From an uncultured Spirochaetia bacterium (GTDB lineage: Bacteria; Spirochaetota; Brachyspiria; Brachyspirales; Brachyspiraceae), in contig CAMQVF010000003.1 of the NCBI GenBank assembly GCA_947038115.1, forward strand, positions 1 to 61,051: DNA of 61,051 nucleotides. The letters are read 5' to 3'. The position numbers and the translations under genes were made by a program. The notes under the pieces were generated by a model. That model had not been told where the DNA came from. It did no database searches and saw only the letters and a list, made by a program, of their open reading frames with translations. This document shows positions 1 through 61,051 of the stretch, piece after piece; within the stretch, counting starts at the first letter, position 1; the number at the start of each line of letters is the position of its first letter.

Positions 1-2
1 TA

Positions 3-62
3 ACTAGCTGTGTCGCTTTCGATATTTTTCTTCAAGAACCTTTGACAAAATACTGTTTTTAA
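3..62 (+). CDS. Possible 3' end of an upstream gene
   Basis: A frame open from the window edge ends with TAA at 60-62 and would give the tail TSCVAFDIFLQEPLTKYCF. It is too short to assign. A good promoter for the next gene overlaps it, so it could be chance. In some spirochaetes ybeY precedes tlyC, but these residues do not look like a YbeY tail. Confidence 0.2.
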   Translation, partial: TSCVAFDIFLQEPLTKYCF

Positions 63-70
63 TATAAATT
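42..70 (+). promoter_or_regulatory. Sigma-70 promoter candidate for the TlyC/CorC-like gene
   Basis: A perfect -35 TTGACA (42-47) is followed after 17 bp by TAAATT (65-70), or after 15 bp by TATAAA (63-68). The predicted transcription start falls only a few bases before the ATG at 80, and there is no Shine-Dalgarno sequence, so the message may be nearly leaderless. Confidence 0.45.
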
Positions 71-79
71 TGTATCACT

Positions 80-1384
80 ATGATTTTAGAAATAATAATT
101 CCATTAGTCTCTGTTGTAATACTTTTAATGTTGTCAGCTTTGTTTTCAGGGACAGAAACTGGCTACACATCAATTGATGACGTTACACTTTTAAGGCTTG
201 TACGAAAAAACAAATTAAAAGAAAGCGATAAGAAATTTTGGACGAATAAATTTTCATTAATTCCTGCGCTATTAGTAGGAAATAACGTAGTAAATATAGC
301 AGCAACTTCGATAATTACAGTCCTTGCGATTAATGTTGCAAAAATAACACCACTCTTATCAGAAGGTGCGTCTATAACTCTTATAACCGCATTATTTACA
401 ATTACACTTTTAATATTTGGTGAAGTATTACCAAAGCTATTTATGCGAGTTAATGCTGAAACATTTGTCCCGTATATTTTTGGTTTATCTAAAACATGCT
501 TTTATTTATTCAAACCCATTACAATTCTTTTAGAAGTAATTACTAATGTTGTAATAAGATATTTATTGCCTCCTAGTATGAGACCCACGACAAAAAGTAG
601 TCTTGTTTCAAGCATGGATGACATCACTTCAATAATAAATTTGGGTCATAAAGAAGGCATAATTATAGGCTCAACTATGGATTTGCTCACAGGCGTTATA
701 GACTTTAGAAATAAAACTGCTGAATCTATAATGATACCTCGTGTCGACATGTATTCTATTGACTCTGATATGTTAGTTAAAGATATTTTAGCATTATCAA
801 TAGGAACAGGGCATAGCCGATTTCCTGTATATGACGAAAATATTGACCATATCATTGGTGTTTTTCATACTAAATCGATATTTAAAGATTATTTAAAAAA
901 TAGCATGGTAGAAAAAAAAGCTACCGACTATATAATGCTACCCTACTTCGTGCCTGAAAACAAACCAATTAGCATGCTTTTTACTGAAATGCAAAAACAA
1001 AAACTTCAAATGGTAATAGTTATTGATGAATACGGTGGCACAGCTGGTCTTATTACTATGGAAGACATTATCGAAGAAATTATGGGTGAAATTGAGGATG
1101 AAAGCGATAAAGCCCAGTCTCATATAAAATTCAAAGGTAAACGTGCAATAGTTAATGGGCTTGCTCCATTAGATTTGGTTAATACAACATTGAAACTTGA
1201 TTTTCAACATGATGAATATCAAACAATAGCTGGATATATACTTGAGTATTTGGGCAGATTGCCTGATGAAAATGAAAAAATAGTGCTTGGACATTATAAT
1301 TGTCGAATAAAAAAAATGGAAGATAGACGTATTGTCGAAGTTGAATTTGTACCGATAAAAAAGACAATAGAAGAAATACATTAA
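80..1384 (+). CDS. tlyC: HlyC/CorC (TlyC) family membrane protein with DUF21 and CBS domains
   Basis: The 434 aa product has the architecture of the CorC/CNNM family. A hydrophobic DUF21 region with several membrane segments covers about residues 1-150. A CBS pair follows (about 200-335), starting near IMIPRVDM and ending in the family-typical stretch IDEYGGTAGLITMEDIIEEI. The C-terminal CorC_HlyC domain is about 345-430. Members are linked to magnesium or cobalt homeostasis; the haemolysin name comes from Brachyspira work and may not describe the true role. The protein should sit in the inner membrane with the CBS domains in the cytoplasm. The next gene starts 11 nt downstream, so the two are probably co-transcribed. 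Family assignment is firm; transported ion unknown. Confidence 0.9.
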   Translation: MILEIIIPLVSVVILLMLSALFSGTETGYTSIDDVTLLRLVRKNKLKESDKKFWTNKFSLIPALLVGNNVVNIAATSIITVLAINVAKITPLLSEGASITLITALFTITLLIFGEVLPKLFMRVNAETFVPYIFGLSKTCFYLFKPITILLEVITNVVIRYLLPPSMRPTTKSSLVSSMDDITSIINLGHKEGIIIGSTMDLLTGVIDFRNKTAESIMIPRVDMYSIDSDMLVKDILALSIGTGHSRFPVYDENIDHIIGVFHTKSIFKDYLKNSMVEKKATDYIMLPYFVPENKPISMLFTEMQKQKLQMVIVIDEYGGTAGLITMEDIIEEIMGEIEDESDKAQSHIKFKGKRAIVNGLAPLDLVNTTLKLDFQHDEYQTIAGYILEYLGRLPDENEKIVLGHYNCRIKKMEDRRIVEVEFVPIKKTIEEIH

Positions 1385-1395
1385 AAAAATTAAAC

Positions 1396-3930
1396 ATGAG
1401 TGAAAAAGATATAAGTTCCGTATTTTCAGATGAAGCTTTAGAATTCATAAGAAAATCAATTAAAGATTCAAATGGAAATGAAGTTTATTTTGGCGTAAAC
1501 TTTGATAAACATAATATGCTAGGAATTATCGATATCATCGCACGTGGTAATAAAGATTCGGTGCCTGCAATAATATCTCTTTCATTAGAATATGATGCCG
1601 TTTTACATAATCACCCATCTGGAAACCTCACTCCATCGAGGCCAGATATTTCTATAGCTAGTGAGCTTGGCAATAATGCTGGCGTTGGTTTTTATATTAC
1701 AAACAATGATGCAAGCGATTATTATGAAGTCGTACGGCCTATAAAATCGCAAGTTGTAAAAAAGCTTGATGAGTCAGAAACTTTATTTATGTTTTCAAAT
1801 AATGGCGTATTAGCTAAATCATTAGAAAGATATGAATATAGGCAAGAACAAACCGAACTTGTCGAAGCCACAATTACCGCACTTAATAGTAATAAACATT
1901 TAATGGCTGAAGCAGGAACTGGTATTGGCAAATCACTTTCTTATTTAGTGCCCGCATTATTATGGCTTAAAGAAAACAAAACTCGAATAGTTATTTCAAC
2001 AAATACAATAAATTTGCAACAGCAGTTAATATCAAAAGATATACCTGCAATAATAAAAATAATTGCTCCTGATGTGAAATATGCATTAGTTAAAGGGCGT
2101 TATAATTATGTATGCATAAAAAAAGTAAAAGACAATATAAAAGAATATGAAGGACGTCTCGATATTAACCAAGCTATGGACTTCTTCGAGAATATCGATG
2201 ATTGGATTACAAAAACGAAAGATGGTTCACTAACAGACTTGGGCTATAAACCATCGTCAGAACTTTGGGAAATGGTTTGCTGTGATAATGATACTTGCAC
2301 ACATAGAAAATGTGAATATTTAGAAGATTGCTTTTTTTATAAAATGCGAAAACAACTTAATGCATCGCAGCTTTTAATTGTTAATCATCATATTCTTTGT
2401 GCCGACTTGGCTATTTATGCGGAGACTGAAGGTAAAATCGCACTTCTGCCTAGGTACAGCAAAGTGATAATTGATGAGGCTCATAACTTTGATAATTCGG
2501 CTTCAAGTTATTTTGGTGGTGATGGTAGTAAAAATGGAGTTCTTAAGGCACTTTATTATATATCAAATTATGGTAGAGATAAAAATAAAAAAACTGGATT
2601 TATCAGTAAAATAAAAACAATGCTTGATGATAATCAACATTTAATAGAACAAGATGAATATAATAAAACGCTTGCATATATTAATTCGGCAGATGAAAAT
2701 GCATTAAGGCTTAAAAATATTTTAGATGATTCGACTAGACAATTTATGGCTTATTGTCATGAAAATATTGAGTCAAAACCAGGAATGCCATATAAATTTA
2801 GAATAAGTGAAAAGATAATTAATAGTGAGCATTGGCAAAAAGGTTTTAATCCGCTAAATGAGCTTCATATTTCTATGCTAAGTTTGGTAAATTTATGTGA
2901 TAAACTTATAAAATATTTTTTTGATATAATAATTGAAAAGTCTATCGACTGTGAAGAGCTTATGCAAATAAGTATCGCTTATACTGAACGACTAAGAAGA
3001 CAGCTAACTTCACTTAATATTGTAATAAATTATAAAAAAGATGAATACATCAGATGGATTGAAGCTAAGATTAGTAAAAAAGGAAATTTATTACTTTCAT
3101 GGCATATCACACCAGTTGATGTTGGTGAAGCCTTGAAACAATATTTGTATAATCGCTTTGATAGCGTGCTTTTATATTCGGCAACTCTCACAGTTGGTAA
3201 AAGTTTTGACTTCTTTGAAAAAAAACTAGGATTCAATTTAATACCTAAAGAAGCAAAAATAAATATTTATCTTGAGTCAACTTTCGACTATCAAAATAAT
3301 TCAAGACTTTATATTGCGAGTAAAGCACCCGACTCTACTAATGAAAAATTTAATGATTTTGTATCAGACTCTGTGATAAAAGCTTCAGACATAACAGGTG
3401 GAAGAAGTTTTGTTTTATTCACATCTTTTAGTTTGCTCTCTTCTGTTTATAATTCGACAGTTGAAATATTAAAGTCTAAAAATATAAATATTCTCACACA
3501 AGCTTCAGGCATGCATAGGCACACAATACTTGAGATGTTTAAGTCGTCAAATAATAATGTGCTTTTTGGTGTCGATTCGTTTTGGGAAGGTGTGGATGTT
3601 GCGGGTAAAAGTCTCGAAGTGGTTATAATTCCAAAATTACCATTCGCTGTCCCAACTGATCCCATTAGTGAAGGCAGATATGAATATATAAAAGAATCAG
3701 GTGGTGACGCATTTTTAGATTATGCATTGCCATTCGCTGTAATTAGATTTAAACAAGGTTTTGGTCGATTAATTAGAAGTAAAAATGATAGAGGTGTCGT
3801 TTTTGTTTTAGATAATAGACTTGTAACGAAAAGTTATGGTAAATATTTTATAGACTCACTTCCTCCAACAAAAATTATGGCTAATTCAACTGAAAATATT
3901 TTTAAAGATATGATGTTATTTTTTGAATAA
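1396..3930 (+). CDS. DinG/XPD-type iron-sulfur helicase with N-terminal JAMM (RadC-like) domain
   Basis: This 844 aa protein fuses two domains. Residues about 1-120 resemble the RadC/JAB fold and carry the full JAMM metal motif: H71-N-H73 followed by ten residues and D84 (HNHPSGNLTPSRPD), with E29 as likely upstream glutamate. Residues about 145-844 are a DinG-type superfamily 2 helicase: Walker A AGTGIGKS (173-180), a DEAH box (IIDEAHNF), and cysteines C240, C301, C306 and C312, whose last three reproduce the C-x4-C-x5-C spacing of the DinG 4Fe-4S domain. C-terminal helicase motifs include DSFWEGVD and QGFGRLIR. Gram-positive DinG proteins often carry an exonuclease at this end; a JAMM domain is much less usual. 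Likely role: unwinding DNA or R-loops in repair. The JAMM substrate is unknown. No clear Shine-Dalgarno; probably coupled to tlyC. Confidence 0.9.
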   Translation: MSEKDISSVFSDEALEFIRKSIKDSNGNEVYFGVNFDKHNMLGIIDIIARGNKDSVPAIISLSLEYDAVLHNHPSGNLTPSRPDISIASELGNNAGVGFYITNNDASDYYEVVRPIKSQVVKKLDESETLFMFSNNGVLAKSLERYEYRQEQTELVEATITALNSNKHLMAEAGTGIGKSLSYLVPALLWLKENKTRIVISTNTINLQQQLISKDIPAIIKIIAPDVKYALVKGRYNYVCIKKVKDNIKEYEGRLDINQAMDFFENIDDWITKTKDGSLTDLGYKPSSELWEMVCCDNDTCTHRKCEYLEDCFFYKMRKQLNASQLLIVNHHILCADLAIYAETEGKIALLPRYSKVIIDEAHNFDNSASSYFGGDGSKNGVLKALYYISNYGRDKNKKTGFISKIKTMLDDNQHLIEQDEYNKTLAYINSADENALRLKNILDDSTRQFMAYCHENIESKPGMPYKFRISEKIINSEHWQKGFNPLNELHISMLSLVNLCDKLIKYFFDIIIEKSIDCEELMQISIAYTERLRRQLTSLNIVINYKKDEYIRWIEAKISKKGNLLLSWHITPVDVGEALKQYLYNRFDSVLLYSATLTVGKSFDFFEKKLGFNLIPKEAKINIYLESTFDYQNNSRLYIASKAPDSTNEKFNDFVSDSVIKASDITGGRSFVLFTSFSLLSSVYNSTVEILKSKNINILTQASGMHRHTILEMFKSSNNNVLFGVDSFWEGVDVAGKSLEVVIIPKLPFAVPTDPISEGRYEYIKESGGDAFLDYALPFAVIRFKQGFGRLIRSKNDRGVVFVLDNRLVTKSYGKYFIDSLPPTKIMANSTENIFKDMMLFFE

Positions 3931-3964
3931 TAAAATATAATATAGTTAAGATGTCGGAGGTCTT

Positions 3965-5212
3965 ATGAAGAAAATAATAAAAATAATTTTAACTACAAGT
4001 TTTATCTTAATATTTACGATAAGTTGCGGTTTAAAGAAAGAAGATAAAGTAGTACTAAAAATGATTTCATGGCGAGTCAGTGATACAGAGACTATGAACG
4101 CATTATTAAGCAGATACTCACAAATAAATCCAAATGTAACTATTGAATTCAGTGGAATAAAAACTATGGATTATAATACTTTGGTAAAGTCAAGATCTAC
4201 AACGACAAAGTCCCCAGACTTGTTATTTGTAAAAAGTTATAATTCAGGAATGGAATTATTTGAAGAAGGTTATATTTTAGATATATCGAGTATTAAAGAT
4301 ATAGATAAAAACTTCTCCGCTTTAGGCATTGAGGCTTGGTCGGATAAGAATGGTAAAAAATTTGCAGTTCCATTGACAGCAGTGTCGCATAGTGTTTATT
4401 ACAATAAAGATATATTTGAAAGATATGGAATATATGAGTTTCCTAAAACTTGGGAAGAATTTTTATTAGTATGTGAAGTACTTAAGTCGAATGGAATTAC
4501 ACCATTAGCAAACTCAATCGGTGACAAATGGCATTTAAATGAAGTTCTATTCATGGGACTATTACCAAATTTTATCGGTGGCTCAGAGGGTAGAATTGCT
4601 TATGAAGAAGGTGATAGAAATTTTAATGACGAGAATATGATTCAAGCTTTAACTGCCTTAAAAGACTTACACCCCTATTTGCCTGACGACTATAGATCAA
4701 TGATTACTATTGACTCGATGGAAATGTTTCAAAGTGGAAATGCCGCCATGATTATAGATGGTTCATGGTCTATATTAGATTTTAAGCCTGTGTTATTTGA
4801 GCTTGGTATTGATTTAATTCCAGCACCAAAGAATAAACAAACTTATATGGTATTTCATCCCGATCAAGGAATAGCTATAAGTAGTAAAACTAAATACCCA
4901 AAAGAAGCACTAAAATTTTTAGAATGGGCATCTAGTGAAAAAGGTATCGAAGTTGTTAATAATTATATGTCTATAGGTTTTTTCCCTTTAAGTAAAAACA
5001 CTCCAAAAACTATAGATAATGATGCTAATAAATTTATATCATTCAATAACGAATCAAAAACTGATATTCGCTTTGCATGGGCTAAATTTATGTCAGGCAA
5101 GCCTTCTGGATACATTTTAATGCAAGATGCAGCCGTTAGTGTTATAACAAAAGAAAAGACACCAGAAGAAGCCGCTGATATATTAAATGCAAAAATTAAA
5201 AGATTAAAATAG
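3965..5212 (+). CDS. Extracellular solute-binding lipoprotein (family 1, sugar ABC type)
   Basis: The 415 aa protein begins with a lipoprotein signal peptide ending in the lipobox TISC at about residue 21. The mature part looks like a family 1 periplasmic binding protein (MalE/UgpB-like), with the N-lobe strand VVLKMISW, the FAVPLTAVSHSVYYNKDIF segment and a WEEF motif. It should be tethered to a membrane and bind a sugar or oligosaccharide for an ABC importer. No permease or ATPase gene lies beside it, so it is an orphan receptor that must share a transporter encoded elsewhere, or act as a sensor. A ribosome site GGAGG precedes the ATG. It follows the helicase by 34 nt and precedes ackA. Confidence 0.82.
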   Translation: MKKIIKIILTTSFILIFTISCGLKKEDKVVLKMISWRVSDTETMNALLSRYSQINPNVTIEFSGIKTMDYNTLVKSRSTTTKSPDLLFVKSYNSGMELFEEGYILDISSIKDIDKNFSALGIEAWSDKNGKKFAVPLTAVSHSVYYNKDIFERYGIYEFPKTWEEFLLVCEVLKSNGITPLANSIGDKWHLNEVLFMGLLPNFIGGSEGRIAYEEGDRNFNDENMIQALTALKDLHPYLPDDYRSMITIDSMEMFQSGNAAMIIDGSWSILDFKPVLFELGIDLIPAPKNKQTYMVFHPDQGIAISSKTKYPKEALKFLEWASSEKGIEVVNNYMSIGFFPLSKNTPKTIDNDANKFISFNNESKTDIRFAWAKFMSGKPSGYILMQDAAVSVITKEKTPEEAADILNAKIKRLK

Positions 5213-5219
5213 TATTTTC

Positions 5220-5248
5220 TTTACTTAGTGTTCTATATATGTTATAAT
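5220..5248 (+). promoter_or_regulatory. ackA promoter
   Basis: TTTACT (5220-5225), 17 bp spacer, perfect TATAAT (5243-5248). It lies just after the stop of the binding-protein gene and about 30 nt before the ackA ATG, so ackA has its own promoter. It also argues against translation from the upstream ATG at 5228, which falls inside this promoter. Confidence 0.65.
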
Positions 5249-5278
5249 TATTACACTATTAATAAATGGAGAAATTTT

Positions 5279-6463
5279 ATGAAAGTTTTAGTTGTAAACT
5301 CTGGTAGTTCGAGCATAAAATACCAAGTATTTGAGATGCCCGAGGCAAAAGTAGCTGCAAAAGGTCTACTTGAGCGAATAGGTGAGAATGAAAGTAAGTT
5401 AAAGCATACAGGTAATGAAAAAACTAAAGAAATTACAAAGGCTATTAAAGATCATGCTGAAGGTATGAATTTAATATTCTCTATGCTTCTAGACTCTGAA
5501 TATGGTGTAATCAAAGATATTAGCGAAATTACAGCCGTAGGACATAGAATTGTTCATGGTGGTGAGGCGTTTACAAAGTCTACATTAATTGATGATAGTG
5601 TAATCAAAGAAATTGAAAATTATACTGAATTAAGCCCACTGCATAACCCTGCCAATTTAGTTGGTATAAATGCTTGCAAAGAATTACTTAAAAATGCAAA
5701 AATGGTTGCTTGCTTCGATACAAGCTTTCACCAAACAATGCCTGAACATGCTTATATGTATGCCCTACCTTATGAATATTATAAAAAATATAAGGTTCGC
5801 CGTTATGGTTTCCATGGTACATCTCATAAATATGTATATGGTGAAGCATTAAAAGTATTAAACAAGGCTTCTGCTAATGTTATAGTTTGTCATTTAGGCA
5901 ATGGCGCTAGTGTATGTGCAATACAACAAGGTAAATCGATAGATACTAGCATGGGACTTACTCCGCTTGAAGGGCTTGTTATGGGCACACGTTCTGGCGA
6001 TATGGACCCTGCTATTGTTACTTATATTATGGATAAAACTGGTGCGAGCACTAAAGAAATGAATGATATATTAAATAAAAAAAGTGGTTTACTAGGTATA
6101 TCTGAAATAAGCAATGATATGAGAAATATTTTAGTTGAAGAAAAAAATGGCAACAAACAAGCAAAACTTGCTCTTGATATGTTCTGCTATAGAGTAAAAA
6201 AATATATAGGTTCTTATATAGCGGCTTTAGGTAAAGTTGACGCTATTGTATTTACTGGTGGAATTGGTGAAAATGACCCTCATATTAGACATAGAATCTT
6301 AGACAATATGCAAGCTTTTGGAATTGAAATCGATGACGAGAAGAATAGTTCTGCTCGTAATTGTGCTCCTTTCGCTTCAAGCAATGCAAAAATTGATCTA
6401 CTTGTTATAGCTACTGATGAAGAAAAAGCAATAGCTATAGATACTTATGAGCTTGCTAAATAA
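5279..6463 (+). CDS. ackA: Acetate kinase
   Basis: Acetate kinase makes ATP and acetate from acetyl phosphate and ADP, the last step of fermentative acetate production. The 394 aa length is normal. Visible signatures are the N-terminal VLVVNSGSSSIKYQV phosphate-binding strand, GHRIVHGGE, FDTSFHQTMP, the GFHGTSH loop, CHLGNGASV and GTRSGDMDPA, and the C-terminal FTGGIGEN. The ATG at 5279 is chosen over an in-frame ATG at 5228 because the family starts at MKVLVVNSG, because GGAGA sits 6-10 bases upstream, and because a strong promoter lies between the two. A phosphotransacetylase gene is not in the window. Followed by a hairpin terminator. Confidence 0.97.
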   Translation: MKVLVVNSGSSSIKYQVFEMPEAKVAAKGLLERIGENESKLKHTGNEKTKEITKAIKDHAEGMNLIFSMLLDSEYGVIKDISEITAVGHRIVHGGEAFTKSTLIDDSVIKEIENYTELSPLHNPANLVGINACKELLKNAKMVACFDTSFHQTMPEHAYMYALPYEYYKKYKVRRYGFHGTSHKYVYGEALKVLNKASANVIVCHLGNGASVCAIQQGKSIDTSMGLTPLEGLVMGTRSGDMDPAIVTYIMDKTGASTKEMNDILNKKSGLLGISEISNDMRNILVEEKNGNKQAKLALDMFCYRVKKYIGSYIAALGKVDAIVFTGGIGENDPHIRHRILDNMQAFGIEIDDEKNSSARNCAPFASSNAKIDLLVIATDEEKAIAIDTYELAK

Positions 6464-6481
6464 AATTAATTACTAAAAATT

Positions 6482-6508
6482 GGGTGGTATTAATTTATCA
6501 CCCTTTTT
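6482..6508. terminator. Terminator between convergent ackA and TPR gene
   Basis: Stem GGGTGGT (6482-6488) pairs with ATCACCC (6497-6503, one G-T wobble) and is followed by TTTTT. An A-run upstream gives a weaker U-tract on the other strand, so it may serve both genes. Confidence 0.7.
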
Positions 6509-6512
6509 ATAA

Positions 6513-7220
6513 TTAATGAATATCTTCAGCCTCCATCTCAGCCTCTTTAATCTCATTATTCATACCATCATTATTTATTATATTAGTAGCATTACTTATC
6601 GTTGGAATTCCTAATATACCATTTACACGAGTAATCGAATTTTGAAGACCTTTATAATTAGGATTGATTTTAAATGCCCGTTTATATAAATCAAGAGCAT
6701 CTATAAAATTTTTCTGTCTTTCATAAGAAGCACCTAAGTTTACAATATACACAACATTATTTGGACTATAAACTGTAGCTTTTATAAATGATGCCTCAGC
6801 TTGCTTAAAGTTCGTTTGATATAAATGTAGAAGCCCAACAAAATTATGAATATACGCACTTTTCGGATTAAATTCTAGCGACTTTTCCATAGCTAGAATA
6901 GCCTCATTCGTATTTCCAAGTTTATATAAAGAATAACCTCTTTGGAAATGAAGTGTCGATGAGTATCTATTTACAACAATACCTGAGCGTGCCGTTTTTA
7001 ACATACTATCATAATCACCCAAACGCATATAAGAATTTGCCAAAACTTCAAAATATTCGATTTTCAACACAGGAGAATTAGCTATCTCATATTCAAACAA
7101 ACGTGCCGCATTTATATAATCTCTATTTTTATATGCTCTATATGCATCATCAATATTTTTGGCAAATAGATTAAAGCATAATAACATAAAACAAGAGAAA
7201 ATGATTATTTTAATCTTCAT
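6513..7220 (-). CDS. Secreted tetratricopeptide-repeat protein
   Basis: The 236 aa product starts with a cleavable-looking signal (MKIKIIIFSCFMLLCFNLFA) and continues as TPR helices to about residue 215, with recognisable units around YRAYKNRDYINAARLFEYE, YSLYKLGNTNEAILAMEKSL and YERQKNFIDALDLYKRAF. It ends in an acidic tail. TPR proteins are scaffolds; no partner can be read here. The start at 7220 is preferred over a longer frame to 7298 because it yields the signal peptide. That makes an 11-base overlap with the upstream gene, so the two are probably translationally coupled. Likely periplasmic. Confidence 0.75.
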   Translation of the reverse strand: MKIKIIIFSCFMLLCFNLFAKNIDDAYRAYKNRDYINAARLFEYEIANSPVLKIEYFEVLANSYMRLGDYDSMLKTARSGIVVNRYSSTLHFQRGYSLYKLGNTNEAILAMEKSLEFNPKSAYIHNFVGLLHLYQTNFKQAEASFIKATVYSPNNVVYIVNLGASYERQKNFIDALDLYKRAFKINPNYKGLQNSITRVNGILGIPTISNATNIINNDGMNNEIKEAEMEAEDIH

Positions 7221-8052
7221 TTTTCTTAAAACTTTGTAGTCTAAAATCGGTAACCATGGCACGTGCATAAAGCACTGTCGCATAGTAAACTTCTTCAAAA
7301 CTCTTGCCTATAAAAAATTTATAAACACGCTCATTTAAATTTGGAAAATCGCGATGAAAATCAATCTTCTCGGTTGAACTTGATCTCACAGCTATATCAC
7401 GTAATTTTTCAAGTTTTGATAAAAATGAATGAAGAAAGAAACCAACTTCTTTTAATATAAACTGCTCAGCTCTACCAGTATTTTTATGTTTATCGAGATC
7501 GAAAATATAATCAGAATACACTTGAGGGCATTTTGAAGTGGTGTGGTCAGATACAAATTGTTGAAATCTATTATCAATATCTTTAAAAGATGACTCAACA
7601 GCATAATCACAACCTCTAAAAAGAGCATAAAACTTAACTACTGTAAAACAGCAATAAAGTTCTTCAAGACCACCGTAGATATGAGATATCTCGTCGTCAC
7701 AGTCCTCATGCAAAAACTTTTTAGGGTATTTAGTTACAGCATCATAAAAGTCAGAAATCATATCATCAACTTTCTTTGTAAATGATCGATCATAATTTTC
7801 TTGTTTTTTCTTTTCAATTGTTTCTTTACTTTTAGCCATACTCGATATCTTTGACTTAATATCACCCAATGCCTGAAATTCAGCCATTAAAAATATAGCG
7901 ACATCTGACTTACTATTTAAAGTTAGTCTATATCTTTCATTAAAAGCCTCTAAATTATAAAATCCTGCTCCATATTTAGCAGCACCATCTTCATAAGCTA
8001 ACCTTATTTTAGATAAAGTCTCAGTAATTTCTTTTTCACTAAATCTAGCCAT
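7210..8052 (-). CDS. Conserved hypothetical cytoplasmic protein
   Basis: I do not recognise this 280 aa protein. It is predicted soluble and largely helical, with a Lys/Glu-rich stretch near residues 70-90 (SKETIEKKKQEN) and a run of aromatic and Cys residues (EELYCCFTVVKFYALFRGCD) near the middle. The start at 8052 (MARFSEKEITETLSK) is chosen because a strong GGAGG lies 6 bases upstream. A longer frame to 8154 would put a promoter inside the coding region and add a hydrophobic leader. Its 3' end overlaps the TPR gene by 11 bases, suggesting one operon. Confidence 0.7.
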   Translation of the reverse strand: MARFSEKEITETLSKIRLAYEDGAAKYGAGFYNLEAFNERYRLTLNSKSDVAIFLMAEFQALGDIKSKISSMAKSKETIEKKKQENYDRSFTKKVDDMISDFYDAVTKYPKKFLHEDCDDEISHIYGGLEELYCCFTVVKFYALFRGCDYAVESSFKDIDNRFQQFVSDHTTSKCPQVYSDYIFDLDKHKNTGRAEQFILKEVGFFLHSFLSKLEKLRDIAVRSSSTEKIDFHRDFPNLNERVYKFFIGKSFEEVYYATVLYARAMVTDFRLQSFKKNED

Positions 8053-8098
8053 TAAACCTCCAACTTCTTCTGTTAAACATAAAACAATCAGTATGCAC

Positions 8099-8127
8099 AT
8101 TATATATATAAAAATACCAAATTTCAA
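8099..8127 (-). promoter_or_regulatory. Promoter for the hypothetical/TPR gene pair
   Basis: Read on the minus strand: TTGAAA (8127-8122), 17 bp, perfect TATAAT (8104-8099), about 47 nt before the chosen start at 8052. This supports the shorter start of that gene. Confidence 0.6.
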
Positions 8128-8181
8128 GTAATAAATTATAGAAAATTTACTCATTTTTAATTAATAAAAATAGATTTAGTA

Positions 8182-8210
8182 TTTACAATTCATAATAAAT
8201 ATACTATCAT
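8182..8210 (+). promoter_or_regulatory. Candidate promoter for the hyd operon
   Basis: TTTACA (8182-8187), 17 bp, TATCAT (8205-8210). This would give a leader of about 165 nt that contains the repeated TCTTAAA elements. A closer promoter inside the leader cannot be excluded. Confidence 0.4.
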
Positions 8211-8380
8211 TAAGATGTATCCTAAATGTGCAACTTGACTTTATAAAGTTTAGCATGAAGGTTTCTATTTTAGATAAGTCTTAAATTAAGAGGTTTTATC
8301 CTTTTAGTCTTAAAGATTATATTCCTATCTTAAAAAGATCCTCAATAGTTAAACTTTAAAATAATTTATGGAGTTTTTCT

Positions 8381-8635
8381 ATGCCAAAAAAAATAGCATT
8401 AATCGGTATAATAATTGAAGACAATAAAGTTTTTCAAGACGTGAACAACATCCTTCACGAGTATTCAAATATTATCATCGGCAGAATGGGAATACCATAT
8501 AGAGAAAGCAAAATTAATATTATAAGTTTAGTGGTTGACGGAGAGAGTGATGAAATAAACTCACTATCTGGAAAACTTGGAATGGTTGACGGCATATCAG
8601 CGAAAGTTATGTATTCTAAAAAAGAATATAATTAA
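8381..8635 (+). CDS. TM1266-family iron-only hydrogenase system regulator
   Basis: This 84 aa protein matches the small ferredoxin-fold (ACT/NikR-C-like) family typified by Thermotoga TM1266. Family marks seen are the opening strand KIALIGIIIEDN, the central NIIIGRMGIPYRE and the strand INIISLVVDG. These proteins sit next to hydrogenase maturation genes and are annotated as putative regulators of the iron-only hydrogenase system. There is no separate DNA-binding domain, so a regulatory role is inferred from family context. TGGAG lies 10-14 bases before the ATG. It heads the operon, 42 nt before hydG. Confidence 0.88.
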   Translation: MPKKIALIGIIIEDNKVFQDVNNILHEYSNIIIGRMGIPYRESKINIISLVVDGESDEINSLSGKLGMVDGISAKVMYSKKEYN

Positions 8636-8677
8636 TTTTCACTAAAAGTTTTAACATAAAATAAAAAAGGAATAATA

Positions 8678-10090
8678 ATGACAAACTGCACTAATAAAAA
8701 AGAAAAATGTTTCATCGATGATAATCAAATACTAAATATAATTGAAGAATCACAAATCGACAAAACAAAAAATGAAGTAATCGATACCATTCTAAAAAAA
8801 GCTGAAGCAATGAAAGGCTTGAGTGCTAAAGAGGCTTTAACTTTGCTTTTATGCGATGATAAAGAATATGAAAAAAAAATATTTGATCTAGCAAAAAAAA
8901 TAAAATTGGAAATATATGGGAAACGTATAGTTTTGTTTGCCCCACTCTATTTGTCTAATTATTGTATTAATGGCTGCATATATTGTCCTTATCATGCTAA
9001 AAATGAAAATATTGCAAGAAAGAAATTAACTCAAGAAGAGATAATAAAAGAAGTTATTTCACTTCAAGATATGGGTCATAAAAGGCTTGCTCTTGAAACA
9101 GGTGAAGACGAAAAAATGTCTGATATCAATTATGTAATAGAAAGCATAAAAACAATTTATAGCATTAAACATAAAAATGGAGCTATCAGACGTGTCAATG
9201 TAAATATTGCAGCAACGACTATTGAAAATTATAAAAAATTAAATGATGCTGGAATTGGAACATATATTTTATTTCAAGAAACATATCATGAAACTACATA
9301 TAAAAAAATGCATCCAACAGGCCCTAAAAGCAATTACAATTATCACACAACAGCGATGGATAGAGCAATGGAAGCAGGAATCGATGATGTTGGAATTGGC
9401 GTATTATTTGGGCTTTATGATTATAAATATGACTTTGCTTCCCTACTTATGCATGCCGAACATTTGGAAGAAAAATTTGGCTGCGGCCCTCACACAATTA
9501 GTGTTCCAAGAATTAGACCAGCCGATGACGTTGATTTAAATGAGTTTCATAGCAAAATAACAGATGAAATTTTCAAAAAAATTATAGCTATTTTAAGAAT
9601 AGCTGTGCCTTATACTGGAATTATAGTATCTACTCGTGAGAGCATACAATCTCGTGAAGATGTTTTAGATATTGGAGTGTCTCAAATAAGCGGAGCATCT
9701 CGAACAAGCGTTGGCGGTTATGCTGAAGAAGAAACAGAAAACTCAAAACAATTTGAAGTTAATGACACAAGAACACTCGACGATATTGTCGCTTGGTTAT
9801 GCTCGATAGGATATATGCCTAGTTTTTGCACAGCATGTTATCATGAAGGACGCACTGGTGACGTGTTTATGGGCTTTGCAAAAGAAGGACATATTAAAGA
9901 TTTTTGCCAAGTAAACTCTCTAATTACACTTAAAGAATATATTAATGATTATGCATCTGAAAGCTCAAAGGCACAAGCAGAAGAAACTTTTGCTAGTGAA
10001 CTTGATAAAGTTCCAAATGACAAAATGAAAGAACAATTAATTAAAATATTAAATAAAGTTGATAAAGGTGAAAGAGACTTCAGGTTTTAA
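8678..10090 (+). CDS. hydG: [FeFe]-hydrogenase maturase HydG (radical SAM tyrosine lyase)
   Basis: HydG cleaves tyrosine with radical SAM chemistry and builds the Fe(CO)(CN) synthon of the hydrogenase H-cluster. The 470 aa length is typical. The radical SAM motif C96-x3-C100-x2-C103 (CINGCIYC) marks the first cluster. Near the C-terminus a second motif, CTAC followed by 22 residues and Cys (ending DFC), is the HydG-specific CX2CX22C ligand set for the auxiliary cluster. Other family segments are ALETGED, LFQETYHETTYKKMHP and RIRPADDVDL. AAGGA sits before the ATG. Followed by hydF after 11 nt. No structural hydrogenase gene is in the window. Confidence 0.97.
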   Translation: MTNCTNKKEKCFIDDNQILNIIEESQIDKTKNEVIDTILKKAEAMKGLSAKEALTLLLCDDKEYEKKIFDLAKKIKLEIYGKRIVLFAPLYLSNYCINGCIYCPYHAKNENIARKKLTQEEIIKEVISLQDMGHKRLALETGEDEKMSDINYVIESIKTIYSIKHKNGAIRRVNVNIAATTIENYKKLNDAGIGTYILFQETYHETTYKKMHPTGPKSNYNYHTTAMDRAMEAGIDDVGIGVLFGLYDYKYDFASLLMHAEHLEEKFGCGPHTISVPRIRPADDVDLNEFHSKITDEIFKKIIAILRIAVPYTGIIVSTRESIQSREDVLDIGVSQISGASRTSVGGYAEEETENSKQFEVNDTRTLDDIVAWLCSIGYMPSFCTACYHEGRTGDVFMGFAKEGHIKDFCQVNSLITLKEYINDYASESSKAQAEETFASELDKVPNDKMKEQLIKILNKVDKGERDFRF

Positions 10091-10101
10091 TATATATTAT
10101 T

Positions 10102-11307
10102 ATGGACAACACATTAAACAATACACCAAATGCTAATCGAATTCATATCGCAATTTTTGGACGCAGAAATGTCGGCAAGTCAAGCATAATAAATAGATTA
10201 GCAAGTCAAGATATTTCTATAGTCTCTGACATACTCGGCACAACGACAGACCCTGTATATAAATCGATAGAAATTAAAGGGCTTGGAGCTTGCGTGATTG
10301 TTGATACGGCGGGCTTTGATGATATCGATACTGAACTTGGACAATTAAGAGTTAATAAAACTAAAAAAATTATCGCTAAAACAGATATAGCCATTTTAGT
10401 TTTGGACGGAAGTGATATTGAAAATAATAATTTTGACTTTGAAAAAAAATGGATAAAATATTTAGAAGATGCCAACACACCTATAATTATAGCAATTAAT
10501 AAAATCGACTTAATAGACAAAAATGATAATACTAAAGCGAGTCAAATAGAAAATATTTTAGATAAAAAAACTATTTGTATTAGTGCGAAAAACAATGATA
10601 ATATAAAAGAGCTTATCGATTTAATTATTATAAGTCTTAAAACTGATGATGAACTTTCTATAGTTGGACATCTCATAAACGAGAATGATGTCGTCATGCT
10701 TGTAATGCCCCAAGATATTCAAGCACCTAAAGGACGTTTAATTTTACCACAAGTGCAAACTATTAGAGATTTACTCGATAATAAAGCTATCATTATTTCA
10801 TCAACTTTTGATAAAATTGAACAATCACTTTCCGCATTAAAAAATCCTCCAAAACTAATTATTACCGATTCACAAATATTTAAAGAAGTTGAAAATATAA
10901 AACCAGAAGGCTCGCTACTCACATCTTTTTCAGTTTTATTTGCTCGTTATAAAGGCGATGAAAAAGTGTATAAAAATGGGGCTTGTTTTATTGATAATCT
11001 AAAAGAAAATGATAGTATTTTAATTGCTGAAAGTTGCTCGCATTTACCACTCGATGGCGACATTGCACGTATAAAATTACCTAAAATGCTTAAAAATAAA
11101 ATAGGACAAAATATTAATATCGATATAGTTTCAGGTAATAATTTTCCAGATAATCTCACTCCATACAAATTAATTATTCATTGTGGAGGATGTATGGCTA
11201 CTCGTAAAGCTATTTTAAGCAGAATAAAATCGGCACAAAAACAAAATGTTGCTATCACAAATTACGGAATGGCTATAGCAAAACTTACAAATACATTTTA
11301 CGTTTAA
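10102..11307 (+). CDS. hydF: [FeFe]-hydrogenase maturation GTPase HydF
   Basis: HydF is the scaffold GTPase on which the 2Fe subcluster is assembled before transfer to the hydrogenase. Visible GTPase motifs are G1 GRRNVGKSS (near residue 20), the switch region TTTDPV, G3 DTAGFDD, G4 NKID and G5 SAK. The C-terminal cluster-binding part shows C-S-H (ESCSHLPLDGD) and later HCGGC, the C-x-H...HCxxC pattern of HydF. Length 401 aa is normal. No Shine-Dalgarno precedes the ATG; it lies 11 nt after hydG and is probably translated by coupling. Confidence 0.96.
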   Translation: MDNTLNNTPNANRIHIAIFGRRNVGKSSIINRLASQDISIVSDILGTTTDPVYKSIEIKGLGACVIVDTAGFDDIDTELGQLRVNKTKKIIAKTDIAILVLDGSDIENNNFDFEKKWIKYLEDANTPIIIAINKIDLIDKNDNTKASQIENILDKKTICISAKNNDNIKELIDLIIISLKTDDELSIVGHLINENDVVMLVMPQDIQAPKGRLILPQVQTIRDLLDNKAIIISSTFDKIEQSLSALKNPPKLIITDSQIFKEVENIKPEGSLLTSFSVLFARYKGDEKVYKNGACFIDNLKENDSILIAESCSHLPLDGDIARIKLPKMLKNKIGQNINIDIVSGNNFPDNLTPYKLIIHCGGCMATRKAILSRIKSAQKQNVAITNYGMAIAKLTNTFYV

Positions 11308-11325
11308 AGAATTATAAAATATAAT

Positions 11326-12426
11326 ATGAAAGAAAAAATAATAAAAATAATTGATAATCTAAATGATAATGGCAAAATTAATAAAAAAGAAATATTACTT
11401 TTATTAACTAATTTATGCGATAGTGAAAATACAAAACTATCAAAAATCGAAATAGAAAGCCTGCAAGAATACCTCCGTGAAAAGGCATATATTAAATCAC
11501 ATAAAATTTTCGGCAACAAAGTCTACATGCGTGGGCTTATCGAATTTAGTAATTATTGTAAAAATGACTGCATCTATTGCGGAATACGTAAAAGTAATAA
11601 AAATGCCCAAAGATATAGATTATCAAAAGATGACATTTTAGAATGTTGTGATGAAGGCTATAAACTCGGGTTTAGAACTTTTGTACTCCAAAGCGGTGAG
11701 GATATGTTTTTCACTAAAAAAAGAATAGTCGATATAACATCATCCATAAAAAATAAATACCCCGACTGTGCTTTAACTTTATCAATCGGCGAAAAAAATT
11801 ATGATTATTATAAAGCTATAAAAGAAAGCGGAGTTAATAGATTTCTGTTAAGGCATGAAACATCCACTGAAGAGCATTATAACAAACTTCACCCAAAAGA
11901 GCTTTTATTAAAAAAGAGACTGGAATGCTTAAAAATAATAAAAGAACTAGGCTTTCAAACTGGCACAGGAATTATGGTTGGAAGTCCTTTTCAAACAATT
12001 AATAATATTACAAATGACTTAATATTCATAAAAAAACTAAAACCTGAAATGATTGGAATCGGCCCTTTTTTGCCCCATGAAGATACACCATTTAAAGACA
12101 AAGATAAAGGTTCTATAAACACAACATTAATATTGATAAGTATTTTAAGACTTCTTTTTCCTTTTGCATTAATCCCATCAACCACTGCACTCGGCACAAT
12201 TTCAAAAAATGGTCGAGAGCGTGGAATACTTGCTGGAGCTAATGTCGTTATGCCTAATTTATCACCTCTAAGTGTACGCAAGAAATATTCTCTTTATAAT
12301 GATAAAATTTGCACCGATGAAGAAGCAATGGAAGGACTTGAACTTTTAAGAGCGAAAATGCTTGCAATTGGATACGAAATTACTGGTGAACGAGGCGATC
12401 ACATAAAGCATATTTTTAAACAATAA
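11326..12426 (+). CDS. hydE: [FeFe]-hydrogenase maturase HydE (radical SAM)
   Basis: HydE is the radical SAM enzyme acting with HydG and HydF to build the H-cluster. The 366 aa protein has the radical SAM motif CKNDCIYC (CX3CX2C) near residue 80, then LQSGED, the LLRHET segment and GIMVGSPFQT, all typical of HydE. At the C-terminus only one cysteine (KICTDEE) remains where Thermotoga HydE has three that bind a second, dispensable cluster, so this protein should hold only the SAM cluster. It lies 18 nt after hydF and lacks a clear Shine-Dalgarno. No hairpin terminator is visible after it before the next promoter. Confidence 0.95.
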   Translation: MKEKIIKIIDNLNDNGKINKKEILLLLTNLCDSENTKLSKIEIESLQEYLREKAYIKSHKIFGNKVYMRGLIEFSNYCKNDCIYCGIRKSNKNAQRYRLSKDDILECCDEGYKLGFRTFVLQSGEDMFFTKKRIVDITSSIKNKYPDCALTLSIGEKNYDYYKAIKESGVNRFLLRHETSTEEHYNKLHPKELLLKKRLECLKIIKELGFQTGTGIMVGSPFQTINNITNDLIFIKKLKPEMIGIGPFLPHEDTPFKDKDKGSINTTLILISILRLLFPFALIPSTTALGTISKNGRERGILAGANVVMPNLSPLSVRKKYSLYNDKICTDEEAMEGLELLRAKMLAIGYEITGERGDHIKHIFKQ

Positions 12427-12449
12427 TTAATAAAAAAAATACCATATAT

Positions 12450-12479
12450 ATTGTACAAAACTTCTTTATATAGTACAAT
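12450..12479 (+). promoter_or_regulatory. Promoter with overlapping inverted repeat, upstream of DAACS gene
   Basis: TTGTAC (12451-12456), 17 bp, TACAAT (12474-12479). The two boxes belong to a perfect inverted repeat, ATTGTAC (12450-12456) and GTACAAT (12473-12479), separated by 16 bp. The start codon is about 35 nt downstream. Confidence 0.55.
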
Positions 12480-12514
12480 GAAAGTATCTATTATGTTACA
12501 AGAAGGAGTATGTT

Positions 12515-13681
12515 ATGAATTTTCTAAAAAAATACGCACTTCTCATGAAGTTGCTATTAGGAATTCTCGTAGGTGTTATCTTTGGTTTAATAGGTCAAGA
12601 AGTAATTATTCGTCTTCTTTCGACCTTCAATTTCGTCTTCGGTTCATTACTTAATTTCACTATACCATTGATTATTTTAGCTTTCATCACTAAGGGTATA
12701 TCTGATTTAAGCAGCAATTCTCGCCGTCTATTAGGGCTAACTGTCGCTTTAGCTTATGCATCAACAATTATTATGGGTTCTATGGCATATACTGTTGCAT
12801 CTAATGCACTTCCAGTTCTTTTGACAGGTCAGAGTGTTGTGGGTTTTGAAGAATCGACTTTAAACACTACCTCTTATATAGTAGGCCTAAAAATATTGCC
12901 TTTAATGGATGTAATGACTGCATTAATACTTTCGTTTATACTTGGAATAGGGCTTTCTGGATTACAAAGCTCTAGCTTAAAATCGATATTTGATGATTTT
13001 CATACAATTATAACAGGACTAGTAATGAAAGTTATTATTCCTCTTTTACCACTTCACATAGCTGGTATATTTGCGAAAATGACTTATACAGGTCAAGCTA
13101 CTGTTGTTATGAATGCTTTTATAAAAGTCTTCATACTTGTAATTGCTTTACATATTACAGCATTATTAATTCAATATACTATAGCTGGAATTATATCAAA
13201 AAAGAATCCTTTTCTTCTTTTAAAGAATATGTTGCCTGCTTATATTACAGCTGTAGGAACACAGTCGTCTGCTGCGACAATACCTGTAACTGCGGCTTCT
13301 ATAAAAAATAATAAAGTGAAAGATCAAATTGCTGAATTTGTAGCAAGCCTTTGTTCTACTATTCACTTATCAGGCTCAATGATTACAATTACAACTTGTT
13401 CTATTGCAGTAATGATACTTTTTGACTTTAATTTTAGTGTCGAGAAAATGATACCTTTCATTTTATTACTTGGCGTTATGATGATAGCAGCACCGGGTCT
13501 TCCTGGTGGAGCGATTATTACCGCTGCGGGCATTTTACAAAGCTCTTTAGGTTTTACTCCTGAAATGGGTGCGCTTATGATTACTTTATATATCGCACAA
13601 GATAGCTTTGGGACAGCATGTAACGTCACAGGAGACGGTGCTATTGCCGTGATTGTCGATGCTGTTGTTGATAAGAAGTAA
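12515..13681 (+). CDS. Dicarboxylate/amino acid:cation symporter (DAACS family), likely for a neutral substrate
   Basis: This 388 aa inner-membrane carrier has the two-hairpin DAACS fold. Seen are the hairpin motif GTQSSAATIP (248-257), the segment PGLPGG (327-332), and the terminal helix DSFGTACNVTGD (363-374). Two departures matter. The cation-binding NMDGT motif is HLSGS (284-288). The position equal to Arg397 of the aspartate transporter GltPh, which pairs with side-chain carboxylates, is Gly366. Family knowledge then favours a neutral amino acid or other non-acidic substrate. A strong AAGGAG site precedes the ATG. It is a single-gene unit with its own promoter and terminator. Confidence 0.88.
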   Translation: MNFLKKYALLMKLLLGILVGVIFGLIGQEVIIRLLSTFNFVFGSLLNFTIPLIILAFITKGISDLSSNSRRLLGLTVALAYASTIIMGSMAYTVASNALPVLLTGQSVVGFEESTLNTTSYIVGLKILPLMDVMTALILSFILGIGLSGLQSSSLKSIFDDFHTIITGLVMKVIIPLLPLHIAGIFAKMTYTGQATVVMNAFIKVFILVIALHITALLIQYTIAGIISKKNPFLLLKNMLPAYITAVGTQSSAATIPVTAASIKNNKVKDQIAEFVASLCSTIHLSGSMITITTCSIAVMILFDFNFSVEKMIPFILLLGVMMIAAPGLPGGAIITAAGILQSSLGFTPEMGALMITLYIAQDSFGTACNVTGDGAIAVIVDAVVDKK

Positions 13682-13712
13682 AAATTGATTGATTTTTTGA
13701 ACTAAAGATATT

Positions 13713-13747
13713 TCCCCACTTGTATAAAATATGAGTGGGGATTTTTT
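13713..13747. terminator. Terminator between DAACS gene and mrr-like gene
   Basis: Perfect stem TCCCCACT (13713-13720) with AGTGGGGA (13734-13741), 13-nt loop, then a T-run on the plus strand. It ends the DAACS transcript; the minus-strand nuclease gene stops at 13750, directly beside it. Confidence 0.8.
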
Positions 13748-13749
13748 AT

Positions 13750-14640
13750 TTATATGACAATATTATAAATATAATTAACTTCCATAATCTCTACGCCAAC
13801 TTTATATTCACGCATTAACCTTGCTAGTTTATAGCCGTTTATTAAAACAATTTTTATATCTTTCGTTTCATCAACCACTTTTTTAGCAGTCGGTGTGAAG
13901 TCGGTTGTTGTAATAAAAATACCTCGATTAATTCCATTCACATTTTTTAGCCCATGATAAAATTTAGTAATTTCATTGTCAGTTATTTTATTATCTGAGT
14001 AACATTTACATTGAATGCCAACTTTATCGAACCCAAATTTATCAAGCGTGAGAGTGCCGTCAATGCCTCTGTCGCCTGCGCCACCCGTTCTATCTTTTGT
14101 GCCATAGCCCATTTCTCCAAGCAAGTCGAGGCAAATGTCTTCAAACTTAGTGCCTTTATCAACCGAATTTTCACCCAATGATTTTAAGCGAATTAATATT
14201 TCAGCTTCAACGCCTTCATAATAATCTTCAGTGGTTCGTTTAACTTCTTCACTTTCGCCTGCTTCAATATCATCTTCATTAACAATTTTCTTGTTATTCT
14301 GTTTTTGATTTTGCAAATATGGAGTTTTATCTTTCATTGTTTTAAAATCGAAATCAGGATTCGCTGCCAAAAAACCTCTTCCAAAATCTGTTATTTTATA
14401 AATACCTCTACCCGCATTTTCTATTAACTCAGCTTGTTTTAAATATGATAATCTCCAACCTACACGATAATTATGTGCAGTATAATTTTGATTAGCCAGT
14501 AACATTTGTCTATCTTCTTCTGACATATTTAGAATATCAGCAACTCCCTCTATTATAATGCTTTTATGAACTGCTTCTGTGAGTCCATTTAAATATTTCA
14601 AAACATACTTGTCATATTCTCTATACTTTAATAAAGCCAT
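13750..14640 (-). CDS. mrr: Mrr-family restriction endonuclease (type IV candidate)
   Basis: The 296 aa protein has the two-part Mrr layout. An N-terminal winged-helix Mrr_N domain covers about residues 1-95, with the typical NYRVGWRLSYLKQAELIE stretch. A charged linker follows (about 100-145). The C-terminal PD-(D/E)xK nuclease domain carries GGAGDRGIDG (186-195; D194 catalytic) and Q210-C-K212, matching the D...QxK active site. Mrr proteins cut methylated foreign DNA. No methyltransferase gene is adjacent, consistent with a stand-alone type IV system. A GGAG site precedes the ATG. Composition resembles its neighbours, so recent transfer is not obvious. Confidence 0.88.
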   Translation of the reverse strand: MALLKYREYDKYVLKYLNGLTEAVHKSIIIEGVADILNMSEEDRQMLLANQNYTAHNYRVGWRLSYLKQAELIENAGRGIYKITDFGRGFLAANPDFDFKTMKDKTPYLQNQKQNNKKIVNEDDIEAGESEEVKRTTEDYYEGVEAEILIRLKSLGENSVDKGTKFEDICLDLLGEMGYGTKDRTGGAGDRGIDGTLTLDKFGFDKVGIQCKCYSDNKITDNEITKFYHGLKNVNGINRGIFITTTDFTPTAKKVVDETKDIKIVLINGYKLARLMREYKVGVEIMEVNYIYNIVI

Positions 14641-14656
14641 TTCAAATCTCCTTTTT

Positions 14657-15364
14657 TTAGAAAAACATTAAACCAATACTTACACCCAAGCTAAGCCCAT
14701 GCATTAAATGCTTATTTTGTGTAATAGTTACAGGGTCAACTTTAAGCATGGTTGTGAAATTATAGCTCATATCGACGCCCAAAACAAGTGCGTAAAGCTT
14801 ATTAAAATTATAATTGAAACGAGCTTGTATTTCAGGCCCAAATGAACCTCTGCCCTGCCCTATATCGAAATTTGTTATTGAAGTTTCGACATCATAATTA
14901 GGCTCACCGAATGATGTTAAAGTAAAATAAAAAACACCGCTAAGCATTATCGACCAGCCCTTTGCAGTGATTAAATCTCTTCCGTCATAAAGATATCCAC
15001 CGACACCAAAAGCGAATTCAAAATTATAATCATTAATATGTCTATAATAAACATTTTCCTTGCCTATTGGAATGCTGAACCTAAGTTGTGGCGAAAAATA
15101 TAGATTTAATTTTGTAACTCTTAAGTGAGATTCAATCATAATTTTAGTAATTGGACTAATTGTTAGTGCATCATAACCTTCCAAAACAACACCCATATCG
15201 AAACGACTCAAAATGCCCACTTTATAATCTTTTTCAAGTGTCTGATAATAAGCTATTTTTTTTGTTGTCGTCACGTTTTCTTGAGTAAAAATAGTATCAA
15301 TACTTAAAAATAAAAAAATTAGTACGCATAAATATTTAATGCTAGCAAAATTATTCTTAATCAT
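14657..15364 (-). CDS. Putative outer-membrane beta-barrel protein
   Basis: The roughly 235 aa product starts with a signal peptide (MIKNNFASIKYLCVLIFLFL, cleavage after about residue 28) and continues as alternating amphipathic strands rich in Tyr, Phe and Gly. It ends in SIGLMFF, with the terminal Phe typical of barrel proteins recognised by the BAM complex. Function unknown. The frame is open to 15421 with GTG and ATG alternatives (15403 has an AGAG-type site upstream), but only the start at 15364 puts the signal peptide at the very N-terminus. It lies 16 nt upstream of the mrr-like gene and could share its transcript. Confidence 0.65.
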   Translation of the reverse strand: MIKNNFASIKYLCVLIFLFLSIDTIFTQENVTTTKKIAYYQTLEKDYKVGILSRFDMGVVLEGYDALTISPITKIMIESHLRVTKLNLYFSPQLRFSIPIGKENVYYRHINDYNFEFAFGVGGYLYDGRDLITAKGWSIMLSGVFYFTLTSFGEPNYDVETSITNFDIGQGRGSFGPEIQARFNYNFNKLYALVLGVDMSYNFTTMLKVDPVTITQNKHLMHGLSLGVSIGLMFF

Positions 15365-15477
15365 TTTAATAAAACATCCCTTTAAAATTAGTTTACATAA
15401 CATTTTACACTCTCTTTGCACTATTTACAAGAACGAAATAAAGTAGAAAAATACTATTTTTTATCCACTTCTAATTA

Positions 15478-15506
15478 TTGATAAAATAAAGAAAATACTA
15501 TATCAT
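15478..15506 (+). promoter_or_regulatory. Promoter for dtd
   Basis: TTGATA (15478-15483), 17 bp, TATCAT (15501-15506), about 40 nt before the dtd ATG. Confidence 0.5.
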
Positions 15507-15547
15507 TAAAATTCAAAAAGTAATTAAATAATTATAGGGATTTAAAC

Positions 15548-15988
15548 ATGTTAGTTCTAGCAAGAAGAGTTAAAGAAGCAAGTGTTATAGTTGACGAAAA
15601 AACTGTGTCATCGATAAAGCATGGGTTGCTTTTATATGTTGGTGTTGCTTTAGGCGATGGCAATAAAGAGTGTGAGTATTATGCAAAAAAAGTATCTAAT
15701 TTACGAATTTTTGAAGGTGCAGAATCGGAAGTCTCTGTGAAAGATATTGATGGTGAAATTTTATCTGTCAGTCAATTTACTTTATCAGCCGACACTAAAA
15801 AAGGAAATCGTCCTTCTTATCTGAAAGCAATGTCATCTGAAGATGCTATTCATGTTTTTAATTATTTCAATGAATGTCTTAAAAAAGAGTCGGGTATCGA
15901 TATTAAAACTGGTGTTTTTGGTGCTGATATGACAATTCCTGCCATTGATGATGGTCCATTCACTATTTTAATTTCACAAATGGGTTAA
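15548..15988 (+). CDS. dtd: D-aminoacyl-tRNA deacylase
   Basis: Dtd removes D-amino acids (and glycine from tRNA-Ala) mischarged on tRNA and keeps translation homochiral. The 146 aa length is standard. Seen are the N-terminal VLARRVKEASVIVDE, the catalytic SQFTL motif (near residue 77), NRPSY, and the C-terminal DDGPFTILI, which carries the Gly-Pro chiral-proofreading motif (usually NxGP; here DDGP). TAGGGA precedes the ATG. The alpha/beta hydrolase follows after 18 nt, so the two probably form an operon. Confidence 0.95.
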   Translation: MLVLARRVKEASVIVDEKTVSSIKHGLLLYVGVALGDGNKECEYYAKKVSNLRIFEGAESEVSVKDIDGEILSVSQFTLSADTKKGNRPSYLKAMSSEDAIHVFNYFNECLKKESGIDIKTGVFGADMTIPAIDDGPFTILISQMG

Positions 15989-16006
15989 AAATTTAGGAGT
16001 TATTTT

Positions 16007-16936
16007 ATGTCTAATTTCAAAAAATATATTGCACTATCTGCTTTGGGGCTACCACTGGGTGTTTTTATCGCATTAAATTTTACTAAAATATCAGTGCCTA
16101 AAATAAGAGAAAATATAGAAAAACTTAAATATACAGCAAGCAAAGATTTATGGTGGCAGAAAGAAAATAATAAAAAACTAGTTATATTTCTACATGGAAT
16201 GTATGCTCCACCTGACTATTTTGATGAGATAGCATTTTTACTTATAGAAAATGGATGGGATGTTTATGCGCCTGCACTGCCATGCTCGGCAAGGACAACT
16301 AAAGAAATTAAAGAACTTGGGCCTTGGAGCTGGGATGAAAGTATTAAAATAGCAAAAATGAAAATTGAAAATAGTCGCAAAGGTTATGAGACAGTCGTGC
16401 TTGGTGGACATTCACAAGGTGGCAGTTTTGCTCTTGATATAGCTAGCGAATTTGACTATCTTGATGGTTTAATCGTCGTCTCAAGCCCTGTAAGTTTATA
16501 CGCCAAAGGACTTGGAGCTTTTAATAATTTATGTATTTATTTCTCTGGAATTTTACAATATATCAGACCTCAAGGTGTTGACTCTGTCGTTAAAAATTAT
16601 GAAGAAAAATTAAAAGTTGAAGTAACCTATGACTCGACACAAGTTAATTTTCCTAAAACAGTTTATAGTTTTAAATATGGTTTAAAAAAAGTTAGAAAAA
16701 ACTTGCATAAAATAAAAATGCCTCTGTTTTTAGGATATAGTAAAAATGATAGAGTAGTAAGTTTTGCTAATAAAATAAAAATCGAGACTGGTGTATCTTC
16801 TAAAGAAATTGTATCTGTGGCATTCGATATTCCAAGAGAAATGGAAGCTTATAGCACTAGACATAAATTATTTAATTATATTCATACAAAAAATGAACTT
16901 AATTATAATATATTAAAATTTCTAAATAGTTTATAA
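16007..16936 (+). CDS. Alpha/beta hydrolase (carboxylesterase/lysophospholipase-like), membrane-anchored
   Basis: This 309 aa protein has one N-terminal hydrophobic segment (ALSALGLPLGVFIALNF, about residues 9-25) that could be an anchor or uncleaved signal, followed by an alpha/beta hydrolase domain. Seen are the oxyanion strand VIFLHGMYAP, the nucleophile elbow GGHSQGG (serine near residue 136), a likely acid in YSKNDRVVSF and a late histidine in STRHKLFNYI. The substrate cannot be read; esters or lysophospholipids are plausible. A TAGGAG site precedes the start. Downstream of dtd in the same direction. Confidence 0.8.
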   Translation: MSNFKKYIALSALGLPLGVFIALNFTKISVPKIRENIEKLKYTASKDLWWQKENNKKLVIFLHGMYAPPDYFDEIAFLLIENGWDVYAPALPCSARTTKEIKELGPWSWDESIKIAKMKIENSRKGYETVVLGGHSQGGSFALDIASEFDYLDGLIVVSSPVSLYAKGLGAFNNLCIYFSGILQYIRPQGVDSVVKNYEEKLKVEVTYDSTQVNFPKTVYSFKYGLKKVRKNLHKIKMPLFLGYSKNDRVVSFANKIKIETGVSSKEIVSVAFDIPREMEAYSTRHKLFNYIHTKNELNYNILKFLNSL

Positions 16937-16951
16937 AATCGATATTTTTGT

Positions 16952-16980
16952 TTGACATTTGTACCCATAAATTATAGAAT
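16952..16980 (+). promoter_or_regulatory. Promoter of the uracil permease gene
   Basis: Perfect TTGACA (16952-16957), 17 bp, TAGAAT (16975-16980). The gene could also be read from the TTG inside this -35 box, but the ATG at 17015 with GGAG upstream is far more likely. Confidence 0.65.
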
Positions 16981-17014
16981 TGACCAATTTGAAAAAATAA
17001 TTTATGGAGTTTTT

Positions 17015-18268
17015 ATGTACACTAACAGAGAATTATCAAAAAGATACTTAATACCTTTGAGCATTCAGCATGTATTTGCTATGTTCGGTGCGACAATTTT
17101 AGTGCCATTACTTACGGGGCTAAACCCATCAGTAGCACTTTTCACGGCTGGTAGCGGAACTATTATTTATATTTTTATAACTAAAGGTCAAGTGCCTTCG
17201 TTTCTAGGTTCGTCATTCGCTTTTATCGCACCCATTATTACTGTATCTCAAATTTATGGCTTTGAATATGCATCAGGTGGAATTTTAGCCACTGGTGTAT
17301 TTTATATCATAATATCTTTAATTATTCGTTTTCTAGGTAGCAATTGGATTAACAAAGCATTACCACCTGTTGTAATAGGTTCTGTCATCATAATCATTGG
17401 GCTTAACTTAGCACCAACGGCAATCAAGATGGCAATGTTTAATGCTCAAGGCGAATATAGCTTAGTTTACACTAGTATAGCTGTCGTCACGCTTTCAACT
17501 GCAATCATTGTAAGTGTAGTCTTCAAAGGTTTTTTAGCAATTATTCCAATTTTACTGGCATTAATAACTGGATACTTATTCACATATATAATGGGCATGG
17601 TTCACCCAGCTTATAATATGATTAATACAGAGTTAATTAAGTTGTCGCCATGGTTTTATATACCACAATTAACAACTATTAAATTTAACTTTGTCGCTTG
17701 TTTATCTTTCATAATAGTTTCTTTAGCAACACTTTGCGAGCATTTAGGCGATGTTCTAGTAACAAGTAAAGTAGTCGGTAAAGATTACTATAAAGAACCT
17801 GGTCTTAAAAGAACAATTTTAGGCAATGGAATTTCAACTTTATGGGCATCAATTTGGGGAGGACCTCCGAATACCACTTATGGTGAAAATATTGCTGTCA
17901 TGGCTATCACTAAAATATATAGCGTGCCTGTAATTTTTTGTGCTGCTATATTCGCTATTTTATTAGCATTTTTTGGGAAATTTAGCGGATCAATTCAAAC
18001 AATACCTACTCCAGTTTTGGGTGGAATATCTATTTTATTATTCGGCATAATATCATCATCAGGACTTAGAACATTGGTCGAGTCGTCTGTTGACTTCAAA
18101 GAAACAAAAAATTTAATTGTGTCATCTGTAATCCTCGTTATAGGTGTAGGCGGTGCTTCACTTCAATTTCCTTTAACTACCGAGATAACATTTCAATTCA
18201 GTGGTGTGGCACTTGCAACATTAATTGGAATAATACTCAATCTAGTAATACCAGCGACAAAAAAATAA
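17015..18268 (+). CDS. uraA: Uracil/xanthine permease (NCS2 family)
   Basis: This 417 aa inner-membrane protein matches the NCS2 nucleobase permeases. It has about 12-14 hydrophobic segments, the opening QHVFAMFGATILVPLLTGL that is near-diagnostic for UraA/PyrP, the ATLCEHLGDVLVTSKVVGKD stretch carrying the substrate-contact glutamate, and WGGPPNTTYGENIAVM on TM10. It imports uracil (or possibly xanthine) with protons. The ATG at 17015 has TGGAG about 8 bases upstream. Monocistronic by promoter and terminator. No PyrR-type attenuator is visible in the short leader. Confidence 0.93.
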   Translation: MYTNRELSKRYLIPLSIQHVFAMFGATILVPLLTGLNPSVALFTAGSGTIIYIFITKGQVPSFLGSSFAFIAPIITVSQIYGFEYASGGILATGVFYIIISLIIRFLGSNWINKALPPVVIGSVIIIIGLNLAPTAIKMAMFNAQGEYSLVYTSIAVVTLSTAIIVSVVFKGFLAIIPILLALITGYLFTYIMGMVHPAYNMINTELIKLSPWFYIPQLTTIKFNFVACLSFIIVSLATLCEHLGDVLVTSKVVGKDYYKEPGLKRTILGNGISTLWASIWGGPPNTTYGENIAVMAITKIYSVPVIFCAAIFAILLAFFGKFSGSIQTIPTPVLGGISILLFGIISSSGLRTLVESSVDFKETKNLIVSSVILVIGVGGASLQFPLTTEITFQFSGVALATLIGIILNLVIPATKK

Positions 18269-18282
18269 TTGTAACATTTATA

Positions 18283-18327
18283 AAAATAGCCTATCATGTA
18301 GTAATATATAATAGGCTATTTTATTAG
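18283..18327 (+). terminator. Terminator after the uracil permease gene
   Basis: A perfect 12-bp stem AAAATAGCCTAT (18283-18294) and ATAGGCTATTTT (18311-18322) with a 16-nt loop; the T-run is partly inside the stem, followed by ATT. Confidence 0.7.
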
Positions 18328-18349
18328 AATTAGCATTTTTTATTTGATA

Positions 18350-18378
18350 TTGAATTATATAAATCTTAGATATATAAT
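18350..18378 (+). promoter_or_regulatory. Promoter predicting a leaderless message
   Basis: TTGAAT (18350-18355), 17 bp, perfect TATAAT (18373-18378). Only six bases separate the -10 box from the ATG at 18385, so transcription should start at or within a base of the start codon. There is no Shine-Dalgarno sequence. A second, weaker pair is TTGATA (18344-18349) with TAGATA (18367-18372). Confidence 0.6.
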
Positions 18379-18384
18379 TATAAA

Positions 18385-19218
18385 ATGATTAATATAGATT
18401 TTTTTATAAACGAAATAGAAAACTTCACAAAAAACTTGCCAGAAAATTATCTAATTTTAGGTGTCGAGTTTGAAAATAAAGACGTGGAAAATAAAAATTA
18501 TTATTTAATAGATTCTTCATATAAAGTTATAAATAATAAAATAAACGATTATTTAAATGGCTTATCACCAACTGAACATATTTTTTATACGAGTAATATT
18601 TATAAAAATTTAGACAAAGATGTAGCTATACAAAATGCCTTTGACAATAATTTGCTCTACGCATTTCCAGTATATGAAACAAATAAAAATGAACCCATGA
18701 AAAAAGCCCTATTTTTAGATAGAGACGGAATTTTAATTGATGATATTGGGTATATTGGTACAATTGAACGCGTCATAATAAATAAGCACTTTATCGATGT
18801 AGTCAAACATGCAAATGATAAAGGATATCTAGTTGTTGTCGTTACAAATCAGTCAGGTGTTGCTCGTGGACTTTACAGCGATAATGATATTGATAAAGTC
18901 AATAATTACATCAAAAATGAATATGAAAAATATAATGCTAAAATCGATTATTTCTATAAATGTCCATTTCATACCGATGGCATAAATAAAAAATATGTCA
19001 GAGAAACTATTTTAAGAAAGCCAAATGCTGGCATGCATCTGACGGCAATGAAAGAACATAATATCGACTTCTCAAAATCACTAATGATAGGCGACAGAGA
19101 TTCTGACGTCATCAGACTGCCCTACTTGAAAAGCTATTTAATAGAAACACCAACATATAAAATAGACTTAAAAGATAAAATAATACCTCTTAAGTCTATA
19201 TATAATTTGCTAATTTAA
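18385..19218 (+). CDS. HAD-IIIA phosphatase, GmhB/histidinol-phosphatase type, with an N-terminal extension
   Basis: Residues about 105-277 are a HAD-IIIA phosphatase resembling D-glycero-D-manno-heptose 1,7-bisphosphate phosphatase (GmhB). Seen are motif I LDRDG (D112, D114), motif II VVTNQSGVARG (153-162), the KCPFH start of the zinc loop (C193, H196), motif III Lys in RKPNAGM (211-217) and motif IV GDRDSD (236-241). The second half of the zinc site, normally C-x-C before RKP, is ETIL here, so zinc binding is probably lost. The first 104 residues form an extra domain I do not recognise. Substrate could be a heptose bisphosphate or another sugar phosphate. It converges with rpoD, only 4 bp between stops. 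Confidence 0.82.
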   Translation: MINIDFFINEIENFTKNLPENYLILGVEFENKDVENKNYYLIDSSYKVINNKINDYLNGLSPTEHIFYTSNIYKNLDKDVAIQNAFDNNLLYAFPVYETNKNEPMKKALFLDRDGILIDDIGYIGTIERVIINKHFIDVVKHANDKGYLVVVVTNQSGVARGLYSDNDIDKVNNYIKNEYEKYNAKIDYFYKCPFHTDGINKKYVRETILRKPNAGMHLTAMKEHNIDFSKSLMIGDRDSDVIRLPYLKSYLIETPTYKIDLKDKIIPLKSIYNLLI

Positions 19219-19222
19219 TTTT

Positions 19223-20965
19223 TTACGAATCAAGAAAATCTTTTAGTTTTTTCTTTTTAGACTCATTTCTAAGCCTTCTTATAGCCTTAGCCTCAATTTG
19301 ACGAATACGCTCTCTTGTAACTTTAAATACATATCCAACTTCTTCAAGAGTATGACTATATCCATCAATCAGTCCAAAACGCATTTTAATAACATTCTGC
19401 TCACGTTTAGGCAAAGTATCAATTATACCTTCAATATGTTTTTGTAAAATCTTAAACGTCGTTATATTTTGTGGGCTTTCAAATTCTTTATCCTCAATAA
19501 GCTCCCCCAATATAGTATCTTCCTCATCACTAATCGGCGCATTAAGAGAAACAGGATCTTTCGCAACATTTCGAACACGTTTAACTCGGCTTTCAGGCCA
19601 GCCCAAAGTTTTAGCAATTTCAGCTATAGAAGGCTCACGACCGTATTGTTGCATATATTGTCTAAGCACACGAGTAACTTTATTAATCTGCTCAATCATA
19701 TGCACGGGAACTCTTATAGTCCTTGCTTGATCACTAATAGACCTCGTTATCGCTTGACGAATCCACCATGTCGCATATGTTGAAAACTTATAACCTTTTC
19801 TATACTCAAATTTATCAACAGCCTTAATAAGTCCAATATTACCCTCTTGAACCAAGTCAAAAAAGTGAAGCCCTCTATTTACATACTTCTTAGCAATTGA
19901 TATTACAAGCCTTAAATTGGCTTTAACTATATGATCTTTAGCCCTTGCGATTTTTCGTCTCGAAGAGTCAATCTTATTAACCCAATCAATTAATGTCTCT
20001 TTATCGACTCTGACAATATCATAAATATCAGCCATACGCACTGTCGATTTATGCAAAGCATCTATAACAGCGACAATAGCATCTTCTGTTACAATATTAT
20101 GTGCAGTAGTATATTTTTCTGTAAGCTCTTTAATTAACTCATCTCTTTTAGGTGTTTTAAGAATTTCATAGTAATTTTCAAACTCTAAAACTGTACTTTT
20201 ATAACGAGATGCTAATTTTTCATGATAATCTTCAATTTGTTTAATTCTATGCAAATAAAATTTAAGTCTCTCAGCAATTCTCTCGATTTCTATTCTATTA
20301 AGTTTAACTTTAGACAAAGTGCCAACTATCGACTTTTTAAGAACCTCTTGTTCTTTTGGAGAATTATTATTATCAATTGCAACATATTTATTTGCAAGCT
20401 CTGTATATTGCTTTTCAAAGTTTTTATATTTACGTTCTAATTTTCTTTTTTCTTGAGTAGAAACATTATATATTCGAGGCGGTTCCAAAATTTCATGAAT
20501 CGCCACAGAACCAGTTTTAGCATACTCAATAGTATTTAATATTTCTTTAACTATTAAATGAGTATTAAGTATGATAGTTTCAATTTCAAGCTCGCCTTCT
20601 TCTATTTTTTTAGAATATTTAACTTCATCTTCATGTGTAAGAAGCCCAACTTTCCCTATATCTTTTAAATAAAGCCTTATAGGATCGTCATTATTACCTA
20701 TTTTATCCTCAACTGTTACAAATTTACTAGAAGGATCATCCCCCCTAGTTTTGTTTACAGAAAGCTCATATTCCTTTCTATTTTCAACAAATACAATTCC
20801 TTTAGACTCCAAAAGCTGAAAAAGAATGTCTATCATATCAGGATCAGCATCATCTATAGTAGAATTAAAGTCCTTATATGTTAAAAATTTATTCACTTCT
20901 CCTTTCTCGATAAGTTTTTTAATTTTATCATCTTTGAGAAGTATATCACAATCTTCAATTATCAT
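19223..20965 (-). CDS. rpoD: RNA polymerase primary sigma factor (sigma-70)
   Basis: The housekeeping sigma factor, 580 aa. An N-terminal region 1.1-like segment is present (about residues 1-65), then region 1.2 [22 protein letters not shown], a long charged non-conserved region (about 150-340), and the core region 2 block [56 protein letters not shown]. Region 3 is near [15 protein letters not shown], and region 4 ends with the helix-turn-helix [20 protein letters not shown] that reads the -35 box. Its start overlaps the end of dnaG by 4 bp (ATGA type), so the two are translationally coupled, as in the classic macromolecular-synthesis operon. Confidence 0.97.
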
Positions 20966-22812
20966 ATATTATTTCCTTCGTATAATTTTTCTCTTTCTTT
21001 TTTTAACGAGTCTATTTCTCTCGCTCGAATGCATAGTGCCTCAAAGCCTTCCGATGTTTCCATTGGTATATTGATTTTTTCTTGTTTCAATTCAATTCTC
21101 TTCTTATAAATATCGTAATCTTTAATCTTAATTATTAATGAATTAAGCTTTTCTTTAATATCACCTTCATAAAATTTTCTTTTAAGCAGTATTTGTTCAC
21201 TAACCTTTTCACTACCCAAAATATTAAGCGCATCCTCGACACTAGCATCAATAGGCAAAGTCAGAAGCCTTAAATAATACTCACGTGCCAAATCTTTTTC
21301 TATAAGCTCAGGATCTATTGCCTTTTCAGCTATCGATATTATAGAAGGATTTAATGTTAAAAGATAAATAAGACTGTTTTCATATTTTAATCTGTTATTA
21401 TCATTTTTTTTGCTTTCAATATTACTTTGCTTTGACCGATTAGTTTGAATATTATTGCTACGACTAGATTCAAATTTTCTTTTATAATCATTTTTAAATG
21501 CCTCATAAGCAATACTAAGTTTTTCAGATATATATCTTATAAGAATATCTTTTTGCGTATCACTTTCTATCGCATTCAAAAAATTATGAAATATATCAGC
21601 AATATCAAGCCTTCTTTTAGGCACTAAATCATTTAATATCTCCCCATTCAGTTCTTTTTTAATAATCCAATCATACCAATTAAGTTTATCGGAATATACT
21701 ATATCAAACTCTTCTTTAGTATGAAGTGTAAAATATTCATCTAAATCTTTCACATTAATGCCATCAATGACCGATATATTTAAATCCTCTTTCAAAGCAT
21801 GGAGTATCGCCATTCTAGTAGCTCTAATACCAGCATCATCATTATCGAGGCTCAAAACAATATTTTTTGTATATTTTTTGATTTCTTTCATCTGAAATTC
21901 AGTGATAGCAGTACCCAAAGTCGCCAAAACATTGCAAACCCCCGACTTATAAGACCCTATAACATCCATATAACCTTCAGTTAAAATTACACTATCAGCT
22001 TGCATGATATGATTTTTTGTAACATTAATCCCATATAATACAGACTTTTTTTTGAAAACAATACTTTCTTTCGAGTTCAAATATTTAGGCTCACTACCAT
22101 CCACACTGCGTCCACCAAAACCTATAATCTCACCTCGATGATTTATAATAGGAAAAATTATTCGATTAATAAAATTATCAAAATAACGCCCATCTTTATT
22201 CCTAGACTCACGCACAAGCCCCAAAGCTAAAAGATTTTGATAGCTAACATTTTTATATGACTTAGAAATAGATTTAAAAAGCGAGTCCCATATAGGAGGC
22301 GCCAAACCCAATTTGAATTCTTTTACTATAGAAATAGGAATTTTACGCTTCTTCAAATACTTTGTAGCATAATCATATTTATAATTATTATTTTTATCTT
22401 TTGACAACAATGCGGAACTAAAAAATATGCTGGCTAATTTATTTATATTTTTAGCCTCATCAAAAATCTGTGCTTTTTTATTACCTTCAGCCGAGAAGAA
22501 ATCACTTACATCAATAGAAAAACGTTTTCCTAAATTATTTATTGCGTCTTTAAAACTTAAATTTTCTTTCTCTTTCAAGTAAGTTATAACATTACCCTTA
22601 GCACCACAAGTAAAACATTGATAAAGCCCCTTGTCATCATCAACCGACATCGAAGGATGCGACTCATTTCCATCTTTATGAAAAGGGCATTGAACCGTGT
22701 ACTTAGAACCGCCACGATGAAGAACTTTATACTTCTCCTCGAGAATTTTTATAAGTGATACTTGCTTAAGTAGCGAGTTTAATTTGTCGATAAGTTTATT
22801 ATCCAAATTCAA
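20962..22812 (-). CDS. dnaG: DNA primase
   Basis: DnaG makes RNA primers at the replication fork. The 616 aa protein has an N-terminal CHC2 zinc finger (CPFH near residue 42 and CFTCGAKGN), the RNA polymerase core with [17 protein letters not shown], and the TOPRIM domain with [10 protein letters not shown] and the metal-binding LSLDNDDAG. The C-terminal part (from about 430) is the divergent DnaB-interacting region. It shares a transcript with rpoD (4-bp overlap) and has its own promoter at 22850-22877, so it is not wholly dependent on the rnf transcript upstream. Confidence 0.96.
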
Positions 22813-22849
22813 AATCCAAAATATTTAAAAAATTATACCGATTCAGACT

Positions 22850-22877
22850 AATATAATAAAGTATTAAGAAATGTCAA
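22850..22877 (-). promoter_or_regulatory. dnaG-rpoD promoter
   Basis: Read on the minus strand: perfect TTGACA (22877-22872), 16 bp, TATATT (22855-22850), about 38 nt before the dnaG ATG. It lies in the 82-bp gap after the lipoprotein gene. Confidence 0.55.
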
Positions 22878-22894
22878 GTATTTATTAAAAAAAT

Positions 22895-23875
22895 TTAATA
22901 ATGTTCCAATAATTTATAAGGTTCTCTCAGAGGATTTGAAGATAAATCTTTATACCAGCTATTATAGTCGAAATCTACAACTTCCGCCATAATTGAATAT
23001 CTCTCATTTTCATGCACTCTATAACGTTTCATCATCATAGCGACACTTTGAAGAATATAATAATTCAAAATATCAACAGAAACTTCAGTATTTTTTATAC
23101 TTCTCTTAGTCGAAAAAAAATCATCGGTGGATAAAAAAGAATAAGTACTTAAAACCAAAGTTGCTTTAGAAGGCTTGCTATTTTCGTTATAAACAATTAC
23201 TCGGTCGACAAATCCACCTTCCGCCATACTTTTAACGCTAATATTTTTGTTAATATCAGCCAATGGCATGTTGACAATTATTATGCTAGCATTTTCATAT
23301 TCTGACGCAATAATCTTCCAATATAAAGATGTATACATAAAATATCGATTTACATTAAGAACCGTCGCTCTAGCACGAAGCGGAGTATTCCACACGGTCA
23401 TAATATTATCAATTATTGAAGGTGCTATAATCCTCTCAACAGTTTTTTTGTCAATATTCTTGTTGAAAATATTAGTTATTCTGCTATAATCCTCTTCGAG
23501 TAATCGTCCATACAAGATTGAAGAAAAAGCAGCCTCACTTGTTTTTGTTATATCGATATGCTCTTCCGATATTCTCTGAGCGTTTTTTCGAAAAATAGGT
23601 CTAGTTCTTCTATAAAAATCAGAATCACTCATTCCCGTCTTTAAATTATACTCGATATCATAACCCAAAATCGCTTTTGTAAGAGTTGGCAATTCATCTT
23701 TAAAAATAGTAAAAAAATGAGCGGGATCTATTGAAGGCAATGCAGGATCTTCAATATAAGCTATATCCATAGTATATTTTTTGTCTATAGGCATAACTTT
23801 CATATCATATTCTTCGGAACATGACACAAAAATAAAAAAATAGAAAATAATTACAAATATACGTCCTATACTCAT
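22895..23875 (-). CDS. Lipoprotein of unknown function, downstream of rnfG
   Basis: The 326 aa protein has a lipoprotein signal peptide with lipobox FVSC (Cys near residue 19). The mature part is alpha/beta mixed, with several strand-like blocks such as ASIIIVNMPLAD and KATLVLSTYSFLS. I do not recognise a domain. It begins 12 nt after rnfG stops, with no Shine-Dalgarno visible, so it is probably the last gene of the rnf transcript and occupies the place where rnfE would normally follow. Either an Rnf accessory lipoprotein or an unrelated passenger; the sequence does not decide. Confidence 0.6.
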   Translation of the reverse strand: MSIGRIFVIIFYFFIFVSCSEEYDMKVMPIDKKYTMDIAYIEDPALPSIDPAHFFTIFKDELPTLTKAILGYDIEYNLKTGMSDSDFYRRTRPIFRKNAQRISEEHIDITKTSEAAFSSILYGRLLEEDYSRITNIFNKNIDKKTVERIIAPSIIDNIMTVWNTPLRARATVLNVNRYFMYTSLYWKIIASEYENASIIIVNMPLADINKNISVKSMAEGGFVDRVIVYNENSKPSKATLVLSTYSFLSTDDFFSTKRSIKNTEVSVDILNYYILQSVAMMMKRYRVHENERYSIMAEVVDFDYNSWYKDLSSNPLREPYKLLEHY

Positions 23876-23887
23876 TAAAAGTAAAAT

Positions 23888-24475
23888 CTATTGTTTATTA
23901 GCAAAAAGAGACAGAGCCTCTACTTTTGCTAAATTAACAGATTTAATAACGCTGTCAGTAGAAATTGTAGCTCCACTAATAGCAGAAATTTCATAATCAC
24001 CTGTGTCTTCTATCTTTACACCCTTAACACTTGAAAGGTCTTTATCTATAGCTTTCTTCACAAATTGAGACTTGAATAACTCATCATTTACTTTAGAACC
24101 AAGCCCCGGAGTCTCCGAATGTTCAGTGGCGACTACAGCTGTAATCTCTGTCACTGACGGATTAAATCCTACAAGAACATTAATTGGGCCATTATATCCA
24201 ACAGAGCTTGCTAAAATCGCATAACCAACAATATTATCATTAGTATTATATCCAATATAATAAGACAAATTAGAATTATCAAGATCCATTAATGGGCCAT
24301 CTATTTTATCAGCGCTAGCAATAGCCTCTTGTACCCCTTCGATAAGAGCACGTTGCTTGTTTAATTCTATATCAACTTCAAATTTCGAGTATATAAAAGA
24401 AAGTAAAAAACCTGAGATTAATGCAGTAAGTGTAACCGAAATAACAGCTGAATAACCAGCACCTTTTTTTTTCAT
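23888..24475 (-). CDS. rnfG: Rnf electron transport complex subunit G
   Basis: RnfG is the periplasm-facing flavoprotein of the ferredoxin:NAD oxidoreductase (Rnf) that couples electron transfer to ion pumping. The 195 aa protein has one N-terminal transmembrane helix (about residues 8-29) and an FMN-binding domain. The covalent FMN site is the Thr of SGATIST (near residue 168). VVATEHSETPGLGSKV is also typical of RnfG/NqrC. The ATG overlaps the rnfD stop by one base (TAATG), a sign of coupling. Confidence 0.95.
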   Translation of the reverse strand: MKKKGAGYSAVISVTLTALISGFLLSFIYSKFEVDIELNKQRALIEGVQEAIASADKIDGPLMDLDNSNLSYYIGYNTNDNIVGYAILASSVGYNGPINVLVGFNPSVTEITAVVATEHSETPGLGSKVNDELFKSQFVKKAIDKDLSSVKGVKIEDTGDYEISAISGATISTDSVIKSVNLAKVEALSLFANKQ

Positions 24476-25572
24476 TATTTACCCCCATTCGCAATAGTAC
24501 TTTCAAGTTTTTGAGCTTCAACTTTTCCTAAAGGTTTCTTAATAGTAAACATATCAATGAGTGGAACAATCATATTACCTATAAGTATAGAATAAAGCAT
24601 ATATTCAGCAGTGTGTCCAAACATACGAAGAAGTATTAATACAGCACCTATAAAAAAAGCATATATCCAAATACCTTTTTGAGTATTAGGAGAAGTTACC
24701 ATATCGGTTGCCATAAAGCAAGAACCTAAAGCAAATCCACCACCAAGTATTCCATATATAGGTGATCCATATGTTCCAGGATTAGTAAAGTTACCAATTA
24801 AATTTATAGTTACAAATGAAATTAAAATACCTAGTGGAATTCTCCAATTGATGGTTTTCGTAATAATAAGAAATATCGCACCAAGTGAAAGAAGTAAAAA
24901 AGAACCCTCCCCAATAGAACCTGCCGTATTACCTATAAACATTTGAAGATAATATACACTTTCAACTTTAATTTGGGTTAAAAAATCAAAAGGTATATAA
25001 TCAATATAAGTATACTTCATAAACGAAAGCGGTGTCGATTGTGTAAGTATATTTACAGGATCAATAGTAGCAATTGTACCACCAGTTATAGTGTCGGTAA
25101 AACCTTCTACAGTGCCACCAGTTATACCGAAAGGAATATTAACTATTTTAGGATAGGTAGACATTTCGCCAGGGAATGCCACTTGTAAAAAAGCACGCCC
25201 AACTAATGCAGGATTAAAAATATTACATCCCAGTCCGCCAAAAACTTCCTTAGCAAAAACTATAGCTATAACAGAACCTATCATGACTATAGGTATAGTA
25301 ACATTCGCCGTACAAGTCATTACTAATAAAAGTCCTGTAAGCACGGCTGACAAATCTTCTATATGTGGTTTTCGTTTTCTTAAAAGTTTTACAATAACTT
25401 CTGTAACTACACATGTAAGAATTGCTGTTGTGTAAAGTAAAATAACATGAGCACCAAAAACTATAACGCCGTATAGAGCCGCAGGAAGTAATGCGATAAT
25501 AACTCTACTCATAATTTTAGGCACACTATCACTAGCTTTAATATGCGGTGATGATTCTAAATTAAATTTCAT
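24475..25572 (-). CDS. rnfD: Rnf electron transport complex subunit D
   Basis: RnfD is an integral membrane flavoprotein of the Rnf complex, homologous to NqrB. The 365 aa protein has about 9-10 membrane segments. Family stretches are EVFGGLGCNIFNPALVGRAF and FMATDMVTSPNTQKG. The Thr of QSTPLSF aligns with the SxxTPL site that carries covalent FMN. The gene begins 5 nt after rnfC and ends in a TAATG overlap with rnfG. Confidence 0.95.
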   Translation of the reverse strand: MKFNLESSPHIKASDSVPKIMSRVIIALLPAALYGVIVFGAHVILLYTTAILTCVVTEVIVKLLRKRKPHIEDLSAVLTGLLLVMTCTANVTIPIVMIGSVIAIVFAKEVFGGLGCNIFNPALVGRAFLQVAFPGEMSTYPKIVNIPFGITGGTVEGFTDTITGGTIATIDPVNILTQSTPLSFMKYTYIDYIPFDFLTQIKVESVYYLQMFIGNTAGSIGEGSFLLLSLGAIFLIITKTINWRIPLGILISFVTINLIGNFTNPGTYGSPIYGILGGGFALGSCFMATDMVTSPNTQKGIWIYAFFIGAVLILLRMFGHTAEYMLYSILIGNMIVPLIDMFTIKKPLGKVEAQKLESTIANGGK

Positions 25573-25577
25573 AAAAC

Positions 25578-26882
25578 TTATCTCCTAAGTGTATCTTTTC
25601 CTACGCGAATCCACTGAACCAATGGTATTTTAGAAGAGCATATATAGGAACAAACCCCACATTCAAAACAGCTCATTATATCAAGTTTCATCATAGCTTC
25701 TTTATCGCCAGCCTTAGCCGCATGCGCTATTGAAGTAGGCATTAAATTCACAGGGCAAACTTGTAAACATCTTTCACAACTTATACAAGGATATTCTTTA
25801 GATTTTTTTATTTTATCTGCATCTAAAAATACTATAGAATTATTACCCTTAACAGTATTTCTATTAAGATCAGGTAATGTAAAACCCATCATAGGGCCTC
25901 CACCAAATAATAATAAATTCTCTGTAGTAATACCACCACAAGCCTCAGCGATATCAGCTATAGAAGTACCAAAAGGCACGACCATATTCTTTCTTTCTTT
26001 TATAGCATCCCCAGTAACTGTTACAATTCTTTCAATTAGTGGTTTGCTTTTTGCTACCGCTTCATAGATAGCGTAAAGAGTTGCTATATTAATTACCAAA
26101 ATACCGATATCAGGAGGAAATTTACCAACAGGAACTACTCGACCAGTAGCCGCATCGATAAGCATTTTTTCAGCACCTTGAGGATATCTTATTTTTAAAG
26201 GTAAAACTTCTATGTCACTATCTTTCGAACAAGTTCTAAATTCATTCAAGGCTTTTGGTTTATTATTTTCTATCCCAACAATTGTACGTTTAATTGAAGG
26301 AACTATTTTTTTTATTATATTAATAGCATGCATTATCTCATGCGAATGCTCAATCATAAGCCTGTAGTCGGATGTAATATAAGGCTCACATTCTACGCCA
26401 TTAACAAGAAAAACATCACAATTAGCTTTGACTGATCCAGAAATTTTCACATGCGTAGGAAACATTGCACCACCAAGCCCAACGACTCCAGCATCTTCAA
26501 TTTTTTTAAGCATTTCTTCTGCTGTCAAAGTCATAAAATTACTATTAACTTGGAATTCATCATCGACAATGCTAGCATCATTTTGAATTAAACATGCTAA
26601 ACTATTACGTCCCAATGGAACAGGTGCAATTTCAATGGATGAAATTTTTCCAGATATACTAGCATGGATATTAGCTGAAACAAAACCACTCGCCTTAGCA
26701 ATGACCTCGCCTCTTTTGACGATATCACCTTTAGCTTTAATGATTTCAGCAGGAGCTCCCACATGTTGTGCCGATGCTAATAAAACAGATTTAGGTTTAG
26801 GTAAAACCGTAGTATGTATTTCCGCGGCTTCTTTATGCTCATCAGGATGAACTCCTCCAAAACGAAATTTTCCTAGATTCAT
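25578..26882 (-). CDS. rnfC: Rnf electron transport complex subunit C
   Basis: RnfC is the cytoplasmic NADH-binding subunit of Rnf. The 434 aa protein opens with the RnfC barrel-sandwich segment (FRFGGVHPDEHKE), then the flavin/NADH region with GLGGAMFPTHVK and NGVECEPYITSDYRLM. Near the C-terminus are two 4Fe-4S motifs, CISCERCLQVCPVNLMP and CFECGVCSYICSSKIP. The length is near the family minimum and lacks the long C-terminal extension of some proteobacterial forms. It follows the KASIII-like gene by 23 nt. A weak GGGG-type ribosome site precedes it. Confidence 0.95.
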   Translation of the reverse strand: MNLGKFRFGGVHPDEHKEAAEIHTTVLPKPKSVLLASAQHVGAPAEIIKAKGDIVKRGEVIAKASGFVSANIHASISGKISSIEIAPVPLGRNSLACLIQNDASIVDDEFQVNSNFMTLTAEEMLKKIEDAGVVGLGGAMFPTHVKISGSVKANCDVFLVNGVECEPYITSDYRLMIEHSHEIMHAINIIKKIVPSIKRTIVGIENNKPKALNEFRTCSKDSDIEVLPLKIRYPQGAEKMLIDAATGRVVPVGKFPPDIGILVINIATLYAIYEAVAKSKPLIERIVTVTGDAIKERKNMVVPFGTSIADIAEACGGITTENLLLFGGGPMMGFTLPDLNRNTVKGNNSIVFLDADKIKKSKEYPCISCERCLQVCPVNLMPTSIAHAAKAGDKEAMMKLDIMSCFECGVCSYICSSKIPLVQWIRVGKDTLRR

Positions 26883-26905
26883 AATCCCCTCTCTATAGTA
26901 AAAAT

Positions 26906-27760
26906 TTAATTATAACTAAAAACCGCCAAAGATTTGCTATATCCAAACCCATAACTACAAACAGCTATTTTATCACCTTTCTTTATAGCCCCATCAGCCA
27001 GTGCCATAGAAAAATTAATCCCCGATGAAGCACCTATAGCCGATTTAAAGTCTTTCATTTTAGAGTAAACTTTATCAGAAAATTCCCCTAAAGAAGACAC
27101 AAATGCATTATAACATTTCTCGCCACCTAAAGAAGGTATAATTATACTTGGATTAATATTGTTTTTATTAAGAATTTCTAAAGCGTAAATGCCCGCTTCT
27201 TTGGCAGAGATTTCGAAAATATCTTTATTCTTTATATGGATAAAATGTTCTTTATTTTGAATACCTTCCTTCGTATAAGGATGAACCGTTCCACCCATAG
27301 GTATAAGAAATTCATTTAATTTAGAACCATCAGAAACATAATCGATAAAATCAATTGAAATATCTGACTTTTCGCTTGTAACGAGTACAGATGCAACGCC
27401 GTCAGCAAAGCTATCGTCGCCATCGCACATAAAAGTAGATTCAACTGCAGAAACTAAAATATTATTATAACGACCACTTTCAACAAATGCATAAGCCGAC
27501 TTTAATGCAGATAAAAAACCTGAAAAATCAGCCTCAATATCATATGCAAAAGCATTATTGCAATTAAGTTTACTCGCCAAATTACAAGCGGTTGCGGGAT
27601 AAACATAATCCCTAGTTATTGTAGCGACCAAAACAGCATCAATCGAATCTGCGCTAATATTTTCTATAGATTTCTTAGCCGATTCTAATGCCAAATCAGA
27701 AGCTATCAAATTTGTTTTTTTATTTTCGTATATATGAGAGAATGATTTTATATAAACCAT
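26906..27760 (-). CDS. KASIII (FabH)-like protein lacking all catalytic residues
   Basis: This 284 aa protein has the thiolase fold of 3-oxoacyl-ACP synthase III but is shorter than FabH (about 315-330 aa). The segment AYDIEADFSGFLSAL matches the FabH nucleophile block, with Phe79 where the catalytic Cys belongs. The PHQAN block is PSLGG (His to Ser210). The GNT block is GAS (Asn to Ala244). C-H-N are thus all replaced, and ordinary condensation is not expected. The fold is otherwise kept, including the SYGFGYSKSLAVF end strand. It overlaps plsX by one base (TAATG), the usual place of fabH, so it probably descends from fabH and may now bind acyl groups or act structurally. There is no frameshift or stop, so it is not a simple pseudogene. 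Confidence 0.82.
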   Translation of the reverse strand: MVYIKSFSHIYENKKTNLIASDLALESAKKSIENISADSIDAVLVATITRDYVYPATACNLASKLNCNNAFAYDIEADFSGFLSALKSAYAFVESGRYNNILVSAVESTFMCDGDDSFADGVASVLVTSEKSDISIDFIDYVSDGSKLNEFLIPMGGTVHPYTKEGIQNKEHFIHIKNKDIFEISAKEAGIYALEILNKNNINPSIIIPSLGGEKCYNAFVSSLGEFSDKVYSKMKDFKSAIGASSGINFSMALADGAIKKGDKIAVCSYGFGYSKSLAVFSYN

Positions 27761-28779
27761 TAAAATATTCCTTTTTTCTTAACTCCCGCACTCTGAAGCT
27801 CTTTAGTTATATGTTCATTAACTTTAGCTTGCAAAACTCCATACATTGTATCAATAGCACTCTTCATTCCCAAAGCAGTTGTTTTACCATGCCCAACGAA
27901 AGCACCACCCTTAAGACCCAATAAAATAGCCGATCCATAATAATCAGAACTAACTTTATTTTTAAGTTTACTAAACACAGGCTTCATAAGCAAAGCTCCG
28001 ACAGTAGAGGCAGGATTTCTCTTGACTTCTTCCTTAATTAAAGAAGCAACATAAGAAGCTGTTCCTTCCATAGTCTTAAGTACAAGATTACCACTAAAAC
28101 CATCGGCGACAACCACATCAGCCTTATCAGCTTTAAGCATGTCATTAGGTTCTATATTACCGACAAAATTTATATTTAGTTTCTCTAAGCGTTCAAAAGT
28201 CCTCTTATATAAAGCATTTCCTTTAGAATCTTCTTCACCAATATTAAGTAAAGCTATTCTTGGATTTCTTATATCTCTATATCTTTTAGCAAAAACGCTA
28301 CCCATTACAGCAAATTGAACTAAATATTCTGGAGTACAATCAACATTCGCACCCATATCGAGCATGCAAATATCTTGAAATTTGTTAGGCAAAACAGACA
28401 TAAGCGGAGGACGCATAACGCCTTTAAGCCGACCAATTTCTATTAGACCCGCAGCTAAAGTTGCCCCAGTATTGCCAGGAGAGAAAAAAGCATCAGCTTC
28501 TCCACTTCCAACCATACGTGCAGCAATCATAACTGAAGAATTACGCTTTTGTTTTATAGCAATTGAAGGAGACTCAGACATCCCAATAACGTCTTCAGCA
28601 TGCTTAATAATTATTTGAGAACTATCAAATTTTTTCTTATTAAGAGCTTTTTCAATTTCATGGTCGTCACCAACTAAAGTAAGAATTATGTCGCTATTTT
28701 GATTTACAGCCTCAAGACAGCCAATAATTAATTCTTCTAATGGTCTTTCGCCACTTGCTATATCTACTGCGATTTTCAT
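27760..28779 (-). CDS. plsX: Phosphate acyltransferase PlsX
   Basis: PlsX converts acyl-ACP to acyl-phosphate for phospholipid synthesis with PlsY. The 339 aa protein shows the family start KIAVDIASGERPLEELIIG (usually D-x-MGGD; here the glycines differ), SPGNTGATLAAG, DMGANVDCTPEYLVQFA, ALLNIGEEDSKGN, VVADGFSGNLVLKTMEG and the closing YGSAILLGLKGGAFVGHG. Cytoplasmic, peripheral to the membrane. It follows rpmF by 25 nt, the common rpmF-plsX order, and overlaps the KASIII-like gene by one base. Confidence 0.96.
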   Translation of the reverse strand: MKIAVDIASGERPLEELIIGCLEAVNQNSDIILTLVGDDHEIEKALNKKKFDSSQIIIKHAEDVIGMSESPSIAIKQKRNSSVMIAARMVGSGEADAFFSPGNTGATLAAGLIEIGRLKGVMRPPLMSVLPNKFQDICMLDMGANVDCTPEYLVQFAVMGSVFAKRYRDIRNPRIALLNIGEEDSKGNALYKRTFERLEKLNINFVGNIEPNDMLKADKADVVVADGFSGNLVLKTMEGTASYVASLIKEEVKRNPASTVGALLMKPVFSKLKNKVSSDYYGSAILLGLKGGAFVGHGKTTALGMKSAIDTMYGVLQAKVNEHITKELQSAGVKKKGIF

Positions 28780-28804
28780 AATCTAATTTCCAGTTTTAAT
28801 GTTT

Positions 28805-28996
28805 TTAAGCATTTTGATTTTTAGGCGCTTTAACTACTCTATCTTTGTAAAAACCACATTGTGGGCATACTCTATGAGGTAATTTTTCAATTCCGCATTG
28901 AGGACATAAAGATAATTCCCCTAAAAAACGTTTATCATTAGCACTTTGTCTTGAATTTCTTTTCGCTTTCGATGTGCGATGTTTTGGTACAGCCAT
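28805..28996 (-). CDS. rpmF: 50S ribosomal protein L32
   Basis: The 63 aa protein starts MAVPKHRTSKAKRNSRQ, the hallmark of L32, and keeps the zinc-ribbon cysteines (CPQC and CPQC, about residues 32-51). The length is slightly above the usual 56-60 aa. AAGGAA lies upstream of the start. It is the first gene of the rpmF-plsX-KASIII-like-rnf cluster. Confidence 0.97.
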   Translation of the reverse strand: MAVPKHRTSKAKRNSRQSANDKRFLGELSLCPQCGIEKLPHRVCPQCGFYKDRVVKAPKNQNA

Positions 28997-29051
28997 ATTT
29001 CATTCCTTATTATATAGTATTAAAATTATTTTATAACTTATTATCCTATGT

Positions 29052-29080
29052 ATTATAAATTAATACTAAAAATAACACAA
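29052..29080 (-). promoter_or_regulatory. Candidate promoter of the rpmF-plsX-rnf cluster
   Basis: Read on the minus strand: TTGTGT (29080-29075), 17 bp, perfect TATAAT (29057-29052), about 56 nt before the rpmF start. A nearer TATAAT at 29014-29009 is too close to leave room for a ribosome site. Confidence 0.45.
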
Positions 29081-29130
29081 TAGATAAAAATATTTTTAAC
29101 AATAAAAAAAATAATACACAAATATATAAA

Positions 29131-29158
29131 TTGACTTTTTACATTAGTGTATTATAAT
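29131..29158 (+). promoter_or_regulatory. ctp promoter
   Basis: TTGACT (29131-29136), 16 bp, perfect TATAAT (29153-29158). The leader is about 65 nt. It is divergent from the rpmF promoter in the same 234-bp gap. Confidence 0.6.
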
Positions 29159-29230
29159 TGATTATAGTTTTATAATTAAACTTTTTTAACTAAATGTTTT
29201 TAATAAAAAATAATTTTTAAGGTATTTATA

Positions 29231-30673
29231 ATGATCAAAAATAAAGAGAGATTAATTTGGATTTTTTTAGTAGTTTTTGTTTTATCAATTTCTTTTTTAA
29301 ATTTCAAAACACCAACTACAGTTCAGGCTCAAGGCGAAAACGATAATGATTTTTACTATTACATGAGGCTTTTCCAAAATGTATTTGTAACCCTTCAACA
29401 AAATTATGTCGATCCTGAAAAAGTTACGACAAAAAAGCTTATGTATGGTGCGATAAAAGGAATGCTTGAAGCGACTGAAGACCCTTTCACATTTGTTTTA
29501 GATAAAAAATTAACTGAAAGTTTTAATCAAGAAATTTCTGGTCGATTTGGAGGACTTGGTATTACAATATCTAAAAATCCTAAAGACTATATTATGATAG
29601 TAGCTCCAATTGAAGATACTCCTGCCGAACGTGCTGGCATATTACCCGGTGACGCCATTATGGAAATCGAAGGTGAAAGCACTAAAGACATGACTACCGA
29701 TGAAGCTGTAAATAGAATGCGAGGAAAAGCAGGTTCTAAAGTCAATATCACTATTGGAAGAGAAGGCGTGCCTAAACCAATTGACTACACTATAACAAGA
29801 GCAATAATCGAAATAGAAAGTATTAAATATAAAATGCTTGATGATGGCATTGGATATTTAAGAATCACTACTTTTGGCGACGACACTAGTAAAGATTTAA
29901 CTCAGGCTTTAAAAGAGTTAAAATCTGATGGCATGAAAAAACTTGTCTTAGACTTAAGAAACAACCCCGGCGGTAGACTTGACTCGGTAATTGAGGTTGT
30001 TGATGAATTCTTAAACGATGGTAAAATTGTATACACACGTGGTAGAAATAAAAATGATAATCAAGACTATAATGCTTCAGGCCGAGGCGACTCATGGGTT
30101 TCAGGCGATATGGTCGTTTTGGTTAATAGATATAGTGCTTCTTCTTCAGAGATTTTAGCAGGTGCTTTACAAGACAATGAAAGAGCAAAACTATTGGGTG
30201 AAACTACATTTGGTAAGTTTAGCGTTCAATATGTTCTACCATTAGATCAAAAAGAGAAGACTTCATTTAAAATGACTGTCGCTCATTATTATACTCCTAA
30301 TGGAAGAAAGTTACATGGCGAAGGTATTAAACCTGATTATGTTGTTTTGGATAAAAAATTAAGCTCAACCGATATTGTTGCTTTGACAGAGCTTAGAAGA
30401 AATAACAAAATAGCTGAATATATAAAAAAATATCCAAATGAAAGTTCTGATGCAACTCAAATAAAAGCATTTAAAAATGAGCTTGTAGCTAGTGATATTA
30501 TCGCAAGTGAGTATTTACTTATAAGACTTATTCATAATGAAAGAAGTTCTAGAGACTATAAAGAAATAGTTGATATAAAGTATGACAAGCAATTGCGTGC
30601 TGCCATCGATTATTTGATAAAAGGTGCTGAGCCAACTCAAGATGAAGAAGAGCCTCGTAAAAACGAGTTTTAA
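29231..30673 (+). CDS. ctp: C-terminal processing peptidase (S41 family)
   Basis: A periplasmic serine protease that trims C-termini of envelope proteins. The 480 aa protein has an N-terminal signal anchor (about residues 8-26), a cap region, a PDZ domain (about 105-190; GRFGGLGITI, AERAGILPGDAIMEI) and the S41 protease domain. The catalytic Ser lies in SASSSEILAG and the Lys in TTFGKFSVQ, with LDLRNNPGG upstream. Both dyad residues are intact. An extra acidic/charged tail of about 100 residues follows the core. Monocistronic, with its own promoter and terminator. Confidence 0.94.
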   Translation: MIKNKERLIWIFLVVFVLSISFLNFKTPTTVQAQGENDNDFYYYMRLFQNVFVTLQQNYVDPEKVTTKKLMYGAIKGMLEATEDPFTFVLDKKLTESFNQEISGRFGGLGITISKNPKDYIMIVAPIEDTPAERAGILPGDAIMEIEGESTKDMTTDEAVNRMRGKAGSKVNITIGREGVPKPIDYTITRAIIEIESIKYKMLDDGIGYLRITTFGDDTSKDLTQALKELKSDGMKKLVLDLRNNPGGRLDSVIEVVDEFLNDGKIVYTRGRNKNDNQDYNASGRGDSWVSGDMVVLVNRYSASSSEILAGALQDNERAKLLGETTFGKFSVQYVLPLDQKEKTSFKMTVAHYYTPNGRKLHGEGIKPDYVVLDKKLSSTDIVALTELRRNNKIAEYIKKYPNESSDATQIKAFKNELVASDIIASEYLLIRLIHNERSSRDYKEIVDIKYDKQLRAAIDYLIKGAEPTQDEEEPRKNEF

Positions 30674-30697
30674 TTTATCTAAAAAATAAAAAAAATT

Positions 30698-30743
30698 AAA
30701 GTTGCTAAATAGTGTTTTATACATTGTCTAGCAACTTTTTATT
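30698..30743 (+). terminator. ctp terminator
   Basis: Perfect 10-bp stem AAAGTTGCTA (30698-30707) and TAGCAACTTT (30729-30738), followed by TTATTT. Confidence 0.75.
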
Positions 30744-30796
30744 TGCAAAATATTTTTATATATCAATCTCTAATTAAATATCAACATATGAAGTAA

Positions 30797-30833
30797 TATG
30801 CTTGAAAATAAATTTATATACTTTTTAAGCATA
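30797..30833 (+). promoter_or_regulatory. Long hairpin upstream of the DUF4241 gene
   Basis: TATGCTTGAAAA (30797-30808) pairs over 12 bp, with one G-T wobble, with TTTTTAAGCATA (30822-30833) around a 13-nt loop. It lies 45 bases before the start codon and has no downstream T-run, so it does not look like a terminator. It may be an operator or leader structure; no good promoter is readable around it. Confidence 0.35.
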
Positions 30834-30877
30834 CCATGTTACTATACAAAAAACATAAATAAAATAGGGGTGTAACC

Positions 30878-31504
30878 ATGCATAAAAATGATAAATTATT
30901 ACAAGCGATATGTAACAACGAATTTAGTTCTTTTCTAGAAGAAGGACAAACTGTAACAAAAGAATCGATAGGCGAATTAGTTCTACCTACTGGTAAAATT
31001 GTTGGATGTGATCCTTTGTCACTTGTAGACACTATCGCATTTGAAAAATCAGTAGAGCCTGGAAAATACCCAGTTGATATTTTTGTGCTAGAAATTGAAA
31101 CAGATAAAAGAGTAGCATTTGCGAAAATAACATTTAATGATGAAGTGGCTGAAGAATTTGAAATGGCACTTATCGAAGGTGAAGATTTAGCTGAAGTTGA
31201 AGAAGACGAATTCTTTGGATACGGCATCGATTCTGGTACTGGCGCTTTTACAGATCAAGCTACAGCGACAGCATTAAATGACCTTATTGGTGAAGACGAA
31301 GATTCTTATGAAGCACTTGAAACTATGTTAGATGAAAATTATGTAGACACATATAGTTCAGCTAATGTTACTATTCCTAATTCAGATGATAATATTGTCG
31401 CTTTCTCTTCTGGTTACGGCGATGGTGCTTATCCTTCATATTTCGGACTAACAAAATCGGGCACTATTACATGTTTAATTACCGACTTTTTATGTATCGA
31501 TTAA
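30878..31504 (+). CDS. DUF4241 domain protein
   Basis: The 208 aa acidic, soluble protein has the hallmarks of the DUF4241 family: PTGKIVGCDPL near residue 38, the SVEPGKYPVDIFVLEI strand pair, GYGIDSGTGAFTD in the middle, and GYGDGAYPSYFGLTKSG plus a C-terminal LITDF. The family has no established function; members occur as stand-alone proteins in many Firmicutes and some gut anaerobes. No signal peptide. A GGGGTG site precedes the start. The gene stands alone between the ctp terminator and the next promoter. Confidence 0.78.
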   Translation: MHKNDKLLQAICNNEFSSFLEEGQTVTKESIGELVLPTGKIVGCDPLSLVDTIAFEKSVEPGKYPVDIFVLEIETDKRVAFAKITFNDEVAEEFEMALIEGEDLAEVEEDEFFGYGIDSGTGAFTDQATATALNDLIGEDEDSYEALETMLDENYVDTYSSANVTIPNSDDNIVAFSSGYGDGAYPSYFGLTKSGTITCLITDFLCID

Positions 31505-31538
31505 ATATATAAACTGATATTTTAGTTGCAATATAATG

Positions 31539-31566
31539 TTTACAAATGAATATCTATGACTATAAT
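31539..31566 (+). promoter_or_regulatory. Promoter of the LolA-like/ABC operon
   Basis: TTTACA (31539-31544), 16 bp, perfect TATAAT (31561-31566), about 30 nt before the GTG start. Five genes follow with short gaps. Confidence 0.55.
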
Positions 31567-31595
31567 AATATATAAGAACACTTAAGGAGTGGCTT

Positions 31596-32348
31596 GTGAC
31601 ACTTAAGCAATTTAGTATTATAGTACTTTTCGTTTTTTCTATATCATTGAATGCTCAAAATGCTAGTGATATATTAAACAAAGTTGATAGTATTCAGAAA
31701 AATTATCAGAATATGAAATTTGATGCTACAATGCAAATACAATCGGGTAACAGAAAGCTTACAAAGAACTTTTATGGTTTTTTGAATGACAAAGAAGACA
31801 AAGCCTTTATCGAGTATACAAATCCACAAGATAGAGGCACCCGATACTTAAAACTAAAAAACGACATGTGGATATATATCGCTGATGCTCAAGATGTTCT
31901 AAAACTTTCAGGGCATTTACTTAGAGACAGCATGATGGGTAGCGATATTTCTTATGACGACATGATGAAACAAGGTTCTTACGCCTCGCAATATAATGCA
32001 GTGTCTATATCGTCTACAAATTTTGAAGGCATGGATTTATATTTACTCGTTCTTGATGCTAAAAATGAAAACAATGTAAATTATGTCAGGCAAGATTTAT
32101 ACGTAGATAAAAATAATTATTATGTTCAAAAAGTGGTGATGTATGCTAAGGGCAGAAATAAAGAGCGTGCCATTAAAGAATTTATCCTTAGTGATTATGT
32201 CAAAGTTGGCAATCTAAACATGCCTAAAATACTTATAGCGAAAGACTTAAGAAAACGTAATTCATCGACAAAAATAACTTATGACAATATGGAAATAGAT
32301 ATATCAATAGACGATAAAATTTTCACAAGAGCATATTTAGAGAATTAA
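31596..32348 (+). CDS. LolA-like outer-membrane lipoprotein-sorting protein
   Basis: This 250 aa secreted protein has a signal peptide (cleavage near LNAQN, about residue 20) and the LolA-like fold. Typical features are FDATMQIQSGNRKLTKNFYGF, a DRGTRYLKLKNDMWIYI strand, the DSMMGSDISYDDM block and a basic C-terminal strand. Family members form a half-barrel that carries lipids or lipoproteins across the periplasm. The start is GTG with AAGGAG six bases upstream; the ATGs are internal. The operon partners (barrel protein, LolD-type ATPase, two FtsX permeases) support an envelope-export role. Confidence 0.82.
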   Translation: MTLKQFSIIVLFVFSISLNAQNASDILNKVDSIQKNYQNMKFDATMQIQSGNRKLTKNFYGFLNDKEDKAFIEYTNPQDRGTRYLKLKNDMWIYIADAQDVLKLSGHLLRDSMMGSDISYDDMMKQGSYASQYNAVSISSTNFEGMDLYLLVLDAKNENNVNYVRQDLYVDKNNYYVQKVVMYAKGRNKERAIKEFILSDYVKVGNLNMPKILIAKDLRKRNSSTKITYDNMEIDISIDDKIFTRAYLEN

Positions 32349-32377
32349 AATACATATAATTTTAGAAACATTCAAAA

Positions 32378-33493
32378 ATGAAAAAGATAATTATACTATT
32401 AGTTTTAGTAAATATAAAATTATTCTCACAATTCTCAGTTGGCGGATCATATGAAAACCAATCGGGACTTCTTGCTGGCAGTGTCCCCACCGACTTTATT
32501 AATGCATCCATTTTTAAACTTGATTTAAATTACAAAGATGATATATGGCGTTTTTATTCTGACATGGAAGTTGGGCTTTTTTATGGCATAGGTAATTTAA
32601 TCGACGCTAATCCAAATAACTTTTTATATAAACACAAATTTCAAAATACTAAATCTCAATTCGGGCTTTCACTCGACATAAAAAGGCTTTATATAAAGTT
32701 GCGAAGTGCTATAGGTACATTTACAATAGGTAAACATTATATCACATTTGGACAACCGCATATGCTTCATGCATTAGAATGGGATAAATCTTATTTACTT
32801 GTCGATCCATTCGCAAAAAAAGATGGCAAAAATCTTATCTCGCTTGATATTCCAATTGGTGCTTATGGGAAAGGTAAAGTATTTATTGGCGGAACTGACG
32901 CTTGGGATACCCCTATTGGTGGCGCTGAAATAATTTTAGGTGGCAGTGGTTATGAAATAGGAACGACTTATCAATATAAAGGCAAAAATAAAAATATTAT
33001 CGGTGCTTTTTTTAAGGCTGATTTTTATATTTCACTTTTTGGCTCTTATGCTTATCATATAAATAATTTAGTTACAGATAAAAAGTTTACACAGTCGCAT
33101 GAAATGTCTATAGGTGTTGATTATAGCTTTCCTATAGGTTTTTATACACTTTTAGTTCAGCAAGTTTTTTATTATAATTCGCTGGGTGCTAAAAATAAAA
33201 GCGAGTTAATAGATGTAGGTTTTGGTGATTACTATTTTAAGGCTGAGTCCTATTCATATTCAAGTTTGTTATTTTCGATAGATGAGTTTACAAGCTTTGG
33301 AGTTGATGTTATGGTTAGTTTAAGTGATGGAAGCGGTAATGTTTTGCCTAAAGTTCTTTTGACAGTCGCAAATAATCTAACACTCGACATTGCTATGGCG
33401 ATATTTTTTGGCGAAAATGGGACAGAATTTGGGCCTAGAAAAGATGAAGTTGCTAATATGAGCATGCTCGTAAAATTGATAGCTAGTTTTTAA
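32378..33493 (+). CDS. Putative outer-membrane beta-barrel protein of the Lol-like operon
   Basis: The 371 aa protein has a short signal peptide (MKKIIILLVLVNIKLFSQ) followed by repeated amphipathic strands rich in Tyr, Gly and Phe, and ends in LVKLIASF with terminal Phe. No defined family is recognised. The segment TFTIGKHYITFGQPHM resembles strands of porin-like proteins. Its place between the LolA-like carrier and the ABC genes, with gaps of 29 and 25 nt, suggests an outer-membrane partner or receptor for the same pathway. This is an inference from context only. Confidence 0.65.
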   Translation: MKKIIILLVLVNIKLFSQFSVGGSYENQSGLLAGSVPTDFINASIFKLDLNYKDDIWRFYSDMEVGLFYGIGNLIDANPNNFLYKHKFQNTKSQFGLSLDIKRLYIKLRSAIGTFTIGKHYITFGQPHMLHALEWDKSYLLVDPFAKKDGKNLISLDIPIGAYGKGKVFIGGTDAWDTPIGGAEIILGGSGYEIGTTYQYKGKNKNIIGAFFKADFYISLFGSYAYHINNLVTDKKFTQSHEMSIGVDYSFPIGFYTLLVQQVFYYNSLGAKNKSELIDVGFGDYYFKAESYSYSSLLFSIDEFTSFGVDVMVSLSDGSGNVLPKVLLTVANNLTLDIAMAIFFGENGTEFGPRKDEVANMSMLVKLIASF

Positions 33494-33518
33494 TATAAAA
33501 TAATTATAAGGGGATTTT

Positions 33519-34187
33519 ATGTTCATCGAAACACAAAATATAAAAAAGATATATAACACAAAAACAGTGCCATTCGAAGCTTTAAGTAATATAAATATAG
33601 GATTATCAAAGTCTTCCATTAATGCACTCATTGGTGCTTCAGGCAGTGGTAAAACTACCCTATTAAATATTATCGGTGCACTTGATGAAGCAACAGAAGG
33701 AAATGTAATTATAGACGGTGAGAGTTTAAAAGATAAAAATAGCGACGAATTAGCAAAATTTAGAAGGGATAACTTAGGATTTATATTTCAAAGTTATAAT
33801 TTAATTCCAGTTCTTACAGCTTATGAAAATATCGCTTTGGCATTATTTGATATGTCAGAAAATGATAAAAAAGAACCTGTCATGAAAATGCTTGAAATGG
33901 TTGGACTTGAAGGCAAAGAAAAAAGTTATCCAAATGAAATGTCGGGTGGACAACAACAGCGAGTTTCTATTGCTCGTGCTTTAATCAAAAAACCAAAATT
34001 ATTACTAGCCGATGAACCCACTGCTAATTTAGATAGCGTTACTGGCAAACAGATTCTCGACTTAATTGCTCAAATAAATAAGAAAGATGATATCACAGTA
34101 TTATTTTCCACACATGATGAGCGAGTTATGGATATCTCTTCTAAAATATTTACTATGGAAGATGGTAAAATTATTAAGGAGGTTTAA
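33519..34187 (+). CDS. ABC transporter ATP-binding protein (LolD/MacB-type)
   Basis: This 222 aa ATPase has an intact nucleotide site: Walker A GASGSGKTT (near residue 38), Q-loop FIFQSYNLIPVLTAYEN, signature SGGQQQRVSIARAL, Walker B LLLADEPT and the switch His in FSTHDERV. The short N-terminus and Q-loop sequence are typical of the LolD/MacB/FtsE group that powers FtsX-fold permeases. An unusually good AAGGAGG for the next gene is embedded in its last codons. The energy source of this operon's exporter. Confidence 0.94.
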   Translation: MFIETQNIKKIYNTKTVPFEALSNINIGLSKSSINALIGASGSGKTTLLNIIGALDEATEGNVIIDGESLKDKNSDELAKFRRDNLGFIFQSYNLIPVLTAYENIALALFDMSENDKKEPVMKMLEMVGLEGKEKSYPNEMSGGQQQRVSIARALIKKPKLLLADEPTANLDSVTGKQILDLIAQINKKDDITVLFSTHDERVMDISSKIFTMEDGKIIKEV

Positions 34188-34190
34188 TTT

Positions 34191-35402
34191 ATGAAATTAC
34201 TTAATATGGCATTTAAAAATGTTATGCGTTCCAAAAGACGAGCATTAAGAACATTTGCCGTGCTCACACTCGGCGTGGGTATATTTATTTTTTACGGGCT
34301 TTTAATGGATGGTATGATAAAAATTTCACAAGATTCAACTATAAAAGAAGAAACTTCACATATAAGAATTAGAGAAAATTTTGATGAAGATTTTCCTTAT
34401 TCAGAAGATAGTTTATGGATTGATGATGATAAAAAAATTAGTGGAATTGAAAATATAAAATATACCGAGAGAATTGCTATATCAAGTGAAATTGACAATT
34501 ATGAAAATACACTTTCGATTATTTTAATGGGTATTGATGAAGCAAAAGATAGTGAAGTGTTTAAAGTTCAAGTGAGTACTGATGAGCCTTTGGCAGACAG
34601 CATGTGGCTTGCTTTAGATATTGCTAATGATATGGATGTTGGCATTGGTGATTATGTTAATGTAACTTTTAGAAATTTGGAAGGCACTTTTATTTCTGCT
34701 GAATATGAAATCGGTGGGCTTTTAAATTCATCAAATCCTTTGTTCTCGAAAAATACTGCGATTATCGATATTAAAGAACTTAAAACTATGCTTGGTGGAG
34801 ATTTTATAAGCTATTATAGTATAAAACTTGATGATGATAAAAAAATGGATAATATGGCTTTAAATTTAAAATCTTTATATCAAACCAGTGAAGTTCTTAC
34901 ATGGCTTGAATTAAATAAAAACATGGAAGATATGCTTAAAATGAAAGATGTGACTATGCTTCCATTCTATTTAATTATTTTACTTATTACATTTTTAGGG
35001 CTAGCCAATTCGATATTAATAAGCGTATGGGAGAAAAGAAAAACTACAGCGACTCTAAGGGCTTTGGGTTATTATGACAAAGAAATTATCGCTATATTTA
35101 TATATGAAGGTTTATGCATTGCTCTTATAGGTACATTTTTAGGGATATTGCTCGGCGTTTTAGTAAACATTCCAATGTCGACAATAGGCTATAATTATGC
35201 GGCAATAACTTCTACTGGAAGCGAGGCAACATCTCTGGGGTTTACTATGTATGTTCCACCTGTAATAAAAAGCACATGGAATATTATATATTTTATAATT
35301 CCTCTTGTTGTGATTCCATTATCATCTGTTTTAATATCATTTATACCTGCTCGAAAAAGTGTAAAAATGTCTATTGTGGATTGTATAAAAAATAAGGATT
35401 AA
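34191..35402 (+). CDS. FtsX-family ABC permease (LolC/LolE-like), first paralogue
   Basis: The 403 aa inner-membrane protein has the type VII ABC exporter layout: one N-terminal helix (about residues 20-43), a large periplasmic core (about 45-255), then three C-terminal helices (about 260-390) and the cytoplasmic end PARKSVKMSIVDCIKNKD. The FtsX segment WEKRKTTATLRALGYYDKEI is present. It starts 3 nt after the ATPase with a near-perfect Shine-Dalgarno. Likely a heterodimer with the next gene product to extract lipoproteins or lipids. Confidence 0.92.
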   Translation: MKLLNMAFKNVMRSKRRALRTFAVLTLGVGIFIFYGLLMDGMIKISQDSTIKEETSHIRIRENFDEDFPYSEDSLWIDDDKKISGIENIKYTERIAISSEIDNYENTLSIILMGIDEAKDSEVFKVQVSTDEPLADSMWLALDIANDMDVGIGDYVNVTFRNLEGTFISAEYEIGGLLNSSNPLFSKNTAIIDIKELKTMLGGDFISYYSIKLDDDKKMDNMALNLKSLYQTSEVLTWLELNKNMEDMLKMKDVTMLPFYLIILLITFLGLANSILISVWEKRKTTATLRALGYYDKEIIAIFIYEGLCIALIGTFLGILLGVLVNIPMSTIGYNYAAITSTGSEATSLGFTMYVPPVIKSTWNIIYFIIPLVVIPLSSVLISFIPARKSVKMSIVDCIKNKD

Positions 35403-35405
35403 AAT

Positions 35406-36608
35406 ATGTTTAAATTTGCTGTCAAAAATATTTTAAGATATAAAAATCGAAGTATTATCACTATGCTTGTTATTATGGTTTCAGCATTTTCGACTGTGCT
35501 CATTGTGGGTTTTATGCAAGGAATGACGGCTCACATGCTTGACGGGTTTATAAAATATCAAACATCACATATTCGAATAACTAAAAAAGAATATTTTGAA
35601 AAAGAAAGATTTATGCCACTCTATGAAAGTATTGAAAATGTATCGAGCATTAAAAATGAATTAGAAAAAGAAGAAAATGTAAAAATGGTTACCCCCACTT
35701 TCCACTTGGCTGGTTTTATAGCAAAAGATGATACCACAATACCCATATCGATTATAGCTTTCGACTTAAAAAATAATAGCTACACTTTAAACGAAAAATT
35801 AATTGAAGGTTCGATAAAAGAAAGAGGAATAATAATTGGTGAAAATTTAATTAAAAGATTTGATATGAAAATTGGCGACAAACCAATGATAGTTTCATCA
35901 ACAGCTTATGATGCCATTAATGCGAAAAAGCCTGAAATCATCGGCGTTTCTGAATTTGGTATTTCTGAATTCGATAAAAAAACTGTCTTTATGGATATTG
36001 AAACAGCACAAGAGATAACACGTTTAAACAATGCTAGTACTCAAATTTACATCACTCTTTACAATGAAAAATATACCGATTCTATTACAAAATTATTAAA
36101 ATCGAAATATCCTGAATATGAAGTGCAAAGTTATAAAGCACAAATGGGATCATTATATACAACGATTATGGCTGAAAAAAATATTATATCATTTATTGCC
36201 ATTATAATAATGTTTTTAGGTTCTCTTGTAATCATAAACTCACTTGTCGCAAGTATTTATGAAAGGCTAAGCGAGATAGGAATGCTTAAAGCTTTGGGTT
36301 TTTCCAACAATGAACTTAAAAAAATGCTACTTTTTGAAGGCACAATTTTTGGATTAATTGGTGGTGGATCTGGTTTCATTTTAGGTTTAATTTTTATAAC
36401 TTATTTATCGATAAAAGGTTTTGATATCAGCAAAATGATGACAGGTGTTGACCTCGCAATAGACACCGTTGTTTATCCATCTATAAATATATTTACAGCT
36501 TTAATATGTGTTGTAGTATCTGTCTTAATCCCCGCTTTAGTTTCATTAATACCCGCTAAAATGATAACAAAGATAAACCCAGTGGATGCGATAAATTCGA
36601 GAAATTAA
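35406..36608 (+). CDS. FtsX-family ABC permease (LolC/LolE-like), second paralogue
   Basis: A 400 aa partner to the previous permease with the same layout: one N-terminal helix (about residues 19-38), a periplasmic domain, and three C-terminal helices with the FtsX block YERLSEIGMLKALGFSNNEL. It ends PAKMITKINPVDAINSRN. Sequence identity to the first permease is modest by eye, fitting a LolC/LolE-type heterodimer more than a recent duplication. The gap is 3 nt, with an AAGGA site. Last gene of the operon; no hairpin terminator is evident after it. Confidence 0.92.
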   Translation: MFKFAVKNILRYKNRSIITMLVIMVSAFSTVLIVGFMQGMTAHMLDGFIKYQTSHIRITKKEYFEKERFMPLYESIENVSSIKNELEKEENVKMVTPTFHLAGFIAKDDTTIPISIIAFDLKNNSYTLNEKLIEGSIKERGIIIGENLIKRFDMKIGDKPMIVSSTAYDAINAKKPEIIGVSEFGISEFDKKTVFMDIETAQEITRLNNASTQIYITLYNEKYTDSITKLLKSKYPEYEVQSYKAQMGSLYTTIMAEKNIISFIAIIIMFLGSLVIINSLVASIYERLSEIGMLKALGFSNNELKKMLLFEGTIFGLIGGGSGFILGLIFITYLSIKGFDISKMMTGVDLAIDTVVYPSINIFTALICVVVSVLIPALVSLIPAKMITKINPVDAINSRN

Positions 36609-36712
36609 AGTATAAAAATAATTTTAGTTAGACTGGAAGTTATATCTGCAAACGGATGTGCAAATATAATTGAAATAAAAAATTAGAATAGCGAATATTT
36701 TCTATTAGTTAC

Positions 36713-36741
36713 TTGACAATAGGGGTTATTCATGGTTTAAT
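36713..36741 (+). promoter_or_regulatory. pfkA promoter
   Basis: Perfect TTGACA (36713-36718), 17 bp, TTTAAT (36736-36741), about 30 nt before the pfkA ATG. Confidence 0.65.
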
Positions 36742-36770
36742 GATTTGAATTATATAAAGGAGAATATATT

Positions 36771-37748
36771 ATGGCGTCTATAAAAAAAATAGGAGTTCTT
36801 ACTAGCGGAGGCGATGCTTCAGGTATGAACCCTACTATAAGAAGTGTCGTTCGTTCTGCTTTATACCATGGTCTTGAAGTTGTCGCTATCAAAAGAGGTT
36901 ATGAAGGGCTTATGCATGACGATATGACTCCTATGCATGCTGGTAGTGTCGGCGGAATAATAAGTCTTGGTGGTACTATTCTTTATAGTGCTCGAGCACC
37001 TGAATTTATGACTGAAGAAGGTCTTAAAAAAGCTAATGATAATATGAAAAAACATAATATCGATGCTTTAATTGTTATAGGCGGAGATGGAACATATAGA
37101 GGGGCTTTAGACTTTTCTAATCACTTCGATTATCCTGTTATAGGAATTCCTGCCACTATAGATAATGATATTTATGGAACTGATTATACAATAGGATATG
37201 ACACTGCTGTAAATGTAGCTATGGAAGCTATTGATAAATTGAGAGACACAGCAACAAGCCATGGCAGATGTTTTATTGCCGAGGTTATGGGACGTCATGC
37301 AGGATATATCGCACTTGAAGTAGGAATTGCATCTGGTGCTGAAGAAATATTAATCCCTGAAACGCCTACTGATATAGAAAATATTATAGAAATTCTAAAA
37401 ACAGGTAGAGAGCGTGGAAAACGTTCATCTATAATTGTAGTAGCTGAAGGCGATGAAATCGGTGGTGGTGTTGAAGCTTGTAAACTTATAGAAGGAAAAA
37501 CTGGCTTCGAAACCAGGCTCACAATATTAGGACATATGCAACGTGGCGGAAGTCCTACAGCGAGAGAGCGTTTATGGGCAGCACGTTTTGGATTTATTGC
37601 TATTCGAGCTCTACTTGATGGTAAAAAAAATGTCGCCATCGGCACTTGGAAAGGTGAATATAGTTATACTCCTCTAGCGGATGCTATAAAAAAAGATCCT
37701 AAAATTGACGAAATAGACTTAGAAATTCAGAAAGCACTTTCTATATAA
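36771..37748 (+). CDS. pfkA: 6-phosphofructokinase (ATP-type)
   Basis: Commits fructose 6-phosphate to glycolysis. The 325 aa length is typical of bacterial PfkA. Seen are the nucleotide site LTSGGDASGMNPTIRS, GGDGTYRGA (Gly rather than the Asp of PPi-dependent enzymes), the catalytic PATIDND (without the Lys of PPi enzymes), MGRHAGYIA and HMQRGGSPTARER. These residues favour ATP over pyrophosphate as donor. AAGGAGAA lies before the ATG. The next gene begins 44 nt downstream. Confidence 0.96.
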   Translation: MASIKKIGVLTSGGDASGMNPTIRSVVRSALYHGLEVVAIKRGYEGLMHDDMTPMHAGSVGGIISLGGTILYSARAPEFMTEEGLKKANDNMKKHNIDALIVIGGDGTYRGALDFSNHFDYPVIGIPATIDNDIYGTDYTIGYDTAVNVAMEAIDKLRDTATSHGRCFIAEVMGRHAGYIALEVGIASGAEEILIPETPTDIENIIEILKTGRERGKRSSIIVVAEGDEIGGGVEACKLIEGKTGFETRLTILGHMQRGGSPTARERLWAARFGFIAIRALLDGKKNVAIGTWKGEYSYTPLADAIKKDPKIDEIDLEIQKALSI

Positions 37749-37792
37749 AATTACTAAATGTTTGATAACAAATAAAATAAAAGCTTATTAAT

Positions 37793-38557
37793 ATGATAGA
37801 ACAAAAATCTCTTTTGGATGTTAGAATTGATAAAATTAATTGCACATTGGAAGAAGCTTTAGAAAGTTTAAGTGGCAAAAAAAATCAATTAATTGTAACA
37901 CTTGATATGTATCAATTACTAAAAGTTAAAAGAAATAAAAAACTCAAAGAAATAGTAAAAAATGCTGCTTTAGTAATACCAAGCTCGCCTATTATCGCAA
38001 AGGCTTATAATTTCATCAATAGGGAAAAGATTTTTTATAAAAAAGATTTATTATTTTTCTCGAAATTACTTTCTTATGCAGAGCTTAAAAAAATATCCTT
38101 TTTTCTTTTTGGTAATGAAGAGCGATATTTCTTTACAATAATGGAAAAAATCAAAAAAATATACCCAACAATACATATAGTCGGGAGCTATCAAAATAAT
38201 AATGACGCTTCACTTATGGCCAAAGCATTCGAGGGATTCAAAAAAATAGATCCTAATTTATTCATAATTTATATGGACTTCAAAAAAGCACTTATTTGGT
38301 TTAATAAAAATAAAGATAATCTTGATATAGAATTCTGTATTCCTATCAAAAAACCACTAGATATATTCGCAGGAAAAGGGAAAATACCTGAGCTTGCCGT
38401 CATTGCTGCGAACAAAGAACACTGGTTTTATTTAAGAAGAAATATATTCAACATATTTAAAATATTCATTCATATCCACTTTTGGAATTTAGTAATAATA
38501 GACAAGTTGTTCTTTTCTAAAAAACGTAAATTAAAAAAAGATCACCAAAATATTTAA
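37793..38557 (+). CDS. WecG/TagA/CpsF-like glycosyltransferase homologue, degenerate
   Basis: The 254 aa protein resembles GT26 enzymes that add the second sugar to undecaprenyl-linked glycans. It keeps the ordered layout: VTLDMYQLLKVKRNKKLKEI (family VTxNxE block, T36), the LSYAELKKISFFLFGN strand, YPTIHIVGSYQ and a basic amphipathic C-terminus that could dock on the membrane. The usual DG motif with the catalytic aspartate is replaced by PSSP (63-66), and the GxPKQE signature is not evident (MDFKKALIW). It may be inactive or use altered chemistry. It follows pfkA without a promoter of its own and has no Shine-Dalgarno. Confidence 0.65.
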   Translation: MIEQKSLLDVRIDKINCTLEEALESLSGKKNQLIVTLDMYQLLKVKRNKKLKEIVKNAALVIPSSPIIAKAYNFINREKIFYKKDLLFFSKLLSYAELKKISFFLFGNEERYFFTIMEKIKKIYPTIHIVGSYQNNNDASLMAKAFEGFKKIDPNLFIIYMDFKKALIWFNKNKDNLDIEFCIPIKKPLDIFAGKGKIPELAVIAANKEHWFYLRRNIFNIFKIFIHIHFWNLVIIDKLFFSKKRKLKKDHQNI

Positions 38558-38573
38558 TTTCAGCGATCTTTAT
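38537..38573. terminator. Bidirectional terminator between the WecG-like gene and a TPR gene
   Basis: AAAGATC (38537-38543) pairs with GATCTTT (38565-38571). The plus strand continues with ATTTTAT and the minus strand with a run of seven T. The left arm lies inside the last codons of the WecG-like gene. Confidence 0.6.
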
Positions 38574-38597
38574 TTTATACCAATCAAAAATAATATT

Positions 38598-39653
38598 CTA
38601 ATTAATAGCTAATAATATTTCTCTAAGCGAGTCTAAATATTTTTTAGCCTGTGCTACATTTGCATGCGCTGGGTATCTAAGCACGAAATCATCTAAAATC
38701 TTAAACGAATCATTATATCTATCAAGTTTGAAATAAGACAATCCCTTATAAAGCGTAGCTTCAGCATTTAAAGTATTAATATTATTCGCTATAATCATAT
38801 CATAATACTTTATAGCACTATTATAATTTTTACTTTCATAATAAATCTGAGCTATTCTAAATAAAGACTCCTCACTCTCTTCTGTATTAGGAAACAAATC
38901 AACAATTTTTTCATAATAAAAACGAGCACGAGTATAATTACCAGTGATATATTCTTTATACGCTAAAGCAGGAACTTGAATTAAATAAGTTCTAACAACT
39001 TCCTCATAATATACACTAGAAGGATAGTATCGAATGAAGTCCTCATAAACTTCGAAAGCTCTACTTTCTTCTTTCATACTGTGATAAACTCTGGCACGTC
39101 CAAGAGTCGCAAGCTCACCATCTGTACGTAAAAAATAGCTTAAAGCCTCACCATATCTTTTCAAAAAGAATAATTGATAGCCATAAAACATATTCATCTG
39201 GGATTCTATCAACTTACTTTGAGGATATTTCAAATACTCTTCAAGTTTACCCATTATATAATAGTCAGCTTCATTAGAAAGCCTTGTTATATTAGCATAC
39301 GCCAAAATGGCTCTAGGTATATATTTAGTAAAAGAAGGGTCATTTATAATAGAGGCAAGTTTTTCTTTTGCCAAAACATACTTCTTTAACTTCTCTAAAG
39401 ATTCAGCTATAATGAATTGAGCCTCAGCTATATTTTCAGAAGGCTTTCCTATAACATTTCTACCTGCTTCAATTGCAAGGTATTCATTTAAATCGTTTAT
39501 AGCCTCTTGATAATTTGCAAGCTCAAAATTTCTTTTGGCTTTATTAAAATATCGTTCAGGTGAAGAAGTAAGCGTCACCCTATATATTAAAATTCCAGCC
39601 ATTATCGCTACAACAGATATGATAGTAACAGCTACAGCTATATACAATTTCAT
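38598..39653 (-). CDS. Membrane-anchored TPR protein
   Basis: This 351 aa protein has one N-terminal membrane helix (about residues 4-25) and then TPR or Sel1-like repeats through the C-terminus. Clear units are YFNKAKRNFELANYQEAIND, ARFYYEKIVDLFPNTEES and IAQIYYESKNYNSAIKYYDM. The spacing resembles YbgF/BamD-type TPR scaffolds, but there is no lipobox Cys. Probably periplasmic-facing. It lies 14 nt downstream of the 608 aa Fn3-like/TPR protein gene, so the pair is likely an operon and may form one complex. Function unknown. Confidence 0.75.
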   Translation of the reverse strand: MKLYIAVAVTIISVVAIMAGILIYRVTLTSSPERYFNKAKRNFELANYQEAINDLNEYLAIEAGRNVIGKPSENIAEAQFIIAESLEKLKKYVLAKEKLASIINDPSFTKYIPRAILAYANITRLSNEADYYIMGKLEEYLKYPQSKLIESQMNMFYGYQLFFLKRYGEALSYFLRTDGELATLGRARVYHSMKEESRAFEVYEDFIRYYPSSVYYEEVVRTYLIQVPALAYKEYITGNYTRARFYYEKIVDLFPNTEESEESLFRIAQIYYESKNYNSAIKYYDMIIANNINTLNAEATLYKGLSYFKLDRYNDSFKILDDFVLRYPAHANVAQAKKYLDSLREILLAIN

Positions 39654-39667
39654 AAAAATCTCCCCAT

Positions 39668-41494
39668 TTATAAATCACTCAAAACTTGTGATATCCAAAA
39701 ATTAATTTCACTAGGTGAATAGTTATATACTTTTCTAAATGTATCTAACGCATTTTTCTTCTCTCCAAGTTTATAATAAGATCGACCTAAAAGCAAGTTA
39801 ATTTGATAATTTAATTCCTTAGTCGCTTTCTCATCAGATATAATCACCAGTAAGCTAACGGCTTTAGAATATTTTCTATTTCTAAACTCAACTACAGCTT
39901 TACCATAAAGATCATTCACATTAATAGTCTTCTTCTCTTTAACAACCTCTACTTCGACAATCTCTTCTATTATAACAGGCTGTTTAGGAGTAGTTTCTAC
40001 AACAACTGGCTCAACTACTATAGTCTCATTTTTATTAGAAACAGGAGCAACAACTTGTGTATTATTATCTTCTTTCATCTTTTGTAGTGGTATTATAATT
40101 AAACCATTACTAGCTGCAGATTCTCTTAATAATTTTTCAAAGTCATCATTTTTTATGATATTATTATCAGGTATAATCTTTCGTACTGCCACAGGAGCTT
40201 TTTTAACAGGCTCATCTATTCTAACTGAATAACCTGTAAACATTCCTTTTTTAAGATTCATCTCAACCAAAGAACCATCAGAAACTAAAGACAAAGCATA
40301 ATACAAAGGTTTATACATATGAAACACTGGTAGAGGTTTATCAATATACTGAAAACCATTTTCAAGAGATGAAGTGCTACCAGAATTGATACGTCTAACA
40401 CCGATGATTCCAGAATTATTCATAGCATTATCTTCTCTAGCAAATTTATTAGTACTTGTTATAAGTATATAATGATAATCTGTTGGCAACACACCATCGA
40501 CACTCCATTTAAGAGTAATATTACCATTATCTTCCAATGCCTCTAAATTATTAACTTGAGTTTCTAGCAATTTCGACTCTTGTATATTTTCTAATAACTT
40601 AGTAGGTGTCATAATAATTGCATCAGCAGTATAATTCTCATTCGATATAAAAGAAGTGCCTATGCCTTCAGCGGTATCAATACCTACATGGTAATAAAGA
40701 GTAACATTTTCTGTTGAATCAGTTATAAGATCACTATAAAACACATCAATAGGTCTGCCTAAAACTCTTGACGAAGCAAGGCTAGCTTTATCGCTAATTG
40801 GTACAGAATTTTTATAAACAACATAATTGCCTATATACCCCGGTATAGCATTCCAATATATCATTATATTTGTAGGGCTTTGCTGTACTGCTTTTATAGA
40901 AGTAACATAGTTAGCATTTATCCCTAAAGAACGAGCTGTATCTAAATTATCTTTTGCTATAAAAGTATTATTCACTCGAACAATATAAATAGGCTCGACA
41001 GTCATGTCTACACCCGCTGTCGCTGTATAAAACTTAGCAACACTGTTAAGCTCTGCTACAACTGCATAATAATAAGCACCATCAGTATCTGGTATATCAT
41101 TTATACTATAATCAGTAGAAAGTGAATCAGCCACATCGAGAGTACCTACAAGAAAAGATTCTTCTAAAATACGTGAATTTATAATCGGTCTACTATTTCT
41201 ATATAATTTATAAGCGAGTCCATTTTCAACGACTCCGCTCCATTTAATATTGACGTCACCACTAACATTAGCTGTCGCCACCAAATCATTTACAAAACCT
41301 CTTATTCCAGGTAATGTGTCTACGCCATAAATGTTAGCAACATCACTAGTGGTTGTTCTTTCAGAAGGAACACTTCCCACTATATCATCTATTGTTTGAG
41401 TATAAACAAATAATGTAGATGATATTAATACAAAAGCTATAACATAAGCGTATATAATAATTGCTTTACTTTTTTTTGGTTCATTACTCATCAT
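39668..41494 (-). CDS. Membrane-anchored protein with Fn3-like repeats and a C-terminal TPR
   Basis: The 608 aa protein has one N-terminal helix (about residues 10-31). Three fibronectin-III-like repeats follow (about 65-170, 195-300, 315-430), shown by recurring phrases such as DVNIKWSGVVENGLAYKLYR, NIMIYWNAIPGYIGNYVVYK and NITLKWSVDGVLPTDYHYIL. A low-complexity Val/Glu/Pro/Lys linker follows (about 480-535). The last 75 residues look like two TPR helices pairs (AVVEFRNRKYSKAVSLLV). Two adjacent ATGs (41494, 41491) are possible starts; AAGG lies upstream. Domain order suggests an envelope scaffold exposed outside the inner membrane. Not a known family. Confidence 0.7.
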   Translation of the reverse strand: MMSNEPKKSKAIIIYAYVIAFVLISSTLFVYTQTIDDIVGSVPSERTTTSDVANIYGVDTLPGIRGFVNDLVATANVSGDVNIKWSGVVENGLAYKLYRNSRPIINSRILEESFLVGTLDVADSLSTDYSINDIPDTDGAYYYAVVAELNSVAKFYTATAGVDMTVEPIYIVRVNNTFIAKDNLDTARSLGINANYVTSIKAVQQSPTNIMIYWNAIPGYIGNYVVYKNSVPISDKASLASSRVLGRPIDVFYSDLITDSTENVTLYYHVGIDTAEGIGTSFISNENYTADAIIMTPTKLLENIQESKLLETQVNNLEALEDNGNITLKWSVDGVLPTDYHYILITSTNKFAREDNAMNNSGIIGVRRINSGSTSSLENGFQYIDKPLPVFHMYKPLYYALSLVSDGSLVEMNLKKGMFTGYSVRIDEPVKKAPVAVRKIIPDNNIIKNDDFEKLLRESAASNGLIIIPLQKMKEDNNTQVVAPVSNKNETIVVEPVVVETTPKQPVIIEEIVEVEVVKEKKTINVNDLYGKAVVEFRNRKYSKAVSLLVIISDEKATKELNYQINLLLGRSYYKLGEKKNALDTFRKVYNYSPSEINFWISQVLSDL

Positions 41495-41573
41495 AGATAT
41501 ACCTTGTTTAAAATAACTGTCTTACAAACATTGTCGGAATATATCTTATACACTTTACTAAACGTTGATAATA

Positions 41574-41607
41574 AAAAGACGAGAATGCCTCAAAAAGACT
41601 TTCTCGC
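41574..41607 (-). terminator. Terminator after arcC
   Basis: On the minus strand GCGAGAA (41607-41601) pairs with TTCTCGT (41585-41579, one wobble), followed by CTTTTTATT. It separates the arc genes from the Fn3/TPR operon. Confidence 0.65.
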
Positions 41608-41645
41608 CTAATTTTATATACTAAAACAATCAAAAAAGTATTTTT

Positions 41646-42584
41646 TTACGATACGATTCTTGTTCCATTTTTACCTTGAATAGATTCAGCCGCTTTCTCT
41701 AAAGAAGCGATTAATGCTACTCTTCCACTTTTCGACTTAGCAAAATCTATGCAAGCCTCAACTTTAGGAAGCATAGAACCAGGAGCAAAATGCCCCTCGC
41801 CAATATATTTAGTAGCCTCTTCTATTGTAATAGAATCTAAATCTTTTTGATCAGGCTTTCTAAAATTAATAGAAACTTTGTCTACTGCTGTAAGAATTAA
41901 AAGCTCATCAGCTCCCACTTCTTTAGCAGTTAAAGCAGCTGCCTTATCTTTGTCAATTACAGCAGCAACGCCGTCAAGTACACCATTATTATCAACTACA
42001 GGTATACCACCGCCGCCACAACAAATAACAACATGACCAGCATCAACTAATGTTTTAATAGAAGAAAACTCTACAATAGATATAGGCTGTGGAGAAGCAA
42101 CTACACGGCGATATCCACGTCCAGAATCTTCTACTACTGCCCAACCCTTATCTTTGATTAAAACATCTGCTTGCTCTTTTGTATAATAAACGCCTACAGG
42201 TTTAGTAGGATTAGCAAAACCAGAATCATTTTTATCTACAACCATTTGTGTAACAACTGTAGACACGGGCTTATTAATATTTCTTTTTTTAAGCTCGTTT
42301 TGAATGCTCTGTTGAAGATGATAACCTATCATACCTTGACTCATAGCACCACAAACATCAAAAGGCATAGAAGGTGTCTCTTTTTGAGCAACCTCATTTT
42401 GAATTAAAATTCTGCCTACTTGAGGGCCATTACCATGAACCAAAATAACTGTATGTCCATTTTCTATAATATCTACTATACAATTAGCAGCTTTTTTAGA
42501 AGCTTCGAGTTGTGCTTCAGCTGAAGGTTTTGAATTTTCAAGCTCTAATGCGTTTCCACCAAGAGCTATTACAACTTTTTTCAT
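41646..42584 (-). CDS. arcC: Carbamate kinase
   Basis: Carbamate kinase makes ATP from carbamoyl phosphate and ADP, the energy-yielding last step of the arginine deiminase pathway. The 312 aa length is normal. Seen are the N-terminal IALGGNALE, HGNGPQVG, MSQGMIGYHLQQSI, SGRGYRRVVASPQP, CCGGGGIPV, DKDKAAALTAKEVGAD and the closing FAPGSMLPKVEACIDFA. An AGGAG site precedes the start. It is the last gene of the arcB-antiporter-arcC cluster, 44 nt after the antiporter. Confidence 0.96.
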   Translation of the reverse strand: MKKVVIALGGNALELENSKPSAEAQLEASKKAANCIVDIIENGHTVILVHGNGPQVGRILIQNEVAQKETPSMPFDVCGAMSQGMIGYHLQQSIQNELKKRNINKPVSTVVTQMVVDKNDSGFANPTKPVGVYYTKEQADVLIKDKGWAVVEDSGRGYRRVVASPQPISIVEFSSIKTLVDAGHVVICCGGGGIPVVDNNGVLDGVAAVIDKDKAAALTAKEVGADELLILTAVDKVSINFRKPDQKDLDSITIEEATKYIGEGHFAPGSMLPKVEACIDFAKSKSGRVALIASLEKAAESIQGKNGTRIVS

Positions 42585-42628
42585 AAATATCTAACTCCTT
42601 TATAAATAATACAAATTATTTTTATATA

Positions 42629-44098
42629 TTAAATACTGACACCTGTAACAACAGATAAAGTAAGAAATATAATTGATACTAAAATACATATACCTAAAAT
42701 AGGCAACATAAACTTAAACCATTTTTCATAAGGAACTTTACATAATAAAGAAGCACCCATAACAATACCAGAAGTTGGAGCAACTATATTAGTTACGCCT
42801 GATCCCCATACGAAAGCATTTATTATAAGCTCTTTACTTATACCAACTAAGTCCGCAAGAGGTGCGAATATAGGCATAGTCAAAGTTGCTAAACCTGAAG
42901 TTGAAGTAATAAATAATGTAAGCACCATATTCAAGAAGAATAAGACGTTAACAAATAAAACACTACCTAAAGGCTCAACGATAGAAACTGACCAGTTAAG
43001 TATTGTCGATGTGATAAGTCCATCATTCATTATGACAACTATACCACGAGCAAATCCTACAACGATTGCAGTAGATAATACGTCACCCATTCCTGCTAAA
43101 AAAGAATCAATAGTGTCTCTATGAGGCAAACCAGCCACAATACCACATATAACTCCCATAACCATAAATAAAGCAGAAAGTTCAGAGAACCACCAACCTA
43201 ATGTAGGAAGAAAATCAATTCCTAAATCAACAAAAGGTATTACAGAATAAGTCATAAACACAAAAGAAAGTGAGAATATAACTAATACAATTGATTGACG
43301 AACTGATAATTTTTCATTTGCATGCGCTTCAAAACTACTAGAATCTTTCATAAATGGAAACTCTATATTAAGACCATGTAAAAGGGATTTTTCAGGATTA
43401 TCAAATACTTTCTTTGCGTATCTAGATAGATAAACCGCAATAATACTAGTAAGAACAAACCATAAAATTAATCTTGTACCAATCCCATTACCAAGAGATA
43501 TACCAGCGAATCCGCTAGCAACACCAATAGCAAATGGATTAACAGTAGAAGCCAAAACACCTACCGCAGAACCACCCATTATAACACCCATGACGACCAT
43601 AGAGTCATAACCAGCTTTTATCATAATAGGAAGTAGAAGAGGATAAAAAGCTATCGTCTCTTCACACATTCCATAAACAGTTCCACCTAAACTAAATAAA
43701 AATGTAAGTATTGTGATAAGTAGCTTTTCACGACCTCTCATTTTCATCATAAGTGAGCCTATACCAATATCTATAGCACCCGTTTTATTTACTACGCCGA
43801 TAAGTCCACCGACCATCAAAATAAATATCGAGATACCTATAGCTTCTTTAAGACCAGTGATAGGTGCTTCTAAAACAGCAAACAACCCTTGTGGCCTACT
43901 AGGTAAAACCTCATAACTATTTGGTACTGGAGTTCCTTCCGTTCCTTCTTCAACAGCCAACATAGGGGGAACAACTGTACCATCATCCGTTCTAATCGCA
44001 AAACTACCTGCAGGCAATATATTAGTGAGAATTGCCGCAAAAGCCATAATAACAAAAAGAATGGCAAAAGTATGAGGAAGCTTAAAATTTTTAAGCAT
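42629..44098 (-). CDS. YfcC/DcuC-superfamily amino acid antiporter (probable arginine or citrulline/ornithine exchanger)
   Basis: This 489 aa inner-membrane protein has about 12 segments and family stretches of the YfcC group: NFKLPHTFAILFVIM at the start, a periplasmic loop after TM1 with EVLPSRPQGLFAVLEAPI, FSLGGTVYGMCEETIAFYPL, and ITSTSGLATLTMPIFAPLADLVG near the C-terminus. Located between arcB and arcC, it most likely exchanges ornithine for arginine or citrulline. Substrate is inferred from context. It starts downstream of a strong hairpin (44138-44168) that may reduce its expression relative to arcB. Confidence 0.88.
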   Translation of the reverse strand: MLKNFKLPHTFAILFVIMAFAAILTNILPAGSFAIRTDDGTVVPPMLAVEEGTEGTPVPNSYEVLPSRPQGLFAVLEAPITGLKEAIGISIFILMVGGLIGVVNKTGAIDIGIGSLMMKMRGREKLLITILTFLFSLGGTVYGMCEETIAFYPLLLPIMIKAGYDSMVVMGVIMGGSAVGVLASTVNPFAIGVASGFAGISLGNGIGTRLILWFVLTSIIAVYLSRYAKKVFDNPEKSLLHGLNIEFPFMKDSSSFEAHANEKLSVRQSIVLVIFSLSFVFMTYSVIPFVDLGIDFLPTLGWWFSELSALFMVMGVICGIVAGLPHRDTIDSFLAGMGDVLSTAIVVGFARGIVVIMNDGLITSTILNWSVSIVEPLGSVLFVNVLFFLNMVLTLFITSTSGLATLTMPIFAPLADLVGISKELIINAFVWGSGVTNIVAPTSGIVMGASLLCKVPYEKWFKFMLPILGICILVSIIFLTLSVVTGVSI

Positions 44099-44124
44099 AA
44101 ATTCGTCCTTTAAATGTGTATTTT

Positions 44125-44168
44125 AAAAACAAAATAGACAGCACCCTAACTTAAAGTAAGAGCACTGT
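44125..44168 (-). terminator. Attenuating hairpin between arcB and the antiporter gene
   Basis: On the minus strand, bases 44168-44138 form a 31-nt near-perfect hairpin (about 14 of 15 pairs including three wobbles), followed by a T-rich tail, CTATTTTGTTTTT. It could be a partial terminator or an mRNA-stabilising stem that sets arcB above the downstream genes. Confidence 0.5.
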
Positions 44169-44193
44169 AATTATTATTTTAACAAAGTATAGA

Positions 44194-45198
44194 TTAATGA
44201 CCTATTGTCGCAACCATAACAGCTTTAATAGTATGCATTCTATTCTCAGCTTGATCAAAAACTACAGAAGCAGATGATTCAAATACTTCTTCAGTAACTT
44301 CTGCGCCAACTAGACCATATTTCTGGAAAAGTTCTTCACCAATTTTTGTCTGTCTATTGTTATAAGCAGGTAGACAATGCAAGAATTTAGTGTGAGGATT
44401 ACCAGTAGCTTTCATAAGGTCAGCATTAACTTGATAAGGCTTAAGAATATTTATACGCTCTTCCCACTTCTCTGCAGGCTCACCCATAGATACCCAAATG
44501 TCAGTATAAATGAAGTCAGTACCTTTTACAGCAGCTTTAACATCTTCTGTTATAGTGATTTTAGCACCAGTAGATTTAGCTATTACATTAGCCTGATCAA
44601 TAAGTTTTTGTTCAGGGAAGAAAGCTTTAGGAGCACCTATACGTAAATCAACTCCCATCATTGCAGATGAAATTAAAATAGAATTTGCAACATTATTTCT
44701 ACCATCACCAACATAAGTTAGAGCAGCATTATGCAAAGGTCTTCCATCTAAATATTCAATCATTGTAAGTTGATCTGCAAGCATTTGTGTTGGATGGAAC
44801 TCATCAGTAAGACCATTCCAAACAGGAACACCAGCATACTTAGCAAGCTCTTCAACTATCTCTTGTGAAAAACCTCTATATTCGATACCATCATACATAC
44901 GTCCAAGAACTCTAGCAGTGTCTTTAATCGACTCTTTATGCCCCATTTGGCTACCAGAAGGCTCTAAGTAAGTAACACCAGCACCTTGATCATAAGCACC
45001 AACTTCAAAAGCACATCTTGTCCTAGTTGATGTTTTTTCAAATATCAAAGCAACATTTTTACCAATCATTCTTCTTTGCTCAGTACCAGCTCTTTTAGCA
45101 TTTTTCAAATTAGCAGAAAGCTTCAAAAGATAATTCCACTCATAAGACGTAAAATCTAATTCTTTTAAAAAACTTCTTCCTTTTAAATTTACAGCCAT
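44194..45198 (-). CDS. arcB: Ornithine carbamoyltransferase (catabolic type)
   Basis: Interconverts citrulline plus phosphate with ornithine plus carbamoyl phosphate. The 334 aa protein has the carbamoyl-phosphate site STRTR (in [20 protein letters not shown]), [12 protein letters not shown], the SMGEP motif (DIWVSMGEP, binding the ornithine side) and HCLPA. Its length and its co-location with carbamate kinase and an antiporter point to the catabolic ArcB rather than ArgF. AGGAG lies nine bases before the ATG. No arginine deiminase gene is seen in this cluster. Confidence 0.96.
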
Positions 45199-45236
45199 GT
45201 TAAACTCCTATTCATATAAAATTACTATCAACATCT

Positions 45237-45264
45237 ATTATACGAATTTTTTTATTATTTTCAA
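45237..45264 (-). promoter_or_regulatory. arcB promoter
   Basis: Read on the minus strand: TTGAAA (45264-45259), 16 bp, perfect TATAAT (45242-45237), about 38 nt before the ATG. Confidence 0.55.
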
Positions 45265-45371
45265 GGAAAAATAAATCGTAATTAGACGAAAATGTACATT
45301 AAATACAATATACAAACTATTTACAGAAAAATAAGCCTATAGATGTTATACTTTTAAGAGTAATAAGTAGT

Positions 45372-46358
45372 TTATTCTCTTTCAAAACGCTCCATAATTA
45401 TAGATAAACAGAAGCCTATACATAGTGAAAGCACAGTCAGAAATAAATCTAAGACGCCAACTGTATCTACAATATTAGGCCATAGACTTAAAAGTGATAC
45501 AATAATTATTCCCAAAACAAAAGAAAATAGAATATCTCTAAATTTAGAAAGTAAATAAGTTATAAGTTTCGAGATAGCAAATATCCCAATTATAACACCA
45601 GCACCCAAGCAAATAAGAGGTGGTATATTAATAGTTGAAACAAAATAAGCTATATTTTCATACTCGCCCAAAATTAGTAAAAGCAATGACCCTGATATTC
45701 CCGGTATCACCATAGAAATCGCTGCGAGTAGTCCGCATAAAAATAATTTAAGCCCATAAAGCAAAGTTATATCATCCACATTTGATACTTCTTTTAATTC
45801 GCTTGCAGGAGCAGATGTATTTGATGTTGCAGTATTTACATTTGTTTCAGGAAAAATTATCGAAGTATTATTGTCCGACTTTTTTAATTCCACATTAGCA
45901 ATATCTGCTACACTCTTACCTTCAACATTAACAACAGTTGAATTAATATCAAAATAAGCAAAACCAGTCATTATTAAAGCACCAAAAAAGAATGCGACAA
46001 ATGCCTTAAAATTAAATTTGATTATTGATTTAGATATAATCGGTATAGACCCTAAAATTAGCCCAACGAAAAATATTTTTGTAGGCACTTCGAAGTTTGA
46101 AAATAAATAAGTAATTACACTTAAAAATAATACTATAGAAATTCCAGCACCTAAACCTATTGGAACTAATATTTTCATATGCTCTAAAAATTCTCTAGGT
46201 CTCAATATAGACTTAGGAAGCTCTGATATCGCAAATGTTAATTTTTCATATACACCAAGAACAAAAGCTAAAGTTCCACCAGAAACTCCAGGGATGGCAT
46301 TAGCTATTCCTATAAACATTCCCTTAACAAATAAAACAATAAAATTTTTAATATTCAT
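45372..46358 (-). CDS. DUF368 membrane protein (PopT-type polyprenyl-phosphate transporter candidate)
   Basis: The 328 aa polytopic protein matches DUF368: FVKGMFIGIANAIPGVSGGT at the N-terminus and the repeated AAISMVIPGISGSLLLLILGEYE in the second half, an internal duplication of the IPGxSG motif typical of the family. Members of DUF368 were recently shown to flip or recycle undecaprenyl phosphate (PopT). An unusual hydrophilic insert of about 60 residues (about 135-195, rich in Asn, Thr, Ser) separates the halves. GGAGA precedes the start. Confidence 0.87.
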   Translation of the reverse strand: MNIKNFIVLFVKGMFIGIANAIPGVSGGTLAFVLGVYEKLTFAISELPKSILRPREFLEHMKILVPIGLGAGISIVLFLSVITYLFSNFEVPTKIFFVGLILGSIPIISKSIIKFNFKAFVAFFFGALIMTGFAYFDINSTVVNVEGKSVADIANVELKKSDNNTSIIFPETNVNTATSNTSAPASELKEVSNVDDITLLYGLKLFLCGLLAAISMVIPGISGSLLLLILGEYENIAYFVSTINIPPLICLGAGVIIGIFAISKLITYLLSKFRDILFSFVLGIIIVSLLSLWPNIVDTVGVLDLFLTVLSLCIGFCLSIIMERFERE

Positions 46359-46381
46359 AAATTAATCTCCATAGCAAAAAA

Positions 46382-46422
46382 TAAAGCTCTAAGTATCTAA
46401 TTAAAAGATAACTAAAGCTCTA
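46382..46422 (-). repeat. Ten-base direct repeat flanking a hairpin
   Basis: TAAAGCTCTA occurs at 46382-46391 and again at 46413-46422. Between them AAGTATCT (46391-46398) and AGATAACT (46406-46413) form a bulged hairpin. It lies between ridA and the DUF368 gene on the minus strand and may be a weak terminator for ridA, or an operator for the DUF368 gene. Confidence 0.35.
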
Positions 46423-46455
46423 TTTATTTACTTAAATTATTAAACCAAACTTTTT

Positions 46456-46839
46456 TTATTTAAAGCAAGCAATAAGTTCAACTTCAACTAATGCATCTTT
46501 TGGTAAAGACTTAACAGCAACAGTACTTCTTGCAGGAGGAGTATCTGTAAAGTAATCAGCATAAACTTCATTGAAAGAAGCAAAATTAGCCATATCGCTT
46601 AAAAAACATGTAGTCTTTACAACATTCGAAAAATCAAGCTTTTGAGACTCAAGTAAAGCCTTTAAGTTTTCCATAACTTTGATCGACTGCTTAGTAATAT
46701 CATTTTCTTCAAGCTGACCTGTTATAGCATCCAAAGGAATTTGACCTGAAGTGAAAAGCAAGTTATCAATTCTTACTGCCTGTGAATAAGGGCCTATTGC
46801 CTTAGGCGCTTTATCTGTACTAATTATTTCTTTACTCAT
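46456..46839 (-). CDS. ridA: RidA family enamine/imine deaminase
   Basis: RidA hydrolyses reactive 2-aminoacrylate and related imines that arise from PLP enzymes. The 127 aa protein is of standard length and carries the family marks AIGPYSQAVRIDNLLFTSGQ, TTCFLSDMANFASFNEVYADYF, PARSTVAV (the conserved Arg that binds the substrate carboxylate) and the terminal VEVELIACFK. AGGAG lies before the ATG. Confidence 0.95.
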   Translation of the reverse strand: MSKEIISTDKAPKAIGPYSQAVRIDNLLFTSGQIPLDAITGQLEENDITKQSIKVMENLKALLESQKLDFSNVVKTTCFLSDMANFASFNEVYADYFTDTPPARSTVAVKSLPKDALVEVELIACFK

Positions 46840-46872
46840 AATATATCTCCTTGATTTATACTAGTTTAGGCA

Positions 46873-46899
46873 ATAAAAAATTAAAGCCCGTTTGCTTTA
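46873..46899 (-). terminator. Terminator after the methyltransferase gene
   Basis: On the minus strand TAAAGC (46899-46894), a 6-nt loop and GCTTTA (46887-46882), followed by ATTTTTTATTG. Confidence 0.55.
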
Positions 46900-46935
46900 T
46901 GCTAGCATTTTTTAACTTTAAAAGCAATTACTATT

Positions 46936-47595
46936 TTACTTCAAAAATATAGCAATTGAAAAATCATTAGGCAAATAATTATCAACAAGTTTTATGCTAC
47001 TATAAGCTATACCCGACTTAGATAATATCTTTTTTGTAATATCTACAATTTCATATTTATCAGAGTAAAAATAATCACTATCAGATGACTTACTATAAGA
47101 AGCATCAAGCATATTAAAACATACAACATCATTAGCAATATTTAAAAACAACTTTAAAGCATTTTTAAAAAACTTTTTATTATTGCCAAGATTCAAATTA
47201 AAAATACCTGATGTATAAACATAGTCAAATGATATTCCATTCAAGACATCTAAATCTTTAAAAATATCCCCGACAAAAAATTTAGGATTAATATTATCAA
47301 ATGAAGTTTGTTTTGCCCTCTCAACCATTTCAGAAATTAAATCGATTCCAACATAGTTAATGTTAATATTATTACCGTCAATATATTTGGCCAAATGACC
47401 AAGCCCTGACCCAACATCGAGAAGGGTTTTATTATTAAATCCCTCTTTTGTTATTTTTAATATATTAATTAATACTTCAAATCTGGTAAATTGCGATTTA
47501 TGTGATGCCCAATCTAAAACTCTATGCTCAGGTATTGAATAATTCGAAACCCTCTCGATATAATGACTTCTTATGATGTCTGATCTTTTACGCAT
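46936..47595 (-). CDS. Class I SAM-dependent methyltransferase
   Basis: The 219 aa soluble protein carries the SAM-binding motif I LLDVGSGLGHLAKYI (near residue 57), motif II GIDLISEMVERAK and an acidic motif FFVGDIF. The rest is Rossmann-like but no substrate class is evident. It stands alone with its own terminator and is divergent from the DNA glycosylase gene. AAGGAAAA precedes the ATG. Confidence 0.82.
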   Translation of the reverse strand: MRKRSDIIRSHYIERVSNYSIPEHRVLDWASHKSQFTRFEVLINILKITKEGFNNKTLLDVGSGLGHLAKYIDGNNININYVGIDLISEMVERAKQTSFDNINPKFFVGDIFKDLDVLNGISFDYVYTSGIFNLNLGNNKKFFKNALKLFLNIANDVVCFNMLDASYSKSSDSDYFYSDKYEIVDITKKILSKSGIAYSSIKLVDNYLPNDFSIAIFLK

Positions 47596-47715
47596 AAATT
47601 TTTCCTTACTTGATACTTATAATTAAGATATAATAATTTTATCATGCTTTAGTATTTTATCAATATAATATAAAATATAAAGATAATGCAATAATATAAA
47701 GGTTTGATTTTAATT

Positions 47716-48390
47716 ATGAATGAAGAATATTCGAAACATTTACTCTCAATTTTTGAAGATGAAGTATTATATAGAAGAATGACAAGAAGACTCGACTTTT
47801 TAAAACGTATTTACAAAAGAAATGATGGCAGATTATTTGCCGAACTTTGCTTCTGTCTTTGCACACCTCAAACAAAAGCTAGAAATGGATTCAAAACAAT
47901 ATCTGAACTCATTAAAAGTGATGCATTATTTAATGGCGGTTTCGAAGAGATATCAACACTATTAAAAAAATATGTTCGCTTTCATAATGTGAAAACTCAA
48001 AATATTCTATTGGCTCGAGAACTTTATTTTAAGAATAATGAATTCTCACTTAGAAAAGATATTGATGATGCAAATAAAAATGATTCTATAATTGAACTTA
48101 GAAATAAATTAGCGAAAGAAGTTAAAGGCTATGGTCTTAAAGAAGCAAGCCACTTTTTAAGAAATATTGGATTTGGAAATAAACTAGCAATACTCGATAG
48201 ACATATTCTAAGAGAAATGGATAAATTAAATATATTACCGCAGGGCTTCACTCCAAAGACAAATCTTACACAAAAAAACTATTTGTTATGTGAAAGCCAT
48301 TTAATTAATTATAGTAATTTAGTGCAAATTCCACCCGAATACTTAGACTTTGTTATGTGGTATGATGCCACAAGTGATATATTTAAATAA
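47716..48390 (+). CDS. ogg: N-glycosylase/DNA lyase (Ogg2-type 8-oxoguanine glycosylase)
   Basis: Base-excision repair enzyme of the helix-hairpin-helix superfamily, similar to archaeal Ogg2. The 224 aa protein has FAELCFCLCTPQTKARNGF, then VKGYGLKEASHFLRNIG with the hairpin and catalytic Lys, and LAILDRHILREM with the catalytic Asp. It ends with WYDATSDIFK, where Ogg2 enzymes place a C-terminal Lys that recognises 8-oxoG. An in-frame TTG at 47704 exists, but the ATG at 47716 is preferred. A role against oxidative damage suits an anaerobe exposed to oxygen at the gut surface. Confidence 0.88.
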   Translation: MNEEYSKHLLSIFEDEVLYRRMTRRLDFLKRIYKRNDGRLFAELCFCLCTPQTKARNGFKTISELIKSDALFNGGFEEISTLLKKYVRFHNVKTQNILLARELYFKNNEFSLRKDIDDANKNDSIIELRNKLAKEVKGYGLKEASHFLRNIGFGNKLAILDRHILREMDKLNILPQGFTPKTNLTQKNYLLCESHLINYSNLVQIPPEYLDFVMWYDATSDIFK

Positions 48391-48509
48391 AATACTCATT
48401 TTTTTTATAATATTTCAAGATGTATTAACATAACTTCAAATATTTAATAACCTTGATACCGAGAATTAAACTGTAGATGTTTTAATAATATGGGTTGTCG
48501 AGTAAAATT

Positions 48510-50363
48510 ATGAAAAAAGCAGTATTTAATATACTATTCACTACAATTTCGGTACTTTTCTTAAGTAGCAATAGCAAAATTTTTTCACAGGGATATAATA
48601 CTTATTCTACGGATAATTATGCCTACAGCCTTTCTATATATCAAGACGATGCTATAATTGAAAAAAATAGAGATGGCTTTGTTTTATACATAAGACAAAA
48701 AGGACAGACTAAAGGAATAGAATTATTTATAAACACTCAAAGTGATAAGATGTCGGCATTATATAGAGACAACTCTTATAGTAAAGAATCTGCCATAAGA
48801 ATGAGTAATACTATAAATCATCCAGAATTGGGCAATGCATTTTATACTTTTATTCCAAATTATGTTTACTTAGATGAGTCAAATAATGGGAATGCTTTTC
48901 AAATAACTGATAATATGAGCATAACATTGCAAGCTTATATTGAAAATAATAATGAAAAAATAGCTTATCAATATGATAAAATTATATTAAAAACTAAAAT
49001 AGATATCACTACACAACCATATTTAACTCTTGAATCTATTGAAAGAGATGGTGCATTATACATATTTAATTTATCATATTCTGGCGGTGACAGAGGCGAC
49101 TATGCTTTCTATGTGCGGGAGGGTGCAACTAGTCGACAATATAAATTGATACCTACCATTTTTGGAGAAAGTCAAAATGATAATATGGCTATTATTTTAG
49201 CGAATACTTATAAAACCGATTTGGGCAAAGTGTTAAAAGTTAAGGCATATTTTAAAGAATTACCTACAGATAGATATTTAGCTTTTAATGTCTTCAATAA
49301 AGAAGGTGAGACAAAAAGCCTACCTGTAGATTATATTATACCGGGTTCTAAAATAATAGTAGCACCAGAGCCTCCACCTCTACCACCAGTAGAAGAAAGT
49401 CGACCTGCACAGTTGCGTCCTATAACAGAGGCTGAGCAAGAAGACAATGATGATAATCAAGTAGTTATTATAACAGAAGAAGTTATTGTCGAGAACGATG
49501 TTAATAATGAAGTAATTATACCAACTATTATAAATAATGTGGTATCGGTAGAAACAAATACTGAAGAGGCTGATGATGAGGATAATAATTTAGTATTAAG
49601 TTCTATTAATGAAGAGAACTCAAGTATATTAATAGTTGAAGAAGAAGAAAGAGATGAAGCTTCTATAATTTTATTAGAAGAAGATGAACCTATTATTATA
49701 GAAGATATTGTTGATGTTGATCCTATAATTATTATAGAAGAAGATATTCCAACACCAAAAGCAAATAATGAATATAGCTATGATAATGACACAGTTTCTA
49801 CATTTAATAATATGAATAGAACACTTGATATGAAGTTAAACTATATTTATTCCCCTAATGACTTAACTAGCAAAATTACTAGTTCTATATTAGAAAATAC
49901 TACATCTTCAATAGATATAGTAATAGTGCTTGATACAACTCATAGCATGAATGAAAGTATTATGGATATAAAAGAACATATCAATTCTTTAACTCAAAGT
50001 GTATTTATGAAATATGAAACTGCGAGAATAGGTTTTGTATTATTTAGAGATGAAAACGAAAAATATGTTACAAAAAAAATAGACTTTTCAAATGATCCTA
50101 GTGCTATAGCAAGAGAAGTTAAATATTTTTCAGCCTTCGGTGGCGGTGATAAATCAGAGCCTATTTATGAAGCATTAAATGAAGCAATTACTCAATTTGA
50201 CTACAATGCTCAAACTAAAATGATATTACTAATAACCGATGCCCCAGGTAAAGTTACAGGAAATGCAACACTAGAGTCTACCGAAAAATTAATGAAAAAT
50301 ATTGGGATAAAAATGGAAACTATGATTCTACCTAAAAAAGATAAACAGGATTTTTATAATTAA
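48510..50363 (+). CDS. Secreted VWA-domain protein with acidic Ile/Glu-rich linker
   Basis: This 617 aa protein has a signal peptide (cleavage near residue 26, FSQG), an N-terminal beta-rich part (about 27-270), a proline patch (APEPPPLPPVEESRP), a long acidic stretch rich in Glu, Asp, Ile and Val (about 300-415), and a C-terminal von Willebrand factor A domain (about 455-610). The metal site starts DTTHSMN (DxTxS variant) and has the GGGDKSEP loop and LLITDAPG. VWA domains bind protein partners via a metal ion. The ATG at 48510 is chosen over a TTG at 48495 because it gives a clean signal peptide. Partner unknown. Confidence 0.78.
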   Translation: MKKAVFNILFTTISVLFLSSNSKIFSQGYNTYSTDNYAYSLSIYQDDAIIEKNRDGFVLYIRQKGQTKGIELFINTQSDKMSALYRDNSYSKESAIRMSNTINHPELGNAFYTFIPNYVYLDESNNGNAFQITDNMSITLQAYIENNNEKIAYQYDKIILKTKIDITTQPYLTLESIERDGALYIFNLSYSGGDRGDYAFYVREGATSRQYKLIPTIFGESQNDNMAIILANTYKTDLGKVLKVKAYFKELPTDRYLAFNVFNKEGETKSLPVDYIIPGSKIIVAPEPPPLPPVEESRPAQLRPITEAEQEDNDDNQVVIITEEVIVENDVNNEVIIPTIINNVVSVETNTEEADDEDNNLVLSSINEENSSILIVEEEERDEASIILLEEDEPIIIEDIVDVDPIIIIEEDIPTPKANNEYSYDNDTVSTFNNMNRTLDMKLNYIYSPNDLTSKITSSILENTTSSIDIVIVLDTTHSMNESIMDIKEHINSLTQSVFMKYETARIGFVLFRDENEKYVTKKIDFSNDPSAIAREVKYFSAFGGGDKSEPIYEALNEAITQFDYNAQTKMILLITDAPGKVTGNATLESTEKLMKNIGIKMETMILPKKDKQDFYN

Positions 50364-50371
50364 TAAAAAAC

Positions 50372-50400
50372 TTTACTTAATCTAACTTCTTATATAAAAT
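50372..50400 (+). promoter_or_regulatory. Promoter for the DegT/DnrJ-GH3-DAACS cluster
   Basis: TTTACT (50372-50377), 17 bp, TAAAAT (50395-50400), about 30 nt before the aminotransferase ATG. Confidence 0.5.
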
Positions 50401-50430
50401 GAATTATTACTTTTAGGAGATAATTCTTTT

Positions 50431-51639
50431 ATGAAAAAAGCTATACCATTTTCACCACCAGATATCACAGAAGATGAAATTAATGCGGTTGTGGAAGTTC
50501 TTAAATCGGGCTGGATTACTAGTGGTCAAAAAGTAAAAGATTTTGAAAATAATTTATCTATTTACACAAATACGAAAAAAGTAAATGCCTTGTCTTCAGC
50601 TACTTCTGCTATGGAAATCGCTTTACGAATGTTTGGGATTGGTGCAGGTGACGAGGTTATCACAACTTCATACACTTATGCAGCAACTGCAAATGTAATT
50701 TATCATACTGGTGCTAAAGTTATTTTTGTTGATATTAATGATAAAACTAAAAACGACTTTAACATATCTATAGAAAATATTGAAAAAGCAATAACAAATA
50801 AAACGAAAGCCATTATCGCTGTAGACATCGCTGGGCTTCCAAACTATTATGAAAAAATAAAAGAAGTATTAAAAGCAAAGTCGAATATATTCAAGCCTTC
50901 AAGTAATAAATATCAGCAAGAACTTAAAAGACCATTATTTTTACTCGATGCTGCTCATTCAATAGGTGCCAAATATAAAAATGAAATTGTGGGTTCACAA
51001 GCTGATGTCACTGCTTTTTCATTTCATGCTGTAAAAAATATAACGACTGCCGAGGGTGGGTGTTTATTATATAATGATATCGGTGGCATAACAGCGGACA
51101 CTATTTATAAAGAAGTTTCACAGTGGGCATTGCATGGACAAAGTAAAAGTGCATTCGATAAAACTACTGGTGGCTGGCAATACTCAATCGATTTCCCTGG
51201 TTATAAATATAATTTAAGTGATATTCATGCGGCAATTGGTTTGTCTCAACTTAAGCGATATGATGAAATGCTCGACAAAAGAAAAAAAATAGTCTCGATT
51301 TATAATGAAGTTTTAGCATCATCTGACAAATGCATTTTACCGACATTTAAAGATGATTTAAGAGAGTCTTCATATCATCTATATTTACTCAGAATAAAAG
51401 GCTATAAAGAAGAACAAAGAAATAATTTTATCGACAAATTAAAAGAAGATGGCATAACATTAAATGTGCATTATCTTCCAGTAGTCGCCCATAAAGCGTA
51501 TGTCGATTTAGGATACAAAATAGAAAATCATAAAAATTCATTTAGCATGTATGAACAAGAAGTTACACTACCACTCTACTCTACTCTAAGCGAGGATGAT
51601 GCCTATTTCATTGCTCAAAAAGTTATGGATAAAATATAA
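50431..51639 (+). CDS. DegT/DnrJ/EryC1/StrS family sugar aminotransferase
   Basis: PLP-dependent enzyme that aminates keto sugar nucleotides (as in ArnB, PseC). The 402 aa protein shows the family opening IPFSPPDITEDEINAVVEVL, SGWITSGQKVKDFE, the TSYTYAATANVI block, DAAHSIGAKY, the PLP lysine in FSFHAVKNITTAEGG and YKYNLSDIHAAIGLSQLKR near the dimer contact. The product is probably an amino sugar for surface glycans, although no matching dehydratase or transferase genes are adjacent. AGGAG precedes the ATG. The GH3 gene follows 4 nt later. Confidence 0.92.
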   Translation: MKKAIPFSPPDITEDEINAVVEVLKSGWITSGQKVKDFENNLSIYTNTKKVNALSSATSAMEIALRMFGIGAGDEVITTSYTYAATANVIYHTGAKVIFVDINDKTKNDFNISIENIEKAITNKTKAIIAVDIAGLPNYYEKIKEVLKAKSNIFKPSSNKYQQELKRPLFLLDAAHSIGAKYKNEIVGSQADVTAFSFHAVKNITTAEGGCLLYNDIGGITADTIYKEVSQWALHGQSKSAFDKTTGGWQYSIDFPGYKYNLSDIHAAIGLSQLKRYDEMLDKRKKIVSIYNEVLASSDKCILPTFKDDLRESSYHLYLLRIKGYKEEQRNNFIDKLKEDGITLNVHYLPVVAHKAYVDLGYKIENHKNSFSMYEQEVTLPLYSTLSEDDAYFIAQKVMDKI

Positions 51640-51643
51640 ATAA

Positions 51644-52714
51644 ATGCAGATAAAATATATATTCGTTATAATCATCTTAATAATAATTCTATTAAGCATA
51701 GCCTCTTGTTCAACTATGGCAAAAAAAGAATATTCAAAAGAAGATATTCAATTACTCAAAACACAAAACCCAAAGCTCGCTAAATATATCGACAGAGTTT
51801 ATAAAATGGATAAAAAGTCTCGCAGAGGACTTATTACTATGGTTGGTATTAAAGATAAAATTTTGAGTGAAAGCACTATAAAAGAGCTTAAAGATAATAA
51901 AGTTCAAGGTATAATTTTATTTAAACATAATATCGAAAATGAAAAACAGCTAAAAAAACTAACATACGACTTAAAACAAAAAGTCAATAAAAAAATGATT
52001 ATAGCAATCGACCAAGAAGGTGGAAACGTCTATAGAATTTCATGGGATAAGGCTGTAAAAATTAGAGCTATCGATATTGGGAACTCTGCGAGTACAGACT
52101 ATGCTTATAAAACGGCATATAATAGATCAAAATTTCTTCTAGACTTAGGAATAAATACTATATTAGGCCCTGTTTGCGACATAGCAACTGATACTAATTC
52201 ATATATTTATGAGAGAACATTCGGCACAAATGTTAAAAGAGTTTCTGAAATGGTTGTAGCAAGTGTAAAAGGGCAAAATGATGCTGGCATTATCACAGCG
52301 TTAAAACATTTCCCCGGGCATGGTGACACTGATATCGATTCACATGTTAAATTTCCTACAATTAATACTTCAGTAAGCGAGTTAAAAAAACGTGACTTTA
52401 TTCCGTTTATCAAAGGCATTGAGGCTGGTGCTGATATGGTTTTAGTCGCTCATATAAAAAATAATAAAATCGATAAAAAGCTACCTTCAAGCTTATCTTC
52501 TAAACATAAAGATATATTAATAAATACACTAGGCTTTAAAGGTGTTATAATTACTGATGATTTAGTTATGACTGGAAAAATAAATACTGGCATAAGTTGG
52601 GGTATTAATTTAATCAGCGATACATATAATAATTCTAAAAATATTTTTAATAAAATAGAACCCGATATTTTGGAGTGTGCTAAAATTTTAGCCTTAATAG
52701 ATAAAAAATTATAA
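51644..52714 (+). CDS. Glycoside hydrolase family 3 lipoprotein (NagZ-like)
   Basis: A 356 aa enzyme of GH3, closest to beta-N-acetylhexosaminidases that cut N-acetylglucosamine from cell-wall muropeptides or chitobiose. Seen are IDQEGGNVYRI, NRSKFLLDLGINTILGPVCD-like segments, the catalytic loop KHFPGHGDTDIDSH and the nucleophile block VIITDDLVMTG. A signal peptide with lipobox IASC (Cys near residue 22) makes it a lipoprotein, so it acts outside the cytoplasm, unlike E. coli NagZ. No Shine-Dalgarno; 4 nt from the aminotransferase, likely coupled. Confidence 0.88.
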   Translation: MQIKYIFVIIILIIILLSIASCSTMAKKEYSKEDIQLLKTQNPKLAKYIDRVYKMDKKSRRGLITMVGIKDKILSESTIKELKDNKVQGIILFKHNIENEKQLKKLTYDLKQKVNKKMIIAIDQEGGNVYRISWDKAVKIRAIDIGNSASTDYAYKTAYNRSKFLLDLGINTILGPVCDIATDTNSYIYERTFGTNVKRVSEMVVASVKGQNDAGIITALKHFPGHGDTDIDSHVKFPTINTSVSELKKRDFIPFIKGIEAGADMVLVAHIKNNKIDKKLPSSLSSKHKDILINTLGFKGVIITDDLVMTGKINTGISWGINLISDTYNNSKNIFNKIEPDILECAKILALIDKKL

Positions 52715-52728
52715 AAAGGAGAATAATT

Positions 52729-53961
52729 ATGGAGACAATCAAGAAAAAACCAAATCAATACAAATTTGCGTTAATACTACTAGGTTCAATATTTATAGGA
52801 AGTATAATTGGTATAGTATTTGGTGAGAAAGCTAAAGTATTAAAACCTTTTGGTGACATATTCATTAATGCAATGTTTACCATTGTTGTGCCTTTGGTAT
52901 TTGTAACAATTAGTAGTTCTATGTCGAGTATAAATAGTATCAAACGATTGAGAAATATACTTAAAAATTTGATATTAGTTTTCGTCTCAACTGGACTCAT
53001 CGCTTCAGTTTTAATTTTAGTTACTGTAACTATTTTTCCGCCTGCCAAAGGGGTTAATATCGACATAACTGAAACCCAAATAGTTAATCCACTAAGCACG
53101 GCTGATCAAATCGTTTCTACTTTTACTGTCGACGATTTCCCTAAAGTGCTTTCAAAACAGCATATGCTACCACTCATACTATTTTCAATATTTTTTGGAA
53201 TAAGTGTTAATCTAATGGGTGAAAAAGCAAAAATGATATCTGGTGCACTCGATGCACTCTCGAAAGTTTTTATTAAAATGATTTCGATACTCATGTATTA
53301 TGCACCCATCGGGCTTGGAGCATACTTTGCTGCTATAACTGGGGAATATGGAAAAGAACTTATAGGCTCTTATGCAAGAGCTATGGTCATTTATTATCCT
53401 CTATGTTTTTTATATTTAGTAGTGTTCTTTCCTATATATATGTATCTTGCGGGAGGCAAGCAAGGAATTAAATCGATAAAATATTTAATTGCTCCTATAG
53501 TAACATCAATTTCTACTCAAAGCTCTATTGCCACACTACCTGTAAATATCGAAGCATGTGAAAAAATTGGAGTTCCAAGAGACATAAGTAATATTGTGCT
53601 ACCAATTGGTGCGACTGCTCATATGGACGGGACAGTAATAAGCACAGTTCTTAAAATATCATTTTTATTTGGAATATATGGAATACCTTTCGCAGGTGTA
53701 GAAACTTATGCTACAGCCATTTTACTATCACTAGTAGGTGGTATGGTTATGTCGGGTGTACCCGGTGGAGGACTCATCGGCGAAATGCTTATAGTATCAA
53801 TGTATGGATTCCCACCCGAGGCTTTTCCTATCATTGCGACTATCGGTTATTTAGTTGACCCACCAGCCACTATGATTAATGCAACAGGCGACACTGTGGC
53901 TTCTATGCTTGTAACAAGATTAGTCGAAGGTAAGAACTGGATGATTAAGAGTTTAAGTTAG
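52729..53961 (+). CDS. Dicarboxylate/amino acid:cation symporter (DAACS family), second copy
   Basis: The 410 aa membrane carrier is a better match to the canonical DAACS than the 12.5 kb copy: STQSSIATLP (262-271), GATAHMDGT (294-302), PGGGLIGE (345-352) and DPPATMINATGD (377-388). The residue equal to GltPh Arg397 is Ala380, so an acidic substrate such as glutamate or malate is unlikely; a neutral amino acid is more plausible. AAGGAG precedes the ATG. It follows the GH3 gene by 14 nt and ends in a strong terminator. Confidence 0.9.
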   Translation: METIKKKPNQYKFALILLGSIFIGSIIGIVFGEKAKVLKPFGDIFINAMFTIVVPLVFVTISSSMSSINSIKRLRNILKNLILVFVSTGLIASVLILVTVTIFPPAKGVNIDITETQIVNPLSTADQIVSTFTVDDFPKVLSKQHMLPLILFSIFFGISVNLMGEKAKMISGALDALSKVFIKMISILMYYAPIGLGAYFAAITGEYGKELIGSYARAMVIYYPLCFLYLVVFFPIYMYLAGGKQGIKSIKYLIAPIVTSISTQSSIATLPVNIEACEKIGVPRDISNIVLPIGATAHMDGTVISTVLKISFLFGIYGIPFAGVETYATAILLSLVGGMVMSGVPGGGLIGEMLIVSMYGFPPEAFPIIATIGYLVDPPATMINATGDTVASMLVTRLVEGKNWMIKSLS

Positions 53962-53984
53962 AATAATTTTAATTAATAAATATA

Positions 53985-54030
53985 CCCTCTATGAATAATT
54001 TAAATCTTTCATAGAGGGCATATTTTTATT
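53985..54030. terminator. Terminator between the DAACS gene and a lipoprotein gene
   Basis: Perfect 10-bp stem CCCTCTATGA (53985-53994) and TCATAGAGGG (54009-54018), followed by CATATTTTTATTTT. The minus strand also runs into an AT-rich tail, so it may serve the convergent lipoprotein gene. Confidence 0.8.
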
Positions 54031-54045
54031 TTAATACTTTTTTAT

Positions 54046-54969
54046 TTATTGACGATTTGGCATTTCTCGAGCTGCTAATATATAGCGATTATCACCAGAA
54101 ATTGCAACACCAGAAATTTCAGTAACAACCATATAAGCTTTATATCCATCTCCATCATCTAAAAGAGATATCTTCGCTTCATCTGTAAGTGATGCTAATG
54201 AAACTGTTCTAATGCCATTATAACTTGGCTGGATCATCGACTCAGTTACACTAGGAGTTTCAATTCCGTAAGATTTTCCATCCTCACAAGTCTTTATATA
54301 TAATATGCTGAATTTTATACTCTTCTGAGTCGATGCTTTGATCTTCCAAAATAGATTGCCTTCCTCTAAATCGGCAACCAAGTAAACATAAGGCTCAAGA
54401 CTTGTACCAGAATTATTATAGGCATATCCTGTAACTCCAGCATAGCCAGAAGTTTGTATGAATTGACCTGATTCCCAAGCAGCAGTATGAGTCGCCACTG
54501 CAGGCATAGTCATCTCTGTAAGTCCTGCTGTCTCGCATGTAGATTTGTCCATAACAGCATTTTTCCAAGAGCCTCCCTCTTTTACATGAGTAAGTGTTAA
54601 TTTACTAGACCCAATATCGATTGCTCCGTTTGGCATTGGTCCATAAGTAATAGTTGGAGCTATATTATCTTGCACTTCATACGACTTATTATTAGAATCT
54701 TTTATAACCATAGCTGATATTGAATTTGGATAGATTACACCATCTTCATAAGCAACATTTAAATCACCTGACGCTGTTGGTATTTCACTAAGTAGTGATG
54801 CAGCATTACCATCTATATAATAATATGATGTTTCACCCGGTACTTCTGGTTTAACATCTACTTCCGAGTCTAGCTCCACTCCTACAGCTTCTCCTGGATC
54901 TGAACTACTGCAAGATGCTATAAGAAACACTATCAAAAACAAAACACAAAAGGGGATTTTTTTAAACAT
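54046..54969 (-). CDS. Lipoprotein of unknown function
   Basis: The 307 aa product has a lipoprotein signal ending IASC (Cys near residue 20) and a beta-rich mature domain with many Thr, Ser and Gly residues. Two cysteines in the mature part (CETAG and KTCEDG) could form a disulfide. No family recognised. The ATG at 54969 is chosen over a frame start at 54999 because AGGAG lies 7 bases upstream and the signal peptide begins there. Divergent from another lipoprotein gene. Confidence 0.68.
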   Translation of the reverse strand: MFKKIPFCVLFLIVFLIASCSSSDPGEAVGVELDSEVDVKPEVPGETSYYYIDGNAASLLSEIPTASGDLNVAYEDGVIYPNSISAMVIKDSNNKSYEVQDNIAPTITYGPMPNGAIDIGSSKLTLTHVKEGGSWKNAVMDKSTCETAGLTEMTMPAVATHTAAWESGQFIQTSGYAGVTGYAYNNSGTSLEPYVYLVADLEEGNLFWKIKASTQKSIKFSILYIKTCEDGKSYGIETPSVTESMIQPSYNGIRTVSLASLTDEAKISLLDDGDGYKAYMVVTEISGVAISGDNRYILAAREMPNRQ

Positions 54970-55213
54970 TATTACGCTCCTAATTTTTTTTATAATCAAG
55001 CATAAACATATTTAGCTAAAACATAAACTATATACAAAAACTATATTTATATAAAATTACTACTTATATATAATATTTATTTTTATAATTTTTTAAATTT
55101 CTAAACTATATAGATTTTTTGATAATAAATACTTTTATATAAAGTGTCATTTTGCCTAGCTATAATATATTAATAGTCTCATTGATAGTAAAAAAACAAG
55201 GAGAGTATCGAAA

Positions 55214-56002
55214 ATGAAAAAAATAGTTTTAATTATGACGCTATTATTAGCAACATTGGCAATTAGTTGTTCAAGTGATGATCCAGCACAACTAAAGTTA
55301 TCAGAAAGAGCAGGAGATTATCTAGTTAGCTATGGTAAAACTGACAAAGCAGCTGACGCTATGATGGTTTTAAGCATTAATGCAGATGGTACAGGGTCTA
55401 TAGTATCAACTTCATTCAATAATGAAATAAACCCAGCGACAACTGTTGATGGTACTTTTGGTGACCCAAATTCAAATGCAGATAGTTTTACATTTAAGTT
55501 TAATGGTAGCCGTTTAGTTGGAGATAGCAAAATAACTTTTACTGATGATAAAACTGTAAAATTTATACCTGCAGGTAGTTTCTTTGGAAATGCAGGAACA
55601 GAGTATACATTAACTAAACAAGCAAGCAAAGTAACAATACCAAAACCTTATGCCCCTAAAAACATTGATATTATTAATATGCAAAAGCGTGCAGGATCTT
55701 ACTTATCTGAAAATAAAATAAGTGATGATGGAAAATATGTAACCATAACTATAAATGCAAGTGGTGTTGGCACTTGGACATTTGAAGGATCTCAAGGTAT
55801 ACCTATAACTCTAACAACTATTAGTGGTAGTGCTGTTTCAACTTCTACACAAGACACTGTATTAAAATTTACATACAATGGTTTCCCGGTTGAAATAACT
55901 TTTTATGATAGTAATTTAAATAAAGCAACAATCACAGGACAAGATAAACCTGATGGAACCAAATCAGAAATTATTGGTATGCAAGAATTTAAAAAACAGT
56001 AA
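55214..56002 (+). CDS. Lipoprotein with two copies of a beta-rich domain
   Basis: The 262 aa protein has a lipobox AISC (Cys near residue 19). The mature part consists of two similar halves: SERAGDYLVSYGK ... MMVLSINADGTGSIVST (about 30-130) and QKRAGSYLSENKI ... VTITINASGVGTWTFEG (about 155-260). Each half has an RAGxY start, an I-N-A-x-G-x-G strand and ends in a charged strand. This looks like internal duplication. The function is unknown; surface-exposed beta-sandwich lipoproteins are common in spirochaetes. AAGGAGAG precedes the ATG. Confidence 0.72.
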   Translation: MKKIVLIMTLLLATLAISCSSDDPAQLKLSERAGDYLVSYGKTDKAADAMMVLSINADGTGSIVSTSFNNEINPATTVDGTFGDPNSNADSFTFKFNGSRLVGDSKITFTDDKTVKFIPAGSFFGNAGTEYTLTKQASKVTIPKPYAPKNIDIINMQKRAGSYLSENKISDDGKYVTITINASGVGTWTFEGSQGIPITLTTISGSAVSTSTQDTVLKFTYNGFPVEITFYDSNLNKATITGQDKPDGTKSEIIGMQEFKKQ

Positions 56003-56015
56003 AAAAATTATAAAT

Positions 56016-56046
56016 GAGGGGGAGTAAAAAGCTCCCTCTTTTTTTA
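56016..56046 (+). terminator. Terminator after the duplicated-domain lipoprotein gene
   Basis: GAGGGGGAG (56016-56024) pairs with CTCCCTCTT (56032-56040, two wobbles) and is followed by a long T-run. Confidence 0.8.
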
Positions 56047-56260
56047 TAGTTTAAATAAATCATACACAGTGAGTATTAGTACTTTCTATATATTTCTATT
56101 AAAAAATTACTAATCTATTTTTCAATAATATCAACTTACTAATTACAAATATTTACTCTCTAAAAAAATATAATATGTAACAATAAGAATTAATTTAATT
56201 GATGATATATTATATACCCACCGATAATACTAAATGCATACTTATCTTAATTAATTATCA

Positions 56261-56289
56261 TTGACTTTTTTTCTATTCTTAATTATGAT
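56261..56289 (+). promoter_or_regulatory. Promoter of the MoxR-type ATPase gene
   Basis: TTGACT (56261-56266), 17 bp, TATGAT (56284-56289), 26 nt before the ATG at 56316. Confidence 0.6.
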
Positions 56290-56315
56290 TACTTAATGAT
56301 TAACTGGGAGCAAAA

Positions 56316-57206
56316 ATGGAAAAGATTCAAATAGAGAATGTGGAAATAACCTTAGCACATCCTGATAATTTAAATGTGAAGTGGACTGGTCAAAATGACT
56401 TAATAAGACAACTTATGGCTTCATGGACAATAATAGATGACGAAGATATACCTCTAAACCCTCGTATAGTTGGAAAACCCGGCACTGGAAAAACAACACT
56501 TTCTTATTATGTTGCAAGCGAAATGCTTAAAAAAGATGTTTATATTTTTCAATGTACTGTGGATACTCGCCCTGAAGATTTAATTATAATGCCTGTAATT
56601 TCATCGAATAACACAATAAGCTATCATGCCTCAAGCCTAGTTACTGCGATGATTAAAGGTGGCGTTGCTATTCTCGATGAGGGAAATAGAATGAGTGAAA
56701 AAAGTTGGGCTTCACTAGCTCCTCTTTTGGACGACAGACGCTATGTTGAAAGCGTTGTTGCTGGAATAAAAATTAAGGCTCATCCTGACTTTAGAATAAT
56801 TGCTACAATGAATGATGATGCTTCTACTTTTGATTTGCCAGAATATATTCACTCGAGGCTTCAACCAACAATCGAACTTCCATATCCTGATATGAAAGAA
56901 GAATATGATATATTAAAAATGAATATACCATTTGCCGATGAAGACATATTGAAAATTACAGTAGGTTTTTTGCAGAAATCACATACACATAATACTTCTT
57001 TTTCTGTACGAGATGGGATTAATATAGCAAGATATGCAATGAAATTATTTAAAACTTCGACTGTATCAGAAAAAAATATCGCATTCATTATGGCGTTAAA
57101 GTCGGTTTTAGGAGCAGATGGGCTTAGATTGTTAAGCTTTACTCCACCTACTACTAAAGATTCTACCGACGATGATGATAATGACGACGACAATTTGCAA
57201 TTATAA
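56316..57206 (+). CDS. AAA+ ATPase of the MoxR/AAA_5 group, orphan
   Basis: The 296 aa protein has Walker A GKPGTGKTT (near residue 53), Walker B VAILDEGNRM with the AAA_5-type DEGNR, sensor 1 FRIIATMND, and an arginine-finger region HSRLQPTIELPYPD. Such ATPases usually work as chaperones with a VWA-domain partner encoded next door (as MoxR-CoxE or CbbQ-CbbO); none is adjacent here. The C-terminal tail DSTDDDDNDDDNLQL is strongly acidic. GGGAG precedes the ATG. It converges on the SPOR gene with 1 bp between stops and no visible terminator. Confidence 0.85.
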   Translation: MEKIQIENVEITLAHPDNLNVKWTGQNDLIRQLMASWTIIDDEDIPLNPRIVGKPGTGKTTLSYYVASEMLKKDVYIFQCTVDTRPEDLIIMPVISSNNTISYHASSLVTAMIKGGVAILDEGNRMSEKSWASLAPLLDDRRYVESVVAGIKIKAHPDFRIIATMNDDASTFDLPEYIHSRLQPTIELPYPDMKEEYDILKMNIPFADEDILKITVGFLQKSHTHNTSFSVRDGINIARYAMKLFKTSTVSEKNIAFIMALKSVLGADGLRLLSFTPPTTKDSTDDDDNDDDNLQL

Positions 57207-57207
57207 A

Positions 57208-58059
57208 TTATTTCTTAGCTGAGTAAATATAACTATCTTTATAAGCCTTAACTTGCTTTAATCTTTGTAATGCAGTTTCCGCTTCTTCTTTAGTATTATA
57301 GCGACCTATTTTTAGCTTATACATAGTAGTACCACTTTTAGTCTGATCCTCTTGTATAAAAGCTTTAGGATAGTTTTTCTTTAAAGTATCTAACGAAGAA
57401 TATGAATTATCTTTATTATATGCAACAGCTACTTGAATAAAATAAATAACATCTTTATAAGTTGAAGTACTTCCATAAGGCACTTTTGTTACATTATTAT
57501 TATCTGCCTTAAACGCCACTGGAGGCTTAGCATCAGGCACAACATAATATTTCTCAGGGCTATAAGTTGTGTTAGGTGTATCATTTTTATTGATAGCATT
57601 AACTGAATCATTAATCAACGCAAGCTCTTCTGACAATGCTTTTGTATACTCATTGTAATCTTTATTATTAAACACAACAATATTTTCATTTGAAGCAGAA
57701 CCCATCTGCGATAAAGTTGTCATATCTAAAATTTGTGCATCATTAGGTTTAGTTTCTATTTTTTCAACAAGTGCATCAGCACCATTAGGAACAGAAATAG
57801 ACTTCATAGTTGTCGCATCTTCTCTAAGCAAAATAGAGGCTGAAGCGTCATTTACGGCTACTGCAGTATTTTTCCTACTTGTACCTAAGTAAAATCCTAC
57901 AGAAAAAATGAATGCTGTAATAGCAAGACAACAAACAAAAAATAATGTGAGCCTTATAGAAGTGAAATTTATCACATACAATGTTTGAGAACGCTTTTGC
58001 CTATTATTTGTAGGTGATTTGTCTTCGCCGTTGTTTTTTATATAACCTTTCTGATCCAT
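57208..58059 (-). CDS. SPOR-domain membrane protein
   Basis: A 283 aa bitopic protein: a basic cytoplasmic N-terminus (about 1-30), one membrane helix (about 34-58), a linker, and a C-terminal SPOR domain (about 205-280; FIQVAVAYNKDN ... MYKLKIGRYNTKEEAETALQ). SPOR domains bind denuded septal peptidoglycan and mark division proteins such as FtsN. Its place in a cluster with ftsZ supports a role in division. AGGA lies before the start, which falls 56 bases inside coaE. Confidence 0.88.
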   Translation of the reverse strand: MDQKGYIKNNGEDKSPTNNRQKRSQTLYVINFTSIRLTLFFVCCLAITAFIFSVGFYLGTSRKNTAVAVNDASASILLREDATTMKSISVPNGADALVEKIETKPNDAQILDMTTLSQMGSASNENIVVFNNKDYNEYTKALSEELALINDSVNAINKNDTPNTTYSPEKYYVVPDAKPPVAFKADNNNVTKVPYGSTSTYKDVIYFIQVAVAYNKDNSYSSLDTLKKNYPKAFIQEDQTKSGTTMYKLKIGRYNTKEEAETALQRLKQVKAYKDSYIYSAKK

Positions 58060-58624
58060 ATTGTAGTCCTATTTTTTTTGTAATTACAAGAAGTTTCTTA
58101 TAATCTCTCATATTCTTAACCACAATATCGGCATCAGATTTCTTAATTTTTACGTCTCTTTGAATTTTTATGAGTTTACGGGCTTTATCCTCATCTATAG
58201 ACCTGTTTTTTAGTCGACTTACAATAGATGAAACCTTACTATCAATATATATCTTTAAATTGCATAATTTATCAATTTTAATTCGATGAAGAAGTGCTGC
58301 TTCAATAACTATGTCTTTATCAGTGCTTTCTATTATTTTTTTTATTTGATCTAAAATGAATGGATGAGAAATCGATTCTAATTTTTTAAGTTTTTTTTTA
58401 TCAGAAAATACAATTCGACCCAAAGTTTTTCTGTTTATATTATTATCTTCATCCAAAATGCTAAGTCCAAATGCATTAACTATATCATCTTTTTTTGATG
58501 TTAAAGCCAAATGACCAATCTCATCAGCACTTATATATAATGCATTAATATAACTAGAAAGTGTTTTAGAAAATGTCGTTTTGCCTGAAGCTAAAAGACC
58601 ATAAACACCTATAATATTTCTCAT
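58004..58624 (-). CDS. coaE: Dephospho-CoA kinase
   Basis: Last step of coenzyme A synthesis. The 206 aa protein has the P-loop GLLASGKTT (8-16), the DEIGHLAL segment (family DxIxHxL; the adenosine-side motif), FGLSILDEDNNINRKTLGRIVFSD and HPFI. The C-terminal lid with KNRSIDEDKARKLI is recognisable. The 3' end overlaps the SPOR gene by 56 bases in another frame, so its basic C-terminus (KKQRRRQITYK) is encoded by the SPOR gene's start region. It follows the TPR gene by 2 nt. Confidence 0.92.
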   Translation of the reverse strand: MRNIIGVYGLLASGKTTFSKTLSSYINALYISADEIGHLALTSKKDDIVNAFGLSILDEDNNINRKTLGRIVFSDKKKLKKLESISHPFILDQIKKIIESTDKDIVIEAALLHRIKIDKLCNLKIYIDSKVSSIVSRLKNRSIDEDKARKLIKIQRDVKIKKSDADIVVKNMRDYKKLLVITKKIGLQYGSERLYKKQRRRQITYK

Positions 58625-58626
58625 TT

Positions 58627-60570
58627 TTAATTAGCAGCGATGTCGACAGGTGTATCTACTGTATATGGTGCGACAACTTGATAAAGCCTCACATTATTCA
58701 ATGAGCGAGGGTCTAAAGCTTTTAGAAGCGAAACATTCTCATCAACACTCACGACTTTTAGAATAGATATTATATCAGTTGGTTTTTTATCTATAGATTT
58801 AGTCTTAATATTATAATACGCTTTGTCAGTATCATATACCGCAAATGTCATACCATTTGTAATACCATGCCACTTGCCAGCATTTATATAAAGACTATCA
58901 CCATAAATTTTAATAATATTAGCATAAAATGGAATAGAATTATTAATATAAGATCCTATATCAGCAGAAGCATTCATCATATTATAATTGCCATCTTTGA
59001 AAATAATAAAGTTTGTAACAGAGCGTCGACTTCTGACATCGATTAAGTCTAAAACTAAACTGATATTATTTTTACCCTTTGAAATACTTCCAGTCAAATA
59101 AAAATCTACATTATTTTTTGAAAGCAAATTATCAAAACTTGAGCCCAAAGCATTATTAGTATAAAGCTCAACTAAATTCATTCTTTTATATTGCGACAAA
59201 GCATAGGCTAAATTGTCATACATAGCCATATTAAGCATTTTAGGGCTTCCTAATTGCTCAACCAAAGTATCTGTTATTGCAACAGTATATCCGGGTCTCT
59301 TTAACGCATATTGATCAATACCCCATGACTTAGATAAAATATTTCTTGATAGCATTCTTTCAGTATTATTAAACTTATAAAGAATATCTTTATTAGTCGG
59401 GTTTATATTTTTAGCAATAGAAAGTTCTTCAAATGACTTTTCTTTATAACCACGAGTATTATAAATATCATAAAGCGACATACGAGCATAAGTATTAGCA
59501 GGGTTCAGTCTTAAAATTCTATTATAATAAGCAAAACCCTTTATAGGATCAGCAAGCCTGCCGTAATATGCTGCAAGTGGTGCATAATAAAGCCCCGCTC
59601 TATCTCTTTCATGATTTGCTTTAGGATATAAATAAAAAAGAACTCGCTCATATGCTGTTCTTCCAAGTTCATCATCAGGAAATTTCATCAAATATTTCAC
59701 ATAATATTTCTTAGCTTCTTCGTAATTTGCACCCTCTTCGTATAGAGCACCTATAATATAATTTTTATCACCTGAAGTAAAATGGGCTTCATCTATCGAT
59801 TTAAGAATAGTTAACGACTCGTCATATCTTTTAAGTTCAGATAAAGTATAAGCCTTAAGAATTAATGCATCTGTATAATCTTTATAATAAAAAAATGCAT
59901 TATTAAGCTCAGTAATTGTCTTTTCATAATTCTTTGTTATATAATAATAATTAGCCAAATTATAATAACTTTCTGCCATTCGAGGATTATTTTTTATATT
60001 GCGGTTAAAAAGTGTGAAAGCTCGCTCTGGATTTCCAAGCTTAAGTTCTAAATAAGCAAGCCCTAAAACTGCCTCTGACCTTGATGGCGATATTAATATA
60101 GCCTTTTCGTATAATGGCACAGCACTTTTCATATAGCCTGTTTTTTCATTTAATAGAGCTTCGCCATAACTCGCAAAATAGTTTTTACTGTCAAGTGATA
60201 AAATTTGAGCTATAATACCACGAGACTCACCTAAATTATTTTGCATTAAAAGAATTTCTAATTTACGCTCTAAAACTGTAAAAGCTCTTGGATGATACTT
60301 CACTAAATCATTTATTATTACATTTGCTTTATTATAATTTCCTGTTTTTATGTAAGAATCAATAAGTAAAAGTGAACTTTCTAACTTATATCTATTTTCA
60401 GGATAAAAAGCTTCTAGTATTGCTATGGCATCAGAATATTGACGATTTTCATAATAAGTTGTGGCTTGATTTACAGATTCATCAAATTGACTTTGAGAGT
60501 ACAGTAAAGTGCTAAAAAAAACTAAAAAGCATAAAGCTCTAGATAATAATTTGATATCCATATTTAACAA
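58627..60570 (-). CDS. Secreted TPR protein of the division cluster
   Basis: The 647 aa protein has a signal peptide (cleavage after LLYSQS, about residue 27), then at least ten TPR units to about residue 400 (YENRQYSDAIAILEAF, YEKAILISPSRSEAVLGLAY, YYNRILRLNPANTYARMSLY), and a C-terminal region (about 410-640) with mixed alpha/beta character containing VDFYLTGSISKGKNNISLVL, which resembles domains found in periplasmic CsgG-like or TolB-N-like proteins. The TTG at 60570 is taken as start because AGAGGTG lies 8 bases upstream; an ATG at 60561 would sit 17 bases away. Between ftsZ and coaE in one transcript. Confidence 0.78.
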   Translation of the reverse strand: MLNMDIKLLSRALCFLVFFSTLLYSQSQFDESVNQATTYYENRQYSDAIAILEAFYPENRYKLESSLLLIDSYIKTGNYNKANVIINDLVKYHPRAFTVLERKLEILLMQNNLGESRGIIAQILSLDSKNYFASYGEALLNEKTGYMKSAVPLYEKAILISPSRSEAVLGLAYLELKLGNPERAFTLFNRNIKNNPRMAESYYNLANYYYITKNYEKTITELNNAFFYYKDYTDALILKAYTLSELKRYDESLTILKSIDEAHFTSGDKNYIIGALYEEGANYEEAKKYYVKYLMKFPDDELGRTAYERVLFYLYPKANHERDRAGLYYAPLAAYYGRLADPIKGFAYYNRILRLNPANTYARMSLYDIYNTRGYKEKSFEELSIAKNINPTNKDILYKFNNTERMLSRNILSKSWGIDQYALKRPGYTVAITDTLVEQLGSPKMLNMAMYDNLAYALSQYKRMNLVELYTNNALGSSFDNLLSKNNVDFYLTGSISKGKNNISLVLDLIDVRSRRSVTNFIIFKDGNYNMMNASADIGSYINNSIPFYANIIKIYGDSLYINAGKWHGITNGMTFAVYDTDKAYYNIKTKSIDKKPTDIISILKVVSVDENVSLLKALDPRSLNNVRLYQVVAPYTVDTPVDIAAN

Positions 60571-60598
60571 GTATTTAACACCTCTTGAGTAATAATTA

Positions 60599-61051
60599 CT
60601 ATCGACCTTTTCTAGTCTCTATACTGCGTCTTAAAAAAGCTGGCACATCCAATTCATCACTTGAAATACTATCACCCAATGAAGGTTTATTGCCACGAAT
60701 TTGATGCATTCTCATTTCATCATTTGCCACAATATCAAATGGTGGCTTCGATTCCTCTTCTTTTTCAAAATCATTATTCGAAGGCTGGTTATTTTCATGA
60801 GCTTGATCCTCATTTCTTAAACCCTTAGCCTCATTAAGTGCAACAAGAACCTCTCTATTTTCATCATGTGAAGGCTCTAAAGGCAAATCATCTTTTCTTG
60901 AATTGTGAAAATTGCTCTCTACTATATTATTTTGAGTCTCAACTTTTAAATGCTCAGTAACATTTCTTGTCTGAACAAATGGAGTTTTTTCTTGCTCTTC
61001 TAATTTTTTCAACTCTTCCAGTTTTTCTTGCTCTTCTAATCTTTTTAACTC
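60599..61051 (-). CDS. ftsZ: FtsZ, C-terminal part (runs off the window)
   Basis: The frame is open to the window edge and codes for the last 150 residues of FtsZ. The end, SSDELDVPAFLRRSIETRKGR, carries the conserved peptide (LDVPAFLRR) by which FtsZ binds FtsA and other membrane anchors. Before it lies a long, charged, disordered linker of more than 110 residues. The window edge cuts into a Glu/Lys-rich repeat. The GTPase domain lies beyond the edge. The Met- or TTG-type starts inside this stretch are not real. Next gene: the TPR protein, 28 nt downstream. Confidence 0.9.
   Translation of the reverse strand, partial: ELKRLEEQEKLEELKKLEEQEKTPFVQTRNVTEHLKVETQNNIVESNFHNSRKDDLPLEPSHDENREVLVALNEAKGLRNEDQAHENNQPSNNDFEKEEESKPPFDIVANDEMRMHQIRGNKPSLGDSISSDELDVPAFLRRSIETRKGR
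60976..61051 (-). repeat. In-frame 36-base repeat in the FtsZ linker
   Basis: Two copies of a 12-residue unit are visible: ELKRLEEQEKLE and ELKKLEEQEKTP, encoded by near-identical 36-base stretches. The window ends at the start of the first copy, so more may follow. Confidence 0.7.

Follow-up and report, generated by a model that had tools for sequence, protein, structure and literature searches.

The window analysed, a stretch of 61,051 nucleotides of spirochaetal DNA, carries near its start an open reading frame with an ATG start and no internal stops, which encodes an intact protein combining an N-terminal RadC-clade JAMM domain with an Fe-S helicase (Table 1). The gene is present in a single copy in the 1.77-Mb genome. 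It possibly shares a transcript with the gene for a CNNM/CorC-type membrane protein located just upstream. When the neighbourhoods of carriers were compared, no operon partner conserved across families was found, the neighbours being changing housekeeping and regulatory genes, and no gene for a ubiquitin-like protein was seen among the recurrent ones.

Table 1. Features of the fusion gene and the gene upstream of it (window coordinates)
Feature	Position	Strand	Evidence or remark
CNNM/CorC-type membrane protein	80..1384	+	ends 11 bp upstream of the fusion gene
RadC-like DinG: fused JAMM domain and Fe-S SF2 helicase, 844 aa	1396..3930	+	ORF, Pfam, residue check
RadC-clade JAMM/JAB domain, residues 1-131	1396..1788	+	PF04002, PDB profile, AlphaFold2, Foldseek
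E29, predicted catalytic Glu	1480..1482	+	in 71/71 fused homologues with sequence there; aligns with the Glu of RadC 2qlc
H71-N-H73-P-SGNLTP-S81-RP-D84, predicted zinc ligands and catalytic Ser	1606..1647	+	aligned to RadC 2qlc and AfJAMM
DinG/YoaA-type helicase, residues 131-844	1786..3927	+	DEAD, Helicase_C_2 (Pfam); Foldseek
Fe-S domain region, C240, C301, C306, C312	2113..2331	+	residue check, homologue alignment

Further along the window, an [FeFe]-hydrogenase maturation cluster was recognized at 8381-12426 of the plus strand, with consecutive genes for a TM1266-family regulator, HydG, HydF and HydE, each scoring above its NCBIfam cut-off. Two minus-strand frames, 6513-7298 and 7210-8154, are called with 89 bases in common; one encodes a TPR protein, whose start codon may have been called too early, and the other gave no significant Pfam match. 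A second RadC-like gene, at genome coordinates G000:C55:10809-11170 (L032, L035), appears as two neighbouring pieces in separate open frames and is perhaps a frameshifted or decayed copy.

The original prediction had read a complete JAMM motif at residues 71-84 and a likely Glu at 29 in a RadC-like context, and E29, H71, H73 and D84 were all found as proposed, together with P74 and S81. The signature of the protein runs E29...H71-N-H73-P-x6-S81-x2-D84. Its H73-x7-S81-x2-D84 part matches the published JAMM motif, EXnHS/THX7SXXD, with N replacing S/T between the histidines, a replacement recorded in distant JAMM relatives (PMC300881). The Pfam RadC/JAB family PF04002 matched residues 12-93 above its curated cut-off of 22.1 bits (26.0 bits with the full protein, 30.7 with the domain alone), with matches in 29/29 members. 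A PDB profile search related the N-terminal domain to RadC 2qlc (E=1.4e-8), and in the profile alignments E29, H71, H73 and D84 pair with residues of RadC 2qlc and H71, H73 and D84 with residues of AfJAMM. The AlphaFold2 model had a pLDDT of 93.6 for the domain and 88.8 at full length, and a Foldseek search with the domain returned RadC 2qlc, CsRpn11, AfJAMM and PfJAMM1 with probability 1.00 and TM-scores of about 0.5, which places the domain in the MPN/JAB fold. By Pfam, PDB profile and fold alike, RadC is the closest family. In the model, E29 directly precedes strand 30-36, H71 and H73 end strand 68-73, and D84 opens helix 82-95, the same layout as that given for the E/H/H/D site of a published RadC-like DinG subgroup (PMC11981726). 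These secondary-structure positions and the fold matches are consistent with the convergence of the four residues on one zinc.

The rest of the protein was correctly anticipated to be a DinG-type Fe-S helicase, though the best NCBIfam score was for YoaA (538.9 bits; cut-off 680), with 489 and 389 bits for DinG; none of these scores reached its equivalog cut-off. Walker A, DEAH and motif VI are intact, and the Fe-S cysteines have the C-x4-C-x5-C spacing with one further Cys upstream, as in DinG. With the full model, Foldseek matched E. coli DinG (6fwr, E=2.7e-39). PADLOC was consulted for membership of a defence system, which was rejected: its matches were essentially to the DinG helicase of type IV CRISPR and reflect helicase similarity; for CRISPR context, the neighbouring genes were considered.

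Helicase matches were obtained in 351 of 393 genomes of the phylum searched, and a profile built from just the N-terminal domain (threshold E <= 1e-12) found the fused-type domain in 172 of 387. Within the source's own family the domain was present in all 29 genomes sampled (counted by eye), and several of the genomes carrying it are single-contig assemblies. An alignment scan of named genomes located the fusion in Geobacteraceae, other Desulfuromonadales, Gemmatimonadota, KSB1, Hydrogenedentes, Sumerlaeota, Dadabacteria, an Acidimicrobiia MAG and others, where the taxon labels of MAGs may be wrong for single cases. An assembly artefact, which had been named as a possible undoing of the prediction, or a chance joining of two genes can be dismissed with near certainty, given the identical architecture in 29/29 genomes of the family, the spread through the phylum, single-contig assemblies included, and the recurrence in Geobacteraceae, Gemmatimonadota, KSB1 and others. 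Six spirochaete carriers (G063, G096, G270, G320, G342, G379) have open frames of approximately 950-1170 aa around the domain, which possibly hold a further domain.

Across 72 fused homologues from many phyla, H71, N72, H73, P74, S81 and D84 are identical throughout, and E29 proved equally constant wherever sequence was available. Since the mean pairwise identity of these proteins is 37% for the domain and 36% for the helicase, conservation of the signature is far beyond chance. The Fe-S cysteines vary more than the JAMM residues, with Ser replacing C240 in 4 and C301 in 2 of the 72 proteins. In the Gemmatimonadota RadC-like DinGs L095, L102, L104 and L140, the first Fe-S cysteine is Ser and the JAMM site is intact.

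To map the fusion, a tree was built from 126 helicase cores; its root and several of its deep branches are uncertain, and it contains one long branch. Spirochaete proteins without the domain lie nested between fused proteins at several points (the genus of L066/L067; L068/L069; L070; L071; L072/L073). Because of this nesting, loss is the simple reading, according to which at least five spirochaete lineages would have cleanly lost the domain and kept the helicase. A split or orphan JAMM gene in the lineages without the fusion was ruled out, as the search for a separate copy in these genomes left nothing beyond weak, ordinary RadC-like matches, and in one genome no match at all. DinG relatives of Bacillota and Chloroflexota carry DEDD exonuclease N-termini, in agreement with the earlier remark that an exonuclease takes this position in other DinGs, and they occupy a different region of the tree.

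Our best guess from these comparisons is that the N-terminal domain is an active RadC-clade metallohydrolase that works on material exposed by the helicase and is likelier to be nucleolytic than proteolytic. H71, H73 and D84 would hold zinc, E29 would activate water and S81 would stabilise the transition state, roles that would make the domain a working metallohydrolase rather than a structural remnant. Less surely, it would act on nucleic acid as a nuclease or in end-processing. The helicase, which we take to have the 5'-3' polarity of the DinG/YoaA family, would load on ssDNA at flaps, R-loops or stalled structures, then translocate, and the N-terminal domain would cut the exposed strand, in the slot of the DEDD exonuclease of ExoDinG. 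Several lineages have retained the helicase but not the domain, which would make the domain an accessory of the helicase. For this reading as a whole, a zinc metallohydrolase that cuts nucleic acid as an accessory to a DinG/YoaA helicase, we see an even chance.

The presence of a DEDD exonuclease at the same position in related DinGs counts for a nucleic-acid substrate, positional equivalence being a weak argument. RadC-clade JABs are reported to be without the groove for a ubiquitin tail (PMC5512222), and RadC fusions have been held to argue for a nuclease (PMC5512222, PMC3482391). Against a nuclease, the biochemically characterised JAB domains are described as peptidases (PMC5512222), no demonstrated RadC nuclease was found, and E. 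coli radC mutants are reported, in a citation within PMC11981726, to be normally resistant to DNA damage. The suggested role in repair or replication stress can reasonably be derived from the kind of helicase; it gained no support here, the gene neighbourhood being uninformative.

The domain could instead be a protease without specificity for ubiquitin-like tails, which cuts proteins met by the helicase, such as DNA-protein crosslinks or a bound partner; this is possible but the less probable alternative. SPRTN-like metalloproteases do such cutting in eukaryotes. The domain has all the JAMM catalytic residues seen in peptidases of this kind, among them the Ser for stabilising the tetrahedral intermediate, it matches Rpn11, AfJAMM and PfJAMM1 in Foldseek, and a protein-displacing helicase would be a natural partner for it. 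However, the closer family is RadC, with the reported lack of a substrate-tail groove (PMC5512222), and neither a candidate substrate nor a conserved neighbour gene was found. A domain binding metal or DNA without catalysis, as a structural or sensing module, is unlikely. Its dispensability in several lineages would suit such a module, but a structural site would not need E29 and S81. Neither of these two residues is a zinc ligand and both are as constant as the ligands, a pattern that speaks for an active hydrolase.

An isopeptidase removing a ubiquitin-like modifier from DNA-bound proteins, at which the original prediction had hinted, is very improbable. The fold similarity to Rpn11 and CsRpn11 would agree with it, as would the ThiF and ThiS homologues of some carriers, the source genome included. 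However, ThiF was absent in 5 and ThiS/MoaD in 11 of 16 carrier genomes, with both missing in 5 of them, and the four other genomes tested from the source's own family are among those with neither; the active site is still invariant. An E1-like protein together with a ubiquitin-like one, expected if the domain served such a modifier, was thus not a constant feature of carriers, and no gene of the latter kind was seen among the recurrent neighbours. Because five of the 16 carriers are without both, carriers do not in general have a ubiquitin-like substrate to offer; the gaps speak against a general substrate of this kind and not against other protein substrates.

To our knowledge, RadC has no settled biochemical function, and the fusion offers a tractable protein for testing RadC activity beside a helicase. 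The invariance of the whole catalytic set argues that the domain is an enzyme. Should it cleave DNA or RNA, for which the chances appear somewhat short of even, RadC-type JAMM domains would form a new class of zinc nucleases and RadC-like DinG would be a helicase-nuclease.

Compared with stand-alone RadC (PF04002, 2qlc), the protein shares the JAB clade and the HNHPSG...PS..D signature but has a helicase attached, and it scores 21.5 bits with the NCBIfam RadC equivalog (UPF0758), against a cut-off of 180. AfJAMM, PfJAMM1 and Rpn11 (JAMM/MPN+ proteases) resemble it in fold and zinc-site signature and differ in having H(S/T)H in place of HNH, with weak sequence similarity (E ~0.1). ExoDinG of the Bacillus/Staphylococcus type likewise places an enzyme domain ahead of the DinG helicase, whereas its DEDD exonuclease is of an unrelated fold. 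YoaA and E. coli DinG share the helicase motifs and Fe-S cysteines but are without the JAMM domain. The fusion and its positional equivalence to nucleases are not novel: by its description, the RadC-DinG/RAD3 fusion of Iyer et al. 2017 (PMC5512222, which cites the authors' own 2011 NAR paper) is the same and comes with the same argument. "RadC-like DinG" is, moreover, a named subgroup with an E/H/H/D site and a modelled zinc (Cheng 2025, PMC11981726 section 3.8), where a metalloprotease-like site is described and HolC is reported absent from the hosts. As a discovery the protein is therefore ordinary: its architecture and four-residue site have been published before, and so has the argument from the domain swap. 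By its sequence it belongs to this subgroup, combining in one open reading frame the E/H/H/D site, four Fe-S cysteines and intact helicase motifs. Like the Desulfuromonas soudanensis type, it has a RadC-like N-terminus with conserved E, H, H and D on a YoaA/DinG-like Fe-S helicase; nothing essential differs except that it is spirochaetal, and no spirochaetes are named in the main text of PMC11981726. What is added to these accounts is the measured wide conservation, the secondary losses and the case against a ubiquitin-like substrate.

Follow-up and report, generated by a model that had tools for sequence, protein, structure and literature searches.

A triad-less KASIII-fold protein kept by selection in the rpmF-plsX operon of a spirochaete family

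The window, the whole stretch of 61,051 nucleotides of contig C3 that was analysed, carries on its minus strand, in order, rpmF, plsX, a gene for a KASIII-fold protein, rnfC, rnfD and rnfG. A first-pass annotation made from the sequence had described the third of these as a catalytically dead FabH paralogue with an open frame and a coupled start after plsX, and both the frame (284 aa) and the TAATG coupling were confirmed in the window sequence. The features are the following:

28805..28996, minus strand: rpmF (ribosomal protein L32), which heads the rpmF-plsX-fabH gene order
27760..28779, minus strand: plsX, directly upstream of the KASIII-fold gene in 28/28 assessable family genomes
27758..27762, minus strand: TAATG overlap, with one base common to the plsX stop and the KASIII-fold gene start
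26906..27760, minus strand: gene of the non-catalytic KASIII-fold (FabH-fold) protein, 284 aa, recognised from its ORF, domain matches, orthologues and predicted model
27599..27601, minus strand: Tyr54 codon, aligned with FabH residue 87; invariant in orthologues
27524..27526, minus strand: Phe79 codon, in place of the catalytic Cys112; the 28 orthologues covering the site all have Phe
27131..27133, minus strand: Ser210 codon, in place of the catalytic His244; every orthologue has Ser
27041..27043, minus strand: Ser240 codon, in place of the catalytic Asn274; mostly Ser in orthologues, with one Pro and one Cys
25578..26882, minus strand: rnfC, the next gene downstream of the KASIII-fold gene

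Two Pfam families match the protein above their cut-offs (ACP_syn_III, PF08545, 29.6 bits against 24; ACP_syn_III_C, PF08541, 27.0 bits against 26.6), and the fabH model TIGR00747 matches it with an E of 7.7e-37 at 127.1 bits, far below the cut-off of 292.1. An earlier AlphaFold model from a two-row alignment (pLDDT 52) was too poor for use; the model used here is of moderate confidence (pLDDT 69, pTM 0.71) and has the thiolase/KASIII fold end to end, with residues 1-284 aligning to FabH, PqsD and OleA at Z 23-24, while Foldseek aligned the whole length of this predicted model with KASIII structures (E 2.8e-19). SpoVAD, a KASIII/thiolase-fold spore protein that has no known condensing role and is reported to bind dipicolinic acid, is also among the fold matches, but its Pfam family does not match the protein, the two ACP_syn_III families being the only ones that do. 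The GrdC model NF040746 of NCBIfam is not among the matches either, and PqsB is absent among the 60 sequence matches listed, which says nothing on membership.

Alignment of the protein with the genome's own FabH and the 28 orthologues placed Cys112 on Phe79 and His244 on Ser210, as the first-pass annotation had proposed, while the third catalytic position had been misassigned to Ala244, which is the conserved Ala of a GNTSxAS motif; Asn274 falls on Ser240. The catalytic Asn is kept in none of the orthologues. Fixation of the three substitutions is therefore true of the Phe and the Ser, and the loss of the Asn is general, but the residue that replaces it varies. No Cys-His-Asn constellation was found elsewhere in the protein. 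The changes extend to the CoA/ACP surface: about 33 residues that follow the first strand and precede the next helix, among them the CoA-binding (CoA-stacking) Trp32 and Arg36, are missing in every orthologue covering the region, the Arg151 loop is shorter by about five residues (with an Arg nearby in many orthologues and a Ser in the window protein), and Asn247 and Arg249 are not kept as a pair, HQANxR having become, for example, SLGGEK. The triad and the CoA residues are kept in 30 of the 30 active FabHs compared, and a wider comparison set included one FabH in which His stands in for Arg36, and two distant KASIIIs without Arg36 and Arg151. The FabH fold, claimed to be intact, thus does span residues 1-284 in the moderate-confidence model, but not without the loss of these two stretches.

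Each of the 29 family genomes has an orthologue, cut short by a contig end in one case, and the frame is open in all 28 that could be assessed. A profile of the group, searched against 247 genomes of the phylum, did not find this kind of protein outside the family: the weakest full-length orthologue scored 426 bits, compared with 178 bits for the best match outside, an active FabH, and the outside matches were all long, with frames of about 325-365 aa. In a scan of genome contigs, the window protein as a single query matched only L003, a Bacteroidota MAG, through its canonical FabH. Viral contigs gave no match to the KASIII-fold family or to the genome's FabH, and a single FabH when searched with the active-FabH alignment.

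Median pairwise dN/dS of the KASIII-fold gene among close species is 0.087 (0.055 for plsX and 0.067 for rnfC), which indicates purifying selection. Together with the family-wide Cys and His replacements and the loss of the Asn from all orthologues, this bears out the proposal of a retained but changed function. A once-active fabH in recent decay, that is, a pseudogene in progress, would find nothing in its favor beyond the triad loss, and open frames in 28/28 assessable genomes, the same Cys-to-Phe and His-to-Ser changes and a dN/dS of 0.09 leave it next to no probability. Orthologues with an intact triad in sister strains, which the first-pass annotation had named as the sign of such decay, were looked for in the family, and none was found. 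We consider decay, as well as chance, refuted by the 29/29 presence, the shared replacements and the low dN/dS. The protein is a family-wide KASIII pseudoenzyme that has neither the triad nor the cap segment nor a CoA/ACP-binding surface, and it is kept by selection.

The neighborhood of the gene had also been taken to hint at an organizing role with Rnf. Directly 3′ of the KASIII-fold gene, rnfC is found in 26 family genomes; in G005 it lies about 211 kb away and an ankyrin-repeat gene takes its place, in G002 a different contig carries it and an opposite-strand gene follows the KASIII-fold gene, and in G023 about 1.5 kb separate the two. Because rnfC is displaced in the first two genomes and interrupted from the KASIII-fold gene in the third, an organizing role is not indicated, and we rejected a dedicated Rnf role. 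The gene at the usual rnfC site in G005 (L029:2368-3360) is lipoprotein-like. The Rnf genes of the window's own genome are split. The window has rnfC-rnfD-rnfG at 23888-26882; beyond them come an ORF for a lipoprotein-like product of 326 aa and, after it, ORFs resembling dnaG and rpoD. The two RnfA/RnfE-family genes are together on another contig (C1:86108-87321).

Gene order bears as well on whether the gene could be retained mainly for the architecture of the operon, as a spacer or translational coupler between plsX and rnf with little function of its protein. The TAATG coupling in the window and the conserved gene order speak for this, but purifying selection acts at the amino-acid level, plsX and the KASIII-fold gene lie about 20 bases apart and do not overlap in most family genomes, and the KASIII-fold gene is intact in genomes from which rnfC has moved away, making this a highly improbable explanation.

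The position after plsX, which the first-pass annotation described as coupled, is the ordinary position of fabH and not a new coupling. A full-length FabH with its triad occupies the rpmF-plsX slot in the order's sister family (G029 and G030), and the tree joins a second FabH, encoded elsewhere in these genomes, to the active FabHs of the window's family at 100/99. The order rpmF-plsX-fabH with an intact triad also occurs in six other spirochaetes (L042, L043, L046, L047, L049 and L051). Because these genomes hold an active FabH in the slot, the KASIII-fold gene is most simply a former operon fabH turned pseudoenzyme. In the tree, the group sits on a long branch (1.08), and the AU test retained it both with the plsX-linked FabHs (p 0.235) and with the other FabHs (p 0.092); the tree leaves descent from either lineage undecided, and we infer the operon origin from gene order. 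The operon copy would have become inactive in the family's ancestor, and the other FabH copy would have taken over the chemistry.

A second, active fabH was found in every family genome: all 29 have at least one canonical FabH, and at most two, scoring above the curated cut-off, so the absence of an active FabH is rejected. In the window's genome, the canonical fabH, with a complete triad, lies at C1:74493-75455 and is thus unlinked from the KASIII-fold gene, and fabD and pieces of fabF at contig ends are also present. The KASIII-fold gene had been thought to explain how the organism starts fatty-acid synthesis, or to point to the import of fatty acids. Since canonical FabH, fabD and fabF pieces are present, fatty-acid synthesis needs no special explanation; the first suggestion is not supported, and import is rejected on the same grounds. 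An old duplication has left most family genomes with two canonical FabHs, and a single one is found in the window's genome, G001, G005, G011, G023 and others, in contrast to most of genus g3. One of the two fabH copies of G021 (L073, G021:C1:1774000-1781000) seems broken, its match being split near residue 50, and the other is intact.

What selection maintains in the protein was approached through mean pairwise identity per segment, compared with active FabH in matched species and with boundaries taken from known FabH architecture. Background identity is 0.66 in the KASIII-fold group and 0.72 in active FabH. The dimer-side blocks of the group stand at 0.80 (residues 84-95) and 0.81 (103-124), the long loop 186-214 is at 0.81 compared with 0.57 in active FabH, and the His loop 246-262 has fallen to 0.54 compared with 0.83. 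A circular-shift test of the dimer blocks gave p ~0.009, a modest value for blocks picked from known FabH architecture. Selection has moved off the catalytic wall and stays on the segments that form the FabH dimer face and on the loop over it, and we therefore read it as acting on the subunit-pairing face. In FabH, residue 87 sets acyl-chain preference, and in PqsD it is supplied by the second monomer (PMC3734052); the invariant Tyr54 would occupy the place where this residue lines the acyl pocket of the partner.

Cys59, His172, Asp78 and Ser210 are invariant in the orthologues, which, along with the low dN/dS, could be expected of a new enzymatic activity that uses other residues of the same fold. 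Cys59 and His172 fall, however, on the dimer-side helix and in the region of the long loop, away from the catalytic center, Cys112 of the protein itself varies among orthologues, and with no Cys-His-Asn constellation to build on, we regard a new activity as distinctly improbable. Somewhat better, yet still unlikely, is a ligand-binding homodimer, in which the KASIII fold would sense a small molecule or an acyl group in a remodeled pocket, much as SpoVAD does. The fold is kept, SpoVAD is among its matches, and a conserved motif, IPMGG-PYT(K/R)EG-NKEH, spans residues 153-172 of the group, but the CoA/ACP entrance residues and the cap are lost, the Cys has given way to Phe, and the wall formed by the His loop is below background conservation. 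Acyl-chain sensing, one of the roles suggested in the first-pass annotation, is disfavored because the CoA/ACP surface is gone and a Phe replaces the acyl-bearing Cys.

We favor a contact-based, non-catalytic role in FabH/PlsX function, to which we give a probability of about 0.55. The KASIII-fold protein would act by protein contact as a non-catalytic subunit, the unlinked canonical FabH doing the chemistry, and its partner or regulatory target would be the active FabH, PlsX or both. A partnership with PlsX is possible by analogy, because plsX adjoins the gene in 28/28 genomes and the same genome encodes a FabH-like/PlsX-like pair, GrdC and GrdD; as a sign of contact, the adjacency is weak, since the gene order is inherited. 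No contact between FabH and PlsX was found in the portions of the literature consulted. More tentatively, and at somewhat less than even odds, the FabH of a housekeeping operon may have become, across the whole family, a non-catalytic subunit dedicated to coupling FabH, at initiation, with PlsX, at acyl-phosphate formation. If so, a regulatory or scaffolding layer, so far not looked for, would lie between fatty-acid initiation and phospholipid synthesis. The family in which this pseudoenzyme is fixed in the core rpmF-plsX operon includes Brachyspira, according to the attribution in the first-pass annotation; our literature search found nothing published on an inactive FabH paralogue of Brachyspira, nor any paper that combines pseudoenzyme, FabH and ketosynthase. 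In practice, automatic annotation can name the KASIII-fold gene fabH although the active enzyme is encoded elsewhere.

Compared with known systems, the protein is closest in setting to FabH of the rpmF-plsX-fabH operon, with which it has in common the gene position, the fold and end-to-end homology at about 30% identity; FabH differs in having about 325 aa, the Cys, His and Asn, the CoA/ACP residues and the cap, all of which the 284-aa protein lacks. A KASIII-like gene also adjoins a PlsX-like gene in glycine reductase component C, which is encoded in the window's genome. GrdC (L078:9340-10902) is KASIII-like and GrdD PlsX-like by Pfam, the models name them as the beta and alpha subunits of component C, and we take them to form one component physically. 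GrdC, however, has 520 aa, a DUF5940 domain and a Cys kept in a DIRGFCAAP motif, and the KASIII-fold protein does not match its model. About 2.4 kb separate the glycine reductase cluster with GrdC and GrdD (L078:5971-12070) from the canonical fabH (L078:14491-15462, minus strand); the GrdA of the cluster, found in 13/29 family genomes, reads through one TGA.

Closer in kind to the proposed role are two heterodimers. PqsB lacks all three catalytic residues and probably acts as a scaffold in the FabH-like dimer that it forms with PqsC (PMC4807248). It is KASIII-like and triad-less, as is the protein described here, and leaves catalysis to another KASIII (PMC4807248), but it is encoded together with PqsC in a signal-biosynthesis operon, whereas the gene described here occupies the housekeeping rpmF-plsX slot with the active FabH unlinked. 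LstB is the divergent KASIII-like partner of the triad-bearing KASIII subunit in the lipstatin synthase LstAB (PMC12141560), and it differs in giving Glu60 to catalysis, in always clustering with LstA and in belonging to secondary metabolism (PMC12141560). As in these systems, the triad is absent and an active KASIII is retained in the same genome, but both precedents adjoin the gene of their catalytic partner, whereas here the canonical fabH is on contig C1 and the KASIII-fold gene on C3. Triad-less KASIII subunits have thus been described for secondary metabolism, in PqsB and LstB, and the slot occupied here is one of primary lipid metabolism.
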